From Rhizobium sp. Leaf262 (GTDB taxonomy: Bacteria > Pseudomonadota > Alphaproteobacteria > Rhizobiales > Rhizobiaceae), in contig NZ_LMMM01000017.1 in NCBI RefSeq assembly GCF_001422245.1, positions 67,541 through 131,540 of the forward strand: a stretch of 64,000 bases of DNA, in the 5' to 3' direction. Every line of letters starts with the position of its first letter. Positions within the stretch are counted from its first letter, which is position 1. Below, one piece after another: positions 1 through 64,000 of this stretch. The position numbers and the translations under genes are program-made. The notes under the pieces were generated by a model, which saw only the letters and a list, made by a program, of their open reading frames with translations, made no database searches and was not told where the DNA came from.

Positions 1-289
1 CAATGTAGAGGCGTACAAAGCCGATCGTTGCCCAGGCGAGGTGGACCCACCAGAGAACGCGCGCGGATTTGCCGAGATAGGCGGTTAGCCCTTCAATCTC
101 AGCTGTTGTCACGCGAAACGGAAGGATCCCCTGCGACAAAAACGTCGCGGTCATTGTCGCAAAGAACAGGATCTGGACGATAAGGCGCGCCGTCGGTCGA
201 TGCTTGCCCTGAACATGCCAGACAAGGATGCCGAGCACCCCCACAATATCGACGATTGCGAACGCCAACGCGGACAGGTCAAGGGCCAT
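1..289 (-). CDS. Probable mechanosensitive ion channel, N-terminal part (runs off window start)
   Basis: The reverse strand reads from an ATG at 289 to the window edge, giving about 96 residues beginning MALDLSALAF. Three hydrophobic stretches are visible (about residues 4-20, 36-55 and 77-95), separated by short basic loops such as HVQGKHRPTAR. This pattern resembles the N-terminus of rhizobial small-conductance mechanosensitive channels, including the cyclic-nucleotide-regulated type, but the diagnostic channel domain lies outside the window. The start is preceded only by a weak GAGTGACC ribosome site. A hairpin at 320-348 separates it from the cupin operon upstream, so it may have its own promoter or be expressed by read-through. 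The membrane location is fairly safe; the family is a guess. Confidence 0.55.
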   Translation of the reverse strand, partial: MALDLSALAFAIVDIVGVLGILVWHVQGKHRPTARLIVQILFFATMTATFLSQGILPFRVTTAEIEGLTAYLGKSARVLWWVHLAWATIGFVRLYI

Positions 290-319
290 GGCAGGTCACT
301 CCAGACTTAGAACTCAAAG

Positions 320-348
320 GGACCGGATGCGCAGACTGCATCCGGTCC
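320..348 (-). terminator. Hairpin terminator closing the cupin operon
   Basis: An 11-bp perfect inverted repeat (320-330 with 338-348, 7-nt loop) lies 12 bp past the stop of the cupin gene. On the minus strand it is followed by CTTTGAGTTCT, a modest U-rich tail. The next minus-strand gene starts only 31 bp further on, so read-through or attenuation is possible. Confidence 0.7.
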
Positions 349-360
349 ATGGCTGAAACT

Positions 361-801
361 CTACTTCTTCATAGGGTAGGTCAGTTCCTTTTGATCGGTG
401 TCGACCACGAAGACGGCGAGAAGCTTGGCGGGTATCGTGTCGCTGCCATTCTTGCTGACACCGTGGCGGTCGCCCGGCAGTTCGGAGAAGTGTTCTCCAG
501 CCTTGTATTCCTTGACCGGATCGTCATTGACCTGGCTGAGGATCGATCCTTCCAGCACGGTGGCGTAGATGAAGGCGCTGTCAGGATGCGTATGCGCGTC
601 GGAGTACCCACCTGGGCCGTATTCTACCAGGACGCCCTTGATGCTTTTGCCCGGCACATTCGGCAGCTCGTGTTCATAGACGAGGGTGACCTTCGATGCT
701 GAACCGCCACCCGGTGCGTCATGCGCAGTCGCGGTTCCCGAGGCAAAGATTGCGATTACCATTCCTGCAATTGTGTGTCTGATCATGATGTTGTCTTTCA
801 T
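361..801 (-). CDS. Secreted single-domain cupin protein
   Basis: A 146-residue protein from the ATG at 801. It begins MKDNIMIRHTIAGMVIAIFASG and has a hydrophobic core ending at TATA-HD, a typical signal peptide. The mature part is one cupin barrel with motif-1 residues in GGYSDAHTHPDSAFIY (two His) and a later ERH-like segment, LPGDRHGVS. Such small periplasmic cupins usually bind a metal, and their substrates are unknown. It is the last gene of a minus-strand operon after the CMD-like and NmrA-like genes, 17 bp behind the latter, and is followed by a hairpin. An upstream in-frame start at 846 is unlikely because it lacks a ribosome site and would spoil the signal peptide. A start at 786 (MIRHT) is also possible. 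Confidence 0.8.
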   Translation of the reverse strand: MKDNIMIRHTIAGMVIAIFASGTATAHDAPGGGSASKVTLVYEHELPNVPGKSIKGVLVEYGPGGYSDAHTHPDSAFIYATVLEGSILSQVNDDPVKEYKAGEHFSELPGDRHGVSKNGSDTIPAKLLAVFVVDTDQKELTYPMKK

Positions 802-818
802 ATCCGCGGAGAGGTAAA

Positions 819-1571
819 TTACTTGCGAGGAGCGGTGGCGAACCACTGTTCGAAACCGATCTTGCCGAGCCGCGGATTGTTGTCGGAAACCAGCGTGCGG
901 TCTTCCAGTCGGGCGCCGAAGTATTCGGCCTCGGGATCGGCAACGACCTGTCGGTTGTCACCCGTTGCTTCCAGATAGCGGGCGACCAGTTCATTGAGCC
1001 GGAAACGCTCTGGTCCAGCGATCTCGATCAAACCGTTGACCGGGGGGCCAAGCGCCACGTCGGCCATCGCATCCGCGACATCGTCGGAAGCGATGGGCTG
1101 CACGAAGGCCGACGACAAATGAACCTTGTCCTCAACCAGGGCGGACTGCGCGATGCCGCCGAGGAACTCCATGAACTGAGTTGAGTGGACGATCGTGTAG
1201 GGAATACCGGCCTCGCGGATCAGCTTTTCCTGCGCCAGCTTGGCGCGGAAATATCCGCTTTCCTGGAGCTTGTCCGTTCCGACGACGGAGAGCGCGATGT
1301 GGTGCTTCACGCCAGCCGCCTTTTCCGAGGCGAGCAGATTGCGACCGGAGGTCTCGAAGAACTCCATAACGGCCTTGTCCTCAAAGGATGGGGAATTGGC
1401 GAGATCGAGAACCACTTCCGTTCCCGCCAGCGCTTCGGCCAGCCCCTCGCCGGTGATCGTGTTGACGCCGGTATTGGGAGAGGCGGCGATCACTTCAATG
1501 CCTTTTGACCGAAGGCGTTCGGTGGTCTTCGAACCGATCAGGCCGGTTCCGCCGATGATGACGATTTTCAT
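819..1571 (-). CDS. NmrA-type NAD(P)-binding atypical SDR protein
   Basis: A 250-residue protein starting MKIVIIGGTGLIGSK, with the Rossmann glycine motif GGTGLIG at residues 7-13. It has a later SVVGTDKL...YFRAKLAQEKLI segment in which YxxxK-like residues sit where atypical short-chain dehydrogenases place them. The family (NmrA/HSCARG-like) binds NAD(P) and acts as redox sensor or reductase of quinone-like compounds. The start is set by GAGGAACGAGC just upstream of ATG; a longer in-frame reading to 1727 overlaps the preceding gene and has no homology-like character. It lies 67 bp after the CMD-like gene and 17 bp before the cupin gene, so the three probably form one transcript. Confidence 0.85.
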   Translation of the reverse strand: MKIVIIGGTGLIGSKTTERLRSKGIEVIAASPNTGVNTITGEGLAEALAGTEVVLDLANSPSFEDKAVMEFFETSGRNLLASEKAAGVKHHIALSVVGTDKLQESGYFRAKLAQEKLIREAGIPYTIVHSTQFMEFLGGIAQSALVEDKVHLSSAFVQPIASDDVADAMADVALGPPVNGLIEIAGPERFRLNELVARYLEATGDNRQVVADPEAEYFGARLEDRTLVSDNNPRLGKIGFEQWFATAPRK

Positions 1572-1638
1572 GCTCGTTCCTCCGTCAGCCGTGCTGACAT
1601 CGTGTGGTTGTCGGTGAAATGCGGGTGTCTTTCGGACC

Positions 1639-2118
1639 TTAGTTGAGGCCGGCCTTGTCGAGACCGTAGAGTTTGTCTGCCGAGCCGGGCACGGACTTGA
1701 AGGCGATGCTGACACGGTTCCAGGCATTGATGGTCATGATCGAGAAGGTGAGGTCGGAGACTTCCTTCTCCGAGAGCTGGCCGCGGACACGCTCGTAAAG
1801 CTCGTCCGGAATGCCGCCTTCGGGCAGTTCGGTAACGGCTTCCGTCCAGGCAAGGGCTGCGCGTTCACGGGGAACGAACAGGTTGGATTCTCGCCAGATC
1901 GAAACATGATAGAGGCGAAGTTCGCTCTCGCCGTGGATCTTGGCTTCCTTCACATGCATGTCGAGGCAGAAGGCGCATCCATTGATCTGCGAGGCACGGA
2001 TATGGACGAGATCGCGGATCGGCTGCTCGATGACACTGTCTTTCAGCGACATGCTGAGCTCAGATATCTTCTTGAAAAATTCGGGGGACTGGGCTGCGTA
2101 GTTGAGGCGCTGTGTCAT
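1639..2118 (-). CDS. Carboxymuconolactone decarboxylase/AhpD-like protein
   Basis: A 159-residue helical protein with the AhpD-type redox motif NGCAFCLDMH (C48, C51, H55). This is the site that relays protons and electrons in alkylhydroperoxidase-like members. The length matches the YnjA-like CMD subgroup. The start ATG at 2118 has GGAGAAAGCC directly upstream. It is the first gene of the operon leading into the NmrA-like and cupin genes, and it is divergent from a LysR regulator across a palindromic region at 2129-2178. Inferred role: peroxide or electrophile detoxification controlled by that LysR protein. True decarboxylase activity is unlikely for this subgroup. Confidence 0.88.
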   Translation of the reverse strand: MTQRLNYAAQSPEFFKKISELSMSLKDSVIEQPIRDLVHIRASQINGCAFCLDMHVKEAKIHGESELRLYHVSIWRESNLFVPRERAALAWTEAVTELPEGGIPDELYERVRGQLSEKEVSDLTFSIMTINAWNRVSIAFKSVPGSADKLYGLDKAGLN

Positions 2119-2128
2119 GGCTTTCTCC

Positions 2129-2178
2129 GTTATTAAGGACTCAACATGTCCTTATGGACATCTAATATCCTTAATAAC
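2129..2178. promoter_or_regulatory. Nested palindromic operator between LysR gene and CMD operon
   Basis: The outer arms GTTATTAAGGA (2129-2139) and TCCTTAATAAC (2168-2178) are perfect 11-bp inverted repeats. Inside them, ATGTCC (2146-2151) pairs with GGACAT (2156-2161), and AAGGAC (2135-2140) pairs with GTCCTT (2148-2153). Four similar half-sites in one 50-bp intergenic stretch fit tandem LysR-dimer binding controlling both directions. Confidence 0.65.
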
Positions 2179-2256
2179 TGGACAGGCAACCAAAACCGGC
2201 CTAAGCTTTCGGCATAACGCTTATTCCAAATGGTATGGGCAGAGAGGGGGAGCAAG

Positions 2257-3168
2257 ATGGACGTCGTTTCAGCGCTGAGGACATTCTTGCGCGTGGCCGA
2301 GACAGGGTCATTCTCTGCGGCGGCGCTGGATCGCGGCCTGACCCAGCCGGCGGTGTCGCGGCAGGTCTCGTCGCTTGAGGAACACTATAGCACACGGCTG
2401 TTCCATCGCTCGACCAACGCCCTTTCCCTCACCGTCGAGGGCGAGCAGATGATTTCGATGGCGCAGAAAGTTATCGACGCGGTGGATGCGCTGGGCGAAG
2501 CCGCGTCGGTTGATGGCATGGCTTTCGGAAAAGTCAGGATTAGCCTGCCGGCGGCGCTCGGTCTCTACATCAGCGATCGGCTTCCCGCCTTCTTGGCGAG
2601 CCGTCCCGGTCTGTCCGTCGATATCGTCTTTTGCGAACAGTCTTCGGACCTGGTCGGCGAGGGGATCGATCTCGAAGTGCGCCTCGGCGAGGTGTCCGAT
2701 AGCAGTCTGATCTGTCGCCGGATCGGCTGGACGACAGCCTTCCTTGTTGCCGCGTCCAGCTACATCCAGAGGCGGGGTATGCCCAGCCATCTGCTTGAGA
2801 TCCCCGACCATGATTGCATCTGCTACAATCGTGGCGGCGAGGAGCGGTCCTGGAGTTTTTTGAATGGCACTAACATCGAAAGGGTCAAGGTCGCCCCGAG
2901 GATGATCTTCAACAATACCGGAGCGGTGCATCGCGCCGTTCTCGCCGGCGGTGGACTGGCGGTGCTGTCTCACATTCTTGGCGGCGATGACATCGCTGCG
3001 GGACGCTTGGTCAAGGTGATGCCGGCCTTTCCGCCCGTGCGGTTGCCGATCACCATTGTCTACGCCTCACGCCGCAATCTTCCGATGCGTGTCCGTGCTG
3101 TTCTGGATTTCCTGGTCGATGCCGTTGGTGAGGATGTATTGATGGGCAAGGCCGAGGCGTCTGCTTGA
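2257..3168 (+). CDS. LysR-family transcriptional regulator
   Basis: A 303-residue protein. The N-terminal winged helix-turn-helix (residues about 1-60) reads LRTFLRVAETGSFSAAALDRGLTQPAVSRQVSSLE, the LysR signature, followed by a periplasmic-binding-protein-like effector domain of normal length. The start at 2257 is chosen because GGGGGAGCAAG lies just before ATG; the in-frame 2230 start has no such site. It is divergent from the CMD/NmrA/cupin operon with a palindrome between, so it probably autoregulates and controls that operon. It belongs to the CrgA-like group that often senses quinones or electrophiles, but the effector cannot be read from sequence. Confidence 0.9.
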   Translation: MDVVSALRTFLRVAETGSFSAAALDRGLTQPAVSRQVSSLEEHYSTRLFHRSTNALSLTVEGEQMISMAQKVIDAVDALGEAASVDGMAFGKVRISLPAALGLYISDRLPAFLASRPGLSVDIVFCEQSSDLVGEGIDLEVRLGEVSDSSLICRRIGWTTAFLVAASSYIQRRGMPSHLLEIPDHDCICYNRGGEERSWSFLNGTNIERVKVAPRMIFNNTGAVHRAVLAGGGLAVLSHILGGDDIAAGRLVKVMPAFPPVRLPITIVYASRRNLPMRVRAVLDFLVDAVGEDVLMGKAEASA

Positions 3169-3390
3169 CCTCACGGCAGACCGGTCAAGGCTGACTAACC
3201 GCGATGTGGGATCAGCTTGACGGCGGGCCGTGGCGATACGTTTTTCCAAGACGGAGTACGAAAATCGCCGAAGCCGAGTCTCTACCCGCGCGATGGCTCT
3301 GGCACAAAAGATGCGCCGAAGATGAGAGCGTGGAATTCTCCTTGAAATCGCCTCGAACGGAGGGTCGCCGCTTCAGGTTCCTTCAAAAGC

Positions 3391-3660
3391 AATGAACAAA
3401 GTTTCCGACATCATGCCGCAGAGGCAATCACTGCTCTGTCCCATCAAGATATCGAGATTTTGGTCACAGACATAGACTTGCGGGATGAGTCCGGGTTTCA
3501 GCTTTCCGCCAAAGCCAGAGAAATTCGACCAGATCTCAAGGTGGTGGTGACACGCTCGGCCGAGAGAACGGCCAAGATCGCGGGCGACCTTTGCGAAGAC
3601 GGTCCGCTGGATCATCCCTATCACCCCAACAGCTTGTCGAGCGCATCAAGCGATTGCGAC
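3391..3660 (+). pseudogene. Response-regulator receiver relic
   Basis: The frame containing 3460 reads AITALSHQDIEILVTDIDLRDESGF...AREIRPDLKVVVTRSAE...PLDHPYHPNSL. This is the second half of a CheY-like receiver, with the phosphoacceptor-type VTDIDL segment present. The N-terminal acidic pocket is absent, no good start codon exists, and the conserved Lys of the usual KPY motif appears as His (DHPYHP). Beyond about 3660 similarity ends although the frame stays open to 3765. It looks like a decayed copy of the receiver gene at 6070 or a relative. Confidence 0.55.
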
Positions 3661-3696
3661 GATCCTGACGGGGCAAGTGCCATAGCGTCAAATCTG

Positions 3697-5148
3697 CTAA
3701 TGAATATGGTCTTGGTCGCTCCATTCCGTGTCGAGCGGTGCGGCGATCATGCAGTGTACTCCTAAAACATCGTAGTTGAGATCGGCGTGACCCCGAAGAT
3801 GACCAGTTGACAGGGCTTCGATCAACCGGGACCCAACGCCTTTGCGGCTCGGAGGCTGGACCTGTGGCCCCCCGGTTTCTTTCCACGACAGAGCAAGTTG
3901 CTCCTCGGTTGCCGAGACGTCCCATGACACTGTCACTTTTCCGGAATCCACGCCCAAGGCACCGTATTTTGCGGCATTCGTGGCAAGCTCGTGCAATATC
4001 AGCGTAAGGGCGACCACGGCCTTGGGCGATACGTCGACATCCGGGCCGCTGATCTCGAACTGTTCGGGCGGATAGGGAGCCAGCGCCCCGGTAACCGCCG
4101 CGCGAAGGCTGGCGGCTTCCCAACTTCCTCTCGTCAGCAGGTCGTGCGCTCTGGCCAGGCTTTGCAAGCGGGCGTCAAATGCTGCCCTCGCGGGTTCGAT
4201 GTCCGGCACGCCGGCAAACGCTTGACGAGCGATCGCGGCGACCGTCGCAAGGACGTTCTTGACGCGATGGTTCAGCTCTCCGATCAGTAGATCCTGCACG
4301 CGCTCAGCTTCTTTTCGGGCTGTGATATCGCGGGCAATCTTTGAAGCCCCGACGATCCTGCCGTCTGCGTCATAGATGGGTGAGACAGTCAAAGACACGT
4401 CCAGGAGCCGTCCGCTGCGATGACGCCTAACAGTCTCATGGGTTTCCACCCGCTCTCCTGTTGTAATGCGGGCGATGATGTGGCCTTCCTCGTCGATCCG
4501 GTCATCTGGAACGAGGAGCGTCACCGACTTGCCCACGATTTCCTCGGCGCAAAATCCATAGAGCTTTTCGGCGCCACTGTTCCAATCGGTAACCGTCATG
4601 GCGAGGTCAATACCGAGGATCGCATCTTCCGACGAGGCAATGATTGACGCCAGGCGCTTGAGTTTTGCCTCGTAGCTAACCCGTTCCGTGGTTTCATTGA
4701 CGATGCAGAGCACGGCGAGCACCTGACCGTGTTCGTCGGAAACGGGCGAATAGGAAATGTCGAAGTAAACTGTTTCCGGCACGCCGTGTCGTTCGATGTA
4801 GAAGGGCCTATCCTTGGCAACGATCGTCTCGCCACCTTCCCGAACTTTCAGCAAAAGCGGTTCCAAGTCGTCCCAAAGCTCGGCCCAGTTTTCTTTCGCC
4901 GGTCTCCCTAGCGCGTTCGGGTGTTTGGCGCCGATGGTCGGGGCGTAGGCATCATTATAGATGGCAGTGAAATCATGACCGCAAAACATAACGATCTGGG
5001 CACCCGACGGAATGGCAATGTCAACCGCACACTTCAATTGGGGCGGCCACGACGACATGGGTCCGAGACTGGTGCTTGCCCAGTCGTGGTTGCGAATAAT
5101 GTCAGCCATCGAGCCGTGATTGGGGGTGGCCGGACCGTGATTGTGCAT
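3697..5148 (-). CDS. Two-PAS HWE-family sensor histidine kinase
   Basis: A 483-residue, apparently cytosolic kinase. A first PAS-like region spans about residues 35-155. A second PAS with PAC ending (about 165-280, closing SKIARDITARKEAE) precedes the HWE kinase core. The phosphoacceptor box is ELNHRVKNVLATV (H294), the WE pair lies in TRGSWEAASL (W343-E344), and the N box reads LHELATNAAKYGAL (N390). No membrane segments are seen. GAGAGGG precedes the ATG at 5148. HWE kinases in Rhizobiales usually feed stand-alone receivers or the general stress response. A single-domain receiver lies nearby at 6070, and relics of a kinase and a receiver flank this gene. Confidence 0.9.
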   Translation of the reverse strand: MHNHGPATPNHGSMADIIRNHDWASTSLGPMSSWPPQLKCAVDIAIPSGAQIVMFCGHDFTAIYNDAYAPTIGAKHPNALGRPAKENWAELWDDLEPLLLKVREGGETIVAKDRPFYIERHGVPETVYFDISYSPVSDEHGQVLAVLCIVNETTERVSYEAKLKRLASIIASSEDAILGIDLAMTVTDWNSGAEKLYGFCAEEIVGKSVTLLVPDDRIDEEGHIIARITTGERVETHETVRRHRSGRLLDVSLTVSPIYDADGRIVGASKIARDITARKEAERVQDLLIGELNHRVKNVLATVAAIARQAFAGVPDIEPARAAFDARLQSLARAHDLLTRGSWEAASLRAAVTGALAPYPPEQFEISGPDVDVSPKAVVALTLILHELATNAAKYGALGVDSGKVTVSWDVSATEEQLALSWKETGGPQVQPPSRKGVGSRLIEALSTGHLRGHADLNYDVLGVHCMIAAPLDTEWSDQDHIH

Positions 5149-5585
5149 TGAAAGCCCTCTCGCCCGCTATTTATTTGAAAGCTTCCGATCAGCAAGTCAA
5201 CGCATTTCACGACAAATTTTTTTGGCAGTTTCGAGCGTAAATCCCATTTGCTACATGGTGTTAGCTCAACAGACCGTCCGGGTGACGGATCGGGGATTGG
5301 ATTACGCTCAGGCCATGGGTTGGATGGAGACACTCGGCTCGCGGACCACATCCCTCAACACTCCTGGTCCGAAAACAATGGCGCAGGCACGCGCAATATT
5401 CTCGTCAGACAGAAAACAGGCCGCGGAGGTTATTCGCGGGCGCTACAGCGCTTTAGACCCGATCGTATGTGAACGATGTCATGAGGCTTGTGACGAAATT
5501 GCTCGCCTTCTCTTTGACGAAAACCTCGGCCCACTCGTCGGTTCCCCGCAACATCAGCCCGGTGTAGATACTGTCGACGGCAGCC
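5149..5585. other. Intergenic stretch, no assignable gene
   Basis: A plus-strand reading frame is open from about 5141 to 5632 but shows no family I recognise, and its end overlaps the kinase relic in a different frame. The first part must hold the promoter of the minus-strand HWE kinase. It may be further decayed kinase sequence that has lost recognisable similarity. Confidence 0.4.
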
Positions 5586-5900
5586 TAGCCGGGACGCCGG
5601 CACAACGATCGCGCTTTACCTGCACGAGCTGATCACGAACGCCATATAGTATGGCGCGCTTTCGCACCCGGATGGGCACGCTGCACTTCTGTGGTCTTTT
5701 GCTACAAACTGCAATTCCGAGTTCTCTCTGAGCTGGACGGAAGTCGGGGGACCGTCTGTCCAAGAACCGACGCGGCAGGGTTATGGTACGCGATATGTGC
5801 GCTCCGCCCTGGGATCACTATTCGGCACGGTTCCGGAAATTATCTTCGCGCCAGGTGGCTTTCGTTTGTCGGCGAGCGGGTCGCTGACTTCCGTTATAGC
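5586..5900 (+). pseudogene. HWE histidine kinase C-terminal relic with in-frame amber codon
   Basis: One frame reads SRDAGTTIALYLHELITNAI, then TAG (5647-5649), then YGALSHPDGHAALLW and FSLSWTEVGGPSVQEPTRQGYGTR. It ends near LSASGSLTSVIARQQ. This is the N-box-to-end portion of an HWE kinase ATPase domain: the Lys codon of the usual NAIKYGALS motif has become TAG. The H box and sensory part are missing. The intact kinase at 3697-5148 has the same order of motifs (SWKETGGPQVQPPSRKGVGSR), so this is a truncated paralogue. It lies directly upstream of the receiver gene at 6070, suggesting a former kinase-receiver pair. Confidence 0.75.
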
Positions 5901-6069
5901 ACGACAACAGTTTGCGAGATCCGTCAATCATGGATTGAAATCGCCCTTACGTAACACCTTGAGAGATAAAACAGTTCTCTTTGGATCGATCTGTCTTTCT
6001 GCGCGTTCATCAGGTTCGCTTATTAAAAAAAGACACATGCGCGAGCGTCAATTTCGGAGAGTGTGAAGG

Positions 6070-6441
6070 ATGACGCAAAAGGGGACCACGGTCATTGTTG
6101 TCGAGGACGAGACCCTCGTCCGGCTGGATATCGTCATGTCGCTCGAGAACGAAGGGTTCATCGTGCTCGAGGCCTCAAATGCCGACGACGCCATCGACAT
6201 TCTCAACGCCCATTCCGAGATTCGATTGATGTTCACCGATATCGACATGCCGGGCAGCATGGACGGCCTGAAGCTGGCTGCTGCTGTTCGCGACAGGTGG
6301 CCCCCGGTCAAGATCATCGTGGCTTCTGGCCACCGTCAATTGAGCGACAAGCTTTTACCGGCTGAGGGAAAATTTTTCAGCAAACCGTACGATCACGGCC
6401 GCGTCATTGCGACCATGAGGGAAATGCTAGCCACAGCCTAA
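6070..6441 (+). CDS. Single-domain response regulator (receiver only)
   Basis: A 123-residue CheY-like receiver with no output domain. The acidic pocket is VVEDE (E12, D13), the phosphoacceptor is D57 in MFTDIDMPGSMDG, the Ser/Thr switch lies in IIVASG, and the conserved Lys is in FFSKPY. The extra residues between the Asp loop and the following helix (PGSMDGLKLA) are typical of rhizobial receivers partnered with HWE kinases. The likely donor is the kinase encoded at 3697-5148, or formerly the decayed kinase just upstream. The ribosome site region GGAGAGTGTGAAGG precedes ATG. Confidence 0.9.
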   Translation: MTQKGTTVIVVEDETLVRLDIVMSLENEGFIVLEASNADDAIDILNAHSEIRLMFTDIDMPGSMDGLKLAAAVRDRWPPVKIIVASGHRQLSDKLLPAEGKFFSKPYDHGRVIATMREMLATA

Positions 6442-6477
6442 GCCTCACTTCAGGAGAGTTTGGCCTTCTCGAGGCTT
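6440..6477 (+). terminator. Weak hairpin after the receiver gene
   Basis: AAGCCTC (6440-6446) pairs with GAGGCTT (6471-6477), and an inner GAGA/TCTC pair continues the stem. A TTTTA tail follows. It starts at the stop codon of the receiver gene. The long loop makes it only a candidate. Confidence 0.35.
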
Positions 6478-6613
6478 TTACAGATGAATGCCTGAAACTG
6501 CCCGCCGGATCCTCGTTTTTATGAATAGATGAATGAAATTGACTGGCCGTCTGTTCGAAACCTTTCAAGGCGAGATACCCGCTTGCTATCCAGCCTTCGA
6601 GGGGAAGGTCGAT

Positions 6614-7438
6614 CTATCTGTCGTAACGAAAACGGACCCGCATCAAAGCCAGTGGCCTTTCGTCCGCGCCGAATAGAGCGACATCATGACCCCACTTCAG
6701 CCTTCGGAAGCTAATATCCGTCCACTCTCCCGGCTCCACATTGCCAAGATAGATCACATGTCGGGATGAAACCATTCCGATGTGCGTCTCGCCTGCTTGA
6801 AACAACGCTCGATCTGCCAAAGCGCTGTAGCTTGGGAAATAGAGAAGGCCGGCAGCATTGAAATCCGTCCCCGGGCACGGGAGAACACGCTGCCTTTCCG
6901 GCATGCTGGCACGCATGAAGACCTGATTACGGATGTCGCGCGAGACGACTGACAAATGCTCCGCGACCCGGCGAATTGCGAGAGGGGCCTCTGGCGGCAT
7001 CGCCAACGCTCGTGGGCTCCGGCGGACGACCGAACGATTGACGCCCGGTTCGGTGCGCCCTACGAACGTCGAGACTAAAACCATCCGCCCCACCTCGACG
7101 CCATCTGCGGTGATTGTGAGACGGGACGATAAGCGTCCATGACCGACGCGGTAGAGGTCTGCAGACAGGGTCAACTGCCCGCCCAGACGAGGTAATTCGG
7201 GCCTTGCCAGTTTGACGCTGGTTGCGCAGAAAGCTGCATAAAGTGGCTCGCCATCTGAGCAGGTAAAAACTGCGTCCCGTTGCCCCATGGCTCGTGCGAT
7301 GAGCTGCCAGTGCATATCGCCGGCCCGTCGCTTCAGCCATTGCTCAGACAAGCCACGGTAGCCCATTTCCGCCATTCCGAGGACATGTCTTTCTTCAAGA
7401 CCGGACGCCTGAGAGCGCGCAATAGGAAGGGTGGTCAT
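6614..7438 (-). CDS. LnmK/Pnap_2097-like acyl-thioester protein ending the Nit1C operon
   Basis: A 274-residue protein from the ATG at 7438, which overlaps the nitH stop as ATGA, so it is translationally coupled. The sequence fits the Pnap_2097/LnmK-like family: hot-dog-fold proteins including a bifunctional methylmalonyl-CoA acyltransferase/decarboxylase in polyketide synthesis. Visible features are the N-terminal GMAEMGYRGLSEQWLK, a beta-rich middle (LTLSADLYRVGHGRLSSR), and FNAAGLLYFPSYSALADRA in the second half. I have not verified catalytic residues. A much longer in-frame reading to 7780 lies over nitH and is rejected. Being last in an otherwise standard Nit1C cluster suggests it acts on an acyl intermediate or product of that pathway; this is inference. 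Confidence 0.7.
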   Translation of the reverse strand: MTTLPIARSQASGLEERHVLGMAEMGYRGLSEQWLKRRAGDMHWQLIARAMGQRDAVFTCSDGEPLYAAFCATSVKLARPELPRLGGQLTLSADLYRVGHGRLSSRLTITADGVEVGRMVLVSTFVGRTEPGVNRSVVRRSPRALAMPPEAPLAIRRVAEHLSVVSRDIRNQVFMRASMPERQRVLPCPGTDFNAAGLLYFPSYSALADRALFQAGETHIGMVSSRHVIYLGNVEPGEWTDISFRRLKWGHDVALFGADERPLALMRVRFRYDR

Positions 7439-8706
7439 GCCGCCAGCTTGCCCTTTTGACGAGCTATGATCTGTTCGGACAGATAGCGACTGTCCTCGTC
7501 GATGCCGAGAAATCGTCCAGATCCCCAGGTGTTCAGCCACCCAAGACCGATGAAGTACAGGCCGGGCACTTCGGTGACGCCGCGATTGAAAAGCGGTTTG
7601 CCGCGGTCGTCGAGACAATCGACCTTCAGCCAGGAATAATCGGGCCGGAATCCGATCGCCCAAATAATCGAGGTGATACCTGCCTCGCGAAGATCCACGC
7701 TGGTTATCTCCCGTTCCGGTCGCCAGACTTTCTCGAAAGGTGGCTCTTTCAGTGCATCTATGTTCTGGGTCGAAATCCATGCGTCGATCTGCTTGCGGAT
7801 ACCCAGATAGCTGCGGTCCGCATCGTCAAGGTTTTTCTCCAGGTCGGGAAGAAAGGCCATGGTCGTGCCGTCGGCTCCAGCGAGCGAACCGTAGAGGTGA
7901 ACCCCCTCCAGCGCATATTTGCGCAGGTCGATTTCCTTGCCACCGTCACGTCCCGACATGTAATGGTTGGTCTGGGTAAGAGCCTTGACCGGATCTGGAT
8001 GTCGATCGATCGTGACCGCGTAGGTGCCGGCATCGTAAAGCCAGTCGGTTGCGTCCCGACCGCGGTATTTGCGGGGACTGCGCGGGGCCGGACCGACAGC
8101 GAGGTGAACGGGCCGACCTTCCAGATGGAAATCATCCATGATCTGCACGCCCGACTGTCCGGTCCCGACGATCAGTGTTCCGCCGTCCGGCAATTGCGCG
8201 GGGCGCCGGTAGTCGCGCGAATGTATCTGCAGAATGGAGGGATCCAGATCGCCAGCGTAGGGGGGCAGGATGGGGTTGTCATAACCGCCCGTTGCGATGA
8301 CCACCTGATCAGCGGTCATGTCGCCGGAGGTGGTCGCGATCAGATACCCGCCACCGTCACCAGGTGAGACCTTTGTTACGTCCACACCCTCGCGCAGCGG
8401 CGGATTGAAGCTTTCGGCAAAACCGTCCAGGTAATCGACGATTTCGTGTTTCAGCATGAAGCCGTCCGGATCCGTGCCTTTGTAGGGCCAGCCAGGCAAC
8501 CGGCACTGCCAGTTTGGCGTGACCAGACAGAAGCTGTCCCAGCGATTGTTGCGCCAACTCTCGAACCGTTGACGGCGCTCAAGAACGACATGCTCGACCC
8601 CTTCCTGCATGAGATACCAACTGACCGAAAGGCCGGCCTGGCCGCCTCCGATGATGAGAACTGGAACGTGTGGTACAGTGCTGTCGGTCATAACGAACCC
8701 TTTCAT
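7435..8706 (-). CDS. nitH: MSMEG_0569-type flavin-dependent oxidoreductase (Nit1C NitH)
   Basis: A 423-residue flavin monooxygenase-like enzyme. The FAD Rossmann motif GGGQAG is at residues 20-25, a second nucleotide motif GTGQSG at 181-186, and an FMO-like IHSRDYRRP linker just before it. ATG at 8706 overlaps the nitG stop (ATGA). A second possible ATG at 8691 has AAAGGG six bases upstream and could be the true start. In Nit1C clusters this is the last core gene (nitH). The substrate is unproven; the family is presumed to oxidise a nitrogenous or nitrile-derived intermediate. It is coupled to the next gene by another ATGA overlap. Confidence 0.88.
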   Translation of the reverse strand: MKGFVMTDSTVPHVPVLIIGGGQAGLSVSWYLMQEGVEHVVLERRQRFESWRNNRWDSFCLVTPNWQCRLPGWPYKGTDPDGFMLKHEIVDYLDGFAESFNPPLREGVDVTKVSPGDGGGYLIATTSGDMTADQVVIATGGYDNPILPPYAGDLDPSILQIHSRDYRRPAQLPDGGTLIVGTGQSGVQIMDDFHLEGRPVHLAVGPAPRSPRKYRGRDATDWLYDAGTYAVTIDRHPDPVKALTQTNHYMSGRDGGKEIDLRKYALEGVHLYGSLAGADGTTMAFLPDLEKNLDDADRSYLGIRKQIDAWISTQNIDALKEPPFEKVWRPEREITSVDLREAGITSIIWAIGFRPDYSWLKVDCLDDRGKPLFNRGVTEVPGLYFIGLGWLNTWGSGRFLGIDEDSRYLSEQIIARQKGKLAA

Positions 8707-8981
8707 GACATCGAGAGGCAGGTGACCTTGGCGTCAGCCGGCTGAGCGGCAGCTGTCGTTTCGATCTTTGCCAGTTGGTCGAGTGCGGATGAGCAGGCGA
8801 AGCCGAATTTCGCCGCGACGCGGTCTGATGCCTCGTTCAGCCCGGTGCGGGCACGTTCGACAAATTCAGTTAGCGGATAGGTGCATCCGGCTTCGAGATG
8901 GTGCGTTATGGCGGTAGAGGGCGAGTAGCAGCTCTCCTCCGTCCCATCAGGCCATCGGATTGTAAATCGTACTTCAGGCAT
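8703..8981 (-). CDS. nitG: MSMEG_0570-type nitrogen-starvation response small protein (NitG)
   Basis: A 92-residue protein beginning MPEVRFTIRWPDGTEESCYSPST, the recognisable opening of the MSMEG_0570 family that always sits in Nit1C clusters. No enzyme motif is visible; two Cys occur at C18 and C33. The middle is a helix (YPLTEFVERARTGLNEASDRVAAKFG), suggesting a small structural or partner protein. It overlaps the end of nitF by 8 bp and the start of nitH by 4 bp. GCAAAGGAGATAGCCC gives a strong ribosome site. The biochemical role is unknown. Confidence 0.85.
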   Translation of the reverse strand: MPEVRFTIRWPDGTEESCYSPSTAITHHLEAGCTYPLTEFVERARTGLNEASDRVAAKFGFACSSALDQLAKIETTAAAQPADAKVTCLSMS

Positions 8982-9945
8982 GGGCTATCTCCTTTGCAAG
9001 CGCGATATAGGGGGCTGCTGCGTAGTCCCAGAACGTTGCCCTGGCGCCACCGCTCGTCAGATCGATCCGGGAGCTGTCCGTTGCGTGACCGATGGCAGCT
9101 GCGCTGATGTCCCGAGCACCAAATACTGAGCAGACCTCGTTTGCACGTTCCCGCCGAACTGAAAGGAGGAAGCCAAAACTCGGAAATGTGCGCAGCCAGC
9201 GGTCGACTGCAACACCCCGCGGAAGCGAAATGTCAGCAAGCTCGATGTCAAACCCGCAGCGGGAGGATTCAGCTAACATAAGCGCGGTGCCGACAATGCC
9301 GCCCTGGCTGATGTCTTTTCCGGCATCCACCAGACCAGCCTCGGCGAGCTCCGGCAGGATCTCGTAGTCGCCACGCAGTCGTTCATGAGGTGCATCAAGG
9401 GCCGCGCACCAGTTGTCGAAGCTCGGCCGGTAATGCCCGCGATGATCGACGGCTGCGATAAGCACATCTCCAGGGGCGGCCGCAAAGCTGGAAATCAGCC
9501 TCTTCGCACGTCCCGTGACGGAAACGGCAAGATTGAGATCTTTGCTGCGGAGGTTGGTATGCCCGCCGACGATCGGCACGCCGTAGGCCGTCGCTGCGTC
9601 GCGAAGGCCGGCAAGCAGGGGCTCGGCGGATACTGTATCCGGAGCCCACACGGTGTCGAGCAGTGCGGTCGGGCGTCCTCCCATCGCTGCGATGTCCGAA
9701 AGGTTCACCATTACACCGCACCAGCCGGCAAACCACGGATCGTCCTGCACGAACTGCGGCATAAAACCTTCGCCCGCCAGCAGATCCCAGGTGCCGTCCA
9801 TGGCTCGGATTGCTGCGGCATCGTCGCCGGGCATTCCTGGTGCTCCAGCAGACAATGAGAGCGCCCGCGTCGTGCCTGCTATGTCAAGTTTGCTGCGAAT
9901 AGACGGGTGAGCTGCGAGTGCTGCCGCCAATGCATGGACATCCAT
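8974..9945 (-). CDS. nitF: AIR-synthase-like (PurM-type) protein of Nit1C cluster (NitF)
   Basis: A 323-residue member of the PurM/ThiL/SelD ATP-binding superfamily. The phosphate-binding PGDDAAAIRAMDG loop is near the N-terminus, followed by VNLSDIAAMGGRP and IVGGHTN. The end reads DKISQGG-like (DAGKDISQGGIVGTALML). In Mycobacterium and cyanobacterial Nit1C homologues this domain is fused to or next to the acetyltransferase; here it is separate. ATG at 9945 follows GGAGGTCGTG; a GTG three bases earlier is possible. The stop of nitE overlaps this start (TGATG). It presumably phosphorylates or ATP-activates a small amide or amidine-type intermediate; the substrate is unknown. Confidence 0.87.
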   Translation of the reverse strand: MDVHALAAALAAHPSIRSKLDIAGTTRALSLSAGAPGMPGDDAAAIRAMDGTWDLLAGEGFMPQFVQDDPWFAGWCGVMVNLSDIAAMGGRPTALLDTVWAPDTVSAEPLLAGLRDAATAYGVPIVGGHTNLRSKDLNLAVSVTGRAKRLISSFAAAPGDVLIAAVDHRGHYRPSFDNWCAALDAPHERLRGDYEILPELAEAGLVDAGKDISQGGIVGTALMLAESSRCGFDIELADISLPRGVAVDRWLRTFPSFGFLLSVRRERANEVCSVFGARDISAAAIGHATDSSRIDLTSGGARATFWDYAAAPYIALAKEIAHA

Positions 9946-10484
9946 CACGACCTCCGTGCTCTAGTCGACCAGCCGGTGGCCGGGTCGCATGTCGGGGGAT
10001 AATGGTCGAGTGAAGCCAGCATGTGCATGTGCCGCACGCCATGCAGGTCGATCTCTCCTTGCGGCTCCCAATGCAGCCGGCGAAAAAGAGGTACGTTCTG
10101 AAGCTGGACATGGGCGTGAAATTCTAGGCATCCGACGCCGTTGGCGGTGCTCACCGCAAGCCTGATCAGCTCCGCACCCAGCCGACCAACTCTACGGTAT
10201 GCAGGGGCGACCGCGAGCCGCGATCCCCACCAGATGCCGGGCGCGGGTTTGTGGATGCGGACCGTTCCCACGACCTCCGCAGGCTCGGCCGCCAACGTGG
10301 CGATTGCCGCAAGGGGGATGGCACGAGCGTCGATTTCGTCGTGGTCACTGCCGACGAAGATGCGCTGTTCCTCTACAAACACCTGGTGTCGGAGACGAGA
10401 TACCCCTTGAAGTTCCCAGGTTTCAGTTGCTGCCCGGATGATGAATTCAGGGCAGATGAAGGTGGAGTGATCCATGAGGCTCAT
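9945..10484 (-). CDS. nitE: GNAT acetyltransferase of Nit1C cluster (NitE)
   Basis: A 179-residue GNAT-fold protein. LRHQVFVEEQRIF forms the first helices, EVVGTVRIHKP the central strand, and SRLAVAPAYRRVGRLGAELIRLAV carries the acetyl-CoA P-loop (RRVGRLG). The start at 10484 overlaps the nitD stop as ATGA. An upstream extension in the same frame inside nitD is rejected. It corresponds to the N-terminal half of the MSMEG_0567/Sll0786 nitrogen-starvation acetyltransferases. Its acceptor is unknown, but the fixed neighbourhood implies it N-acylates a nitrilase-pathway intermediate. Confidence 0.87.
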   Translation of the reverse strand: MSLMDHSTFICPEFIIRAATETWELQGVSRLRHQVFVEEQRIFVGSDHDEIDARAIPLAAIATLAAEPAEVVGTVRIHKPAPGIWWGSRLAVAPAYRRVGRLGAELIRLAVSTANGVGCLEFHAHVQLQNVPLFRRLHWEPQGEIDLHGVRHMHMLASLDHYPPTCDPATGWSTRARRS

Positions 10485-11599
10485 GCCGGGATCCTCAGTT
10501 TCTCGTAAGTTGAGAGCGCCGAGCACGCACCGCATTTTCCGCAACCGGCCTTGATATCCGAGGCCTTAAGTCCGCCGTCGATGATGATCTGCGACAGGGG
10601 AGCCAGGATGGAGGCCATGAAATCGGATTTCGGTGCGGGGTGACTTTCTAGCGGTGTGCCTGAGATAGGCACGAACGGGACGACAAATGGGTAGACGCCC
10701 ATTGCGACCAATCGCGTGGACATATCCAGGATGGCTTCACGCGTATCGCCAAGACCCGCCAGGATGTAGGTCGAGACCTGACCCCGCCCAAACACTTTGA
10801 CTGCGGCCTCAAAGCTGGAAAGGTATTTTTCAAGCGGAACGCTTGCCTTGCCCGGCATGATCCGGTCGCGGACTTCAGGTGTCACCGCTTCAAGGTGCAT
10901 CCCCAATGCGTCTGCACCGGCGTTCTTCATTCGCTCATGCCAGATATCGTCTTCCGGAGGCTCGCATTGCACCTGAATCGGCAGGTCGACGACGGCCTTA
11001 ACCGCGCGCGCACTCTCTGCCAAAACGGCAGCACCGCGGTCCTTGCCCGCAGGTGTGCCGGTGGTCATGACCATATGCTTGACGCCGTCGAGTTCGACGG
11101 CAGCCTTTGCGACTTCTGCCAGTTGCGCGGGAGTTTTGTGCGCGACAGTCCGGCCGGCGGCAAGGCTTTGGCCGATCGAACAGAACTGACAGGTCTTCTT
11201 GCGGCTTTCGTAACGAATGCAGGTCTGCAGGATGGTCGTGGCGAGCACGTCACGGGAGTGAAGAACCGCGATCTTGTTATAGGGGATGCCATCTGCCGTG
11301 GTCAGATCGTAGAATCGCGGACGATTGGGGAATCGAATTCGCGCGACCTCGGATCCTTCCTTGGTGATGCGCGCACGCCCGTCGGCATCGGGCGCTTCCA
11401 CCAGATAGGGGCTGTCGAATGCAGGTGCGGTATGGACCGGCACCATCACGGTCGTGTCGCCGAAATTGACTGCCTTATGGTCCGACGGGCCTGCGCCACC
11501 GCGCCTGCTCTCGTGGCCGGCACGCGGATCGACGAGACGCATTCCTCGTGTCTGGAGGTCGTTGATGAGTTCCGGATTTATCGATGGTAGGTCACGCAT
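10481..11599 (-). CDS. nitD: MSMEG_0568-type radical SAM protein (NitD)
   Basis: A 372-residue radical SAM protein. The presumed cluster-binding cysteines are C127, C137 and C140 ([14 protein letters not shown]), spaced CX9CX2C rather than the textbook CX3CX2C. A further cysteine group, [11 protein letters not shown], lies near the C-terminus and could hold an auxiliary cluster. [11 protein letters not shown] and the [20 protein letters not shown] stretch fit the TIM-barrel core. The start ATG at 11599 lies 6 bases after GGAGG and overlaps the nitC stop by 8 bp; the alternative at 11614 lacks a site. The conserved place directly after the nitrilase suggests radical modification of its substrate or product; the reaction is not settled. 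Confidence 0.9.
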
Positions 11600-12581
11600 C
11601 CTGAGCCTCCTCAAATGGCTTGTCTTGCTCTGCGTCGGAAAAATCGCCTAAAAGGCCCATCCGCTCGAGTGCGCGTGCGGGCCTTGTGTCATGGACAAGA
11701 TGCAGCAACTCGGGCCGTGCATAGTGTCCGACCGAATCCATCATCCGCTTGCGCTTGGTAATGAGCCTCGTGTCCAGATCGCCGATGAGGATACCTTCGC
11801 CCGATGTCAGGGGCGGCACGACATGGCGGCCTTCAGGCGTAATGATGCAGGTCATGCAGCCATCGCGCAGCCCCTTTTGCAAGGCGGGATCCGGGTGAAT
11901 GGAGGCGATCTGCTCCTCGCTCAGCCAGCCGGTGGCGTTGACCACGAAACAGCCGGATTCCAGCGCGTGGTGGCGCATCGTGACTTCGATTTGCTCGCCA
12001 AATATAGGGCCGACCAGCGAGCCTGGAAAATGAGAGGCGTGAATTTCCTCATGCTGCGCCATCAACGTATAGCGGGCCAGAGGATTGTAGTGCTCCCAGC
12101 ACGCCAGAGCGCCCACGCGACCGACGGCAGTGTCGACAACCTTCAGACCGGCGCCATCGCCTTGGCCCCAGATCATCCGTTCGTGATAGGTCGGCGTGAT
12201 CTTGCGGCGCTTGAGTTTCAGGCTGCCATCCGCGTCGAAGATCAGTTGGGTGTTGTAGAGGGATCCGTGGTCGCGTTCATTCACACCAAGGACGATGACT
12301 GCATTGCGCTTGCGCGCGGCGTCAGCGACAGCTCGTGTTTCCGCGGATGGTACCGTGACGGCTTCCTCATAGAGCCGTAGGTGCTCGGGGCCCTGCTGAA
12401 CGGGCGGCAGAACGAAGCTGAAATAGGGATACCAGGGTACGAATGTCTCAGGGAATACGATCAGCTCAGCGCCTTTGTCTGCGGCTTCGGCGATAGCATT
12501 CAGGACGCGCTCGACAGTGCCGGCGCGTGAGGTTAGGTCGGGAGCGATCTGGACGGCGGCCGCACGGACGATTTTGGACAT
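11592..12581 (-). CDS. nitC: Nit1C nitrilase (carbon-nitrogen hydrolase)
   Basis: A 329-residue nitrilase with the full catalytic triad visible: Glu45 in [12 protein letters not shown], Lys127 in [12 protein letters not shown], and Cys161 in [15 protein letters not shown]. The CWEHYNPL context is that of true aliphatic nitrilases of the Nit6803/Nit1C type, which hydrolyse nitriles to the acid and ammonia. AAGGAGGCAGTC gives a strong ribosome site for ATG at 12581. It is separated from nitB by a 66-bp gap holding a GC-rich hairpin and overlaps nitD. In Pseudomonas, Nit1C genes are needed for growth on cyanide, and cyanide-derived 2-aminonitriles are plausible substrates. The natural substrate here is inference. 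Confidence 0.94.
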
Positions 12582-12612
12582 GACTGCCTCCTTGGTAGTA
12601 CCAGGTAAAGGA

Positions 12613-12639
12613 GGCGCCCCTTCGGGTCCGAGGGGCGCC
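12613..12639 (-). promoter_or_regulatory. Intercistronic hairpin between nitB and nitC
   Basis: GGCGCCCC (12613-12620) pairs perfectly with GGGGCGCC (12632-12639), and the loop itself can pair TCG with CGA. There is no U-tract on the minus strand. Lying 9 bp after the nitB stop and 32 bp before nitC, it could stabilise the nitB message or partly terminate transcription, raising NitB over the other products. Confidence 0.6.
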
Positions 12640-12647
12640 GCGGACGA

Positions 12648-13130
12648 TCAGACGGTCCAGGTGTCGATAATCAGGGCGTTGGCCTTTTTGTGCAGAAGCA
12701 CGCAATCCAGGACGTCTTGGGGCAGGATCGGGATGATGCCGGGGATCAGAGCCGGTTCGCCGTGCCCATAGAGGGCCTGCAATGCGAAGCGACATGCGTA
12801 GACCTTTCCGCCTTCCTTCATGAAACGCTCGAGGTTCTTGTTGAAGTTCAGGTGACCGGGAAAGGCTTCATCTCCGAGCTTGGGGAAGCCGCGTTGGAGC
12901 CCCAGTGTCACGCCCGGACCGTAAAGAAGGATCGAAGTCTCATAGCCTTTCCGCTGCAGGCGAATGGCATTGAGAATGTTCACAAGCCCGATGGAGCCTT
13001 CGAACGCCACCGTGTGGAAGGTTACGAGCGCCTTCTCACCGGGATCGGCCTTAACATCCTCGAAAACCTTGGACTCGTAGTCGACAAAGAAGTCACCATC
13101 CTTGTGCGGCGGCTGCGTTACTTCAGGCAT
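12648..13130 (-). CDS. nitB: MSMEG_0572/Sll0783-type nitrogen-starvation response protein (NitB)
   Basis: A 160-residue protein beginning [20 protein letters not shown]. The fold is DsrE/TusD-like ([41 protein letters not shown]), with a Cys at [13 protein letters not shown] in the position where DsrE-like proteins carry their reactive residue. It is the first gene of the Nit1C operon; AAGGAGATGTAGAC precedes ATG. Sll0783 of Synechocystis is known for strong induction in nitrogen starvation. The molecular role is unknown; the fold allows a carrier or persulfide-type role. The 262-bp region upstream, shared with the MocR gene, holds repeated TTGTAT/ATACAA elements. Confidence 0.9.
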
Positions 13131-13180
13131 GTCTACATCTCCTTATGGGGCGGGTTGATGCAGAAACGATACGAACGAAA

Positions 13181-13360
13181 TTGTATGAATCAATAGGCAG
13201 TTCATTATGCATACAATAATTTCTCGATGAAACGCAATTCTGCATACTGAACATACGATGTGCTCAAATAACAGCTAGAAAATCAGCGTTTTTGCTCAAA
13301 ATATGATCAAGGATTCCTCGTCAGATCAACACTTGAATTTGCTTTGTATTATCCATACAA
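13181..13360. promoter_or_regulatory. TTGTAT/ATACAA repeats, probable MocR operator region
   Basis: TTGTAT (13181-13186) and ATACAA (13211-13216) form one inverted pair. A second, tighter pair is TTGTAT (13344-13349) and ATACAA (13355-13360) with 5 bp between. GCATAC and ACATAC (13242-13256) add partial copies. The pairs sit close to nitB and close to the MocR start respectively, as expected for control of both directions. Confidence 0.65.
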
Positions 13361-13392
13361 TATGAAACAATCAATGTTTGAGGTATGATAAA

Positions 13393-14763
13393 ATGTTGAA
13401 GTGGCTCCCTGAACTTCGTGCTGACGGAAAGCCTCGTTATCTTCAGATCGCTGACGCGATCGAACTGGCGATAAAACGAGGCGATATCGCCGCTGGTGAT
13501 CGATTGCCGCCACAACGCAGGCTCGCCGAGCGTCTCAAGATTGACTTTACGACCGTCAGCCGCGCCTACACCGAGGCGCATTCCAGACGTCTCGTCGAGA
13601 GCCACGTCGGAAGAGGTACCTTTGCACTCGGACGCCCGAAAGAGGAGCATCGTATCGATCCACGCCGCGCCGGGGACGAAGATCTTTCGATGAACATGCC
13701 TCCCGAGCCGCAGGACCCGGATCTCGTGGCGAGAATGCAGGAAGGGCTGCAGACTGTTTCAGCAAACCTTATTTCCCTTCTCCGCTACCAGTCGACGACC
13801 GGCGGAGAGCAGGATAAGGCCGCCGCATCGTCATGGCTGTCGAAGAGGGGGATGGTGCCAAGTCTCGAGCGGATCGCGATCACCCCGGGAGCGCACGCGA
13901 CGATGACAGCGCTTCTTTCGACGATGACCAGACCGGGCGATGTCATCCTGTGCGAGGCGGTGACGTATCCCGGTTTGCGGGCGATCGCAGCCCGCATGGG
14001 ATTGCAACTCGTCGGAATTGCGATGGACGCTTCCGGCGTTCTGCCCGATGCGCTTGACGCGGCTATCCATTTACATCAACCGAAAGCGTTGTATCTCAAT
14101 CCTACGGTCCATAATCCAACGACGCTGACCATCCCGCTCGAACGGCGCATGGAGATCGCCGAGGTTATCCTTCGGCATAGACTGCCCTTGATAGAGGATG
14201 ATGCATACGGCTTCATTCCCGCTGCGGCGCCCGTACCTTTTGCTACGCTTGCTCCCGACCTCACCTGGCATATCGGCGGCCTCGCGAAATGCCTCGGCGC
14301 AGGTCTGCGCCTCGCTTATACAGTTTCCCCCAACGCCAGAGCTGCCTATTCTCTCGCCCAGGCATTACGAGCCAGCGCCGTCATGCCGTCACCAATTTGC
14401 ATGGCGCTGGCGACACGGTGGATCGAGGATGGGACAGCCGACGCGATCCGGCGGTTTGTCCGTGCGGAAAGCGCTGTTCGTCACAAGATCGCCATCGATA
14501 CTCTTTTGGGGCTGGACATCGAAGGTGAGCCGGAGGCCTTCAACATTTGGCTGAAGCTGCCAAAGGGGGCGAGCAGGGCGGAACTGATGGGGCGCATGGC
14601 AGGGCGCCATATTGGCTTGATGCCTTCAGATGCCTTCACCGTTCTGGGGAAGCCCGATGAGCATGTTAGGGTATGCCTTGGCGGCGTAATTCAGCGTGAA
14701 CAGTTGCAAGCCGGGCTGCATTTCATGGCCCAATCACTTTCTGACGCTGGTTGGATGGGCTGA
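13393..14763 (+). CDS. MocR-type regulator (GntR helix-turn-helix plus aminotransferase domain)
   Basis: A 456-residue protein. The N-terminal GntR winged helix (about 1-80) reads YLQIADAIELAIKRGDIAAGDRLPPQRRLAERL...TTVSRAYTEA. It is followed by a class I aminotransferase-like domain with the PLP-binding Lys in HIGGLAKCLGAGLRLAY and the Asp-containing LIEDDAYGFIP. MocR proteins sense PLP adducts of amino compounds and often control the adjacent divergent operon. Here that is Nit1C, replacing the regulator reported in Pseudomonas clusters. ATG at 13393 has GAGG nine bases upstream; a TTG five codons earlier is possible. TTGTAT/ATACAA elements flank its promoter. Confidence 0.92.
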   Translation: MLKWLPELRADGKPRYLQIADAIELAIKRGDIAAGDRLPPQRRLAERLKIDFTTVSRAYTEAHSRRLVESHVGRGTFALGRPKEEHRIDPRRAGDEDLSMNMPPEPQDPDLVARMQEGLQTVSANLISLLRYQSTTGGEQDKAAASSWLSKRGMVPSLERIAITPGAHATMTALLSTMTRPGDVILCEAVTYPGLRAIAARMGLQLVGIAMDASGVLPDALDAAIHLHQPKALYLNPTVHNPTTLTIPLERRMEIAEVILRHRLPLIEDDAYGFIPAAAPVPFATLAPDLTWHIGGLAKCLGAGLRLAYTVSPNARAAYSLAQALRASAVMPSPICMALATRWIEDGTADAIRRFVRAESAVRHKIAIDTLLGLDIEGEPEAFNIWLKLPKGASRAELMGRMAGRHIGLMPSDAFTVLGKPDEHVRVCLGGVIQREQLQAGLHFMAQSLSDAGWMG

Positions 14764-14929
14764 TCACATGCTCATAAACATGCCTTCCATTGCTACTCCC
14801 GCTCGCAATCCGCGACGCAAAGAGCGGCGTCGTTATCAAACCGTGCCATCTCCTAGCAAAAGATTTTTCTCAGTGATAATGCTCCATTCCGCGTTTTTCG
14901 CTGCACGAACTGGAGCGAGCCCTATTCAT

Positions 14930-16303
14930 TTACGCGGCCTTCCCCGGCACTTTCAGAAGAAGCAGGTTCAATCCTTCGGAGATCAACGGGTGCGCAATGA
15001 TCGAATCGCGAATTGCAGTGTAAGGAAGCTCTGCAATCATCGCCATTTGCACTGCCGTTACCACTTCTCCCGCGTTTGTACCGACCATCGTAAACCCGAG
15101 GATCTGGTCAGAATGAACGTCGATCAGAGCCTTCATAAAACCGCGCATAGCGCCATTCGTTCGTGCGCGTGGCACTGCGGCCATTGGGAGCTTCGCCACG
15201 CGGACTGCTATGCCGCGCTCGCTTGCCTCTTTTTCATTCAGGCCAATGCGTCCTAATTCCGGTTCGATGAACATGGCATAAGGAATGACGCGATCACGCG
15301 TCGTTCGGTTGCCGCCTGATAACTGAGACTTCAAAACCCGGTAGTCATCGTAAGACGCATGTGTAAACATCGGTGTCCCCGCCACTTCGCCAATCGCCCA
15401 GGTATTGGGAGCCGAGGTTGCTAGCCGCTCATCGACTTCGATGATACCGCGTCCGTCGACATTTACGCCCGCCAGATCCAGTCTGAGGTCCGAGGTGACA
15501 GGTGTCCTCCCTGCCGCGACGAGAATGTGGGTCCCGGTGACGTGGGCACCGTCGCTGAGCGACACGGTCACGCGATCACCCGAACGCCCCTGAACTTCAA
15601 TCGCCTTGACGCCCGTCTTGATCGTGATGCCATCCTCTCGAAAGGCTGTTTCGATTGCTTCGGAGACATCTACGTCTTCACGATTGGCAACGTGGGCCGT
15701 CTCCTGAAGAACGGTCACTCTGCTGCCGAGACGGTGAAACGCCTGAGCCATCTCAAGGCCTATGTAGCCACCTCCGATCACGATCAGTTCTTCGGGCGCT
15801 TCTGTCGTCTCGAGGGCCTCGACATGGGTCAAGGGTTCAATGGCGCGAAGCCCTGGAATATCCGGAATGGACGCTTTGGTCCCTGTATTGATGAAGACAT
15901 GCGTGCCCTCGACAGTCCGCGTCCCGCCGTCATTCAGCTCCACTGTGATTGTTCTCGGAGCGACAAAGTGGCCTGTCCCAAGAATGAGGTGGAAACCGGA
16001 GGCGACAAAACCCTTCATGTTGATATTGACCATTTCGGACACAACGGTGCGAACGCGATCGTGCGCCGCGCGCATATCAGGTTTGAATGAAGTCGGTGCG
16101 GCCGACTTCGCAGCGTGGGCAGTGCGCGCACTCTGGATCAAAGTCTTGCTAGGAATACAGGCGACATTAATGCAGGATCCGCCAATCATTCCTTTTTCGA
16201 TGAGCGCGACACTCTTGCCTGCTGTCGCAAGCTCCATCGCAAGAGTCTTCCCACCCTTTCCGCCACCGAGGAAAACGTATTCAAAATGTTCGATCTCAGA
16301 CAT
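14930..16303 (-). CDS. Dihydrolipoamide-dehydrogenase-like FAD disulfide oxidoreductase
   Basis: A 457-residue pyridine nucleotide-disulfide oxidoreductase. FAD motif GGGKGG lies at residues 13-18, the redox-active pair C44/C49 in GGSCINVACIPSK, the NAD(P) motif VIGGGYIGLEMAQ in the middle, and the C-terminal His-Glu pair in AHPLISEGLN. The N-terminal part YVFLGGGKGGKTLAMELA is closer to the mercuric-reductase/soluble-oxidoreductase branch than to a complex-bound E3, and no 2-oxoacid dehydrogenase genes are nearby. AAAGGATC precedes ATG at 16303; an in-frame extension to 16387 is rejected. It is the last gene of a minus-strand train of stress-type genes. Its electron acceptor is unknown. Confidence 0.88.
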   Translation of the reverse strand: MSEIEHFEYVFLGGGKGGKTLAMELATAGKSVALIEKGMIGGSCINVACIPSKTLIQSARTAHAAKSAAPTSFKPDMRAAHDRVRTVVSEMVNINMKGFVASGFHLILGTGHFVAPRTITVELNDGGTRTVEGTHVFINTGTKASIPDIPGLRAIEPLTHVEALETTEAPEELIVIGGGYIGLEMAQAFHRLGSRVTVLQETAHVANREDVDVSEAIETAFREDGITIKTGVKAIEVQGRSGDRVTVSLSDGAHVTGTHILVAAGRTPVTSDLRLDLAGVNVDGRGIIEVDERLATSAPNTWAIGEVAGTPMFTHASYDDYRVLKSQLSGGNRTTRDRVIPYAMFIEPELGRIGLNEKEASERGIAVRVAKLPMAAVPRARTNGAMRGFMKALIDVHSDQILGFTMVGTNAGEVVTAVQMAMIAELPYTAIRDSIIAHPLISEGLNLLLLKVPGKAA

Positions 16304-16449
16304 TTCTTGATCCTTTCTAACGTTGATGCAAGTGATGTGGCCGCGTGGTGCGGCCCCGATCTGTAGGCAGTATTTTTGACCTGACATGCCGGGGCGTTAG
16401 GCCGTCTGAGCTTTTCCAGATGTCGGCCGCGTGGAAGGTGATAGTATTG

Positions 16450-16917
16450 TCATGGCACCGACACTGGATAAGCGGTGCCCCCAAACGGCTCTTGAGCCAG
16501 GAATCTGTAGGTGTAGGTGCGGCGCAGGAACCGCCAACCGTCGGCCTGCCTGATGACTTCGTCGTTATAAATGGCGAGGTTGTCGTAGAATGTGTTTGCT
16601 CCGCGACCGTGCTCGCGTATCACAAAGCGCGCGGTTGCGTGGTCGCCGTTGAGACTGAGCACACCGGAATGGGTCATCTGCATGAAGTAGTGCTCTATTG
16701 TGAACAACTGATTCAGCATCTTTCGTATGCCGTCCCGTCCTTCACCGCGCAAAGGAAGCGGTTGACCAATCTCCCAAACGGCTCCATCTTCCGCCCAGGT
16801 CGAAATAAAGGCGTCAACGTCTCGCTCGTTCACTGCGTCGGAGAAGCGTGCAGCGAGTTGCTGAATGGCCAGATGATCTTCCAGGCGCTGCAAGCGCATC
16901 AAGGTCTGATCAGACAT
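16450..16917 (-). CDS. SnoaL/NTF2-like protein
   Basis: A 155-residue alpha-plus-beta cone protein of the SnoaL_4 type: LQRLEDHLAIQQLAARFSDAVNERDVDAFISTWAEDGAVW, then ...RDGIRKMLNQLF. The final strands include ATARFVIREHGRG and GWRFLRRTYTYRFL. The Asp and His positions typical of this fold are present, but the reaction cannot be named. ATG at 16917 follows GAGGAGC and overlaps the DoxX gene stop by 8 bp, so the pair is co-translated. Ring-hydroxylating or isomerase-like roles are known in the superfamily. Confidence 0.8.
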   Translation of the reverse strand: MSDQTLMRLQRLEDHLAIQQLAARFSDAVNERDVDAFISTWAEDGAVWEIGQPLPLRGEGRDGIRKMLNQLFTIEHYFMQMTHSGVLSLNGDHATARFVIREHGRGANTFYDNLAIYNDEVIRQADGWRFLRRTYTYRFLAQEPFGGTAYPVSVP

Positions 16918-17347
16918 TCTTTTGCTCCTCATATTCGAGACGGCGAGCAACGAGAGCGACGAGTATCAGACCGCCAACCAGTCCAACGTGCTCCAAGAAG
17001 GAAGCGAGAGCATCAAAGCGAGCAGGCCCTTGTATCGCCCAGAACGGGTGAGCGAACACAGCACCAAGCGTTGTAAATACGCCCAGCATTCCGGCACCAA
17101 GCCAAACCAACCGCCCAGTGAGAATGAGAAGTGACCCTGCAATCTCAACAGCCACGGTGAGGGCTGCCATAAATTCCGGAGCGGGCATCCCATAACTTCC
17201 CTGTTCCGCAACTGCAGCACGGAAGTCGGAAAGGTGTCCGAACCCTGAAACGAGGTAGACCAAGACTAACGCGAGGCGGGCAGCGAGCCACGTGCCCTGC
17301 CAATCGAGTATCTCGTCGATCATTGGTGGAGTTTTGAGTTTGATCAT
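16910..17347 (-). CDS. DoxX-family membrane protein
   Basis: A 145-residue inner-membrane protein with four hydrophobic helices, including ALVLVYLVSGFGHL, MAALTVAVEIAGSLLILTG, LGAGMLGVFTTLGAVFA and VGLVGGLILVALVA. These match the DoxX/YphA layout. DoxX-type proteins are often linked to oxidative or thiol stress and sit beside pirins and quinone-active enzymes, as here. AGAGGT precedes ATG. The gene overlaps the SnoaL-like gene that follows. Confidence 0.85.
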   Translation of the reverse strand: MIKLKTPPMIDEILDWQGTWLAARLALVLVYLVSGFGHLSDFRAAVAEQGSYGMPAPEFMAALTVAVEIAGSLLILTGRLVWLGAGMLGVFTTLGAVFAHPFWAIQGPARFDALASFLEHVGLVGGLILVALVARRLEYEEQKNV

Positions 17348-17520
17348 ATCTGTCTACCTCTTGGATTTGCCGGGAAGCGGCCGCTGAAGCCGGCGTCACG
17401 TTTTGCGCGATGTTTGGCTGCCGCCGCGAGCCGACGCGCACCAATCAATTTTTCCTGCCGCACGGACGTTTCGCGAGCGACCGCTCCGCGACCGGGTTGA
17501 GAGTTGCCGTGAACGACCTG

Positions 17521-18261
17521 TTACCTGACGTTGCCGCTGAACATGCCGCCTTTAAACGCCGGCGCCTTGGGATCGGTGGTGAAGAGGACGATGTCTGAAT
17601 CGGTCAACGCCTCGATGGCTTGTGACTTCGTACCCACATAGTAAAATTCGCCGGCACTGATTGTGATTTCGCCGAGACGTACCTCACCTTCAAAGACGAA
17701 GAGCAGGTCTACGGAAGACGGCGTTGGCAGGTTAGGGATTTGCAGGCGCCGTCCGGCATGAAGACGAGCATCTCGAACCCAGGCTTGAGCACGAACTTCG
17801 AAGATTGCACCACCTGGTGCTACAAGCAGTCGCCACTCGTTCTCACTGTAAGCGCTGTCGAGACTTTCAAACTGTACCTTCGGCTCAAGGTCGCCTTCGC
17901 GAGGACGCAAGAAAATCTGTAAGGCTTTGGTCGGCTCGTCACCAATGACCCGCTCTTCGTGCTGGAAGGTGTGGCCCGCATTCATCATCATGAGGCGGTG
18001 AGCGTTCACCTCCTCACGATTCCCGACAGTATCCAGATGCAACATTCGCCCGCCGCGTTTGTAGGTGAATATCTCGTCATCCTTATGGGGATGCATGGCG
18101 ATAACGTGACCCGGCTGGATCAGCGCGCGATCAATGCGGCCGATCGCTCCAATACCGCTGTCGCCTTCGTCAAGCGCTGTGCCAGGATAAAAGATCTCGA
18201 CACCAAACCCGTGTTTCCAGTCGCCGTGCTTTACAGAGGACTCGATTTTAATCGGTTTCAT
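17521..18261 (-). CDS. Pirin-family bicupin protein (first copy)
   Basis: A 246-residue pirin/YhhW-type bicupin. The metal-binding His pair sits in VIAMHPHKDDEIFTY, the third His in MMMNAGHTFQHEE, and the C-terminal cupin ends DPKAPAFKGGMFSGNVR. YhhW-type pirins can act as quercetinases or redox-sensitive metal proteins. AAAGGAGAAATTGC gives a clear ribosome site. A close relative lies at 21364-22110 on the other side of the EmrAB-like pair (same N-terminal HPHKDDEI and C-terminal GGMFSGN), so the two bracket an efflux pump. Substrate unknown. Confidence 0.9.
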   Translation of the reverse strand: MKPIKIESSVKHGDWKHGFGVEIFYPGTALDEGDSGIGAIGRIDRALIQPGHVIAMHPHKDDEIFTYKRGGRMLHLDTVGNREEVNAHRLMMMNAGHTFQHEERVIGDEPTKALQIFLRPREGDLEPKVQFESLDSAYSENEWRLLVAPGGAIFEVRAQAWVRDARLHAGRRLQIPNLPTPSSVDLLFVFEGEVRLGEITISAGEFYYVGTKSQAIEALTDSDIVLFTTDPKAPAFKGGMFSGNVR

Positions 18262-18453
18262 TGCAATTTCTCCTTTTGTCTGTCTTTGTCAGCTCGTGAA
18301 AATGAGCTGACGTTCACATTTTGCTTTCATTGATCTCAGTGCAGTTGCTGACTGCGACGCGGGCCCTGACTGGGCGCCGGCTTTCTACCCATTTTAAAGG
18401 ATCTGCATTCCCAGCTGCACTCATCACCGCGGACTACGGATTAGGCTCTCTAG

Positions 18454-20022
18454 TCATGCCGATAAGGGACCTTTCGGTGCTTTCGTGACGAATGCGAGAA
18501 GGATGAGCCCCGCCATCGCACAGTAGAATGTCAGCCAGAACGCATCGATATAGGCGAGAGTGTTCGCTTGCTTTTGAACATGTTGGGCAACCACTGCGGT
18601 GGCCCGGCTCGCGGCGAGGCTTTGCCCCGAGCTTGCCACAGCCCGTCCGATGGCCGAGATCGCATCCGCCGAGATTTCCGATCCGCGTTGCAAGTTCAGG
18701 CCGACGGCATAGGAATGGATCTGCTCGCCCTTGCGAATGAACGTCGTCATCAGGGCCTGCGCAGTTTGTGTTCCCAGCACACGGATGACCTGGATATAGG
18801 CAGCCACTGCAACTGCACGTTTGGGATCGCCATTGGCGATGGCAACAGCGATGACGGGCAGAAATGTGAGAATATGGCCTGCCCCCTGTAGCACCAACAT
18901 GGCTCTGAAGTTTTCTCCGCTCCAGTCGGAAGTAAGACCCGTGCCGATCAAAGCTGCACCCGCAAAGCAGCACAAGCCGGCAAACAGGACCAAACGGCCG
19001 TCGACGCGATGCATGGCCCAGACAGTCACCGGGGTCATCACGATCAATGGTACACAAGCCCAAATCACCAGCGTTGAGCCCACCTGCTCAGGCCGAAGCT
19101 GCATGACATTAATGAGGAAGTTCGGGACCAACGCTGTGTTGGAACTGGCGCTCATGAGGTAGAACAGCGATACAACCAAAATCAGGACAACATTGCGCGC
19201 GCTGATCGCACTGATGCTTGCCCATGGGTGTGCAATCAGCATCTCGTTCACGAAGAACGCCGCGATCAAACCGGAGCCGCCGAGAAGTGTCGAAACGATG
19301 ATACCGTTCTCAAACCAGTCCAACCGGTTACCCTGATCAATCGCAACGAACAGCATGGCCAATCCACTGCCAAACAGGATCATGCCTCCCCAGTCCGCCT
19401 TCTGAATGAGTTCACGGTTGGGCTCCTGGCGTGCTGTTCCCCTAAGGATGAGCAGTGCCATGAGAGGGGCGAGCACGACATCTTGCCAGTACAGCAGTTG
19501 CCACCCGAGATGCTGGACATAAAAATCAAGAAGGCCGGTGCCCGCATTCGTCGTGAACGCGGCGCGGAACGCATAAAAACCGATCGCTGACATCCACCAC
19601 TTTGAAGGCAGGGTCTGAAAGATGATCATCAGCGTTGCCGGGATAAACAGGCCAAGCAACGCACCGTGTACTATGTGAAGTCCGATAAGGACATGATAGT
19701 CCCGGGTGAATGGTATAATCGCCGATATCAGAGCGTAGACAAGTGCAGGTCCGACAATGACGCGGCGTATTCCATATGCAGCGGCAAACCACGCGACCGC
19801 AGGCGCCAGGATAATCTGAGGCGCTGTGGCCAATGTGCTCAGCCATGCGCCTTCGTCGTAACCCAGACTGAATGCGCCTTTCAGATCGACGAGACCTATC
19901 CCGAACATGCGGCTGTGAAAGCCAACCATGAATGGCCCAAGCAGCACCGCGAACACTGCCAGCAACGGACGATGCATGGCGACGGAAGTCGGATGAGCCG
20001 GCATTGATACGATGTTGGCCAT
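18454..20022 (-). CDS. DHA2-type MFS drug efflux transporter (EmrB-like)
   Basis: A 522-residue polytopic protein of the length and 14-helix style of DHA2 (EmrB/QacA) proton-driven exporters. It has GYDEGAWLSTLATAPQIILAPAVAWFAAAYGIRRV near the start and repeated hydrophobic helices to the end. It lies 12 bp behind an EmrA-like periplasmic adaptor gene on the same strand, so they form an EmrAB-type pump. AGAGGTGG precedes ATG. The flanking pirins and isochorismatase-like genes suggest export of aromatic or quinone-like toxicants; no substrate can be read from the sequence. Confidence 0.9.
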   Translation of the reverse strand: MANIVSMPAHPTSVAMHRPLLAVFAVLLGPFMVGFHSRMFGIGLVDLKGAFSLGYDEGAWLSTLATAPQIILAPAVAWFAAAYGIRRVIVGPALVYALISAIIPFTRDYHVLIGLHIVHGALLGLFIPATLMIIFQTLPSKWWMSAIGFYAFRAAFTTNAGTGLLDFYVQHLGWQLLYWQDVVLAPLMALLILRGTARQEPNRELIQKADWGGMILFGSGLAMLFVAIDQGNRLDWFENGIIVSTLLGGSGLIAAFFVNEMLIAHPWASISAISARNVVLILVVSLFYLMSASSNTALVPNFLINVMQLRPEQVGSTLVIWACVPLIVMTPVTVWAMHRVDGRLVLFAGLCCFAGAALIGTGLTSDWSGENFRAMLVLQGAGHILTFLPVIAVAIANGDPKRAVAVAAYIQVIRVLGTQTAQALMTTFIRKGEQIHSYAVGLNLQRGSEISADAISAIGRAVASSGQSLAASRATAVVAQHVQKQANTLAYIDAFWLTFYCAMAGLILLAFVTKAPKGPLSA

Positions 20023-20034
20023 GGTTGTCCACCT

Positions 20035-21147
20035 CTACTCAGGCTTGACCGCTACCGAGACGACCGCAGACATGCCCGATCTCAGTTTAGCGAGTGCCGG
20101 CGATGGCTCGAAATCGATGCGGACCGGAATGCGCTGGACAACCTTGGTGAAGTTGCCCGTGGCATTGTCTGCGGGAAGAAGCGCGAACTGAGAGCCAGAC
20201 GCGGGCGAAAGGCGGCTGACCTTTGCCGCAAAAGTTTCGCCAGGCAGCGTGTCAACACTCACCGTCGCGACCTGACCTTCCTTCATCAATCCGAGCTGTG
20301 TTTCCTTGAAATTGGCGATCAGATAGACCGATGGTAGCGGTACGATAGATATGGTGTTCGACCCTGTGGTTACGTAATCGCCGACATGGACCTGCCGCTC
20401 GCCGACAACGCCGTCAAAGGGCGCAGTGATCTTCGTGTAGGACAGCAAAAGTTCAGCAGATTGTAGAGCCGCTTTGGCTGCATCGATATTTGCAGTAAGT
20501 TGCCCCTTTTGACCCTCGATGAACGAAAGCTGGGCCTGTGCAGATGCGACCGCAGCTGTCGCCGCGGACACCGAAGCTGACGAAACCTGTACCTGTGCCA
20601 GCGCCTGTTCTTTTCTCTGTTGAACACCAGCGCCACTTTGTGCGAGTGCGACCTGTCGATTGGCCTCGGTCTGAGCAAGATCGGCATTTGCTTGTGTCAC
20701 CGCTAACTGTGCGTTTGCTTGCGTGATCGCAGCACGCTGAAGCTGTTCCTGATTTGCAAGGTTCTTCAGCTGCGCAGACGCTGCCTCAAGGGCCGCTTTG
20801 GCCTGATTGCGCTTTGCCTCGTAATCGGAGGGATCGATCTGGAGGATCAAATCACCGGCTTTGACGGAAGCGAAGTCAGACACGTTTACCGACCGTACAT
20901 TGCCGCTTACCCGCGCACTTAACCTGCTCATTTCTGCGCGCACATAGGCATTATCGGTCGCCTGAGTGGCCGCACCTGCCGCCCAGTGATCCCACTGTTG
21001 GGAGCTTAGCGCCACCATCGCCGTCACTGCGGCTACGACGGCAACAGGCACCAAAATCTTGGTATAATCACGCGCAGGCTTGACGTCGGCGAGCGGTGTA
21101 GGATTTTCATTGACCAGGACCGGACCGGTCGGTGTGCTGCGGGACAT
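20035..21147 (-). CDS. EmrA/HlyD-type membrane fusion protein
   Basis: A 370-residue adaptor. A short cytoplasmic N-terminus is followed by one membrane anchor (ILVPVAVVAAVTAMVAL), the lipoyl half NAYVRAEMSRLSARVSGNVRSVNVSDFASVKAGDLILQID, and a long alanine- and glutamine-rich helical hairpin. The beta-barrel part contains ITAPFDGVVGERQVHVGDYV. ATG at 21147 follows AAAGGTGAAAAC; an in-frame start at 21210 is rejected. It is paired with the DHA2 transporter 12 bp downstream. It links the inner-membrane pump to an outer-membrane channel encoded elsewhere. Confidence 0.92.
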   Translation of the reverse strand: MSRSTPTGPVLVNENPTPLADVKPARDYTKILVPVAVVAAVTAMVALSSQQWDHWAAGAATQATDNAYVRAEMSRLSARVSGNVRSVNVSDFASVKAGDLILQIDPSDYEAKRNQAKAALEAASAQLKNLANQEQLQRAAITQANAQLAVTQANADLAQTEANRQVALAQSGAGVQQRKEQALAQVQVSSASVSAATAAVASAQAQLSFIEGQKGQLTANIDAAKAALQSAELLLSYTKITAPFDGVVGERQVHVGDYVTTGSNTISIVPLPSVYLIANFKETQLGLMKEGQVATVSVDTLPGETFAAKVSRLSPASGSQFALLPADNATGNFTKVVQRIPVRIDFEPSPALAKLRSGMSAVVSVAVKPE

Positions 21148-21363
21148 TGTTTTCACCTTTCGCGGGGCTGCTGGTCTTGCGCGGTTTCGATTGTTCGAAA
21201 TTACGCGCAAGACGGCGGGTCAAGTAGCCTGACAATGCGGCATTGAGTGTTGCAGGAAGCGGAACGATCGGCTGATCTGGAAAGTCGCTTTCCTAGCCAA
21301 GCGGGCATGATCCCGCGGCCGCGGATGTATGAGCATCAACGTCGGCGTCCGAGGCATGGATGA

Positions 21364-22110
21364 CTAAGTGGCCCGCCTTTGATTTCCGCTAAACATCCCG
21401 CCGCGGTAAACTTCTGCCTTGGGATCAAAGGAAAATAGGACGACTTCGGCCTCCGCCAACGGAACAACTTGGTGATCGACAGCTGTTATGAGAATGCTCT
21501 CACCTTCTGTCACAATATGATCCGCATAGGCGACACTTCCGCTATAGACATAGAGCAGCATGTGCCTTTCCTTTTCGGTGACGGGCAAATGTAGCTTGAT
21601 GTTCCCACTGACCCTCGCGTCGAACACTTGAATATCGGACCTTACAATAAGTGGCGCAGTTCTTGGTCCGGCGATGAGCCGCCAGCTATCGACGCTCTCA
21701 TGCTCTAGGAACTCATGGAACTGGACCCTGGGCTCCAGATCGGAAATGTTTGGCCGCAGGAATATCTGCAGCGCCTTCACCGAGCGGTCGCCAAGCATCA
21801 GTTCCTCGTGCTGGAACGTATGACCGGCGTTCATCATCATGAAGTGGGTCTTGTCGAGCTTCTTTTCGTTTCCAACGGTATCGCGATGAAGCACCTCGCC
21901 GTCGCGGATATAAGTGAGAATTTCGTCATCTTTGTGCGGGTGCATACCGATGAGGTGACCGGGCTGAACCTGTGCGCGGTCGATCCTGCCAATTGGGCCT
22001 ATGCCGCTATCGTCCGAAGTGACACTCAGGCCCGGATACAGGATCTCAACGCCGAAGCCTTGGGCGAAGTCGCCGCGCATCCGGCCTGCGGGAATCTTGG
22101 TAATAGTCAT
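21364..22110 (-). CDS. Pirin-family bicupin protein (second copy)
   Basis: A 248-residue paralogue of the pirin at 17521-18261. LIGMHPHKDDEILTY and MMMNAGHTFQHEE carry the metal-site His residues, and the end reads GGMFSGNQRRAT. The second cupin differs more between the copies than the first, as expected if the copies act on different compounds. It is 64 bp behind the isochorismatase-like gene and 216 bp ahead of emrA, within one minus-strand series starting opposite a LysR gene. AAGGGACC is a moderate ribosome site. Confidence 0.9.
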   Translation of the reverse strand: MTITKIPAGRMRGDFAQGFGVEILYPGLSVTSDDSGIGPIGRIDRAQVQPGHLIGMHPHKDDEILTYIRDGEVLHRDTVGNEKKLDKTHFMMMNAGHTFQHEELMLGDRSVKALQIFLRPNISDLEPRVQFHEFLEHESVDSWRLIAGPRTAPLIVRSDIQVFDARVSGNIKLHLPVTEKERHMLLYVYSGSVAYADHIVTEGESILITAVDHQVVPLAEAEVVLFSFDPKAEVYRGGMFSGNQRRAT

Positions 22111-22174
22111 GGAAGAGGTCCCTTTTATCCGGGCGCGGGCTTCACGGCCCGCGCCGAAGGCGACTATCGCGCGT

Positions 22175-22750
22175 TCAGTGATAATTCAGGATGCCAACTA
22201 GCTTCTGACCGAGTGGGCTCGTCCAGTCGACGGCCAGTTCGGAGATGATCTGGTCGACGGTGGTGATGATTGCTCCGGCCTTTTCCATGCGGCGCAGAGC
22301 GAGATCGTCGCCGAATTTGGTGTAGGAGGCGGAAGCATCAGCCGAGACCTGGACCTCGTAGCCTTCGTCGAGCATCTGCAGGACCGGGAAGGTGACGCAG
22401 ATTTCCGTCGTCACGCCTGCAACGAACAGCTTCTTCCGGCCGGTTGCCTTGACAGCCTTGTTGAAGCCGTCGTGGTGCATGGCATTAACGATACCAGGAC
22501 GCTTGACGCGTGATTCGAAGGCTACGGGCAGAATGGCTTCGAGTTCCGGCAACAGCGGGCCCTGGATCTGGTCTTCCATGCTGGAGGTCAGGATCGTCGG
22601 AATATTGGCGGCCTTGGCGATGCGGGCGAGTTTCAGCGCGTTCTGCTTGACGAGGTTGATGTCGTGCGAGTGCGTCCAGGCCATAGTGCCGATCTGATGG
22701 TCGATCAGGAGCATAGCGGAATTCTCGGGGGTGAATACGTCCTTATGCAT
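22175..22750 (-). CDS. Isochorismatase-like cysteine hydrolase (YcaC-type)
   Basis: A 191-residue hydrolase with the isochorismatase fold. Asp17 lies in MLLIDHQIGTMAW and the nucleophilic Cys118 in FVAGVTTEICVTFPVL, with the cis-peptide-like VTTEIC motif. It belongs to the YcaC branch whose substrates are unknown. AAAAGGAACACTAC precedes ATG. It is the first gene of the minus-strand train and is divergent from a LysR gene 138 bp away. A second family member is encoded at 44574. Confidence 0.9.
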   Translation of the reverse strand: MHKDVFTPENSAMLLIDHQIGTMAWTHSHDINLVKQNALKLARIAKAANIPTILTSSMEDQIQGPLLPELEAILPVAFESRVKRPGIVNAMHHDGFNKAVKATGRKKLFVAGVTTEICVTFPVLQMLDEGYEVQVSADASASYTKFGDDLALRRMEKAGAIITTVDQIISELAVDWTSPLGQKLVGILNYH

Positions 22751-22888
22751 TGTAGTGTTCCTTTTTGTCTCGGCGGCAGTTGATGAAGTTCTTTTCGATC
22801 CGCTCGATGACTTGAATTTAGCGTTGCAATCCTCGGTGCGGTAGCTCTATGATCGACCACTCTGTAGAACGAAAAATGGAACGCTAAG

Positions 22889-23770
22889 ATGATCAGCTTC
22901 GAGGACATGCAGACCTTCGTGGAGGTGGCGGACGGCGGTGGCATCACAGTCGCGGCTAAGCGTCTGGGTCTGCCGAAGTCGATCGTCAGCCGGCGGCTCG
23001 TCCGCCTCGAAAGCGAGCTCGGCGTCCAGCTTCTGGCGCGCACGACCAGAGGTGCGTCTTTGACCGAAGCTGGCGTCTCCTTCCGTGAACACGCAGCCCG
23101 CATGTGCCTGGAGATGGACGTGGCGCGCGAGGAGATGCTACCAACTGGAGAGCTGCGGGGCCGCTTACGTGTAGCTGTACCGTCATCTTTCGGTCCTGGA
23201 CACTTCGCGCCCGCGCTCGCTGAGCTCGCCCGTCGGCATCCGCTGCTACAGCTGCACGCGCATTACAGCGACAGATACGTCGACCTCGTCGCAGACGGCT
23301 TCGATTGCGGAATCCGCGTCGGCTATCTCCAGGACTCGAGTTTGACCGCGCGCAAAATAGGAGTGTTTCCAGTCGGCCTATTCGCCAATCCCGAGTATCT
23401 GCGAGTTCACGGTGTTCCGCAGAAACCCTCGGACCTACTCGAGCATCAGGCGATTCTTCAGGGTACCGAGAGCTGGAAGGTGTCGGAGGGCAATCGAACA
23501 GTTGTGGTGAATAGTCAAGGACGATTCAAGGCCGACAGCGCCGCAGGTATCGCAGAGGGAACCGCAGCCGGGTTAGGCGTCGCGGCCCTACCTGTCGTGA
23601 TCGCGCAAAGCTATCTGGAGGCGGGCACGCTTGTACCGATCATGCAGCAATATAGCCTACCTGAAGTTGGAATTTACATCGTGCGGCCGCCGGGATCGCA
23701 CGTGTCTCGAAAGGTCCGAGTTCTCATCGACTTCTTTGTCGAGAGGTTCTCTGCGAATGGTGGCAGCTAG
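22889..23770 (+). CDS. LysR-family transcriptional regulator
   Basis: A 293-residue LysR protein with DMQTFVEVADGGGITVAAKRLGLPKSIVSRRLVRLE as helix-turn-helix and a normal effector domain (DLVADGFDCGIRVGYLQDSSL is a typical CrgA-group stretch). It is divergent from the isochorismatase/pirin/EmrAB train and converges on the HxlR gene with a 12-bp gap. TTAGCGTT (22818-22825) and AACGCTAA (22880-22887) are inverted copies in the shared intergenic region. The probable target is the divergent train; the inducer is unknown. Confidence 0.9.
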   Translation: MISFEDMQTFVEVADGGGITVAAKRLGLPKSIVSRRLVRLESELGVQLLARTTRGASLTEAGVSFREHAARMCLEMDVAREEMLPTGELRGRLRVAVPSSFGPGHFAPALAELARRHPLLQLHAHYSDRYVDLVADGFDCGIRVGYLQDSSLTARKIGVFPVGLFANPEYLRVHGVPQKPSDLLEHQAILQGTESWKVSEGNRTVVVNSQGRFKADSAAGIAEGTAAGLGVAALPVVIAQSYLEAGTLVPIMQQYSLPEVGIYIVRPPGSHVSRKVRVLIDFFVERFSANGGS

Positions 23771-23782
23771 TACAAAGAAACT

Positions 23783-24115
23783 CTAGGACGACTTCGTCGA
23801 ACGTCGCTCCTGAAACGTAACGCCCCAGTTGCGCATCGCTATCAGCACTGGCGCGAGCGTCTGTCCGAACGGTGTGAGCGAGTATTCGACACGAGGCGGG
23901 ACTTCCACAAAGACTTCGCGCGCGACAATGCCGTCAACTTCCAGTTCGCGGAGCTGCATTGTGAGCGAGCGCTGGCTAGGGTCGCCGACCAGGCGACGCA
24001 GTTCACCGAACCGTCGCGGACCGGCTAGCAGCCGGTAAATGATCATCGGCTTCCATTTTCCACCCGTAACGTCGACTGTTGTTTCGACAGGGCACTTCTC
24101 GCCAGCAGTCATCAT
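23783..24115 (-). CDS. HxlR-family winged-helix regulator
   Basis: A 110-residue HxlR protein: CPVETTVDVTGGKWKPMIIYRLLAGPRRFGELRRLVGDPSQRSLTMQLRELEVDGIV, then a wing and VEYSLTPFGQTLAPVL. A conserved N-terminal Cys (C8) stands where redox-responsive HxlR members sense quinones, diamide or aldehydes. It is divergent from a quinone-reductase gene with an inverted repeat between them, so it most likely represses that gene until an electrophile modifies it. GGAGCGC precedes ATG. Confidence 0.9.
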   Translation of the reverse strand: MMTAGEKCPVETTVDVTGGKWKPMIIYRLLAGPRRFGELRRLVGDPSQRSLTMQLRELEVDGIVAREVFVEVPPRVEYSLTPFGQTLAPVLIAMRNWGVTFQERRSTKSS

Positions 24116-24144
24116 GCGCTCCGATAGTGTACTTTGTATCCCTA

Positions 24145-24163
24145 TAGGCAGAACTGTTGCCTA
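24145..24163. promoter_or_regulatory. Inverted repeat, probable HxlR operator
   Basis: TAGGCA (24145-24150) and TGCCTA (24158-24163) are separated by 7 bp. An outer, imperfect GTACTTTG/GCAAGTAC pair (24129-24136 and 24167-24174) extends the dyad. It lies between the divergent HxlR and quinone-reductase genes. Confidence 0.6.
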
Positions 24164-24219
24164 CTTGCAAGTACGCCCATCTTGGACCTATTTGACAACA
24201 AATATACGAGAGGTGTGTG

Positions 24220-25221
24220 ATGCGAGCTGCTTATTACGAGCGACAGGGATCTGCTCAAGAGGTCCTCACTGTGGGTGAACTCCCTGATCCGGAGCCCGGC
24301 ACCGGAGAGGTCCGGGTAAGGATGATGTTCTCCGGCATCAATCCTTCTGATATCAAGACGAGAACCGGATTTGGCGGGAAGGCCATGCCCTTTCCCCTAA
24401 TCGTGCCGCATCAGGACGGTGCGGGGATCATCGACGCCGTCGGGCCAGGCGTGCCTGAGACGCGTGTTGGCGAGCGGGTCTGGATCTACATGGCGCAGTG
24501 GGGCAGGGCATTCGGAACCGCAGCAGAGTTCGTCGTCGTGCCATCAGTGCAGGCCGTTGGTCTGGCCGACAACGTCTCCTTTGAGATCGGGGCGTCGCTC
24601 GGCGTGCCTGCGATGACCGCGCATCGCTGCCTGTTCGCGGACGGCGACCTGCGTGGCAAACGGGTGCTCATTCAGGGCGGAGCAGGCGCTGTCGGCAACG
24701 CGGCAATCCTGCTTGCCAAATGGGCGGGCGCTTGGGTCGCGGCAACAGTAAGCAGAGAAGAACAATCGGAGATCGCGCAGCAGGCTGGAGCAGATATCAT
24801 CCTCAACCGGCACGTTGAGGATGTCGCTCAAGCCGTCAGATTGGCAACGAGCGGCCACGGAGTCGACCGCATAGTGGACGTCGATATCTCAGCCAACATC
24901 GACGCGGCAATCTCCTGCCTCGCTCGCGATGGCGTCGTCTCAGCCTACTCGACGGAATCGCCTCAGGCCAAGCTGGCCATCCCGTTCTTTCCGGCGTTGC
25001 TCGGCGGCTTCTCGTTTCGTTTCGTCTATGTCTACACCATGCCGGAAGCCGCTATGCGGCAGGCAGCCAATGAGGTTTCGGCCTGCGCCGCCTCCGGGGC
25101 ATACACGCCGAAAATTGCGAAGACTTATTCTCTTGAAGCCGTGACAGAAGCACACGAATTGCAGGAAAGCGGGAAAGCTGTTGGCAAGATTCTTGTTCGA
25201 CTAGCGGATCGAAGCCGCTAG
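24220..25221 (+). CDS. Zinc-independent quinone oxidoreductase (zeta-crystallin-like MDR)
   Basis: A 333-residue medium-chain dehydrogenase/reductase. The N-terminal GroES-like domain contains FSGINPSDIKTRTGF, and the nucleotide motif IQGGAGAVGNAAILLAKWAGAWV lies at about residues 150-170. The catalytic zinc ligands of alcohol dehydrogenases are absent, as in NADPH:quinone reductases. AGAGGTGTGTG precedes ATG; a GTG one codon earlier is possible. It is controlled in all likelihood by the divergent HxlR gene and would reduce quinones or alpha,beta-unsaturated carbonyls. Confidence 0.9.
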   Translation: MRAAYYERQGSAQEVLTVGELPDPEPGTGEVRVRMMFSGINPSDIKTRTGFGGKAMPFPLIVPHQDGAGIIDAVGPGVPETRVGERVWIYMAQWGRAFGTAAEFVVVPSVQAVGLADNVSFEIGASLGVPAMTAHRCLFADGDLRGKRVLIQGGAGAVGNAAILLAKWAGAWVAATVSREEQSEIAQQAGADIILNRHVEDVAQAVRLATSGHGVDRIVDVDISANIDAAISCLARDGVVSAYSTESPQAKLAIPFFPALLGGFSFRFVYVYTMPEAAMRQAANEVSACAASGAYTPKIAKTYSLEAVTEAHELQESGKAVGKILVRLADRSR

Positions 25222-25290
25222 TTTAGAGTTTTTGTGACGGTCACGGCCAATGTTTCTGGAAGCGATGGCGCGTTGAATTCCGCTCGACCG

Positions 25291-25776
25291 CTATTTCGTT
25301 GTCGTGCCTGCATGGGCGTCGTGGATCAACAGGTGGCGAGTTGGCTCCCGCGCTATAAACTCCGTTTCCACATGCTTTAAAACATGTCGCTGCCCTGGAA
25401 ACGGAACCATACTGAGGGCTTCGCTTATCTGGACCCACTTGAACTCGCTGTGTTCATCGTTGATCACGACCTCCATGTCAGCGTCTACGAAGCCGACAAA
25501 GACGGGGAAGATGCTTATAGTGTCGCGATCGGCCTCGTAGAACTGCTCACATATGTCTGCAGTGTAGAGCGTGCGGCATGTTAAACCTGCCTCCTCGCGG
25601 ACCTCACGTATTGCGGCTTCCCAGGCTTTTTCACCTTTTTTGATGCCTCCTGAGATTTGACACCACTCTCCTACGAGGGTCCCGTTCCGACGCATAAGCA
25701 AGACCTCATGCCCAGCGGGAACCTTGCGGAGCATGACAACGGAAACTGCGGAGGAGCGGATAGAGATTTCAGCCAT
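25291..25776 (-). CDS. Nudix hydrolase
   Basis: A 161-residue Nudix protein with a complete Nudix box, GGIKKGEKAWEAAIREVREE, followed by AGL. The beta strands before it read EVLLMRRNGTLVGEWCQI and those after it TISIFPVFVGFVDADMEV. The preferred substrate cannot be told; the dATP/dihydroneopterin-type branch is plausible from EWCQISGG. The start at 25776 is taken from domain length; the ribosome site is weak and a second ATG at 25803 is possible. It converges on the quinone reductase and follows the ALDH gene on the same strand by 121 bp. Confidence 0.85.
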   Translation of the reverse strand: MAEISIRSSAVSVVMLRKVPAGHEVLLMRRNGTLVGEWCQISGGIKKGEKAWEAAIREVREEAGLTCRTLYTADICEQFYEADRDTISIFPVFVGFVDADMEVVINDEHSEFKWVQISEALSMVPFPGQRHVLKHVETEFIAREPTRHLLIHDAHAGTTTK

Positions 25777-25897
25777 ACAAATTCGCTTCGCTAAACTAAG
25801 CATTGAACTTAAGCTAAATGGGAGACCCTCGGCATAATTGTGACGATTATGAACTGGTTGACACACGGGGCTAAAGCTCCGCGCGTCTTGGCTGGTA

Positions 25898-27313
25898 TCA
25901 CGCAATGACTGCCTTTGGCTCCAGAAATGCTTCCAGGCCAAATACGCCATATTCGCGGCCAATGCCCGACTGCTTGAATCCTCCGAAAGGAGCAAGCGGT
26001 TCATGGGGCGCCCCGTTGATGACGACGCGTCCGCTGTCCAGCCTACCCGCAAGCGTCTGCATGCGCGACGCGTCAGTGCCGTGAAGATAGGCCTGCAGTC
26101 CGTAGGGAGTGTCGTTGGCGATAGACACAGCCTCGTCGTCGTCGTGATAGGCGATCACCGACAGGACTGGTCCGAAAATTTCCTCGCGCGCGATGCGCAT
26201 CTGGTTAGTGACGCCAGTGAATATGGTTGGCTTCGTGAACCAACCACGGTCCAATCCGGCGGGCCGTCCGGGACCGCCTGTCAGGACGCTCGCGCCTTCT
26301 TCCAGTCCGAGTTCGATATAGGTCTGAACCCGATCATACTGCTTCTGGCTGACCATCGGGCCAACCACGGCATCCGGGTCGCTCGGGGCGCCAACCTTGA
26401 ACGTCTCGATCTCCTGCTTCAGCCTGGCAAGGACGCCGTCGAGCAGATGCTTTGGAACCAAGATACGCGTGCCGGCGATGCAAGCCTGGCCGCTGTTGAT
26501 GAAGCCCATTCGCAGGACGGTTGGGATGACCACGTCAAGATCGGCGTCGTCGAGGATGATGTTCGGTCCTTTGCCGCCAAGCTCCAGGGTGACGCGCTTG
26601 AACGTGTCGGCTGCATTTCGCAGGATTTCCCTGCCGACCGCAGTAGAGCCGGTGAACGTCACTTTAGCCACATCAGGATGCCGGCTGAGCTCCGCGCCGA
26701 CGATATTGCCATAGCCGTTGACTATGTTGAACACGCCCGTCGGCAAGCCTGCTTCATGAAGACACTCGGTGAGGATCTGCGTCTGTATCGCGCTCATCTC
26801 GCTAGGCTTGATGACGATGGTCGAGCCAGCGGCGATGGCGGTTGCAAGCTTCGACGTGATGAAACCGATATTGCTGTTCCAGGGCGTGATGGCGGCTGCA
26901 ACGCCGGAGGGTTGCATGACGACGCGCGCGCGGCCAATCTGGCGCTCGAAATCGTAGGCTTCCAGAACGGTTGCCATGGTAGCAAAGCTTGATGCAGCAT
27001 GCGGGACAGAAAATCGTGTGAAAATCTGTGGCGCTCCATACTCAAGTGCCATTGCTTCCGTCAAGTCTGGCACGCGCGCAAGAACAGCCGCGTTCAACTG
27101 CTTCAGCATGTCGATGCGTTCGGCCTTTGAAGTGCGTGAGAATGTGGGGAAGGCGCGCTTCGCAGCGGCGACGGCGTCCCGTGCGTCCTCGACGCTGGCA
27201 AGCCGGACCGTGCCGATCTTCTCTTCCGTAGATGGATTGTGGAGATCCGCCATCTCGGTGCCCTTCGGCGTGACGAACTGTCCCTCGATATAGATTTTGT
27301 CGATGTTTCGCAT
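25898..27313 (-). CDS. Aldehyde dehydrogenase (NAD(P)-dependent)
   Basis: A 471-residue ALDH with all catalytic landmarks: Asn146 in ITPWNSN, Lys169 in IVIKPSE, Glu244 in TLELGGKGPN, and the nucleophile Cys278 in NSGQACIAGTR. The cofactor segment VTFTGSTAVGREI lies at about residues 218-230. It resembles the broad-specificity and aromatic/aliphatic ALDH group. ATG at 27313 follows AAAGGAGTCTCAG; a longer in-frame reading to 27505 is rejected since it overlaps the LysR promoter and start. It is divergent from a LysR gene, its probable regulator. Confidence 0.94.
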   Translation of the reverse strand: MRNIDKIYIEGQFVTPKGTEMADLHNPSTEEKIGTVRLASVEDARDAVAAAKRAFPTFSRTSKAERIDMLKQLNAAVLARVPDLTEAMALEYGAPQIFTRFSVPHAASSFATMATVLEAYDFERQIGRARVVMQPSGVAAAITPWNSNIGFITSKLATAIAAGSTIVIKPSEMSAIQTQILTECLHEAGLPTGVFNIVNGYGNIVGAELSRHPDVAKVTFTGSTAVGREILRNAADTFKRVTLELGGKGPNIILDDADLDVVIPTVLRMGFINSGQACIAGTRILVPKHLLDGVLARLKQEIETFKVGAPSDPDAVVGPMVSQKQYDRVQTYIELGLEEGASVLTGGPGRPAGLDRGWFTKPTIFTGVTNQMRIAREEIFGPVLSVIAYHDDDEAVSIANDTPYGLQAYLHGTDASRMQTLAGRLDSGRVVINGAPHEPLAPFGGFKQSGIGREYGVFGLEAFLEPKAVIA

Positions 27314-27408
27314 CTGAGACTCCTTTTGCTTTCCAGCCATATCTGGCATTCCGGGCCTGTCCTGATAAGGTGGCCAAAAACGGTCAGGCTGATAGGAGAA
27401 TACGGACA

Positions 27409-28314
27409 ATGATGCGCGGCTCACTTGCTGAACTGGAGGCTGTCCTTGCCGTTTCGTCTCAGGGTGGGTTTCGGGCGGCGGCTCGCGAGCTTGGGATATC
27501 GTCATCGTCCCTCAGCCAGCAGGTCGCTACGTTGGAGGCCCGCATGGGTGTTAGACTGTTCAACCGCTCGACCCGCAGTGTCGTTCTCTCGGCAGCTGGC
27601 GAGCAGTTTGTCGCCAGCGTCGGTCCGGCGCTGGAGGCGATCCGCGGCGCCGTTGAGCATGTCGACGAGCATCGGGCAGACGCTACGGGTACGTTACGCA
27701 TCAATACATCTGTCGGCGCTACGCGGATGATCCTGACACCGCTAATTCTCGAGTACATGCGCAGGAATGCACAGATGGCGGTGGAGATCGTGACAGAGGG
27801 AGCGCTGGTAGACGTTAACGCTAAAGGCTTCGATGCCGGTATTAGGATCAGGGAGGCCGTTCCTGCGGACATGGTGGTTGTTCCGATCAGCGATAATATT
27901 CGCCCGGCTATCGTCGCGTCGCCAGATTACTTCCGTCGCTATGAGCGGCCGCAGGTCCCAGCAGACCTCCAGAAGCATTGTTGCATTCGCGCTCGAATGG
28001 CGAGCGGAACGATCTATCGATGGGAGTTTGAGCGACGAGGTGAAAGCTTTACGCTCGATGTTCCAGGCAAACTTGTGCTCGACGATAGCGATCTGATGCT
28101 GCGGGCTGTCCGCGACGGAGGAGGTCTCGCCTATCTGAACGAATGGCAGGTCAGAGACGATCTTGCTGCTGGAAGACTGGAGCAGGTTTTGTCCGATTGG
28201 ACCCCACCCTATCCCGGCCTATGTCTGTACTATCCGGGACGACGTAACATTCCGGCAAAGCTCCGCCGGCTTGTCGACTTGATTCACGAACTTCGGCAAA
28301 GCCGGCAGGTCTAA
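27409..28314 (+). CDS. LysR-family transcriptional regulator
   Basis: A 301-residue LysR protein. The helix-turn-helix reads LEAVLAVSSQGGFRAAARELGISSSSLSQQVATLE, and the effector domain includes VDVNAKGFDAGIRIREAVPADMV. GGAGAATACGGACA precedes ATG at 27409. It is divergent from the aldehyde dehydrogenase across about 95 bp and converges on the haloperoxidase-like gene. It probably activates the ALDH gene in response to an aldehyde or electrophile; the effector is unknown. Confidence 0.9.
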   Translation: MMRGSLAELEAVLAVSSQGGFRAAARELGISSSSLSQQVATLEARMGVRLFNRSTRSVVLSAAGEQFVASVGPALEAIRGAVEHVDEHRADATGTLRINTSVGATRMILTPLILEYMRRNAQMAVEIVTEGALVDVNAKGFDAGIRIREAVPADMVVVPISDNIRPAIVASPDYFRRYERPQVPADLQKHCCIRARMASGTIYRWEFERRGESFTLDVPGKLVLDDSDLMLRAVRDGGGLAYLNEWQVRDDLAAGRLEQVLSDWTPPYPGLCLYYPGRRNIPAKLRRLVDLIHELRQSRQV

Positions 28315-28427
28315 AGCTTGCCACAGAGCAAAAGTACGCCGAGCTCGGAAGCGGTATCCAATCAAGTCTTGACGAGGCTTGCGGACGTGAGGATCGCCTG
28401 TGCAATCCCCACTCCTTGGTGTCTGAT

Positions 28428-29405
28428 TTATCCTTGGATGAATGCCAGCATGTCCGCATTCAGGACATCTGGATTGGTAGCGAGCATACCGTGGGGGTAA
28501 CCGGGGTAGACCTTCAAAGTCCCGTCCTTCAGGAGCTTAACGGCAAGTTCTGCAGACGCCTTGACGGGCACGATCTGGTCATCGTCGCCATGGAGGACGA
28601 GCGTTGGCACCGAAATTTTCTTCAGGTCTTCGGTCTGATCAGTTTCCGAGAATACCTTGATCCCCTCATAATGTGCCTTGGCGCTCCCAATCATACCTTG
28701 GCGCCACCAATTCTGGATGAGACCCTGCGAGATTTTTGCACCTGGCCGATTAAAGCCGAAGAAGGGGCCTGTAGGCAGGTCGAGATAGAATTGTGCGCGA
28801 TTGTCGGCCAATGCCTTGCGCAGGCCATCGAACACTTCGATCGGCGTGCCGTCAGGGTTCGATGGTGTTTTCAGCATCAAGGGCGGGATCGCACTGACAA
28901 GGATAGCCTTAGCGACACGGCCCTGCGGTTCGCCGAAGTTGGCGACATAACGAGCGGTCTCACCGCCGCCTGTCGAGTGGCCGATGTGAACGGCATTTCT
29001 GATATCGAGGTGCTCATAGACTGCCGAAGCATCGGCGGCATAATGGTCCATATCATGACCGTCGCTCACCTGTTGCGAGCGACCGTGCCCACGTCTGTCA
29101 TGAGCGATCACGCGATAACCCTTCGACAGGAAAAACAGCATCTGATTGTCCCAGTCGTCGGAAGACAGGGGCCAGCCGTGATGGAATACGATCGGCTGCG
29201 CGTCCTTCGGCCCCCAATCCTTATAAAAAAGGTTGACGCCGTCCTTGGAGGTAATGAATGCCTCTGTCATTGTCGTTTCTCCTTGTTGAATGGTTGATGC
29301 GTTGGTTGTCGTGGCAAATGCCGGAACTCCGGAGGCCAGCAGCAGCGCTGAGCCTGCGAGCAGGACGTCTCGACGCGAGACGTTGAATGGTTGGCTTTCG
29401 GTCAT
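28428..29405 (-). CDS. Alpha/beta hydrolase, non-heme haloperoxidase-like, with Tat-type leader and internal start
   Basis: A 325-residue protein. Residues 1-33 form a twin-arginine leader ([19 protein letters not shown]...AFA). The hydrolase begins near [11 protein letters not shown] (residue 46), with [11 protein letters not shown] oxyanion region, nucleophile Ser144 in GHSTGGGE, an Asp in [11 protein letters not shown], and the catalytic His in PGYPHGM. This motif set is that of cofactor-free haloperoxidases/esterases. Codon 46 (ATG at 29268-29270) has a strong AAGGAG site seven bases upstream, so a cytosolic form may be made as well. It converges on the LysR gene and follows the MBL gene on the same strand with a 75-bp gap. 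Confidence 0.9.
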
Positions 29406-29480
29406 TGTAGACGCTCGTTGTCTGGGGTTGCGCTTGTGGTTTGGTTCATCGGATAGCGCCGTGAATACCGTCGCGCTTGC

Positions 29481-30443
29481 TTAGACGCCCTTGTAGACAA
29501 GACGAGTGAAGAAGGCTGGGCTGATGATCGCTTTGCCCCATTGCTCGTCAAATGCATCAGTCGGGTTGGCTGCGACCGTCTCCTCGACGGAGCGACCCGC
29601 CGATTTCAGCCTCGCCACATTGTCCCTGATGGTCGCCAGCATCTCGTGATAATGCTTCAGATCGTCGAGCGTGCTGAGCGGCTTGCCATGACCAGGAATG
29701 ATGACGGTATCGGAATCCACCGCAGCGATGACTTTCGCTGAAGCTGCGATTGTTCCGTCTATGCTTCCGCCGGTCGAATAGTCGATGAACGGGTAAAGTC
29801 CGTTCCAGAAGATGTCCCCGACATGGATCACGTTGGCTTCCTCGAAGAAAACGGAGATGTCGCTGTCCGTGTGGGCTGGTTGATAGGTTGTGATCGCGAT
29901 CTTTGCTCCTTCAAGTTCCAGAGCCTTGTCGCCTGTTATCAGGGTCGCAGGGATCGCACCGGAGGGGGAAGGCGGAAAGTCGAAGTTCCAATCATCGACC
30001 CGCTGCGCCTCAAGCAGGTGCCGGCGTGTGTTCTCATGAGCAGTGATGGCGGCGCCTACAGAGTGCAGCCACTCGTTTCCGTCGGTATGGTCGAAGTGCC
30101 AATGCGTGTTGATGAGATGGGTGACAGGCTGATTGCCTAGCTTCGAAAGGGCCTGCTCGATCCGAGCACGCGTTGCGGTGATACCCGCGTCTACGAGAAC
30201 CTTACCTTGCTTGCCGGTCAAGACGGCAATATTGCCGCCGGAGCCTTCCAGCACTGAAATATTTCCACGGGTCGGATGTGTGGTGATGTCGGCATGGGCT
30301 GCCGCTTCCCTGAGCGAATCCACGATGGTGTCAGGTTTTGCGAAGGCACGGCGTGCCAGAAACGGCGCGGCGGCAAAAGCCGCAAGAGCTCCCGTGAGTA
30401 AGGAGCGGCGATTAACAGATGGATGATTGGCGATCGAGTTCAT
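29481..30443 (-). CDS. Exported metallo-beta-lactamase-fold hydrolase
   Basis: A 320-residue protein. A Tat-like signal reads NRRSLLTGALAAFAAAPFLARRAFA (the RR pair is at residues 12-13). The metal motif NTHWHFDHTDGN holds H114, H116, D118 and H119, and later His positions sit in QPAHTDSD and IIPGHGKP. The fold hydrolyses esters, thioesters or lactones, and the substrate is open. ATG at 30443 gives the compact signal peptide; the in-frame 30524 start would place 27 unlikely residues before it. It is likely co-transcribed with the haloperoxidase-like gene and preceded by an AraC gene on the same strand. Confidence 0.87.
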   Translation of the reverse strand: MNSIANHPSVNRRSLLTGALAAFAAAPFLARRAFAKPDTIVDSLREAAAHADITTHPTRGNISVLEGSGGNIAVLTGKQGKVLVDAGITATRARIEQALSKLGNQPVTHLINTHWHFDHTDGNEWLHSVGAAITAHENTRRHLLEAQRVDDWNFDFPPSPSGAIPATLITGDKALELEGAKIAITTYQPAHTDSDISVFFEEANVIHVGDIFWNGLYPFIDYSTGGSIDGTIAASAKVIAAVDSDTVIIPGHGKPLSTLDDLKHYHEMLATIRDNVARLKSAGRSVEETVAANPTDAFDEQWGKAIISPAFFTRLVYKGV

Positions 30444-30633
30444 GGCGGCGAGGTCCCCTTTGGATGCGACAATGCCTAAGACCATACCTTCGGGAGCCCA
30501 TTCGATAATGAGCAAAGCGTGCAAGGCTTTATTCCGCTTTTACGTAACAGTGTTATCCTCGGGCCGCCACGCGTCCGCATCAATGTTCATTGGTGGTAAA
30601 GGAAGACTGGTCGCCGCAATTACGCGACCCTTT

Positions 30634-31572
30634 TTAGGAGCTCTTACGCCAATGGCCAGGGGTGAAACCTGTTGACTTAGTAAAGACGCGCGTGAAATGG
30701 CTTTGATCTGCAAATCCGCATGAGTAAGCTATTTCGGCAAGCGAAAGCGCAGTTTCTTTCAAAAGTCGCTTGGCCGCCTCGACTCGGTAGGCTCGTAGCC
30801 ACCTGAAGGGCGGGTTTCCGGTTGTCGTTTTAAACGCGTTGCCAAACACAGAAACTGGCATGTCCAAACTCGCCGCAATATCTACCAAAGAAGGCTCAAC
30901 AGTTAGATCTGCTGTAAGTAAATCTTTGGCGAGCCGCTCCTGTCGCATGCTCAGGCGACGGAATTTCAAGTCAAGTCGTGGCGCAGTGGAATAACGCTCT
31001 ATGAGGTGACTATGCAGGGCTAGAATCAGATGGTCGAACAACAGGCTTTCAACACCATCATTATTGGCAAGAGCGGACAAAAGAGCCTGGCCTAAAAGTG
31101 CGACGAATGGATCAGCCTGCGAGTTTGTTTGGAGAAGAACTGTGAAATCGGGGACACGGTCGTCGTTCGAGAGTTCACGAAGCGCCATCTCTGGCAAGTG
31201 AACTTGGATGGAGGCAAATGGGTTGCTGAAGAGCCCTTGTGTCTCCTCTTCAAGGTGAACCAAGTTCATTGAACCCGCAGGATAGTCATCAGAGTTGACA
31301 AACTGACCCCATTTCCATTGTTCGTGCCCAGTCATCGGTGTCAGCCACAACGAAAGAAGAAGCGCTTTCTCGCTGGGCAGCGGTGTCGTCAGTTCGCGGA
31401 GAGCGTGGATCACTTCAAGATGCGTGAGCGTAATGGCAGACGACTTGATCGTGAGAGTGTGGCGGGTCGGTGGAGCTGCGAGGCCGAAGACGTTTCCGAT
31501 TACTTGGCCGATTGGCGATTTAGATGAAGCAAGGAGCTCGCGTACCTCTTCGGGGTTATCTTGCTGATCCAT
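30634..31572 (-). CDS. AraC-family transcriptional regulator
   Basis: A 312-residue protein with a C-terminal AraC double helix-turn-helix: LTVEPSLVDIAASLDMPVSVFGNAFKTTTGNPPFRWLRAYRVEAAKRLLK and SLAEIAYSCGFADQSHFTRVFTKSTGFTPGHWR. The N-terminal 190 residues are a ligand or cupin-like domain without clear motifs. It lies upstream of the MBL and haloperoxidase-like genes on the same strand and divergent from a second AraC gene. Two direct TTGAAGAT copies 20 bp apart lie 69-96 bp before its start. Confidence 0.9.
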   Translation of the reverse strand: MDQQDNPEEVRELLASSKSPIGQVIGNVFGLAAPPTRHTLTIKSSAITLTHLEVIHALRELTTPLPSEKALLLSLWLTPMTGHEQWKWGQFVNSDDYPAGSMNLVHLEEETQGLFSNPFASIQVHLPEMALRELSNDDRVPDFTVLLQTNSQADPFVALLGQALLSALANNDGVESLLFDHLILALHSHLIERYSTAPRLDLKFRRLSMRQERLAKDLLTADLTVEPSLVDIAASLDMPVSVFGNAFKTTTGNPPFRWLRAYRVEAAKRLLKETALSLAEIAYSCGFADQSHFTRVFTKSTGFTPGHWRKSS

Positions 31573-31640
31573 GGTTTCCCCGATTTTGCCGCCATTCGGA
31601 CAATTTGCAACATGACCTTAAACGCGAGGGAAATTTCGTC

Positions 31641-31668
31641 TTGAAGATAAACGACCGATTTTGAAGAT
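31641..31668. promoter_or_regulatory. Direct repeat TTGAAGAT x2, probable AraC-type site
   Basis: TTGAAGAT occurs at 31641-31648 and 31661-31668, exactly 20 bp apart (two helical turns). That is the spacing of half-sites expected for AraC proteins. It lies in the 354-bp gap between divergent AraC genes, which otherwise shows no gene. Confidence 0.5.
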
Positions 31669-31683
31669 TATTGTACATGCCGC

Positions 31684-31707
31684 CGCGTTCAATTTTCAAT
31701 GAACGCG
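31684..31707. promoter_or_regulatory. Inverted repeat CGCGTTCA/TGAACGCG in the AraC-AraC gap
   Basis: CGCGTTCA (31684-31691) and TGAACGCG (31700-31707) are perfect 8-bp arms around an 8-bp AT-rich centre. It could be an operator for the plus-strand AraC gene or the 5' end of its transcript. The rest of 31573-31926 shows nothing recognisable beyond the direct repeat. Confidence 0.45.
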
Positions 31708-31926
31708 TTGTATCCACGAACTTTTTTAAACAGCCTCTTCTGGGGGTATGTCACCGGCTGTTAAGGTTACACGTGGACAATCGTCGAGCAGGCAAACGGT
31801 ATCGATTGGGCCTCGCGGCGGTACATGATGTGGAGGCTTCGTCACTGCGTTGTCAGCCGCAAGGTCCCTACAATTTTCTTCACCAAGTTGGTGGTGCGAA
31901 ACAGCGTCTTGAGGGTATCCTGATCA

Positions 31927-32757
31927 ATGAAGCGGAACGTACTTAAAGCCGATGGCATTGAAATCGTTCATGTCGTTTCCAACCAGGAAGCCGCTAGCCA
32001 CGAAACGAAAGCGGTCCCGAACTTCGATGGGTTTACCGTGATCGTCCAGAGAGCCGATTATATCAGGCATAGTGTTTGGCGTTCGGGTCGGCTGGTCTTC
32101 AGTGGAGGTCACGCGTCGGGAAGCATGGCGATAATGGACCTCGAGGAAAACTGGTCGTGTAGACCGGAGTCGGCTTTCGACAATGTCAGGTTCAACATCT
32201 CGAGCGCCGGGCTGAGGGACTTTGCGCTTGAACAAGGTCGGGTTCCATTTGCGCTGTTGCGAATAGAAGACGGGCCTGTCGATCCTATCCTCAAAGGGTT
32301 AACGGAGACCTTCGTTCCGCTGGTGACCAATAATTCGCCACACAGGAAGCTGTTGATAGACCATCTTGCCGAAGCAGTGAAAGCTCACGTCGCGTATCGC
32401 TACGGAGGCATTGCTCTCACTGAACGCAAGGGCGGATTGTCTGCCAAACATCTGGATCTTGCAACGCAATATTTCGTCAGCTGCGTAGACAAGGTGGTCG
32501 AGATAGACGAAATCGCATCGCTTTGCGGCCTTTCGGTCGGATACTTTATTAGAGCTTTCAAACGCTCTACGGGGCTGACACCCTATCAATGGCTCCTCGA
32601 TTATCGCGTCCGGCAAGCTCAGGACATGTTGCGTCGAGGAATTCCGCTCGCTCAGATAGCGCTGGAGTGCAGCTTCGCGGATCAGGGCCATTTTTCACGT
32701 GTGTTCAAAGCGAAGTTCGGAGTGTCTCCAGCGGCTTGGAGAGACGGTATCCGTTAG
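31927..32757 (+). CDS. AraC-family transcriptional regulator
   Basis: A 276-residue protein with the AraC DNA-binding domain at the C-terminus: VVEIDEIASLCGLSVGYFIRAFKRSTGLTPYQWLLDYRVRQAQDML and IPLAQIALECSFADQGHFSRVFKAKFGVSPAAWR. The N-terminal domain shows no recognisable ligand motif. ATG at 31927 has GAGGG about nine bases upstream. It lies 260 bp before the exported Asp-nucleophile hydrolase on the same strand and is divergent from another AraC gene. It may control that hydrolase. Confidence 0.88.
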   Translation: MKRNVLKADGIEIVHVVSNQEAASHETKAVPNFDGFTVIVQRADYIRHSVWRSGRLVFSGGHASGSMAIMDLEENWSCRPESAFDNVRFNISSAGLRDFALEQGRVPFALLRIEDGPVDPILKGLTETFVPLVTNNSPHRKLLIDHLAEAVKAHVAYRYGGIALTERKGGLSAKHLDLATQYFVSCVDKVVEIDEIASLCGLSVGYFIRAFKRSTGLTPYQWLLDYRVRQAQDMLRRGIPLAQIALECSFADQGHFSRVFKAKFGVSPAAWRDGIR

Positions 32758-33017
32758 CCATCCCGAAAGCGCAGCGGCTAGCTTTCGGGAAAAGCTTTGC
32801 GCGAGCGTGAATTTTTCGACACATCGCGAAAACTATCAAGTAACGCGGCTCTGCTTGACACAGTGTCGCGACCGCCCGGCTTGAGCTCAAAAGGGCGTCA
32901 CCGTTTCGCAATTTGGAATAAATACTTTCACATTCTGCCGATTATCGCCGCGGCATCACCCGTTATGTTCTTCTCCAGGTCAGCACATCGCTGCCATCCA
33001 ACCTGAGGAGAACTGAA

Positions 33018-33998
33018 ATGAAGCACATATTGGCAGTCATGATGTTGGCAAGCGTGAGCTTTGCCTCGTTTTCTCATGCCGCGTCACCTCAAACAGCAAA
33101 AGCTGTCACAGCTATGCAACATGCTCCTGTCACGGTCCACTACCGGACGGTGGAAGTGGATGGAGTAAATATCTTCTACCGTGAGGCAGGCCCTAAAGAC
33201 GGGCCGGTAGTCCTTCTCCTTCATGGCTTCCCCACGTCGTCGCATATGTTTCGCAATTTGATCCCGCAGCTCGCAGATCGCTATCGCGTAATTGCTCCAG
33301 ATTACCCTGGCTTTGGCCAGAGCGACGCTCCAGATCATACAAAGTTCGCCTACACGTTTGAGCATTACGCAAACCTTGTAGATGGGCTTCTGGCTAAGGT
33401 CGATGCCAAGCAATATGCGATGTATGTCATGGATTACGGTGCACCCGTCGGATATCGGCTTGCACTTAAGCACCCCGAGCGCGTCACTGGCCTCATCGTA
33501 CAAAATGGCAACGCCTACGAGGAAGGTCTTCGAGAATTCTGGGACCCGATTAAAAAGTACTGGGGCGATGGTTCTAGTGAAAGCCGCGAGGCACTCTCTG
33601 GATTGGTCACGCTTGAAACCACCAAATTCCAGTATACGGATGGTGTAAAAGACTTGACTCGGATCAGCCCGGACAACTGGGTCCACGACCAGGCTCTCCT
33701 TGACCGCCCAGGAAATAAAGACATCCAGCTAGATCTGTTTCATGATTATGGAACGAATGTGCCCCTTTATCCGAAGTTCCAGCAGTTCTTTCGCGATCGT
33801 AAACCGCCGACCCTGATCGTATGGGGCAAAAACGATAAAATTTTCCCGGAAGAGGGTGCGCACCCGTATCTTCGTGATTTACCCAATGCTGAAATCCACA
33901 TTCTCGATACTGGCCACTTTGCCCTTGAGGACAAGCTGGATGAGATGGCACCGCTCATCCATAGCTTTCTGGACCGTAAATTGTCCGCTAAAAAATGA
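33018..33998 (+). CDS. Exported epoxide-hydrolase/haloalkane-dehalogenase-like alpha/beta hydrolase
   Basis: A 326-residue protein. The signal peptide [21 protein letters not shown] is followed by a hydrolase with the oxyanion motif [11 protein letters not shown]. The nucleophile is Asp139 in [13 protein letters not shown], where serine hydrolases have GxSxG. A late Asp lies in [10 protein letters not shown] and the catalytic His in [10 protein letters not shown]. The Asp nucleophile places it with epoxide hydrolases and haloalkane dehalogenases; D-Y-G instead of D-W-G removes the usual halide-binding Trp, so epoxide hydrolase chemistry is somewhat more likely. CTGAGGAGAACTG precedes ATG. A close paralogue is at 51670. 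Confidence 0.88.
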
Positions 33999-34128
33999 AG
34001 TAAGTACAGCGGTGCGGTCTATAACCGCGCCGCTGAATTCGCCCGTCCCTCGTCGAAGCTTCGGCCCCCAAAAATCAGGCGAGGGATTTGATGCAAATCC
34101 CAGTCGTATGCAATTCTGGAGCCAGGAT

Positions 34129-35148
34129 ATGTTTGAGAGCAATAGACGCGATTCCGCTTCTAACTGGCTTGCTAGGGTGCCAGCGTCATTTTTTGGCATC
34201 GTGCTTGGCCTGATCGGGTTCGGAAGTTCATGGCGGACAGCCGCGGAAGCATGGGCTTTGCCCTCTTTGCCAGGGGAGATCCTCAGTCTTTCTGGCGCCG
34301 CGGTGTGGCTGGTCATCACTGTGCTGTATGGTCTCAAATGGGTTCTAGCACCAGCGGCGGCGCTCGCCGAGGCGGATCATGCCGTTCAATGTTGCTATGT
34401 GGGGTTGGCAGGCGTTGCGACCATGCTCGCTGGCCTGGCCCTGCTTCCGTATTCTCTGCTCTTCACAAAGGCGCTGTTTGCCGCCGGTTTCGTGTTCACC
34501 TTTTCCTTCGCGTTGTGGCGAACCGGTCGACTATGGCAGGGTGCCAGAGACCCCTCCGCATCTACCGCTGTCTTGTATTTGCCGACCGTCGCAGGCTCAT
34601 TTGTAACTGCGATCCTTTTAGGCGCGCTGGGTTCCCGTGAAACAGGGCAACTGGCCTTTGGGGCGGGCTTTTTCTCCTGGCTCGCTATCGAATCCGTTCT
34701 TTTGCATCGTTTCTATACTCTACCCGAAATGGCCGCGGCATTGCGACCAACCCTCGGCATTCAACTCGCACCACCAGCAGTGGGCAGCGTCGCCTATTTG
34801 AGCGTCATCGGCAGCGTACCGGATGTCTTCGTTCACGCACTCTTGGGCTACGCGATACTGCAACTCGCGATCATACTGCGCCTCTTGCCGTGGATCCTGA
34901 GGCAACCGTTCTCGGCGTCTTACTGGGCTTTTACGTTTGGTCTGACATCCATTTCGACGGCCGCGATCAGGGTCGCAAGCTCGAGCACAGACATCATCTT
35001 AGAAGGCTTATCCGTCGCATTATTTGCTATAACAAATGGGGGCCTTATCGCCATTTGCGTTGGATCGATCTTGCTTCTGGTCCGGGGAAGCTTTTTACCG
35101 GCCGCTTCTATCGCATCCGTGACCCCGAATAGTGGAGTGACAGGGTAA
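34129..35148 (+). CDS. TDT-family (TehA-like) exporter
   Basis: A 339-residue membrane protein with about ten hydrophobic helices, starting ASNWLARVPASFFGIVLGLIGFGSSWRTAAEAW. This opening is characteristic of tellurite-resistance/dicarboxylate transporter (TehA/Mae1, SLAC1-like) proteins, which pass anions or organic acids. The long in-frame reading from 33856 overlaps the preceding hydrolase and is rejected. ATG at 34129 has GGAG eight bases upstream (34108 is an alternative). It is 130 bp after the hydrolase gene on the same strand and may export its acidic product; that link is inference. Confidence 0.87.
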   Translation: MFESNRRDSASNWLARVPASFFGIVLGLIGFGSSWRTAAEAWALPSLPGEILSLSGAAVWLVITVLYGLKWVLAPAAALAEADHAVQCCYVGLAGVATMLAGLALLPYSLLFTKALFAAGFVFTFSFALWRTGRLWQGARDPSASTAVLYLPTVAGSFVTAILLGALGSRETGQLAFGAGFFSWLAIESVLLHRFYTLPEMAAALRPTLGIQLAPPAVGSVAYLSVIGSVPDVFVHALLGYAILQLAIILRLLPWILRQPFSASYWAFTFGLTSISTAAIRVASSSTDIILEGLSVALFAITNGGLIAICVGSILLLVRGSFLPAASIASVTPNSGVTG

Positions 35149-35227
35149 TCGAAGCGCCAGTGGAGCGCGATCGTTAAATGAACGAAGCTGTATGGCAGTG
35201 CAGACGAGGCGCTCGTATCGGAGAACT

Positions 35228-35827
35228 TCACCGGTTGCCGGTTAACACCAGATTGCGTGATGTCAAATCGAGGGTGCCCGTCAGCTTCTTACGAAGCAGC
35301 TTCAAAGCTTTTTCAATATTCTTTACGATATCGAGGCGCCTGTTAGCCTGGGCGAGGCTCAATGCCCGCAGGCAATGCCAGAATGCCGGTCCTGCCGAAA
35401 GATCGTCATGCCAACCAAGATACATGACCCCAGCGTAGACCGACGGCGTGCCCGAGGCATCACGGAAACACTGGCCAATCGTTGTCACTTCAACCTGATC
35501 TCCTTCTTGGGTCAGGACCTTATACTTATGTGAGTAGCGATCGCCCGATAATATGGCGTCGTCAATCGCGTCTTTGAGACCCGATTTTTCCGCTGGAACA
35601 ATTTTGTGAAGATATTCGATGATCGGCTGTCCCTGTTTTGCTTTTTCAGGCTCCATACCGAAGAGAACCGCCATGACTTCGTCGGCATAGACGGCGTCTG
35701 CCTTCAGATCCCACGTGAAGAGGCCCGTGTAGCGAGCCTCAGGTTCTGTTCTGTTGACTGCGAGTGACAATGGTAGCCCCTTGATTGGCGGTTGACTTTC
35801 ACCTTCGACGTAGAACGGCGAAATCAC
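35228..35827 (-). CDS. PAS-domain protein
   Basis: A 199-residue protein containing one PAS_3-type domain: RYTGLFTWDLKADAVYADEVMAVLFGMEPEKA, later YSHKYKVLTQEGDQVEVTTIGQCFRDASGTPSVYAGVMYL. A helical C-terminal tail (ALSLAQANRRLDIVKNIEKALKLLRKKL) follows, with no output domain. Such PAS-only proteins occur in rhizobia and may modulate kinases. The start is uncertain: GTG at 35827 overlaps the stop of an upstream frame as GTGA, with no good ribosome site. Confidence 0.65.
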   Translation of the reverse strand: MISPFYVEGESQPPIKGLPLSLAVNRTEPEARYTGLFTWDLKADAVYADEVMAVLFGMEPEKAKQGQPIIEYLHKIVPAEKSGLKDAIDDAILSGDRYSHKYKVLTQEGDQVEVTTIGQCFRDASGTPSVYAGVMYLGWHDDLSAGPAFWHCLRALSLAQANRRLDIVKNIEKALKLLRKKLTGTLDLTSRNLVLTGNR

Positions 35828-36181
35828 TCGTCAGTTGCATTGGGCTCGAACAGAGAACGCCTAATTCTCGCCACACAACAAGCAAACGAACTAGCCTGGG
35901 ACAGCAATTTGTCGACGGCTGAATTTAACATATACTCCCCTTGCCACTCTGTTAATTCCTCATATCGGAACAGTTTATGCCGTTGACAGAGTGTCGTTGG
36001 TGCAATCGAAAGATGCCGGCCTTGCGAGAAGCTTGAGACATGCGAGTGAAAAATACCGAAGAGATCCTTAAGCACCGGGATTATAGCGAGCGCTGATGCT
36101 CGTTTTGCAGCTCCGACAACGCTCAGAACGCTCCAATCTACGGGATCGGCGCGTTCAAGGCAGTGCGGAGTTAGAACCGGT

Positions 36182-36646
36182 TCAGAAACCGAAGTCACTC
36201 AAGCCGGGGTGATCATCAGGTCTACGACCTAAGGGCCAACGAAACTTTCTGTCAGCGTCGCTGATGGGATGCTCGTTGATGCTCGCATGTCGTTCTCGCA
36301 TGAGCCCATCTTCAGCAAATTCCCAGTTCTCGTTTCCGTAAGCGCGGAACCACTGGCCATTGTCGTCGTGGTATTCGTAGGCGTAACGGACGGCAATCCG
36401 ATTATCAGTAAAGGCCCAAAGCTCTTTTATGAGTCGATAATCGAGCTCTTTATTCCACTTACGGGTCAAGAATGCTTCGGCTTCAGCCCGATTCTTGGCG
36501 AATTCGGCGCGATTTCGCCAGCGCGTATCCAAGGTATAGGCCAAGGCCACCTTTGCAGCGTCGCGACTATTCCAGCCGTCCTCTGCGAGGCGTACTTTTT
36601 CGATAGCAGTGTCTTTGGTGAACGGTGGAAGCGGTGGTCGTGACAT
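36182..36646 (-). CDS. DUF1348 NTF2-like protein
   Basis: A 154-residue protein of the DUF1348 family: [45 protein letters not shown], then [52 protein letters not shown]. The fold is NTF2/SnoaL-like; the reaction is unknown. GAGGAGCTACC precedes ATG at 36646. It lies 61 bp behind the CMD-like gene on the same strand, so the two may be co-transcribed. Confidence 0.9.
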
Positions 36647-36707
36647 TGGTAGCTCCTCAGTCTGGGACAAAGCGGGAGGGTAACGACTTGGGTCGTTCCC
36701 TTTTATA

Positions 36708-37256
36708 TTAAGCCGCAGCCTTATCGATGCGCGGGAAGTCGATCTCAGTTTCTAACGCCTCGTTGACGTAATTTGTGAAGGTGTTGAGAGCGACGTGAGC
36801 GATGATCTCTACGATCTCGGCATCAGCGTAGCCGGCTGATCGGACCTTCGCGATTTCTTCTGGACCGATAGCGCCTCTCGTGGTCGTTAGCGCACGCGCA
36901 AATTCTACAGCAGCAGCGGCCTTCGGATCATTCGATGTGCCCCGACGATTCGCAAAGATTTCATCGGCGTCGAGCTTGGCGAATTTGGTGCCAGTAAACG
37001 TATGAGCGGAAAGGCAGTAGTCGCAGCCGTTCGCTTCAGCCATGGCCAGCGCGATACGTTCGCGCGTGGCTGGAGCGAGTTTCCCTTTTGCCAATGCACC
37101 TTGAAGAGACGTCAGTCCGGTGAGCGCGGCAGGGCTATTTGAGACCAGCCGAAAGATGTTCGGCACCGAGCCGATCTGCTTCTTAATAGTCTCGAGGATC
37201 GGCTGGGATTCCTCTGGTGCATCGGCGATTGTAGCCGGTGTGGGAATGCGGGACAT
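36708..37256 (-). CDS. Carboxymuconolactone decarboxylase/AhpD-like protein
   Basis: A 182-residue CMD-family protein with the redox motif [10 protein letters not shown] (C78, C81, H85), and helices [14 protein letters not shown] and [11 protein letters not shown] typical of the uncharacterised peroxidase-related group. AAGGAGAAAAC precedes ATG at 37256. The in-frame stretch up to 37445 has no ribosome site and is rejected. Presumed role: thiol-based peroxide or electrophile reduction. It is followed by the DUF1348 gene. It is a second CMD-type protein in the window; the first is at 1639. Confidence 0.9.
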
Positions 37257-37721
37257 TGTTTTCTCCTTTTCAAACTGCGAAAGACCTTCCTTTCGTCGAA
37301 TTGAAAATGAGCCTGCAAGGGCTCCACTTGAAGACCGAAAACAAGAAAGGCAGCATTCCGCAAATCGAAGGAATTGGCCTTCTATCCATGCTGTGGAGCA
37401 TGTGGCAAACCGCCAATGCCCATTTGACCGAAGGCCGACGAGCATGCACGGCTGCCGAGAGTAGAGTTATGTTTTAACAATCGCTCAGACTTCTGCATCC
37501 GGTTGCTTTGATGGATGTGCGAGCGCAAAGGCGTCGTCCGCTTCCCGCACGTTCTACGGCAGACTGGTGTGCGCCGGCGCGAGACAGGGACGATCACGCC
37601 AATTGCCTGTCATATGTGGAATACTGACTTCCGTGAAAACCGTCTTCATTGATTGAGCCGACCTGCGCAAATTAGCTCTCAGGAGTGGCTCACACGGGTT
37701 ACTCGAAATGGAGAGATTGTC

Positions 37722-38333
37722 ATGAAGTTGTATTTTCATCCCTTGTCCGGCCACGCACACCGAGCCCGCCTCTTTCTTTCTCTTGTTGCTCAGCCATTTG
37801 AGTTGATCGAGGTCGATCTAACCAAAGGAGACCACAAAAAGCCGGAGTTCCTTAAGCTCAACCCTTTCGGCCAAGTTCCGGTGCTCATAGACGGTGAAAC
37901 TGCCATATCGGACTCTAACGCGATCCTCACTTACGTCGCAAAGAAACTTGGAAAGTCCGACTGGTTGCCTGAGGATCCGACCGGGGCTGCTCACATTCAA
38001 CGTTGGCTTTCAGTTGCCGCAGGACAGATTGCATTTGGTCCCGCCGCCGCCCGTTTGATCACCGTCTTCGGTGCGAAGTATAATGCAGACGAAGTCATTG
38101 CACGTGCTCACGCGCTCTATTCTGTTTTGGATCGGGAACTTGCTACCCGTCAGTGGCTTGTATCTGACCGTCCCACAATTGCTGATGTCGCGATCTATAG
38201 CTACACGGCACGTGCTCCTGAGGGCAACGTAGACCTTTCCGCCTATCCCAATGTTCGCGCCTGGCTCGAACGTGTCGAGTCTCTTCCGGGCTTCGTCGAA
38301 TTCGGAAAGACGCCGGTTGGCCTAGCAGCGTAA
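37722..38333 (+). CDS. Glutathione S-transferase
   Basis: A 203-residue GST. The thioredoxin-like N-terminal domain begins [21 protein letters not shown] and includes [24 protein letters not shown], where the QVPVL and SNAI segments bind glutathione. An all-helical C-terminal domain ends [19 protein letters not shown] Ser/His region near residue 9 occupies the usual Tyr/Ser position. GGAGAGATTGTC precedes ATG at 37722. It is directly followed, 19 bp on, by the large PNPOx/reductase/ferredoxin fusion and then by an exported hydrolase, an apparent detoxification operon. Confidence 0.93.
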
Positions 38334-38352
38334 CGCACCCTTGGAGACTGTC

Positions 38353-40434
38353 ATGGCGGCTGATGCAAAGATTGTTTACGAACTGCCGGAAGCGCCATGG
38401 CACAGGGGCGAGATTGAGATCCAATCGTCCGTCGGGGTCGTGGAAAAGATGTACGATGTAGGGCGCCGCTACATCAGAAGTCGTCTATTAGAGCAGCATC
38501 AAAAGTTTTATCCTCAACTTCCCTTCCTGGTCGTTGGTGCCGTTGACCGTCAGGACAATCCGTGGGCAACCTTTCTGACCGGGTATCCAGGCTTCCTCAA
38601 GGCGAGCGATGAGCATACGCTTGGCATTTCGACAAAATTTGATCAGTCCGATCCCGCATTTGAAGGTGCCCACGAAGGTGCGCCAATTGGCGTTCTTGGC
38701 ATCGAGCTTCACACGCGCAGACGAAACAGGCTCAACGGAAATATCCGTCGACACACTGAAACCGGCTTCGATCTGCAAGTAATCCATAGCTATGGAAATT
38801 GCCCAAGGTACATCCAGTATCGTGACCACCACTTTGAGCGTGATCCAACAGTCGCTTTCGAACCGGTTGTGGAGACTCTAGATGGTCTCGATGATGAGGC
38901 TCGAGCTCTCATAGGCTTGGCGGATACATTTTTTGTTGCCTCTTATGCGGAGGTTGGTAGAGACCGCCAAGTCGACGTGTCTCATCGCGGAGGAAAGCCG
39001 GGTTTTGTCCGGGTAGGCGCTGACGGGGTCTTCACGATCCCTGACTTCAACGGCAATTTTTTCTTTAACACCCTTGGAAATTTTGCCCTGAACGGCCGCG
39101 CTGGATTGACGTTTCTCGACGCCTATTCAGGTGATGTTCTTCAGCTGTCCGGACGGGCAAAGGTTCTCCTCGAATCACCTGAAATTGCCGCGTTCCAGGG
39201 CGCAGAGAGGCTCTGGACCTTTCGCCCAGAGCGTATCGTACGACGCCGCGGAGCGCTACCGATTCGCTGGAATACGAGAGATGGAGGGGAGAGCCCGTTT
39301 TCAACGATGACAGGAGACTGGAGCCAAGTCGGTGAACGTTTGAAAGCCGCGGAACTCGCTAAGGCATGGCGGCCATTCAAGGTTGATCGGGTTGTCGATG
39401 AAAGTTCAGTCATCAGATCAATTTACCTCTCGGCAAGCGACGGAGCGGGCCTGATCCCTCATAAGGCAGGACAACATCTTCCAATCCGTGTCTTACTTAC
39501 GGATGATGAGGATCCCGTTATCAAAACCTACACGCTCTCGACTGCGCCGTCAGACGCTGGTTACCGGATTAGCGTAAAAAAAGAGGGGCGCGTCTCGCAG
39601 CACTTGCACCAATTGGATGTCGGTTCACTCATTGAGGTGCGCGCGCCAGCCGGTGGATTCACAATCGACCCCCTAGAAGAGCGTCCCGCCGTTTTACTAG
39701 CAGCCGGAGTGGGGATTACTCCCATGTTGGCGATGCTACGACACATTGTCTATGAGGGTCGGCGGAAGCAGAAGATGCGTAAGACGTGGATGATATACTC
39801 CGCGCGAAGTAAGGCGGAACAGGGCTTTTCTGAAGAACTTGCAGACCTGGTCTCTCAAAGTGATGGGGCCGTATCATTGATCCGGGTACTGTCTTCTCAA
39901 CAAGAGGCCGTCAAAGAGATTGATTACGACGAAATCGGCCGCATAAATATCGCTCTTCTGAAAAAGGTCCTGCCATTCGGGGACTTCGACTTCTATTTGT
40001 GCGGTCCAGCCGCTTTCATGCAAGATACTTATGACGGGCTGCGATCGCTAAGCGTAGCAGACAAGCGCATTTTCGCCGAAAGCTTCGGCCCGGCTTCGAT
40101 CTTGCGTCGTCCAGATATCGGCTCATTGGCGGCTGAAGGTGCTCTTCCCTCGGCAAACGACGTCCCCGTTGTCTTCACGGAATCTGGAAAGCAAGCACTA
40201 TGGCGTCCAGAAAGTGGCACCTTGTTGGAGCTTGCCGAGGCTGAAGGATTATCCCCGGATTACAGCTGCCGAGGTGGAACCTGCGGGACCTGCGCCACTC
40301 GGATAGTGAAGGGAAAGGTAGCCTATAAAACGCTGCCTCAGGCTGCCGTGGGAGATGAGGAGGTCCTCATTTGCAGTGCATATCCCGCTCAGACCGATCT
40401 TGTAGATGACGGCCCGCTAGAACTCGCACTCTGA
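38353..40434 (+). CDS. Three-part fusion: PNPOx-like flavin domain, ferredoxin reductase, 2Fe-2S ferredoxin
   Basis: A 693-residue protein. Residues about 30-200 and 205-300 form a PNPOx-type split barrel (PFLVVGAVDRQDNPWATFLTG, HRGGKPGFVRV, FFNTLGNFALNGRAGLTFLD). Residues about 335-590 form an FNR-type reductase with the FAD segment TYTLSTAP, NAD segment LLAAGVGITPMLAML and FYLCGPAAFM. The C-terminal ferredoxin binds 2Fe-2S through C639, C644, C647 and C674. TTGGAGACTGTC precedes ATG at 38353. The arrangement makes an electron path from NAD(P)H through FAD and the cluster to an attached FMN or substrate site. It is placed in an operon with GST and a hydrolase. Confidence 0.92.
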   Translation: MAADAKIVYELPEAPWHRGEIEIQSSVGVVEKMYDVGRRYIRSRLLEQHQKFYPQLPFLVVGAVDRQDNPWATFLTGYPGFLKASDEHTLGISTKFDQSDPAFEGAHEGAPIGVLGIELHTRRRNRLNGNIRRHTETGFDLQVIHSYGNCPRYIQYRDHHFERDPTVAFEPVVETLDGLDDEARALIGLADTFFVASYAEVGRDRQVDVSHRGGKPGFVRVGADGVFTIPDFNGNFFFNTLGNFALNGRAGLTFLDAYSGDVLQLSGRAKVLLESPEIAAFQGAERLWTFRPERIVRRRGALPIRWNTRDGGESPFSTMTGDWSQVGERLKAAELAKAWRPFKVDRVVDESSVIRSIYLSASDGAGLIPHKAGQHLPIRVLLTDDEDPVIKTYTLSTAPSDAGYRISVKKEGRVSQHLHQLDVGSLIEVRAPAGGFTIDPLEERPAVLLAAGVGITPMLAMLRHIVYEGRRKQKMRKTWMIYSARSKAEQGFSEELADLVSQSDGAVSLIRVLSSQQEAVKEIDYDEIGRINIALLKKVLPFGDFDFYLCGPAAFMQDTYDGLRSLSVADKRIFAESFGPASILRRPDIGSLAAEGALPSANDVPVVFTESGKQALWRPESGTLLELAEAEGLSPDYSCRGGTCGTCATRIVKGKVAYKTLPQAAVGDEEVLICSAYPAQTDLVDDGPLELAL

Positions 40435-40525
40435 CCGCTGCCACCTATAGAGCACTGCGGTTTAGTCAGTGGGAAAGGCTAGCGACCAGAAATGAAAATA
40501 CCAGCTCTTTAAGAAGGAGATCGAA

Positions 40526-41299
40526 ATGCTGACAATCAAGAAGGTACTGTCCGCGGCAATTATCGCGGCCGCTATTACAGCGCCGGCCGGCGCACAATCG
40601 CCCAAGCCGACCGTCGTGTTAGTTCACGGTGCATTCGCTGACGCTTCGAGTTGGAATGGGGTGATTTCGCGACTGCACGCGGACGGCTTCGAAGTCGTTG
40701 CCGTTGCAAATCCCCTTCGAGGCGTGAAAACTGACGGCGATTACGTTGCAAGGATCGTTTCAAGCATCAAAATGCCGGTGGTTCTCGTGGGCCACTCCTA
40801 TGGGGGAGCTGTCATCAGTGCGTCCGCCGTCGGCGCGAAGAACGTCAAGGCGTTAGTTTTTGTCGGAGCGTTCGCACCTGACATCGGCGAGTCAGCTGCG
40901 GATCTTAGCGCCAAGTATCCCGGTAGCACGCTGGAGCCGACGCTCGACGAACCAGTCATCTTAGCAGACGGAGGCAAAGATATGTATATTGCTAAAGAAA
41001 AATTCCATGGGCAATTTGCCGCCGATGTCCCGGCAGCCGTCGCCGCTCTCATGGCAGATACACAGCGCCCTGTAACGCTGTCAGCCCTCACTGAGGCCGC
41101 TCCAGGTGCCGCATGGAAGGAAATTCCCTCCTACTTCATCTATGGTGAGAAGGATAAGAACATTCCAGCGAGGGCATTGGGATGGATGGCCGAGCGAGCA
41201 TCCTCTAAAGAAACCGTTGTTGTGAGCGGGGCGTCCCATGTCGTTATGGTTTCTCACCCGGACGAAGTCGTTAAGGTCATCGAAGAAGCCGCAAAGTAG
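40526..41299 (+). CDS. Exported serine alpha/beta hydrolase
   Basis: A 257-residue protein. A signal peptide (MLTIKKVLSAAIIAAAITAPAGA) is followed by a hydrolase with VLVHGAFADASSW as oxyanion region and nucleophile Ser91 in VLVGHSYGGAVIS. The acid lies in YGEKDKNIP and the His in SGASHVVMVSHPDEV. It resembles the short esterase-like group that includes methyl-ester hydrolases. AAGAAGGAGATCGAA is the ribosome site. It lies 91 bp behind the fusion gene on the same strand and converges on a LysR gene, with a hairpin between. Confidence 0.9.
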   Translation: MLTIKKVLSAAIIAAAITAPAGAQSPKPTVVLVHGAFADASSWNGVISRLHADGFEVVAVANPLRGVKTDGDYVARIVSSIKMPVVLVGHSYGGAVISASAVGAKNVKALVFVGAFAPDIGESAADLSAKYPGSTLEPTLDEPVILADGGKDMYIAKEKFHGQFAADVPAAVAALMADTQRPVTLSALTEAAPGAAWKEIPSYFIYGEKDKNIPARALGWMAERASSKETVVVSGASHVVMVSHPDEVVKVIEEAAK

Positions 41300-41332
41300 A
41301 TCCGGAGGGTGCTCGTGCTGCTGGAACACGGT

Positions 41333-41354
41333 GACCGCGCGACAACGCGCGGTC
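41333..41354. terminator. Hairpin between convergent genes
   Basis: GACCGCGCG (41333-41341) and CGCGCGGTC (41346-41354) are perfect 9-bp arms around ACAA. It lies between the stops of the exported hydrolase (plus) and the LysR gene (minus). Neither strand has a strong T-tract, so it may work as a two-way terminator of moderate strength. Confidence 0.6.
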
Positions 41355-41363
41355 GAAAACGCA

Positions 41364-42260
41364 TCAGCTAAAATGCCGGTTCGCTCTGAGCTTTGCCACG
41401 GCGAAATCCACAAAACTTCTCACCTTTGCAGAGGCGTGACGTCCATCGGGGTGAACGACGTGTATAGGCAGCGGCTCTTCCTCATAATCAGCCAGAACTG
41501 TCTGAAGTTGACCGCGCTCGAGCTCCGGGGCGATCTGGTAGGAAAGCACCCGAGTAAGGCCCCATCCCTTGACCGCCGTGGAAATCGCTGCTTCGTTCGT
41601 GCTTGTGAAAAGACGCGGGCTCACATGCACGACCGTCTTTTGCTCCGAACCAAAACGCCACTCCAATGATGACCAAGCGCTCGTTGAAGCGACAATTCGG
41701 TGACGAGACAGATCCGAGGGGGTGAGAGGAACGCCATTCCGATCGAAATAGTCAGGAGATCCGCAGATCACCCGCTTCACGGAGCCAACTCGAATGGCAG
41801 AAAAACCCGAGTCCGGCAAGTGGCCAATACGTATCGACACATCGATGCCCTCATCGACAATGTTTACAACGCGATCCAAAAATAAGCACCGTCCAATCAC
41901 GTCTGGATATTCATCCAAGTATTCCGTGACCACGGGTAGCACAAACATTGTGCCGAACATGGAAGAGGCCGTGATAGAGAGTGTACCGGTGGGTTTCGCG
42001 AATGCGCCCGCAGCTGCCGCTTCGGCGTCTGCAAGATCCGCTAATAACCTCTGGCAGTCGGTGAAATACCTGTTACCGGACTCGGTCAATTTCACGGATC
42101 GGGTGGTGCGCGTCAGAAGACGCGTTCCAATGATATCCTCTAGCGAGGAAACAACGCGGGTAACGGCAGGAGGGCTCATGTGGAGTTGGCGTCCAGCGTC
42201 CGCAAAGCTCTCTGCTTCCGCGACCTTTACGAATACTTTCATGGCTTGCCAGCGATCCAT
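41364..42260 (-). CDS. LysR-family transcriptional regulator
   Basis: A 298-residue LysR protein beginning MDRWQAMKVFVKVAEAESFADAGRQLHMSPPAVTRVVSSLE, with a full effector domain (VNIVDEGIDVSIRIGHLPDSGFSAI). AAGGAGGGGAACGC precedes ATG at 42260; an in-frame extension to 42332 is rejected. It is convergent with the GST/fusion/hydrolase operon, so its target may instead be elsewhere. It lies 107 bp behind the small ORF at 42368-42673. Confidence 0.92.
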   Translation of the reverse strand: MDRWQAMKVFVKVAEAESFADAGRQLHMSPPAVTRVVSSLEDIIGTRLLTRTTRSVKLTESGNRYFTDCQRLLADLADAEAAAAGAFAKPTGTLSITASSMFGTMFVLPVVTEYLDEYPDVIGRCLFLDRVVNIVDEGIDVSIRIGHLPDSGFSAIRVGSVKRVICGSPDYFDRNGVPLTPSDLSRHRIVASTSAWSSLEWRFGSEQKTVVHVSPRLFTSTNEAAISTAVKGWGLTRVLSYQIAPELERGQLQTVLADYEEEPLPIHVVHPDGRHASAKVRSFVDFAVAKLRANRHFS

Positions 42261-42367
42261 GCGTTCCCCTCCTTGAATAACTTCGCTACTTCGTTGCATC
42301 CTCGGTTTGCAATAGCATCGCGGGATCGGCACGAAACATGGTGTTGATATAGCTGTAATGCCGGCTG

Positions 42368-42673
42368 CTACATCGGTGCGGACAGCATTTCGTTGATCTG
42401 CCGGCTGACATCCATTGTGGTGAAAGCAATCAGCTTCTTCTTTGCAGCGTCGGCCGCGGCGTCGTTACCCTCGCGGACAGCAAGGGCATATTTGACCGCG
42501 ACATCTGTCACAGCATTGAAACTTGCTCCGCGCATCGCGGCGTCAATTTCGGCGCCAGTTAATCCAAGCTCGCTCGCCTCCGCGAGCAGACTTTCATCGA
42601 TAGATGCCCCCCTGGCTTCAGTCGCCAGTCGGATATGTATACGCATAATCGGTGTTAATGGATTCTTCGTCAC
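42368..42673 (-). CDS. Small helical protein, CMD-like without the CxxC site
   Basis: A 101-residue protein from a GTG at 42673, preceded by GGAGACCTCCA. The sequence LLAEASELGLTGAEIDAAMRGASFNAVTDVAVKYALAVREGNDAAADAAKKK resembles the helix arrangement around the active centre of carboxymuconolactone decarboxylase-like proteins. The CxxC...H site is absent. I do not recognise a named family with certainty. It may be a degenerate CMD-like relative or an unrelated helical protein. Confidence 0.6.
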   Translation of the reverse strand: MTKNPLTPIMRIHIRLATEARGASIDESLLAEASELGLTGAEIDAAMRGASFNAVTDVAVKYALAVREGNDAAADAAKKKLIAFTTMDVSRQINEMLSAPM

Positions 42674-43388
42674 TGGAGGTCTCCGATTTTAGTTCTTCAT
42701 GGTGATGTTCTCCGCTCGTCGTTGAGACCCAGTGTCAAGCTGAATTCTTACGGGTGACAGCGAGTTCTTCGCCGAGCGTCACCCATAAGAATAGTGTATC
42801 TGGAGCGTTAATTAAGCTCGCAAATCGCAAATGCTTTCTTCCGCCCGCTGCAACAGTCCAGCGGGTTCGGGCTTCGCTATAAGGTGCGTACTCACAAGAT
42901 CCGGCGACACATTGGCTTCAGCCATTGGATGATCGTTCTTGGCGACCTCAGCCAAGAAACGCCTGTTCTTGCAGTTCATGATATTTCGCGCGACGCTTGC
43001 GGCGCCGCATTTTTCAGAATTCGAAAGCTGTGTGACAACAACACACAGCCGAAAGTAAGCCGCGGACTAAGTGCTTCGGCGCTCTGGTATCGTAGAGCCA
43101 CGGTTTGCCGAGACCTACAAGCATCGTGCCTTCGCCAGCCAATAATTAAACGTGGAGGGGTTCAGGGTATTGTAAGCTACCGCCGCATTTTGGACGCCAG
43201 CGTGTAGCGCCGTAGGGGGCGATGGTCTCGTAGAGCCGAGACCGCGCAATAGCTTCTGGCCCAGCCTTGGAATCAGCCCGTTTACAGGATCGGCATGGTG
43301 AGGCGTTGGAGCCTGCCAAAGTTGAGAACTGATCTTTGATGACGATAGTTGTGAGAATGTTGGTAATTGCCCTGAATTAGATATAGCC
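42674..43388. other. 715-bp gap without a recognisable gene
   Basis: Open frames occur on both strands (plus 42884-43207, minus 43115-43489), but their translations are of mixed composition and match nothing I know. The minus frame overlaps the end of the luciferase-like gene. The stretch may be eroded coding DNA or promoter sequence for the small gene at 42673. No hairpin with a T-tract was found. Confidence 0.4.
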
Positions 43389-44411
43389 TCAAATAGGCTG
43401 TGCCGTGGACATCTCGCGGCGAAGGACTGGCGCAACTCGTTCGGCCAACAGATCAATTTGTTCAAGCACGGTCTTGAGCGGAACCCCACCCATTTCGAGC
43501 GTGAACAGCTGGCGGCGGTAATGGCCGAAATGTTCTCTAAAAGTCAGGATTTTGTCGATTACTTGCTGGGGACTTCCGACAGCCAGGGAGGTGTTCTCCA
43601 TGACCTGCTCGAGCCCAGCACCGCGATAAATCCTGGAGTTGGCGAAAAAGGGCCGGTATTGCGCCAACGCGTCCTGAGAGTTTGGGTGCATGAAGATCTG
43701 TCCGCCAGCGCCGACGATTGCCTCCTCAGCCGTGCCGTGCCCGTAGTGGGCGAAGCGCTCGCGATACAGCTGCACAAGTTGACCAAAATGTTCGACCGGG
43801 CCGAAGAGATTGTTGGTAAAAAATGCATCGCCGTAATACGCCGCGATTTCGGCAACGTCGGGATTGGATACAGATCCATGCCACACAAGGGGCGGCTTCG
43901 CTCCAAACGGCCGAGGTGTGGACATGAATCCGCGCAAAGGGGTACGGAACTTACCTTCCCAATCAACACGATCCTCTCGCCAGAGCCTGTGCAGGAGACC
44001 GTAATTCTCGACGGTCAGAGCTACCGCGTCTTCAACGTTTTTTCCGAACCAAGAATAGACGGCGGTCGTGTTGCCGCGGCCGAGCATCAAATCGACGCGG
44101 CCCGCCGAAAGCTGCTGAAGCGTTGCAAAATCCTCTGCTATTTTTACAGGATCATTGGTCGTAATCAGCGTGGTCGACGTTGACAATGTGATCTGCTTTG
44201 TCTGACCGGCAATATAGCCCAGGATGGTGGTAGGGGAACTCGGGACGAAGGGTGGATTATGGTGTTCACCGATCGCAAAGACGTCTAGCCCAGCCTTGTC
44301 GGCATGGACCGCGATCTTCACCATAGCCTGGAGTTTTTCGTGCTCCGTCTGCGCCTTTCCAGTCGAAGGATCGGCAGTGACTTCACCGATGCTGAAAATC
44401 CCAACTTCCAT
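43389..44411 (-). CDS. LLM-class (luciferase-like) flavin-dependent oxidoreductase
   Basis: A 340-residue luciferase-like monooxygenase of the atypical class I group: MEVGIFSIGEVT, then AGLDVFAIGEHHNPPFVPSSPTTILGYIAGQTKQITLSTSTTLI, and SAGRVDLMLGRGN. These are the TIM-barrel strands and the FMN/F420-binding segments of the family. GAGGTCTTTGAA precedes ATG. Such enzymes oxidise small organic molecules with reduced flavin; the FMN reductase-like genes at 49836 and 38353 could supply it. An 18-bp inverted repeat separates it from the isochorismatase-like gene upstream on the same strand. Confidence 0.92.
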   Translation of the reverse strand: MEVGIFSIGEVTADPSTGKAQTEHEKLQAMVKIAVHADKAGLDVFAIGEHHNPPFVPSSPTTILGYIAGQTKQITLSTSTTLITTNDPVKIAEDFATLQQLSAGRVDLMLGRGNTTAVYSWFGKNVEDAVALTVENYGLLHRLWREDRVDWEGKFRTPLRGFMSTPRPFGAKPPLVWHGSVSNPDVAEIAAYYGDAFFTNNLFGPVEHFGQLVQLYRERFAHYGHGTAEEAIVGAGGQIFMHPNSQDALAQYRPFFANSRIYRGAGLEQVMENTSLAVGSPQQVIDKILTFREHFGHYRRQLFTLEMGGVPLKTVLEQIDLLAERVAPVLRREMSTAQPI

Positions 44412-44511
44412 TTCAAAGACCTCTGTAATCCGTAAACCTAGCTCAACAACTGCTGACCAAGCAGTAGACTGAAAATCATGGGCTCATATCTGGATGCGTG
44501 GATGGTGATGC

Positions 44512-44566
44512 GGCAGAGGGCGCTGTCTGCGGGCAATGAAATGGCCCCCAGACAGCGCCCTCTGCC
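44512..44566. repeat. 18-bp perfect inverted repeat (large hairpin)
   Basis: Arms 44512-44529 and 44549-44566 are exact reverse complements around a 19-nt loop, and GGGC/GCCC in the loop can lengthen the stem. It lies just past the stop of the isochorismatase-like gene (44574) and 101 bp before the luciferase-like gene. There is no T-tract on either side, so it may be a terminator-like or RNA-stabilising element or a dispersed palindromic repeat. Confidence 0.75.
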
Positions 44567-44573
44567 GTCGCCC

Positions 44574-45194
44574 TCACTGCCCTTTGGCTGCAAGGTAGCC
44601 GGAGATGTTGTTGGCAGAGAATGGGAGATGATCGCCCATCAGTTGCGCGTGCTCCTGGCCGAGCTCCGAACGCCAGTCGCCGAGAAGTTCTGCGCCTACT
44701 GCGACCCAGGTGATTGGCTTGATGCCGACTTGCACCATACGTGCAATAGCGGCGTCCTCGACAATCTTGTTCCACGTTCCAGAAGCATCGATGACGGCAT
44801 AGACGTCATAACCATCTTCTTTCGCTGATAACGCTGCAAAAGCGAGGCAAACCTCTGTCGAGATGCCAGCGATCAGCAGCTTCTTGCGCCCGGTGTTCTT
44901 AACTGCGGTAACAAAGTCCTTGTTATCCCAAGCATTGATTTCGCCCGGGCGGTGGACGATGGTCGCGTCTGGAAGAAGGTTTGTCACGATCGGCATGATA
45001 GGTCCGTTTGGACCATCAGAAGCGCTGGTCGTAATGATTGTCGGCAGCTTGTAGATCTTAGCAAGAGTGGCAAATGCTTTGACGTTGTTATTGAACTCCG
45101 GCGGGCTTTGGGTCTGCACGCCGTTGGCTAGGCCTGTTTGGTGATCGACGAAAAGTACTGCGGAATTCTGGGCTGTAATCCTGTCGTATGACAT
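44574..45194 (-). CDS. Isochorismatase-like cysteine hydrolase (YcaC-type, second copy)
   Basis: A 206-residue protein with Asp17 in VLFVDHQTGL and the nucleophile Cys116 in LIAGISTEVCLAFAAL. The middle HRPGEINAWDNKDFV and ASGTWN segments closely follow E. coli YcaC. AAAGGAGAACGAC precedes ATG. It shares fold and catalytic positions with the gene at 22175 but belongs to a nearer YcaC subgroup. It lies upstream of the luciferase-like gene on the same strand. The substrate is unknown for the family. Confidence 0.92.
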   Translation of the reverse strand: MSYDRITAQNSAVLFVDHQTGLANGVQTQSPPEFNNNVKAFATLAKIYKLPTIITTSASDGPNGPIMPIVTNLLPDATIVHRPGEINAWDNKDFVTAVKNTGRKKLLIAGISTEVCLAFAALSAKEDGYDVYAVIDASGTWNKIVEDAAIARMVQVGIKPITWVAVGAELLGDWRSELGQEHAQLMGDHLPFSANNISGYLAAKGQ

Positions 45195-45478
45195 TGTCGT
45201 TCTCCTTTGATTGATGAGGTCGGTGGTTGATCACTCGACTGCTCTAAAGGTGTCATTCGAAGAGCCCATCCACTAGCGGCAACGGCCGGAACTCATAGTT
45301 GCTGAAATCGGAACAGCGTATGGATGAGACTGGCATCGCAGATGCCGCAAGCGGCTAGCTGTTGAGAGGCTCGCCCTTTTGAGGCTATGTGCTCCCGTAC
45401 AAATCGTAACCGTGATGATCAAGACATCGACGAAAGATACGGCTTCCATCTCTGTTGTGTAACCGATCGGAGGCTAGC

Positions 45479-47782
45479 ATGACGGAAGACAAGCTAGAGG
45501 GTGTTGAAGACTACCGCGCGCCGGCGGGAGGGTGGGGTGCTTTAAAAGCAGTTGCCAGGACCCTTAAAGAACAGCAACTCTCTTTGACCGGCGTTAACGC
45601 GTTACTCAAAGCAAATCAGCCGGACGGGTTTGATTGTCCGGGCTGCGCGTGGCCAGATCCCGACCATACCTCCGCATTTGAGTTCTGCGAAAACGGAGCA
45701 AAGGCGATTACATGGGAGGCCACCCGAAAAAGGGCGGATCCCGAGTTTTTCTCGCTCCATACCGTATCTGAAATGTGGGACTGGAGTGACCATCGCATCG
45801 AAGATTCCGGGCGCCTCACTTCACCGATGGTATATGATGCAGCAAGCGATCGCTTTAAAGCGATATCCTGGCAGCAGGCATTTGATACGATTGGGCAACG
45901 GTTGAGCGAGTTGTCAGATCCAAATCAGGCCGAGTTTTACACGTCTGGCCGCGCCTCAAACGAAGCCGCGTTCCTCTACCAGTTGTTTGTTCGCGCCTTT
46001 GGCACGAACAATTTTCCCGATTGCTCTAACATGTGTCACGAGGCGACGTCGGTCGGGCTTCCCCAGTCGATCGGAGTTGGCAAGGGAACTGTGGAGTTGG
46101 TTGATTTCGACAAATGTGACCTTATCATCAGCATCGGTCACAACCCTGGAACCAATCATCCGAGAATGATGACCACGTTGCACGACGCCTCCAAAAGAGG
46201 GGTCCCGATCATGGTATTCAATCCGCTGCGTGAGCGAGCGCTGGAACGTTTTGCGGCTCCGCAAAATCCTGTCGAGATGATTACTCTTTCCTCGACACCT
46301 ATTGCATCCTCCTACCATCAAATCAAAACGGGAGGCGACATTGCGCTATTGAAAGGACTGATAAAACTGCTTTTCGAGCGGGATCTACTGGAAATCGAGG
46401 ATGGTGGCGCCGGCCTTCTCGACCGCGAATTCATCGATAAACATACCTTTGGACTTGATGAAATCAAGACCGACGTTGAGGGAACAACATGGGACCAGAT
46501 TTACCGGACTTCTGGCCTAGGACGTGAGGATTTCGAGAGCGCACTGAACACATATGTAAAGGCCGATCGGGTTATTATTTGCTATGGGATGGGTGTGACA
46601 CAACACTTCGCTGGAACCGAAATCGTCCAGCAATTGGCGAACCTCCTCATGCTTCGCGGAAATATCGGAAAGCCGGGGGCCGGCCTGTGCCCGTTGCGCG
46701 GGCACTCCAACGTACAGGGGGATCGAACTGTCGGGATCACAGAAATGCCGAGCGCCGCACTTCTGGACGGCATCGAGAAAGCTTTTGGCTTCAGACCACC
46801 GGCGGAGAAAGGCCATAACGCTGTCGAGAGCCTAAAAGCGATTATTTCAAGGAAATCCAAAGCACTGATTTGCCTCGGAGGAAATCTTGCTGTCGCTATG
46901 CCGGACCCCGATGCTGTGTTCGAGGGCATGCGGCAACTTGAGCTGGCCGTTCATATCGCTACAAAGCCCAATCGATCTCATCTGCTGACGGCGGAAACAT
47001 CGATCTTGCTGCCTGTCCTCGGCAGAACCGACCAAGATCAGCAAGGCACCGGGCTACAATCCGTGACAGTCGAGGACTCGATGTCGATGGTTCACGCCTC
47101 GAAGGGTTTCCTCAAACCTCCGAGCGAACAACTTCTGTCAGAGCCAGCGATCATTGCCGGGATTGCCAAAGCCACAATTGGGGAACGCTACCAGATACCA
47201 TGGGACGAGATGGTGGAAGACTATGACCGCATCCGAGACAGAATCGAGATCGTCTTTCCTGAGTTCTTCGACTTCAATCTCAGAGTTCGCAAGCCAGGCG
47301 GTTTCCGTCTGGATATCCCTGCATCGAGACGTGAGTGGCATACGCCAAACCGGAAAGCCAATTTTCTGGTTGCGGCAGGGCTTGAGGACGATCCGCGATT
47401 GGTCGACCCCAAGTGCCTTGTTCTGACGACCATCCGCGCCCACGGTCAGTACAACACGACCATCTATAATATGGATGACCGTTATCGGGGCATTTTTGGC
47501 AGACGGGACGTGATTCTTATGAACAAAGCCGATATGGACCTACGCGGTATCACCGAAGGGGAGCAAGTTCAGGTCGCTGGAATGGACATCGGCCAACCTT
47601 TGAAATCACGTGTTCTGACTGGTTTCATAGCGGTTGAATACAACATTCCGCAAGGTTCGGTCGCAGGCTATTATCCAGAACTCAATAAGGTGATGGCGCT
47701 ATCCGATTTCGACCCGAGATCAGGAACTCCGGCTTACAAGGGGGCGCCTGTGACGATCTCCAAGTGGAGCCCGTCACAGTGA
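45479..47782 (+). CDS. FdhF/YdeP-type molybdopterin oxidoreductase
   Basis: A 767-residue alpha-subunit-like molybdopterin oxidoreductase. Near the N-terminus, CPGCAWP (C53, C56) and FEFCENG (C70) are the family's cluster-type cysteines. The cofactor region includes FYTSGRASNEAAFLYQLFVRAFGTNNFPDCSNMCHEATSVGL. The C-terminal dinucleotide-binding part reads TIRAHGQYNTTIYN and YNIPQGSVAGYYPELN. YdeP-like proteins are formate-dehydrogenase relatives, and E. coli YdeP is linked to acid resistance. CGGAGGCTAGC precedes ATG at 45479. It stands alone here; no beta subunit or FdhD is adjacent. Confidence 0.93.
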   Translation: MTEDKLEGVEDYRAPAGGWGALKAVARTLKEQQLSLTGVNALLKANQPDGFDCPGCAWPDPDHTSAFEFCENGAKAITWEATRKRADPEFFSLHTVSEMWDWSDHRIEDSGRLTSPMVYDAASDRFKAISWQQAFDTIGQRLSELSDPNQAEFYTSGRASNEAAFLYQLFVRAFGTNNFPDCSNMCHEATSVGLPQSIGVGKGTVELVDFDKCDLIISIGHNPGTNHPRMMTTLHDASKRGVPIMVFNPLRERALERFAAPQNPVEMITLSSTPIASSYHQIKTGGDIALLKGLIKLLFERDLLEIEDGGAGLLDREFIDKHTFGLDEIKTDVEGTTWDQIYRTSGLGREDFESALNTYVKADRVIICYGMGVTQHFAGTEIVQQLANLLMLRGNIGKPGAGLCPLRGHSNVQGDRTVGITEMPSAALLDGIEKAFGFRPPAEKGHNAVESLKAIISRKSKALICLGGNLAVAMPDPDAVFEGMRQLELAVHIATKPNRSHLLTAETSILLPVLGRTDQDQQGTGLQSVTVEDSMSMVHASKGFLKPPSEQLLSEPAIIAGIAKATIGERYQIPWDEMVEDYDRIRDRIEIVFPEFFDFNLRVRKPGGFRLDIPASRREWHTPNRKANFLVAAGLEDDPRLVDPKCLVLTTIRAHGQYNTTIYNMDDRYRGIFGRRDVILMNKADMDLRGITEGEQVQVAGMDIGQPLKSRVLTGFIAVEYNIPQGSVAGYYPELNKVMALSDFDPRSGTPAYKGAPVTISKWSPSQ

Positions 47783-48298
47783 CTTAGGCAGATATTCGCG
47801 TTCGACACTTCCGAACTCTGCGATCCCTTGAGTAGATTATCCCTGGCCGCGGTCCTACTTCGCTGGCTTCTACCATTCGGACAGGCGAATCTAGCTACGC
47901 ATCTCACGGAATTGGAGCTCATCTGACGCGAGCGAAGGTTGCGGCTTGAAGGGGACTGGGATAACACCTCGTCCTTATTACCTTGGTCGTCCGCAATCGA
48001 TTGAGTGAAAGTTCCTCTCAGGAACGTCTGCACCGAAATTGAAGCTTCAAAAAAAAAGCTGCCTTCGGTGGCGGTACCGAAGGCAGCAAAGCCTGCGATG
48101 GGCAGGCGCCTGCGGCGAGGACCGCAGTTGAGCGGCGGGGAAACGGCCGTTCACGGCTATATAAAACATCTTCTGCAGCAGCAGTATTGAACAGGGCCTG
48201 GGAAGATGGGACAGCACGAAAATAAGTATCCTTAAGCCATGAGGATTGAATTTGCGCAGCATGGCCAAAGACGGCGGCGAGACCGAACTGGTTCGACT
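47783..48298. other. Intergenic stretch holding a minus-strand terminator
   Basis: No gene is recognisable in this 516-bp gap between the molybdopterin oxidoreductase and the SRPBCC-type gene. Its only clear element is the hairpin plus T-run at 48049-48087. Small frames across the hairpin are not believable genes. Confidence 0.5.
48049..48087 (-). terminator. Strong rho-independent terminator
   Basis: GCTGCCTTCGGT (48058-48069) and ACCGAAGGCAGC (48076-48087) are perfect 12-bp arms with a 6-nt loop. On the minus strand the stem is followed by nine T (A-run 48049-48057 on plus). It ends a minus-strand transcript, most likely that of the SRPBCC-type gene ending 212 bp upstream at 48299. Confidence 0.9.
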
Positions 48299-48754
48299 TT
48301 AAAGCTCTCCATCACTCACAAGCTCTCGGACTTTCTTCAACGTCGACACGACGGCGGCGATGTAGTTGCCACGCATCTCGTTCACCTGAACGCGTTCTTC
48401 ATCAGAACCTTCTACAGCTCCCGCAAACGGCACGCTGAAAGTGAAAGTCAGCCAAAGCCCCTTTTCGCTTTCGCTGATCGTATTTTGAATGAAGCCATCA
48501 CTCCCGACCCTTTCGAATTGAACCTGAACGGGTGGGAAAAAGGTTATTCGTTCTTCATAATCGCCAGTCGGCAGACTGATCTGACGCAACAGGCCATTAT
48601 CCGAACGACTGATGACGTCGCAACGTGACATCCCAGGCACAAACGGAAGTGCGTTGTTCGCCTTCATCTCGAGACCCGTCCAAATGTGCTCTGCCGTCAG
48701 CACAGGCTCAACGCCTTCAGGATTTACTTCAAGTGTATATGAAACGGTTTTCAT
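48299..48754 (-). CDS. SRPBCC/AtaL-like (DUF1857-type) protein
   Basis: A 151-residue START-like protein: EPVLTAEHIWTGLEMKANNALPFVPGMSRCDVISRSDNGLLRQISLPTGDY, then RITFFPPVQVQFERV, ending in the long C-terminal helix YIAAVVSTLKKVRELV. The fold makes a hydrophobic pocket for a lipid or aromatic molecule; the AtaL-like group has no settled function. GAAAGGAAAGTC precedes ATG. It is followed on the same strand by a strong terminator. Confidence 0.82.
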   Translation of the reverse strand: MKTVSYTLEVNPEGVEPVLTAEHIWTGLEMKANNALPFVPGMSRCDVISRSDNGLLRQISLPTGDYEERITFFPPVQVQFERVGSDGFIQNTISESEKGLWLTFTFSVPFAGAVEGSDEERVQVNEMRGNYIAAVVSTLKKVRELVSDGEL

Positions 48755-48804
48755 TTAAGACTTTCCTTTCAAACCAAGTTTTCATGAGTGATCGCGAGGG
48801 TTCG

Positions 48805-48999
48805 TCAAAATGGGCGTGCTATCATTTGCTCATAATAGTCCCGCAAATAGCCAAACCTCTCGGCTCCAAGCTGGGAGATAGCATGCGCTTCATGCTTCTC
48901 CAGTTCAGAAGGTATCGCTCCGTCGAAGCCGCTCGGGGAGCGTCTGTTGGATGTCATGGCTTCTTCAAGCCAACGCGCAATAATGATGTCTTCGTACAT
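48805..48999 (-). CDS. Small protein of unknown function
   Basis: A 64-residue protein from ATG at 48999 (MYEDIIIARWLEEAMTSNR), preceded by AGAGGCTGCAAA. It is acidic and probably helical, ending LGAERFGYLRDYYEQMIARPF. I recognise no family. It lies 50 bp before the SRPBCC-type gene on the same strand and could be its operon partner. A longer in-frame start at 49077 is less likely because it lacks a site. Confidence 0.55.
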   Translation of the reverse strand: MYEDIIIARWLEEAMTSNRRSPSGFDGAIPSELEKHEAHAISQLGAERFGYLRDYYEQMIARPF

Positions 49000-49287
49000 T
49001 TTGCAGCCTCTCGCTTTGGTAGCCAACATAATGCGGCTCGCGAACGAGACTTTGAAGCCTTGCGCCGAAGAAGACATTGTTTCGCTTGATGAATGTAATG
49101 ATTGCGAGTGTCAGGCTGCGTAAGCCGAGGGAGCCTGATCCTCTCGTACGTCTAGCCTGACCCTTGCCCACTGTGCGGCGGTCAGGAACGGAGCGCGACG
49201 CTCTGAGCTATGCATCATTGGATCCAACGATCTTACGTGCTCGCCGGAGTGTCCTCTCAAGCTGCGCTGCATCTAAAAAAATAACTA

Positions 49288-49707
49288 TCAGCGGTCGACC
49301 GTCGCTTTGTCTTTCGAGTCGGACTGTCCTTGGGTGCCGCGGTCAATTCTTCCTTCCTCAGCTTTGAAAAAATACTGGCTGTTCACCAGCCAACCTTTCA
49401 AGGGCCTGAGTGGTAAGATAGATGCTAGCATAACGAGTGGTAGAGACGTGAAAAGGTGGACCCACAAAGGCGGCTGGTAGGCGACTTCTAACCAACACGC
49501 TATGCCGACAGCTGGCACGCTGGTAAAACAGATCGCAAAAAAAGCTGGGCCGTCCGCCGGGTCGGCAAACGTGTAGTCCAGGCCGCAAACCTCACAACTG
49601 GGTTTCAGAGTGAGGAAACCTTGGAACAAGTGGCCTCGTCCACAGCGGGGACATAGCCCCTTTATGCCAGTTTGATAAGGTGATAGTGGCGGCCAATCAG
49701 TGGTCAT
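49288..49707 (-). CDS. DUF983 membrane protein
   Basis: A 139-residue protein. Two CxxC pairs in GLCPRCGRGHLFQGFLTLKPSCEVCGLDY form a probable zinc knuckle, followed by FADPADGPAFFAICF and two membrane helices (FTSVPAVGIACWLEVAY and VHLFTSLPLVMLASILPL). The DUF983 family is common in alphaproteobacteria, often near cytochrome oxidase assembly genes, which are not present here. GGAGGAACCTC precedes ATG at 49707; the longer frame to 49764 is rejected. Confidence 0.9.
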   Translation of the reverse strand: MTTDWPPLSPYQTGIKGLCPRCGRGHLFQGFLTLKPSCEVCGLDYTFADPADGPAFFAICFTSVPAVGIACWLEVAYQPPLWVHLFTSLPLVMLASILPLRPLKGWLVNSQYFFKAEEGRIDRGTQGQSDSKDKATVDR

Positions 49708-49835
49708 TGAGGTTCCTCCAAATTTCCATGGTAGTGGGATGCGGCCAGAGCGCTGGAGGCGCAACGCTTCGCTCCGCTCCCAGCCTTAGTTAAGCAATCC
49801 GAGACTTGCTATTTTTTTGACGCGTCGGTCTGCAT

Positions 49836-50417
49836 CTAGGCAGAGTGAGAGGTCTGCGCAGACACCCTGGCAGCCTTAAGGGCGCGTCCCCACCAGGTAA
49901 GCTGATCGAGGAGATTTTGTGCGGCCTCACCCAAATGAGGGTAATCACCTAGGGTTTTGCCGTCTTTCACCACCGATAAGTATTCGGGGAAGGATATGTG
50001 AACACCAGTCTTGACAGAGACAGCACTCATCTCAACGAAGATCAACCGGAGTTGCTCAACGGCGCGAGCTCCGCCAACGCCGCCGTAACCGACGAAAGCA
50101 ACGGGCTTATGGATGAACTCTCCAAGGTCAATTGCATTCTTAAGCACAGCCGTCGGCGCATGGTTATATTCTGCTACGGTGAAAATGAAGCCGTCAAACT
50201 CGCGGAGTGTCCTCTTCCATCGCTCCGCAGTCTCACTTTCTACCGTTGTCGCTCGCTCTTCACCGAAAAAATGCATGGGAAAGTCCAACAGATCGAGGAT
50301 CTCGACCTTCAAATCGGGGCGTCGATCCGCAATTTCGTGAACCCATCTCGCGGGGTGGTCCGCAAACCGACCCATCCGGGTACTTCCAACAATGACGGCA
50401 ATTTTCAATTCACTCAT
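49836..50417 (-). CDS. NADPH-dependent FMN reductase (flavodoxin-like)
   Basis: A 193-residue flavodoxin-fold protein. IAVIVGSTRMGRFADHPARW is the FMN-phosphate loop, followed by DGFIFTVAEYNHAPTAVLKNAIDL and FVGYGGVGGARAVEQLR. These match the SsuE/ArsH-like NAD(P)H FMN reductases. AAGGAACGAGCC precedes ATG. The family reduces quinones or supplies reduced FMN to monooxygenases, for example luciferase-like ones as at 43389; the link to that gene is inference. Confidence 0.92.
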   Translation of the reverse strand: MSELKIAVIVGSTRMGRFADHPARWVHEIADRRPDLKVEILDLLDFPMHFFGEERATTVESETAERWKRTLREFDGFIFTVAEYNHAPTAVLKNAIDLGEFIHKPVAFVGYGGVGGARAVEQLRLIFVEMSAVSVKTGVHISFPEYLSVVKDGKTLGDYPHLGEAAQNLLDQLTWWGRALKAARVSAQTSHSA

Positions 50418-50678
50418 GGCTCGTTCCTTAGATTGTTGAGGGTCAGTCGCGCTACGCGGAGCAAATCAAGTCGATATGTTTCGCGGGTGCTCCTTAGTAG
50501 CGCATGAGGCTGGGATCAGCAGGCTCTGTATAGAACGCGCGGAGGCGATCTAGAACGAGAGCAGATTTCTAATTCTCGACAAGCAGAAATTCACCATCAG
50601 ACGCTTCGTAGCCAACTGACTTGATAACGCATCGATGATGCCTGGCGAGCAGCCGGCGGCAGGCCGCTGCGATGATAG

Positions 50679-51311
50679 TTACTTTGATGGACCAGTATGT
50701 GCCTCGAGCAGCGCGATTTTTCCCTCGAGTTCTGATATTTTTCGTTCCTTTTCCGACAGCAGCTGTTTGACGACGCTCTCGTCTATCATTCGGGGGATAT
50801 GTTGCGGACAGTTCGCATCCCATGCCGTCACCGTGAAAACGATCGCCTGCTCTACGCGGGCATCGTAATCTGCAGGCTTGAGACGAGCCTCGAGATCCGG
50901 GTCGTTTTCAATTACTTTCGCTTCACCCCAAATCTTGACACGCTGGCGGTAGGTGTAGTCCATCAAAAACAAAAAAGCCTTTGGATTGTCGACAAGATTT
51001 CCTTGGGTAATGTACTGACGGTTGCCTGAGAAATCGGCGAAGCCAATCGTTCTGTTGTTTAGAACCTTGAGAAAGCCAGGCGGACCACCCCGATGCTGGA
51101 CGTACGGCTGATCGTCAGAGTTAACGGTCGCTAGATAGACGGTCGTTCTGCTTTCGATGAAAGCTGCTAGATCGTCCGTTATCTCGGTCTGCCAAGAACC
51201 GCCGGTTTCCATCCGCTCGTAACCGCGCCGTGACCCTTTCCTGACTTGAATGTCTTTAACGGCCGGCGTAAAGGCGACATCGCTCGCGTATTGAATATCT
51301 CTTTCTGTCAT
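50679..51311 (-). CDS. Pyridoxamine 5'-phosphate oxidase-like flavin protein
   Basis: A 210-residue split-barrel flavin protein: LAAFIESRTTVYLATVNSDDQPYVQHRGGPPGFLKVLNNRTIGFADFSGNRQYITQGNLVDNPKAFLFLMDYTYRQRVKIWGEA. The C-terminus is a short coiled coil (LLSEKERKISELEGKIALLEAH). It is related to the N-terminal part of the fusion protein at 38353 (HRGGPPGF versus HRGGKPGF). AAAGGCGTAGCTT precedes ATG. It probably binds FMN or F420-like cofactors and reduces an unknown substrate. Confidence 0.9.
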   Translation of the reverse strand: MTERDIQYASDVAFTPAVKDIQVRKGSRRGYERMETGGSWQTEITDDLAAFIESRTTVYLATVNSDDQPYVQHRGGPPGFLKVLNNRTIGFADFSGNRQYITQGNLVDNPKAFLFLMDYTYRQRVKIWGEAKVIENDPDLEARLKPADYDARVEQAIVFTVTAWDANCPQHIPRMIDESVVKQLLSEKERKISELEGKIALLEAHTGPSK

Positions 51312-51669
51312 AAGCTACGCCTTTATTCGCGCGAAAAGCGCGTGATCGGGATCGAGATTAAAATCAAGTAACCGCGGCGACCATCGCTGTTTTGTGCAAT
51401 ACTCTCTTTCGGAAATCTGAGGTCACACGAGCCAGAGCCGATTGGCTAAGTGTTCCGAGATGCGCCGGCTTGTGTTGTAGTTGCGGCGATTTTATACGGA
51501 TCAGAGCAGTCGTGAGGTCACATAGATCGAAGTGCTTCATAAGCAAAATCCCGACAGGGACGTATCATCGCTGGAAGGTAGCGATTTCATCAGGCATTGT
51601 CTTAATGCGGGTCCTGGGGGGGGCGAAATCTCAAATGCGCGCCGCTTGTTGAACCGGCCTCGGCTAGAT
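51312..51669. other. 358-bp gap, no gene recognised
   Basis: Lies between the PNPOx-like gene start and the stop of the hydrolase gene, both on the minus strand. A few short frames exist, but none has a ribosome site with a recognisable product. It must hold the PNPOx-like gene's promoter. Confidence 0.4.
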
Positions 51670-52656
51670 TCATCGGGGAAGCCTAGCCATATATGCTCGG
51701 GTGAAGCTCGCCACTTCGTCCAGCTTCGTGTCCATCGCAAAATGACCCGCATCCAAAATATGAATGTCTGCTTCCGGCAAATCCTTTTTGAAGGCATCGG
51801 CGCCAGCGACCGTAAATGCTGGATCATACTTTCCCCACATGACAAGAGTTGATGGTGTGTGCGCTCGCAACCAGCTTTGCCAAATCGGGTACGCCGCGAT
51901 GTTGTTCTGGTAGTCGAAAATCAGGTCGGACTGGATTTGTTCCTGCCCGGGTCTGTTGAGATATGCGTGTTCGTCCATCCACAGATCCGGATTATAGGCC
52001 TCGATGTTGGGATCTGTACCAAGGTGGCGCGCCCGCGTTACAGCGAGCGACTGCTGTTGTTTGACGACCTCAGCTTGAAAGTCGTCGCGGTTGTTCCAGA
52101 ATGCCTTTCTCTTCTCCCACATGGGGCCGAGTCCCTCTTCGTAGACGTTGCCATTTTGAAAGATTGTCCCCATCACAGATTGGGGCCGCGCCATAGCAAC
52201 GCGCATTCCGACCGGAGCACCATAATCCTGCATGAAGAGCACATATCGATCGAGCTTAAGAGTGTCGGTCAGCTTGATGATTGTTTTAGCCAGGTGATCG
52301 AACGTGTACGTATAATCTTGCGGTGAAGGGGCGTCGCTGTTGCCGAACCCTGGATAGTCAGGAGCGACGAGATGATATTCGTTCCCGAGCCTTTTCATCA
52401 AATCTTCGTACATCCGCGATGAGCTTGGCACGCCGTGTAGCAGAAGGATTGCCGGTTTATCGTGGGAGCCTATTTCCCGGTAGGCGATCTTCGACCCGTC
52501 AATCTCGATCGTACGATAGGTCATCTCGGGTGCGGGGGCGCTGACATCGGCAGCGTTAGCGACCGGGGTCGCGAGAATCACTGCCAAGGTGATTGCGCTC
52601 GTCAATGATGCGAGTTTTTGAGGCGTTTGAGCTGCTTTAAACGGCTCGTTGTTCAT
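51670..52656 (-). CDS. Exported epoxide-hydrolase/dehalogenase-like hydrolase (second copy)
   Basis: A 328-residue paralogue of the gene at 33018. A signal-type N-terminus (SLTSAITLAVILATPVANAA) is followed by LLHGVPSSSRMYEDL, the Asp nucleophile D144 in VLFMQDYGAPVGMR, the acid in WGKYDPAFTV and the His in LDAGHFAMDTKLDE. As in the other copy, Tyr follows the nucleophile where dehalogenases have Trp. GAGGATCCGAACC precedes ATG at 52656; the in-frame start at 52827 is rejected. The natural substrate is unknown; an epoxide or ester is likely. Confidence 0.87.
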   Translation of the reverse strand: MNNEPFKAAQTPQKLASLTSAITLAVILATPVANAADVSAPAPEMTYRTIEIDGSKIAYREIGSHDKPAILLLHGVPSSSRMYEDLMKRLGNEYHLVAPDYPGFGNSDAPSPQDYTYTFDHLAKTIIKLTDTLKLDRYVLFMQDYGAPVGMRVAMARPQSVMGTIFQNGNVYEEGLGPMWEKRKAFWNNRDDFQAEVVKQQQSLAVTRARHLGTDPNIEAYNPDLWMDEHAYLNRPGQEQIQSDLIFDYQNNIAAYPIWQSWLRAHTPSTLVMWGKYDPAFTVAGADAFKKDLPEADIHILDAGHFAMDTKLDEVASFTRAYMARLPR

Positions 52657-53324
52657 GGTTCGGATCCTCACCAAATTTGTTGTCGAGGTGATAATCATCC
52701 ATCTTCGTGGAAGCGAGAACCGCCTCATTTCACAATGGATTGTTTCTTCCAATGAAATAGTGGCTTTGCGCCGAAAGGCCTTCTTGCCTCGGTATAAAGG
52801 CATTCTTAGACTTTTTACTCGCGGCAACGGGCAAATGCTAAAAATGAATATCCGGCCCGTGGATCGTTCGCTGCATCCTGTATGCCCTGATCGGGAATGG
52901 AATGATCGTTATGACGAGGCAGACTCTCATTGTCTCCCGCAAGGAGGAGATGCGCGAGTGTTTGGCAAAGCGGTGCCCGCGCCGCGCATCGTGGAGACTC
53001 CCGTTCGACGCCTGCCTGAACCGAAGGTAGCTACTCTAGTACATTTACTTGAAGCGGACGTTTTAAATGTGGGCGATGTGGTTCCCTGAACGATGCTCTT
53101 TGCCGTGAAACGAAAGGCAAGGTTCCAAAAGAGCTTGCACCGTAGGGAGGCCAAGCCCGGTCGAACGACTCGTGACCGCTCCTTCGCCGAGGAGCACTCA
53201 TCTCTTTTCGCCGCAGATGGCTAACCGCGTTTGTCTGAGCACACAGTCTTGTTTGTTGTCGACTCAACAGTTGGCCACTCCAGAAATCCGAACGATGCGT
53301 TTGGCTAACGTTCAATTGCAAAGC
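52657..53324. other. 668-bp gap, no gene recognised
   Basis: A plus-strand frame (52649-53089) is open but opens across the hydrolase start and shows no known family. The second half may be decayed coding DNA. The stretch separates the detoxification island from the Tn3-scarred transporter region, so a junction may lie here. Confidence 0.4.
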
Positions 53325-54389
53325 TTAGGGAAAAAGACGTTGCCGCCGGTCACCCGCATCGAATAAATGTACCGCGCCCTGACCAAGAGATATCCTTTGG
53401 AAAGAGCCGACCTCGAACCATGGCCGCTCGCGCAGAACCGCCGAGACCAGTTGGCTGCCGAGCTTCAGTTCGAGAAAGGTTTCCGAACCGGTCGGCTCGA
53501 TATTCTCGACGGTAGCTTCGAGTGACCCTTCCGGGCCGAGGGCGATTTCTTCAGGGCGCTTGCCGATGAGCAGCTTCTGGCCTTCTCTCGCCCCTCCCGG
53601 TGCGGTGAGACCGGAGGCCTGACCGCCCTCCAGCACGAGCTGGCCGGCGGATACGGTCGCCGGAAACAGGTTCATCGCGGGCGAGCCGATGAACTGGGCG
53701 ACGAAGGCGTTGAACGGCCGGTCGTAAAGCTCGAGCGGAGTGCCGATCTGCTCGATGCGGCCTGCCTGCATGACGACGATGCGGTCCGCCATGGTCATCG
53801 CCTCGACCTGGTCATGCGTCACATATACCATCGTCGTTCCCAAGCGCCGGTGCAGGCTCTTGATCTCGCCGCGCATCTGGACACGCAATTTTGCGTCGAG
53901 ATTGGAGAGCGGTTCGTCGAAGAGGAACACCTGCGGATTGCGGACGATCGAGCGACCCATGGCGACGCGCTGTCGTTGGCCACCGGAGAGCGCCTTCGGC
54001 TTGCCTTGCAGCAGGCTTTCCAGACCGAGGATCTCGGCGGCCTCGCGCACCTTCTTTTCCTTCTCGGCCTTGCTGGCGCCAGCGAGCGTCATCGAGAAGG
54101 CCATGTTTTCCTCGACGGTCATATGCGGATAGAGCGCATAGTTCTGGAAGACCATGGAGATGTCCCGGCTCTTCGGCGGCAGTGTGTTGACCACCTTTCC
54201 GCCGATCGAGATCGTACCGCCGGAAATGTCCTCCAGCCCGGCGATCATCCGCAGCAGGGTGGACTTGCCGCAGCCCGACGGCCCGACCAGAACGACGAAT
54301 TCGCCGTCGCCGATCGCCGCGTCGATGCCATGGATAACCTCGGCACTGCCGAAACGCTTTGCAACCTTGTCGATTGTGACGCTTGCCAT
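53325..54389 (-). CDS. UgpC/MalK-type ABC transporter ATPase (orphan)
   Basis: A 354-residue ATPase of the CUT1 sugar-importer class. Walker A GPSGCGKST is at residues 36-44, Q loop in MVFQNYALYPHMTV, signature LSGGQRQRVAMGRS, Walker B VFLFDEPLSNLDAKLR, and switch VTHDQVEAM. A regulatory TOBE/OB domain occupies residues about 235-354. No permease or binding protein is adjacent. The start (ATG at 54389) almost abuts a truncated Tn3 transposase, and the frame continues open upstream only as antisense of it. The gene was probably cut from its operon by Tn3-linked rearrangement; whether it is still expressed is doubtful. Confidence 0.93.
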   Translation of the reverse strand: MASVTIDKVAKRFGSAEVIHGIDAAIGDGEFVVLVGPSGCGKSTLLRMIAGLEDISGGTISIGGKVVNTLPPKSRDISMVFQNYALYPHMTVEENMAFSMTLAGASKAEKEKKVREAAEILGLESLLQGKPKALSGGQRQRVAMGRSIVRNPQVFLFDEPLSNLDAKLRVQMRGEIKSLHRRLGTTMVYVTHDQVEAMTMADRIVVMQAGRIEQIGTPLELYDRPFNAFVAQFIGSPAMNLFPATVSAGQLVLEGGQASGLTAPGGAREGQKLLIGKRPEEIALGPEGSLEATVENIEPTGSETFLELKLGSQLVSAVLRERPWFEVGSFQRISLGQGAVHLFDAGDRRQRLFP

Positions 54390-54404
54390 GAACAACTGGT
54401 TGCG

Positions 54405-55430
54405 ACCGGCGTTCAGCTCAGCAATACGCTTGCAGATGAGCCTCTGGCCTATGTTGGACAGGGATATCACCGCTTCCGCCGCTATGCGCCGCGCATGTTG
54501 CGGTGCCTGAAACTCAAGGCGGCGTCTGTGGCTCAGCCCTTGGTGGTGGCAGCGAAAGCCATCGGCGAAATGCGAGCGTCCCCATCGACAGCCGAAACTT
54601 TCCTGCGGCCGAATTCGAAATGGCACCGGCATCTTCGAGCCCCAAACCAGGGCGACAACCGTCTTTGGGAAGTGGCGGTCCTGTTTCACCTGCGGGATGC
54701 TTTCCGATCCGGTGACATCTGGCTCGATCATTCGCGCCGATATGGCGATCTCAAGCAGGTCCTGGTGCCATTGACCACAGCACAGACGAACACCAGACTC
54801 GCCGTTCCCCTCGATCCGCAGCTTTGGCTGACAGATCGCAAGGCTCGGCTCGCCGATGGTCTGAAGAGGCTGGCACGCGCAGCGCGTGACGGAACAATCC
54901 CTCGTGGCAGCATTGAGGACGGAACCTTGCGGATCGACCGGCTGACGGCTGATGTTCCGGACAGTGCCGAGGAATTGATACTTGACCTCTATCGCCGGAT
55001 GCCGCCAGTTCGGATCACCGACATCTTGCTCGAAGTCGATGCTGCGGTCGGTTTTTCCGAGGCTTTCACCCATCTGCGAACCGGGGTTCCGTGCAGCGAC
55101 CAGATCGGTCTGCTCAACGTCCTGCTCGCGGAAGGGCTGAATCTGGGACTACGCAAGATGGCGGAAGCCACGAACACGCATGATTACTGGCAGCTCTCGC
55201 GCCTTGCCCGGTGGCATGTCGAAAGCGAGGGAATGGACCAGGCGCTGGCGATGGTGGTGGCTGCGCAGGCAAAGCTGCCTATGTCCCGGTTCTGGGGCAT
55301 GGGGACGACCGCATCGAGCGATGGCCAGTTCTTCCCTTCAGCCCGGCAGGGCGAGGCCATGAACATGGTCAACGCCAAATATGGAAATGAACCCGGTCTC
55401 ACATATATTACTGACCGGCGAATATCTCTG
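54405..55430 (+). pseudogene. tnpA: Tn3-family transposase fragment
   Basis: The plus frame reads LADEPLAYVGQGYHRFRRYAPRMLRCLKL...RSGDIWLDHSRRYGDLKQVL...PVRITDILLEVDAAVGFSEAFTHLRTG...MAEATNTHDYWQL...GTTASSDGQFFPSA...AKYGNEPGLTYIT. This is the middle of a Tn3-type transposase, including the first catalytic Asp (SSDGQ). It lacks the N-terminal DNA-binding part and the remaining C-terminal catalytic residues. Family members are near 1000 residues; about 340 remain. Similarity stops at about 55420, followed by unrelated codons to 55502. No terminal inverted repeats were found. Confidence 0.88.
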
Positions 55431-55523
55431 GCCCAACGCCGCAACAGCTTAGACCAGATGAGCCCCCAACCGGAACCGACCCCTGGAAGGCTACTTTCAT
55501 GATCGTTGGTTCGATCGGCTTGC

Positions 55524-55559
55524 GCTCACTTGGATATTAATATACTACTTCCTGTGAGC
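55524..55559. promoter_or_regulatory. Inverted repeat upstream of the GntR gene
   Basis: GCTCAC (55524-55529) and GTGAGC (55554-55559) flank an AT-rich centre with the palindrome ATATTAATAT (55534-55543). It lies 69 bp before the GntR start and may contain the promoter and an operator. Confidence 0.4.
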
Positions 55560-55627
55560 CAACGGGAGGGGCTAAGGGTGAAGTATAACTTAGGCCACAT
55601 GATCGCTGACATGCGCAGGATGACGCG

Positions 55628-56398
55628 ATGAGCGAAGCCCGCAAGAAGCGCTCGATCGCCGGTGTCACTTACCCCGCCTATGAGCGCGCAGCCGCCCCAC
55701 GCGCTGCAACTCTGATTTACGACACGCTACGCAACGACATCATTTCACTGCGTCTCAAGCCGATGGACCTTCTCAATGAGAAAGAACTGCAGGCACAGTT
55801 CGGCGTCAGTCGCACACCAATCCGCGAGGCGATCCTGCGCCTTTCCGACGATGGGCTCGTTGACGTCTTTCCGCAAGCAGGGACCTTTGTTTCACGAATT
55901 CCACGCAGGGCACTTTATGAGGCGATCCTAGTGCGCAAGGCACTGGAGGATACGATCGTCTCTATCGCCACCGAGAAGATAACGCCGGCCGGCATTCGCT
56001 CACTGGAGCGCAATCTAGATGATCTCAGAGCCTGCGTGCGTGACGGTAATTTCGACTCCTTCCACGTTGTTGACAACGATTTTCATAAGCTGATCAGTGA
56101 TATCGCCGGCTTCCCTGGTATGTGGGCGATCATCCAGCAGGTGAAGGTTCATTCCGATCGCTACCGCCTGCTGACACTGCCGCAGGAAGGGCGTCTTGCG
56201 CGCGTCATCGAGGAGCATTCGGGAGTAATCGACTGTATGAAGGCCGGCGACAAGGCCGGTGCAGCCGCCGCCATGGGCTTTCACCTCGGCAAGTTGCTCG
56301 GCGAAGTCGAGAAGGCCGTGTTCTGGGATCCGAACTATTACATCGAGGATGCAAATTCTCCGCTGGCATCCAAAAAAGAGAAGGAGAAAAATCAATGA
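55628..56398 (+). CDS. GntR-family (FadR/FCD subgroup) regulator
   Basis: A 256-residue protein. The N-terminal winged helix is LIYDTLRNDIISLRLKPMDLLNEKELQAQFGVSRTPIREAILRLSDDGLVDV. The FCD helical domain has metal-type residues in VVDNDFHKLIS, EEHSGVIDCM and GFHLGKLLGEV. FCD regulators typically sense sugar acids or other carboxylates. Its stop overlaps the kduI start as ATGA, and it heads the operon kduI-permease-permease-ATPase-binding protein. This suggests it represses that operon until a uronate-type ligand binds. Confidence 0.93.
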   Translation: MSEARKKRSIAGVTYPAYERAAAPRAATLIYDTLRNDIISLRLKPMDLLNEKELQAQFGVSRTPIREAILRLSDDGLVDVFPQAGTFVSRIPRRALYEAILVRKALEDTIVSIATEKITPAGIRSLERNLDDLRACVRDGNFDSFHVVDNDFHKLISDIAGFPGMWAIIQQVKVHSDRYRLLTLPQEGRLARVIEEHSGVIDCMKAGDKAGAAAAMGFHLGKLLGEVEKAVFWDPNYYIEDANSPLASKKEKEKNQ

Positions 56399-57231
56399 CG
56401 ATTGATGTCCGTCATGCGTCCCATCCAGAGGCCGTTCGCGACTACGACACTCAAACGCTACGCCGCCATTTTCTAGTTGAGACGATTTTCTCAGGCGGCG
56501 AGATTCGGCTCACCTATTCGCATTATGACCGAATGGTCATTGGTGGCGTGACGCCGCTCGGCGAAAGCCTGACGCTTGGCGCACCGAACCAAATCGGTCA
56601 GGAGACCTTCCTGGCGGAGCGGGAACTAGGCGCGCTGAACGTCGGTGGCGCAGGCCGAATCATTGTCGATGGCAAGAGCCATGCGCTGGCGAAATATGCT
56701 TGCCTCTATGTTGGAAAGGGTGCCAAGGATGTCCTCTTCGAGAGTGACAACGCTGGCACCCCGGCAAAATTCTACCTTGTCTCTGCGCCGGCGCATCAGG
56801 CGCATCCGACGGTTCTCCTGACCCGCGACAACGCCCGCCATCTGGTCACAGGCGAGGCGGCGACCGCCAACAAGCGCTCGATCTACCAGTTCATTCACCC
56901 GGGAGTCTGCCAGTCCTGCCAGCTGACCATGGGCTTCACCATGATCGAGCAGGGTAGCGTCTGGAACACAATGCCATCGCACACCCATGACCGGCGCATG
57001 GAAGCATATCTCTATTTCGACCTGGAAGCCGATCAGCGCATCTTTCACTTCATGGGCGAGCCGCAGCAGACCCGCCACATGCTGATCGCCAACGAGCAGG
57101 CAGTCCTCTCTCCGTCCTGGTCTATCCACTCGGGTGTCGGCACCAAGAATTACAGCTTCATCTGGGCGATGGCCGGTGACAACAAGAGCTTCACCGACAT
57201 GGACCACATCGCCATCGCGGATCTGAGGTAA
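56395..57231 (+). CDS. kduI: 5-dehydro-4-deoxy-D-glucuronate isomerase
   Basis: A 278-residue KduI, the same length as the E. coli enzyme. It converts 5-keto-4-deoxyuronate (from unsaturated pectin, heparinoid or other uronates) to 2,5-diketo-3-deoxygluconate. The zinc site is seen in MPSHTHDRRMEAYLYF (two His and a Glu) and SWSIHSGVGTKNYSFIW (His). Further family marks are YDRMVIGGVTPLGE and CQSCQLTMGFT. AAGGAGAAAAATCA precedes ATG at 56395, which overlaps the regulator's stop. No kduD, kdgK or lyase gene is in the window, so later steps are elsewhere. Confidence 0.95.
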   Translation: MTIDVRHASHPEAVRDYDTQTLRRHFLVETIFSGGEIRLTYSHYDRMVIGGVTPLGESLTLGAPNQIGQETFLAERELGALNVGGAGRIIVDGKSHALAKYACLYVGKGAKDVLFESDNAGTPAKFYLVSAPAHQAHPTVLLTRDNARHLVTGEAATANKRSIYQFIHPGVCQSCQLTMGFTMIEQGSVWNTMPSHTHDRRMEAYLYFDLEADQRIFHFMGEPQQTRHMLIANEQAVLSPSWSIHSGVGTKNYSFIWAMAGDNKSFTDMDHIAIADLR

Positions 57232-57360
57232 GACGGGCTGCCCTGTTCCTAACACGGGAAGCATCGAACGACGTTCACGGTACCGTCATCCCCGTCGATG
57301 ACGTCTGGCTCACATAATAAAACATTGGCACCGGAAAAACCCGGAGCGCAGGGAGGAATT

Positions 57361-58044
57361 ATGAATTATCAGTTCGATTTCGGGGCACTGTTGCCCTACT
57401 GGCAGGACTTTCTATCCGGTGCTCTGACGACAATCGAGATCACGGTGTTTACGGTTATCATCGGCATGGCGATCGGTGTAGCCTGCGCTATTGGCCGCCG
57501 TTCGAACTCAGCCATCCTGCGAAGCATTGTCAGCATCTATATCGAGACGGTTCGCAACACGCCGTTCATCGTCCAGATATTCTTCATCTTCTTCGGCCTG
57601 TCGTCGATCGGTTTCCGGTTGCCAATCATCGCGGCCTCAGTATTCGCGATGGTCATCAATGTCGGGGCCTATACCGCCGAGATCGTTCGCGCCGGCATGG
57701 ATTCTATCCATCCTAGCCAAATCGAGGCCGCAGAAGCGCTAGGTCTTTCGAAGCTCCAAATCTACCGCGACATCATCCTTCTGCCGGCGATCGAGCGCGT
57801 CTATCCCGCACTCTCGAGCCAGTTCATTCTGATGATGCTGTCAACCTCGATCTGCTCGCAGATCTCGGCTGAGGAGTTGACGGGCATTGCTAACAACATC
57901 CAGTCGAACACCTTCCGCTCGCTGGAAACCTATTTCGTCGTGGCGCTTCTCTACATCGCGATCACCTATCTGATGCGTGCTGCCTTTTTCGGGCTTGGCC
58001 TCATCGCATTCCCGCGCCGCCGCCGGCTCGGGCTCGGCGTGTGA
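57361..58044 (+). CDS. Polar amino-acid-type ABC permease (first)
   Basis: A 227-residue HisM/GlnP-type inner-membrane permease with about five helices. The PAAT signature is SIYIETVRNTPFIVQIFFIFFGL and the ATPase-contact EAA loop is EAAEALGLSKLQIYRDIILLPA. GGGAGGAATT precedes ATG at 57361. It forms a heterodimer with the permease encoded from 58052. Though the family carries mostly amino acids, the operon links it to KduI, so a uronate or similar acid may be the substrate. Confidence 0.92.
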   Translation: MNYQFDFGALLPYWQDFLSGALTTIEITVFTVIIGMAIGVACAIGRRSNSAILRSIVSIYIETVRNTPFIVQIFFIFFGLSSIGFRLPIIAASVFAMVINVGAYTAEIVRAGMDSIHPSQIEAAEALGLSKLQIYRDIILLPAIERVYPALSSQFILMMLSTSICSQISAEELTGIANNIQSNTFRSLETYFVVALLYIAITYLMRAAFFGLGLIAFPRRRRLGLGV

Positions 58045-58051
58045 GGTGATG

Positions 58052-58705
58052 ATGCTCGGCGCTTTCTCGACCAATCACCTTTTCTACCTGCTCGACGGCC
58101 TGCTCTGGACGGTCGTGCTCTCCGCGCTCGCCTTCATTCTTGGCGGCCTTGCCGGCTTTTTCGTCATGCTGGCCCGGATATCGCGCTTCCGCTGGCTACG
58201 GCGCACGGCGCTCATCTATATTCAGATCGTCCAAGGCACACCGCTGCTGATCCAGATGTTCCTGCTATATTTTGGGCTTGGCGTGTTCGGCGTCTCGGTG
58301 CCGCCGCTGGTCGCCGCCGGTCTCGGAATGATGGTCTATTCGAGCTCCTATCTCGGCGAGATCTGGCGCGGCTCGGTGGAATCCATCGCCAAGACCCAAT
58401 TTGAAGCTGCCGAATGCCTTGGGCTCTCGCGATGGCAGGCACTGCGGGACGTCATCCTGCCACAGGCGCTGAAAATCGCCACGCCACCGACAGTCGGTTT
58501 CCTTGTGCAGCTCGTCAAGAACACCTCCCTCGCATCCGTCGTCGGCTTCTTGGAGCTGACGCGTGCAGCGCAGGTCATCAACAACTCCATGTTTCAGCCG
58601 TTTCTGGTCTTCGGCATTGCAGCGCTTTTCTACTTCTGCGTCTGTTTTCCGCTGTCGGTCTGGAGCCGTTCGCTCGAGAGGAAACTCAATGCCGGCCGTC
58701 GTTAA
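58052..58705 (+). CDS. Polar amino-acid-type ABC permease (second)
   Basis: A 217-residue permease starting MLGAFSTNHLFYLLDGLLWTVVLSALAFILGG. It has the PAAT segment LIYIQIVQGTPLLIQMFLLYFGL and the EAA loop EAAECLGLSRWQALRDVILPQA. GAGGTG lies just before two adjacent ATG codons (58049 and 58052); the second has better spacing. It follows the first permease by a few bases and overlaps the ATPase gene by 17 bp, so the three are co-translated. Confidence 0.92.
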   Translation: MLGAFSTNHLFYLLDGLLWTVVLSALAFILGGLAGFFVMLARISRFRWLRRTALIYIQIVQGTPLLIQMFLLYFGLGVFGVSVPPLVAAGLGMMVYSSSYLGEIWRGSVESIAKTQFEAAECLGLSRWQALRDVILPQALKIATPPTVGFLVQLVKNTSLASVVGFLELTRAAQVINNSMFQPFLVFGIAALFYFCVCFPLSVWSRSLERKLNAGRR

Positions 58706-59417
58706 ACTCACCAATGTCGTCAAGCGCTTCGGTGTCCTGGAGGTGCTGAAAGGCGTCTCGTTCGAGATCAACACCGGCGAAGTGGTTGCGCTGATCGGCC
58801 AGTCCGGTTCTGGCAAGAGCACGGCCCTTCGCTGCATCAACCGGTTGGAGACGATCCAGGACGGAACGATAGAGGTCTGCGGCCATCACGTACAAGATCC
58901 GGAGCTAGATTTGAGGGAGCTGCGCCGCGACATCGGCATGGTGTTCCAGAGCTACAATCTCTTCCCGCACATGACGGTTGCCGAAAACATTATGTTGGCA
59001 CCGCGTCGTGTCAAGTCGATGCATAAGGACGAGGCGTTCCAGATCGCGAGGGAGGTTCTCGCCAAAGTTGGCTTGTCGGAGAAGATCGATAATTATCCCG
59101 AGCAGCTTTCGGGTGGCCAACAGCAGCGCGTGGCGATCGCCCGCTCGCTCGCCATGCAGCCGAAGGTGATGCTGTTCGATGAAGTGACCTCGGCGCTTGA
59201 TCCGAAGCTAACGGGCGAGGTGCTGCGCGTTATGGAAGATCTTGCGCGGGGTGGCATGACGATGATCGTCGTCACTCACGAGATGGGCTTTGCCAAGCGG
59301 GCAGCCAACCGCGTCATCTACATGCATACCGGAAAAGTTTGGGAGACGGGAGGGGCTGATATCCTCTCAAATCCGCAGACGCCGGAATTAAAGGAATTCA
59401 TGGCCGAAGAGCTCTGA
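58689..59417 (+). CDS. Polar amino-acid-type ABC ATPase
   Basis: A 242-residue GlnQ-type ATPase. Walker A is GQSGSGKST, Q loop MVFQSYNLFPHMTV, signature LSGGQQQRVAIARSLA, Walker B VMLFDEVTSALDPKL, and switch VTHEMGF. GAGAGGAAACTCA precedes ATG at 58689, inside the end of the permease gene. It powers the transporter formed by the two preceding permeases and the binding protein encoded next. Confidence 0.95.
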   Translation: MPAVVKLTNVVKRFGVLEVLKGVSFEINTGEVVALIGQSGSGKSTALRCINRLETIQDGTIEVCGHHVQDPELDLRELRRDIGMVFQSYNLFPHMTVAENIMLAPRRVKSMHKDEAFQIAREVLAKVGLSEKIDNYPEQLSGGQQQRVAIARSLAMQPKVMLFDEVTSALDPKLTGEVLRVMEDLARGGMTMIVVTHEMGFAKRAANRVIYMHTGKVWETGGADILSNPQTPELKEFMAEEL

Positions 59418-59476
59418 ATCCATGGAGGAGTGCCTGCGCCAAGCGCGGGATTAGGTAAACGAGAGAGGAGTCTCAT

Positions 59477-60274
59477 ATGCCGACAAGAATAATTTCGAAA
59501 CTGGCACTTATCGCTGGAGCTGGCCTGCTGGCCTTTGCATCCGCCGCCAATGCCGACGTGCTTGATAATATCAAGAAGGCGGGCAAGGTGCGAATCGCAG
59601 TGGCGATGGGCACCCCCGAATATTCCTTCGTTGATGAAAACCTGAAGCCGACAGGCTCTGACGTCGAAACCGCCAAGCTGATAGCCAAAGATCTGGGCGT
59701 CGAGCTCGAACTGGTGGAAATCACAAATGCTGCGCGCGTTCCCTCGGTACAGACGGGCAAGGCTGACATGGTGGTTTCTTCGCTCGGCATCACAGAGGAA
59801 CGCAAGAAGGCGATCGATTATTCGGTCCCTTACGCGACGCTCGCTCTCGTCGTTGCTGGCCCGGCCGACGTCGCGATCAAGGATTATGCAGATCTCGACG
59901 GTAAGCGCGTCGGTGTGACCCGCGCGACGACCAACGACCAGGACATCACGGCAAAGGCAAAGGGTGCCGATGTCGTCCGCTTCGAGGACGACGCGACACT
60001 GATCACTTCTGTCGTCTCCGGCCAAGTCAATATCTTGTCCAGCCAGTCGGCGGTCATCAACGGGATCAACAAGAAGATGACGAGTAATCTTTTGCAGGTG
60101 AAGTTCACTCAGAAGGAAACCAATCTTGGCATCGGGATTCCGAAGGGTGAAACCGCGCTGAAAGGCTGGCTCGACGGATGGGTCAAAACCAATTTCGACA
60201 ATAAGGTGTTGCGCGACATCTATCGCAACTACCACAATGCCGAGTTGCCCGACGATCTGACATCGCGCCAGTGA
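59477..60274 (+). CDS. Periplasmic binding protein (SBP family 3) with altered ligand site
   Basis: A 265-residue binding protein. The signal peptide is MPTRIISKLALIAGAGLLAFASAANA, and the mature protein runs to GITEERKKAIDYSVPY. The carboxylate-binding Arg (R109) of amino-acid receptors is kept. In the second lobe, GQVNILSSQSAV aligns with the usual GRVDA...D segment, so the Asp that holds the alpha-amino group is Gln190. That argues for a carboxylate ligand without an alpha-amino group. It follows the transporter ATPase by 59 bp; GAGAGGAGTCTCAT is the ribosome site. Confidence 0.92.
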   Translation: MPTRIISKLALIAGAGLLAFASAANADVLDNIKKAGKVRIAVAMGTPEYSFVDENLKPTGSDVETAKLIAKDLGVELELVEITNAARVPSVQTGKADMVVSSLGITEERKKAIDYSVPYATLALVVAGPADVAIKDYADLDGKRVGVTRATTNDQDITAKAKGADVVRFEDDATLITSVVSGQVNILSSQSAVINGINKKMTSNLLQVKFTQKETNLGIGIPKGETALKGWLDGWVKTNFDNKVLRDIYRNYHNAELPDDLTSRQ

Positions 60275-60284
60275 TGAAGTGAAG

Positions 60285-60308
60285 CGCTGGGGTCGAAGGG
60301 CCTCAGCG
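60285..60308 (+). terminator. Candidate terminator after the kduI transporter operon
   Basis: CGCTGGGG (60285-60292) pairs with CCTCAGCG (60301-60308), one position being a G-U wobble, around 8 nt. ACTTTC follows, a weak T-tract. It lies 10 bp past the binding-protein stop. Confidence 0.45.
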
Positions 60309-61113
60309 ACTTTCGGGGGTGATAAACTATCTGCATACTCGACACCGTCCGTAATGCCGGTGAGCAAGATAGCGAAGGAGCCTGCGACTATTCACGTCCA
60401 TTGATTGTAAGATGCCTCCACATGTGGAAGGACCAGGATACCATACGGAACTAAGCTGGTTAGGCGCACAGAACTAGATTCGGACGGAAACTTGGACCAC
60501 CCAGGAGGTAGTTCATGTATTCGCGCTCGGACGCTGGCGCAAAGGTGTTGCGGTGTTTCATGGATGGGGCAGCACTCATGACCGAGCGGCTCATTCCGCC
60601 AGCTGTATAACGTCGGGTGGCATAGACGTAGCCGATCGGATACTTCGTGGGCAATTCCTCTCCACCGCAAAGAGCAAGGACCGCGACTTGCTTCAACCAA
60701 TCGGATAGTCCGGACGGCAGGATCGACCGACCATTGAAGTCCTCGTTTCCGGTAAAGATTCTCGAACCCATGCATTTAAAGTCCAACGACCTGGCTAAGC
60801 CAGCGTCTTATCGTCGTTGAGATATAGCGGTGATAAGTGCGGCAGCGCTCAAGCGCCGCCTGTTTCTGGGGCTCTTAAAACCTCGGTGCGCGAGCCATCC
60901 AACCAATGCGCAGACCTCCTGGTGGTCCAAGTTTTCGTCCGAGTCCCTTCTTTGCTCTATCGGATTAGTCCTCGACGGAAATCGAGATGCAAGGCTCTCC
61001 TCTGACTTTTTGAGGGTGGTAAAATGCAGATCAAGATTGTTACTTATCGCTCCAGCTCGTGCATCCCTTTGGCAAAGGCTGCGTTCCTACCACTACGAGC
61101 AGTAAAAACAGCA
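60309..61113. other. 805-bp gap with one doubtful minus-strand frame
   Basis: A minus frame at 60460-60786 (about 108 residues, from a TTG) reads LSDWLKQVAVLALCGGEELPTKYPIGYVYATRRYTAGGM and looks protein-like, but I recognise no family and it has no ribosome site. It may be a gene fragment. The rest shows nothing. Confidence 0.4.
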
Positions 61114-62601
61114 TTAAGTGCCACGAGCAATCCGGCCTTCGCTCATGTAGAGGTGCCCCATGACCCTCATCCCAGATAAGGCTGTCACCTTCCGCGTCCC
61201 GATGGACCGGAACTCTTCAGACACCGGCTCGATCTTGACCGGCGCATCCATTGTCAATTCCCGCAACACGCGGCCTGTCATTGTCCGCGGCTGTGGAATA
61301 CCGAGCAGCGACAGGATGGTTGGCGCGATGTCGGTGATGGCACTTGGCGTCGTGGAAACCCTTCCTCGTCCCAGTCCTGCCCCGTATCCGGCCAGAACTG
61401 CAGACAGTTCGCCCCGATGTAGACCGCCGTGGGTGCCGCCGCCCGGGCGCAGATTATAGTCTCCAGCATCGTAATACACCGAACCCATATCGCCGGCCAC
61501 GTCATCGTCCACCGTATTCCCGAGATGGACGAACAGATCGGGAGCACGGGCACCGCCGGCACCGAGTAGCTCCAAAGCCAAGCTTCCCTCGACACGACCG
61601 TGGTTGCTCGCAGGCGCTCCCGCGCAGCTGAAGGCTCCACCGAACCATTCCTGCTCCGTCATGAAGCTCGCCACCTCTTGCAACAAGATGGGATCGTCTT
61701 TCCTCAGCCAGATGCCGGCGGCACGCCCTGGTCGCACCAGCATGTCGGTCGCCGGGTCTGCGAATGAAGCAGCCGCCTTGAACCCGGCTGCACATAAAGA
61801 ATCCGCGACGGAAACCAGACCGCCGATCGTGACGTGACCATGGTCGGAGACCACCAAAAGCGCAATGCTGTCGCGTTCGGGCTGCGCCTCGCGCCAAGCC
61901 ATAAGTGCGCCGACGACTTCATCGCAATGCTGCATCTTCTCGCGCAGCTGATCGGATCCCAGTCCGTAGAGATGCGCCGCGCTATCCACTTCAGTGCACC
62001 ACAGGATGTTGACTGCCGGTTTGCTGTAAGGCCATACTTCCTGCTCGAAGACCTTCAGAGCAGCCTTCGGGCCATCTGCGGACACGCCCCCTGCTGGAAT
62101 CTTCAGCGAGCGGTGGACACGCGCTGCAAACGCATGCGGATGGGCCGTCTGAGGATGGCGGACATTAAACCCGACTTGATCGCGCTTGGCACCTCTCCAG
62201 TTCAGGGCGGGCAAGACGCCGGGCCCGCTCGACGCGATGACCGCGAAGGGTCTGCCAACGCGGCGGAGCGTTTCCGACAGTGAAATCGCTTCAACCAGCT
62301 TTCCTTCAAGCCGCTCATCGGCCGCGTACCAATCATGCGTCGTCTCGGTGAATATTTGCTCAGGGAACCCGTCACGTACATAGAACTGATTTCCGGCGAT
62401 CCCGTTGATCTCAGCGGCAGAGCCTGTTGCTAGGGCGGTTAGCGCACCGCGAGTCTCGCTCGGAAACACCGTCTTATGATGGGTGCTCCACGTGCCGGCC
62501 CGCGCCAAGTCGACAAGGTTGGGCATCGTTATGTCATCGACCAGATCTGGTCGCAGTCCGTCGATCCCCATGACCACGACGTGGCGTACCTCATTGGGCA
62601 T
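61114..62601 (-). CDS. Alkaline-phosphatase-fold phosphodiesterase/nucleotide pyrophosphatase
   Basis: A 495-residue enzyme of the type I phosphodiesterase/nucleotide pyrophosphatase group. The metal Asp is in VVVMGIDGLRPDLV, the nucleophile region is KTVFPSETRGALTAL, further metal ligands are in WCTEVDSAAHLYG and VVSDHGHVTIGG, and the final His is in GGGTHGGLHRGEL. No signal peptide is seen, so it is probably cytosolic. Its ATG overlaps the DeoR gene's stop by 11 bp. The family cleaves phosphodiesters or phosphonoacetate-type bonds; beside an ABC importer gene it may act on the imported organophosphorus compound. Confidence 0.9.
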   Translation of the reverse strand: MPNEVRHVVVMGIDGLRPDLVDDITMPNLVDLARAGTWSTHHKTVFPSETRGALTALATGSAAEINGIAGNQFYVRDGFPEQIFTETTHDWYAADERLEGKLVEAISLSETLRRVGRPFAVIASSGPGVLPALNWRGAKRDQVGFNVRHPQTAHPHAFAARVHRSLKIPAGGVSADGPKAALKVFEQEVWPYSKPAVNILWCTEVDSAAHLYGLGSDQLREKMQHCDEVVGALMAWREAQPERDSIALLVVSDHGHVTIGGLVSVADSLCAAGFKAAASFADPATDMLVRPGRAAGIWLRKDDPILLQEVASFMTEQEWFGGAFSCAGAPASNHGRVEGSLALELLGAGGARAPDLFVHLGNTVDDDVAGDMGSVYYDAGDYNLRPGGGTHGGLHRGELSAVLAGYGAGLGRGRVSTTPSAITDIAPTILSLLGIPQPRTMTGRVLRELTMDAPVKIEPVSEEFRSIGTRKVTALSGMRVMGHLYMSEGRIARGT

Positions 62602-63394
62602 TGTTGTAATCCTTAACGGTTGCGGGATAGATCACCCGAACGCCAGCCTCGTTGAAGGCTTCGTCGAAAACCGGCGGGGGTGGCTCATCGGTGACGATCG
62701 TCCCGATTTCGGAAAGTGGTGCCGAGATATAGGAGCCGGGCGCTCCGAACTTGCTGTGGTCCGCGACGACAATACGGCGGTGGCTGCGCTGGAAGAGCAA
62801 GCGCTTCATGTACTGCAGGTATTTTCCCGACTCAACCAAACCATGCACTGGATGGATGCCATATGCGGCGATGATCACGGTATCGAAAACACATTCAGAA
62901 ATCGCGTCCAGCACCTGTTGGCCAGTAAGCGCCCCGTCGGCGTAGTCGTATTCTCCGCCCGTCAGCGTGACACGATGTTGCACACCGCCATGCAAGGCCT
63001 CCGCGATAGCAGGCATGTTGGTCATAACCGACATCGGACTGCCCTCGTCCAGGGCTTTGGCGACGGATAGGGTCGTACTGCCGTGCGTCATGAAGATCCA
63101 CCCGTCTCGTCCGACCAGCTTTGCCGCCAATTCCCCGATTGAGGCCTTTTGGCTACTCAGGCTGTTGACGCGCATCGAGATAGGCGCGGCCCGCGCCGTC
63201 GGTATTGCGCCACCATGGACGCGGGTGAGAAGCCCGTTCTTTTCCAAGCTCGCGAGATCACGGCGAATGGTCTCCATGGAGACCGAGTACCGCTCGGCCA
63301 TCGCAGCGATACTGACACCATCTTCTGCTTCCAGAAGGTCTGCAATGGCTTTAATGCGACTTGCTGCCGGTATTCTCGCCACGGGCCCTCCCAT
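62591..63394 (-). CDS. DeoR-family transcriptional regulator
   Basis: A 267-residue DeoR/GlpR protein. The helix-turn-helix is RIKAIADLLEAEDGVSIAAMAERYSVSMETIRRDLASLEKNGLLTRVHGG. A sugar-phosphate isomerase-like sensor domain follows, with WIFMTHGSTTLSVAKAL, VTLTGGEYDY and IVVADHSKFGAPG. Such proteins sense phosphorylated metabolites. The start is uncertain: 63394 gives the usual N-terminal length, 63433 is possible, neither with a strong site. It is co-transcribed with the phosphodiesterase gene and divergent from the binding-protein gene. Confidence 0.92.
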   Translation of the reverse strand: MGGPVARIPAASRIKAIADLLEAEDGVSIAAMAERYSVSMETIRRDLASLEKNGLLTRVHGGAIPTARAAPISMRVNSLSSQKASIGELAAKLVGRDGWIFMTHGSTTLSVAKALDEGSPMSVMTNMPAIAEALHGGVQHRVTLTGGEYDYADGALTGQQVLDAISECVFDTVIIAAYGIHPVHGLVESGKYLQYMKRLLFQRSHRRIVVADHSKFGAPGSYISAPLSEIGTIVTDEPPPPVFDEAFNEAGVRVIYPATVKDYNNAQ

Positions 63395-63744
63395 TCCCAA
63401 ACAATCCGAGTGTAAGTATCGCTGGGTGTTCATAGTGTGATGTTTTGTGGATTAATCGAGACTAAGCTGCCTGTCAATCCACTACGGCAGCATCGACTTT
63501 AAACATGTGTCGCACCGCTGAAATCAATAGGATTTTTGATGCGGGACGCTGTATCCAGCAAAAGCTAATGGGTTGGTTCAGCGATTGTTCCGACCGGGCA
63601 ATGACTAGCACGATGTCGGAATATCAATTAAAACCAAATTTAGCCTCGTAATGTCACATTTCCGTTAACAGCCATGCCTATACCGATTTGCGATCGACGC
63701 CTTGCTGGTGGAGTAACGCGCCGCGTTTCAAGAAAGGAATTTAA
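63395..63744. other. Divergent promoter region, DeoR operon and binding-protein gene
   Basis: This 350-bp stretch has no gene and is AT-richer than its flanks, as expected for two outward promoters. I found no clear repeat operator. Confidence 0.5.
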
Positions 63745-64000
63745 ATGAACTGGAAGAGACTGGCATATTGTGGAGTAGCGTCCCTGATCGGGCTGCCCTC
63801 CATCGCACAACCGGCAGGCATGGATGAACTCGTCGCGGCGGCAAAGGCCGAAGGTCAGCTTACCGTGATCGCCGTTTCCCATGATTGGTGCGGCTACGGC
63901 GCACTGATCCAGGGCTTCAAGGACAAGTACGGCCTCACCGTGAACGAACTCAATCCGAACGCTGGTTCAGGTGAAGAGTTGGCAACGATCAAGGCCAACA
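63745..64000 (+). CDS. ABC transporter solute-binding protein (family 1), N-terminal part
   Basis: Eighty-five residues from ATG at 63745 to the window end. A signal peptide, MNWKRLAYCGVASLIGLPSIAQP, is followed by MDELVAAAKAEGQLTVIAVSHDWCGYGALIQGFKDKYGLTVNEL. The start matches ferric-type/AfuA-like and phosphonate- or polyamine-type binding proteins. AAAGGAATTTAA precedes ATG. It is divergent from the DeoR/phosphodiesterase operon, so a phosphorylated ligand (sugar phosphate, phosphodiester or phosphonate) is likely; the rest lies outside the window. Confidence 0.85.
   Translation, partial: MNWKRLAYCGVASLIGLPSIAQPAGMDELVAAAKAEGQLTVIAVSHDWCGYGALIQGFKDKYGLTVNELNPNAGSGEELATIKAN

Follow-up and report, generated by a model that had tools for sequence, protein, structure and literature searches.

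The polar-amino-acid-type (PAAT) importers, including those of LAO/ArgT, GlnH, HisJ, ArtJ and TcyJ, are the closest described relatives of the transporter analysed here, which shares with them the fold of the binding protein, the permease family, the ATPase type and the arginine that holds the ligand carboxylate. The Agrobacterium binding proteins NocT, OccJ and SocA display the same fold at approximately 18% to 23% identity to the protein under study. Genes of opine binding proteins are linked to opine genes. The noc region, for instance, is mentioned in connection with opine genes in PMC4192606. In LAO, Ser72 and Asp161 are described as contacting the amino group of the ligand (PMC5740067). 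NocT, which carries Gly and Ser at these 2 places, is reported not to bind arginine, probably because both side chains are missing (PMC4192606); OccJ has Asn at the place of Asp161, yet micromolar binding of arginine is described (PMC5740067).

The SBP_3 fold is also that of cyclohexadienyl dehydratases, which have likewise departed from amino acids. Among importers of pectin products, TogMNAB is also of the ABC type, but belongs to a different ABC subfamily and carries oligomers, not monomers. Its uptake of pectic oligomers feeds DHU metabolism (PMC12838403). The TRAP hexuronate transporters, such as that of the binding protein STM3169, whose carboxylate contact is expected to be an Arg (PMC7660916), probably have the same metabolic job as the importer discussed here, but are of an unrelated type and are not ATP-driven. 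KduI and KduD form the pathway that leads to 2-keto-3-deoxygluconate (PMC6353982).

We analysed a stretch of 64,000 nucleotides from Rhizobium sp. Leaf262 (hereafter, the window), in which a same-strand run of genes ends with that of a family-3 solute-binding protein (Table 1). Based on the gene content and residues described below, the run probably encodes a PAAT-type ABC importer for free 5-keto-4-deoxyuronate or 4,5-unsaturated uronate, which would feed KduI and KduD.

Table 1. Coordinates of the features of the operon in the window and the evidence for each
Feature	Coordinates	Strand	Evidence
Putative operator site for GntR/FCD (TTGGATATTAATATACTACTTC)	55530..55551	+	Conserved in the ortholog alignment, ahead of the GntR gene
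GntR/FCD transcriptional regulator	55628..56398	+	PF00392 70.5 bits and PF07729 86 bits, over cut-offs
kduI, 5-keto-4-deoxyuronate isomerase	56395..57231	+	NF002091 equivalog 434.4 bits (cut-off 250)
Remnant, 3' end of deleted kduD, between kduI and permease 1	57237..57320	+	blastn, local alignment
Permease 1, polar-amino-acid type	57361..58044	+	TIGR01726 HEQRo_perm_3TM 99 bits (cut-off 42.2)
Permease 2, polar-amino-acid type	58049..58705	+	TIGR01726 98.8 bits (cut-off 42.2)
ABC ATPase, GlnQ-like	58689..59417	+	PF00005 132.7 bits
Solute-binding protein of family 3 (R109, G104, Q190)	59477..60274	+	SBP_bac_3 (PF00497) 97.8 bits (cut-off 26.4), fold, residues

Fold and pocket residues of the binding protein

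The binding protein, 265 amino acids long, is under the cut-off in all 14 NCBIfam amino-acid families listed (best score 106.1 against 256.35); the equivalogs compared were ArgT-type, GlnH, TcyJ, HisJ, ArtJ/I and EhuB. An AlphaFold2 model built from a 15-row alignment, in which 4 members of a set of distant loci (L073-L123) served as distant rows, has a mean pLDDT of 85.1 and a pTM of 0.78 and matches solved structures with Z scores of 27.4 (5eyf) and 27.0 (5t0w) and an rmsd of 2.2 to 2.4 over 223 to 233 residues. Amino-acid binding proteins, along with an ancestor of cyclohexadienyl dehydratase, rank highest, and the opine binding proteins SocA, OccJ and NocT are found at Z scores of 24 to 26; the predicted fold gives no discrimination of the ligand. 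Since permeases and an ATPase of its own are encoded alongside, a binding protein is a simpler reading than a cyclohexadienyl dehydratase.

Pocket residues were compared in a MAFFT alignment of the binding protein with 90 homologous ORFs from the fetched loci and 6 E. coli K-12 control proteins (GlnH, HisJ, ArgT, ArtJ, ArtI and TcyJ), which was repeated with 97 rows; the counts are limited to the clade of the binding protein (33 rows), its cousins (35 rows) and the E. coli controls. Clade membership was taken from a tree of 97 rows, in which the 33 rows with Gln at column 190 form a clade (SH-aLRT 96) with a Caballeronia protein as its sister (fork 99). Two plasmid loci (L203 and L204) joined by similarity and were then checked at column 190. 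For the tree, 8 rows of the first alignment were dropped (the duplicate L001, the two of L072 and extra ORFs of L052, L010 [two], L011 and L013), 8 annotated cousins were added, and ORFs longer than 330 amino acids were trimmed to their last 300 residues. Due to the quick tree search and the long outer branches, the placement of deep rows is unsure, and the fork with L019 and L020 is open.

The initial annotation held that the carboxylate Arg is kept as R109 and that the second-lobe Asp is replaced by Gln190, and both assignments agree with the alignment. R109 corresponds to R77 of LAO/ArgT, a column with Arg in 33/33 clade rows, 35/35 cousins and 6/6 controls. Q190, which in the model ends a strand (186-190) directly ahead of a helix (191-200), corresponds to LAO D161, where all 6 E. 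coli proteins have Asp and every one of the 33 clade rows on the tree has Gln, down to approximately 56% identity. The 2 plasmid loci also carry Gln190, and its presence in 35/35 clade loci rules out a sequencing accident or a private oddity. The loss of Asp stands for this protein but is not unique to it: both Asp and Gln are absent from column 190 in the 35 cousins examined, which have Ser (17), Ala (13), Thr (3), Val (1) or Glu (1). Judged from this column, the loss marks a clade wider than the Gln190 branch, and, being common to all 35 cousins, it argues against alpha-amino acids and not specifically for uronates. By itself, moreover, it leaves amino acids possible, since OccJ with Asn binds arginine.

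Other positions of the pocket differ from LAO as well. Ser72 is matched by G104 (Gly in 32/33 clade rows and Ala in 1; Ser in 33/35 cousins), so that the combination of Asp at LAO 161 with Ser, Thr or Asp at LAO 72 is replaced by Q190 and G104. Tyr14, Phe52 and D11 of LAO are matched by T46, N84 and A43, the last being Ala in 33/33 clade rows and Asp in 32/35 cousins. Two arginines are extra in comparison with LAO, namely, R87, present in 68/68 clade and cousin rows against Leu, Ile or Met in 6/6 E. coli controls, and R149, present in 67/68 of these rows and in none of the 6 controls. PMC5740067 tables 16 pocket positions of LAO, and at the 15 that were mapped, the binding protein has no acidic residue (A43, T46, Y49, N84, S101, S102, G104, R109, L122, L124, T148, T151, T152, N153 and Q190; LAO F191 is the one position outside the mapping), which speaks against a shift of the Asp to another of these positions. 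NocT (Ser) and OccJ (Asn), like the binding protein, lack the amino-group Asp, and their cargo is described as other than a plain amino acid; unlike the binding protein, they are described as keeping Tyr and Trp at the places of LAO Tyr14 and Phe52. Among the fetched paralogs encoded in the genome that contains the window, column 190 has Asp in L007, L009, L012, L013, L014 and L015 and another residue in L002-L006, L008, L010 and L011, the alignment of the most distant rows being unsure.

The conserved seven-gene block and the kduD deletion

Both the GntR/FCD regulator and kduI, which had been assigned to the operon at the outset, are confirmed by family models (Table 1), and KduI aligns almost end to end with the solved KduI structures 1ywk, 1x8m and 1xru. 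The best NCBIfam match of the ATPase is GlnQ (318.9, under the equivalog cut-off of 379). The start of permease 1 at 57361 fits the orthologs better than an upstream in-frame ATG, which would lengthen the protein by 21 residues (57298-57360) into the end of the kduD remnant.

The presence of kduI alone in the operon proved to be the product of a deletion, which the initial annotation missed. The full block in the orthologs is GntR-kduI-kduD-permease-permease-ATPase-binding protein, and there is no intact kduD next to kduI in the window. When the window is compared by blastn with the ortholog locus L045, the alignment jumps from 7088 to 7761 inside kduD (7089-7844); approximately 672 bp are gone and 84 bp are left. 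Local alignment of this remnant, extended over the spacer that precedes the permease, reached a score of 93; the highest score among 500 shuffles was 28. Thus, kduI is alone in the window because kduD was deleted in this genome, and a model in which kduI naturally stands alone is ruled out, since the orthologs carry kduD and the window keeps its remnant. In the window, a once complete 5-keto-4-deoxyuronate module is present in decayed form.

The block was searched for in 37 loci plus the window; the distant loci L073-L123 (n = 51, nine of them inspected) are outside both the block count and the tree, and the fragment locus L072 is outside the counts. kduI is found in 35/35 loci of the Gln190 clade and kduD in 34/35, the window being the exception, although, because the clade is one lineage, these loci represent approximately one evolutionary event and not 35 tests. 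Searches by tblastn with the window genes in 28 loci (the window, L045-L068 and L124-L126) recovered kduI from all 28 and kduD from all but the window, both genes are present in 5/5 contexts (L182-L186) of the clade rows L020, L019, L018, L016 and L017, and both are present in the plasmid loci L203 and L204. L017 and L066 are identical and probably derive from a single genome. The GntR gene adjoins the block in 34/35 loci (L054 being without it), and the order kduI-kduD-permease-permease-ATPase-binding protein is kept in 33/35. In L182, kduD has moved behind the binding protein gene; the linkage outlasted the rearrangement. The same seven genes are annotated on plasmids of Sinorhizobium sp. 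B11, of Phyllobacterium sp. 628 and T1293, and of Paracoccus alcaliphilus, in records that label the permeases and the ATPase as an amino-acid ABC transporter. The fragment locus (L072 10001-10282, Rhizobium sp. 2MFCol3.1) encodes a C-terminal 96-residue piece of the binding protein (89% identical) with Pro at column 190 and no adjoining kdu genes; the same strain also carries a complete block (L048).

Flanking ORFs of 23 loci yielded no family present in more than 5 of them, those in 5 being ABC ATPases and plasmid replication genes. This survey listed families found in at least 4 loci and held 3 of the 10 loci (L055, L057-L063, L068 and L124, out of 28) in which a hydantoinase B/oxoprolinase gene lies downstream of the block; this gene is characteristic of a single sub-branch. 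In 2 loci (L126 and L184), the block is followed by a gene for a zinc alcohol dehydrogenase.

The conserved unit itself contains no amino-acid or opine enzyme. It is highly improbable that the cargo is still an amino acid, or an N-substituted one resembling an opine, and that the kdu linkage is incidental. The family, fold and permeases are all of the amino-acid type, the opine binding proteins are also described as lacking the Asp (Ser in NocT, Asn in OccJ), SocA binds sugar-amino-acid conjugates according to structure titles, and the hydantoinase B/oxoprolinase family could act on an amino-acid derivative, which counts against the uronate reading. These points are opposed by the enzyme content of the unit, by the linkage to kduI in 35/35 loci and by the replacement of LAO Tyr14, which stacks against the side chain of the ligand, and of Phe52, a ligand contact.

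The unit is also devoid of a lyase, an unsaturated uronyl hydrolase and UxaC, which suggests that the cargo is a monomer directly usable by KduI. Import of oligomers by the PAAT-type importer is disfavoured by the same absence of a lyase and an unsaturated uronyl hydrolase. Two GH88/GH105-family genes (L188 and L189) are located on other contigs of the window genome, one adjoining a GH28-like ORF (judged by eye) and the other in an apparent ABC-transporter operon. By eye, neither product has an obvious signal peptide; from these contexts, oligomers may also be taken up by a separate route, alongside the importer, and be cleaved in the cytoplasm.

Additional kdu genes are present elsewhere in the window genome. 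Contig C16 carries a full-length kduD (L150 8311-9072; TIGR01832 398.2 bits, cut-off 338.85), the product of which is 75% identical to KduD of Sinorhizobium sp. B11; by eye, it lies near an ORF resembling a deiminase of histidine degradation, and no kduI was recognised beside it. A second kduI on contig C1 (L149 8039-8854; NF002091 413.8 bits) shares 51% identity with the first, and no kdu gene was recognised next to it. The best match in a search for KDG kinase scored 262.8 bits, below the 400-bit cut-off. The kduD of contig C16 may stand in for the deleted operon gene. The loss of approximately 672 bp of kduD could mean that the module is decaying in this genome, but that the window copy is already a decaying, possibly non-functional remnant is barely credible, given that the other six genes have open frames, that the permeases, ATPase and binding protein are 94% to 96% identical to those of L045, and that the candidate operator is intact and a kduD is available elsewhere in the genome.

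Cousins, comparator loci and the probable cargo

The initial proposal that a polar-amino-acid-type importer is used here for a uronate gains support from the linkage to kduI and kduD and from the position of the sister protein, which together point to such a cargo. The Caballeronia sister (L127) adjoins a gene that matches four solved sequences at 305 to 319 bits, three of them named uronate dehydrogenase. Among the more distant cousins, those of Diaphorobacter and Cupriavidus adjoin genes that resemble tagaturonate reductase, galactarate/altronate dehydratase and KDG kinase and score under the respective NCBIfam cut-offs, and that of Variovorax adjoins altronate dehydratase and aldehyde dehydrogenase genes. 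Others are found beside enolase-superfamily dehydratase-like and RraA genes, or beside an RpiB-family isomerase and a GarR-like reductase. Except for uronate dehydrogenase and the RpiB and RraA families, these enzyme names stem from annotation or below-cut-off scores. kduI was found in none of the 14 cousin loci tested, and the KduD matches there are short-chain dehydrogenases 28% to 36% identical. The cousin loci, as well as four kduI comparator loci (L177-L180), were hand-picked, not random. On a plasmid of Agrobacterium vitis (L153 7964-9726), genes for two cousin binding proteins stand in tandem, together with those for an RpiB-family isomerase and a reductase resembling GarR; the substrate is possibly a short sugar acid.

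The galactarate/altronate-dehydratase-like, enolase-superfamily dehydratase-like and KDG-kinase-like neighbours of the cousins would also fit import of another sugar or keto acid (2-keto-3-deoxygluconate, an aldonate or an aldarate), with the kdu genes as a shared downstream branch. This appears improbable, because KduI and KduD act upstream of 2-keto-3-deoxygluconate and are needless for it, and the seven-gene unit contains neither a KDG kinase nor a dehydratase.

A TRAP transporter lies beside kduI-kduD in 3 of the 4 comparator loci (L178, L179 and L180), which belong to S. meliloti and Paracoccus yeei, both with uxaC, and to Agrobacterium larrymoorei. R. etli (L177) has kduI-kduD without a transporter, and L187 has them without one of the PAAT type. 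A cupin encoded in L178 had no NCBIfam match at E 1e-10, so that the name KdgF would be a guess. A TRAP binding protein encoded in the window genome shares 80% identity with the S. meliloti one beside kduI-kduD; the PAAT-type importer may thus be redundant or carry other cargo.

The sister beside uronate dehydrogenase, together with a report on E. coli KduI, makes ordinary hexuronates the main rival: D-galacturonate and D-glucuronate would be imported and processed by KduI and KduD as side substrates. E. coli KduI is said to aid the breakdown of both (PMC3578941), but their isomerisation by KduI is a hypothesis in that source. The seven-gene unit, moreover, is without a uronate isomerase, uronate dehydrogenase or aldonate enzyme, a search of the window genome with S. 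meliloti UxaC, run without a positive control, returned no match, and the genome encodes a TRAP binding protein closely related to the one that neighbours uxaC. On balance, we consider import of ordinary hexuronates unlikely.

Under the preferred reading, import of the deoxyuronate or its unsaturated precursor, periplasmic 5-keto-4-deoxyuronate, or a 4,5-unsaturated uronate opening to it, would be captured by the binding protein, with R109 holding the carboxylate. The grips on the amino group are lost (Ser72 to Gly104 and Asp161 to Gln190), and the neutral polar side chains of N84, T148, N153 and Q190 would face hydroxyl and keto groups. The ABC transporter would carry the free monomer from the periplasm into the cell, where KduI would isomerise the imported acid and KduD would reduce the product to 2-keto-3-deoxygluconate. 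On a broader reading, which we consider evenly balanced, the clade with the Asp lost and with R87 and R149 would be a family of sugar-acid importers, and the Gln190 branch an ATP-driven importer of free 5-keto-4-deoxyuronate with the job that TRAP transporters apparently have in related bacteria.

Each part falls within a known family, and the novelty lies in the pairing with kduI-kduD and in the clade. The open-licence literature searched yielded no account of a deoxyuronate importer of the PAAT type. In Pseudomonas, fitness-based studies have reportedly assigned amino-sugar acids as cargo to PAAT-type transporters, and this would make the step to sugar acids smaller. The available text of an RB-TnSeq study (PMC9007349) contains no PAAT uronate importer. 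If the proposed cargo is correct, amino-acid-transporter labels are wrong for the Gln190 clade, the same is perhaps true of the Rhizobiales and Burkholderiales cousins, and the pattern of a replaced Asp161 with R87 and R149 could flag mislabelled importers. There would then be an ABC route for a monomer produced from pectin by lyases, beside the TRAP transporters and oligomer importers, which would be relevant to feeding on plant cell walls by root-associated bacteria.

Regulator, distribution and neighbourhood

Upstream of the GntR gene, an alignment of 24 rows shows the core ATAYTAATATAYTACTT to be kept in all 18 of the Rhizobiaceae type; the five of the Phyllobacterium type carry a related block rich in AT, and Paracoccus has a partial block. 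When up to 3 mismatches are allowed, the degenerate 22-mer has one site in the genome (5.05 Mb), against none for the reversed pattern as control, and its 16-mer core occurs once in the window, against 0.01 expected. We infer that the block is a local repressor site. The single genomic site favours a single-operon regulator and disfavours a wider regulon; the adjacent GntR/FCD repressor would probably sense the ligand and control only the transporter operon.

Matches to the binding protein at E 1e-45 were found in 35 of 297 genomes of the family. The best matches of 30 of these 35 were placed on the tree, six of them in the Gln clade (G000, G063, G149, G159, G241 and G280), and the remaining 5 genomes matched at 35% to 37% identity, off the tree. 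None of the 5 other genomes of the same genus had a match at this threshold. The block behaves as an accessory module, partly plasmid-borne.

Downstream of the binding protein gene, a gene of the type I phosphodiesterase/nucleotide pyrophosphatase family adjoins a DeoR-type regulator on the minus strand (61114-63433), and an apparent further binding-protein gene begins near 63746 on the plus strand.
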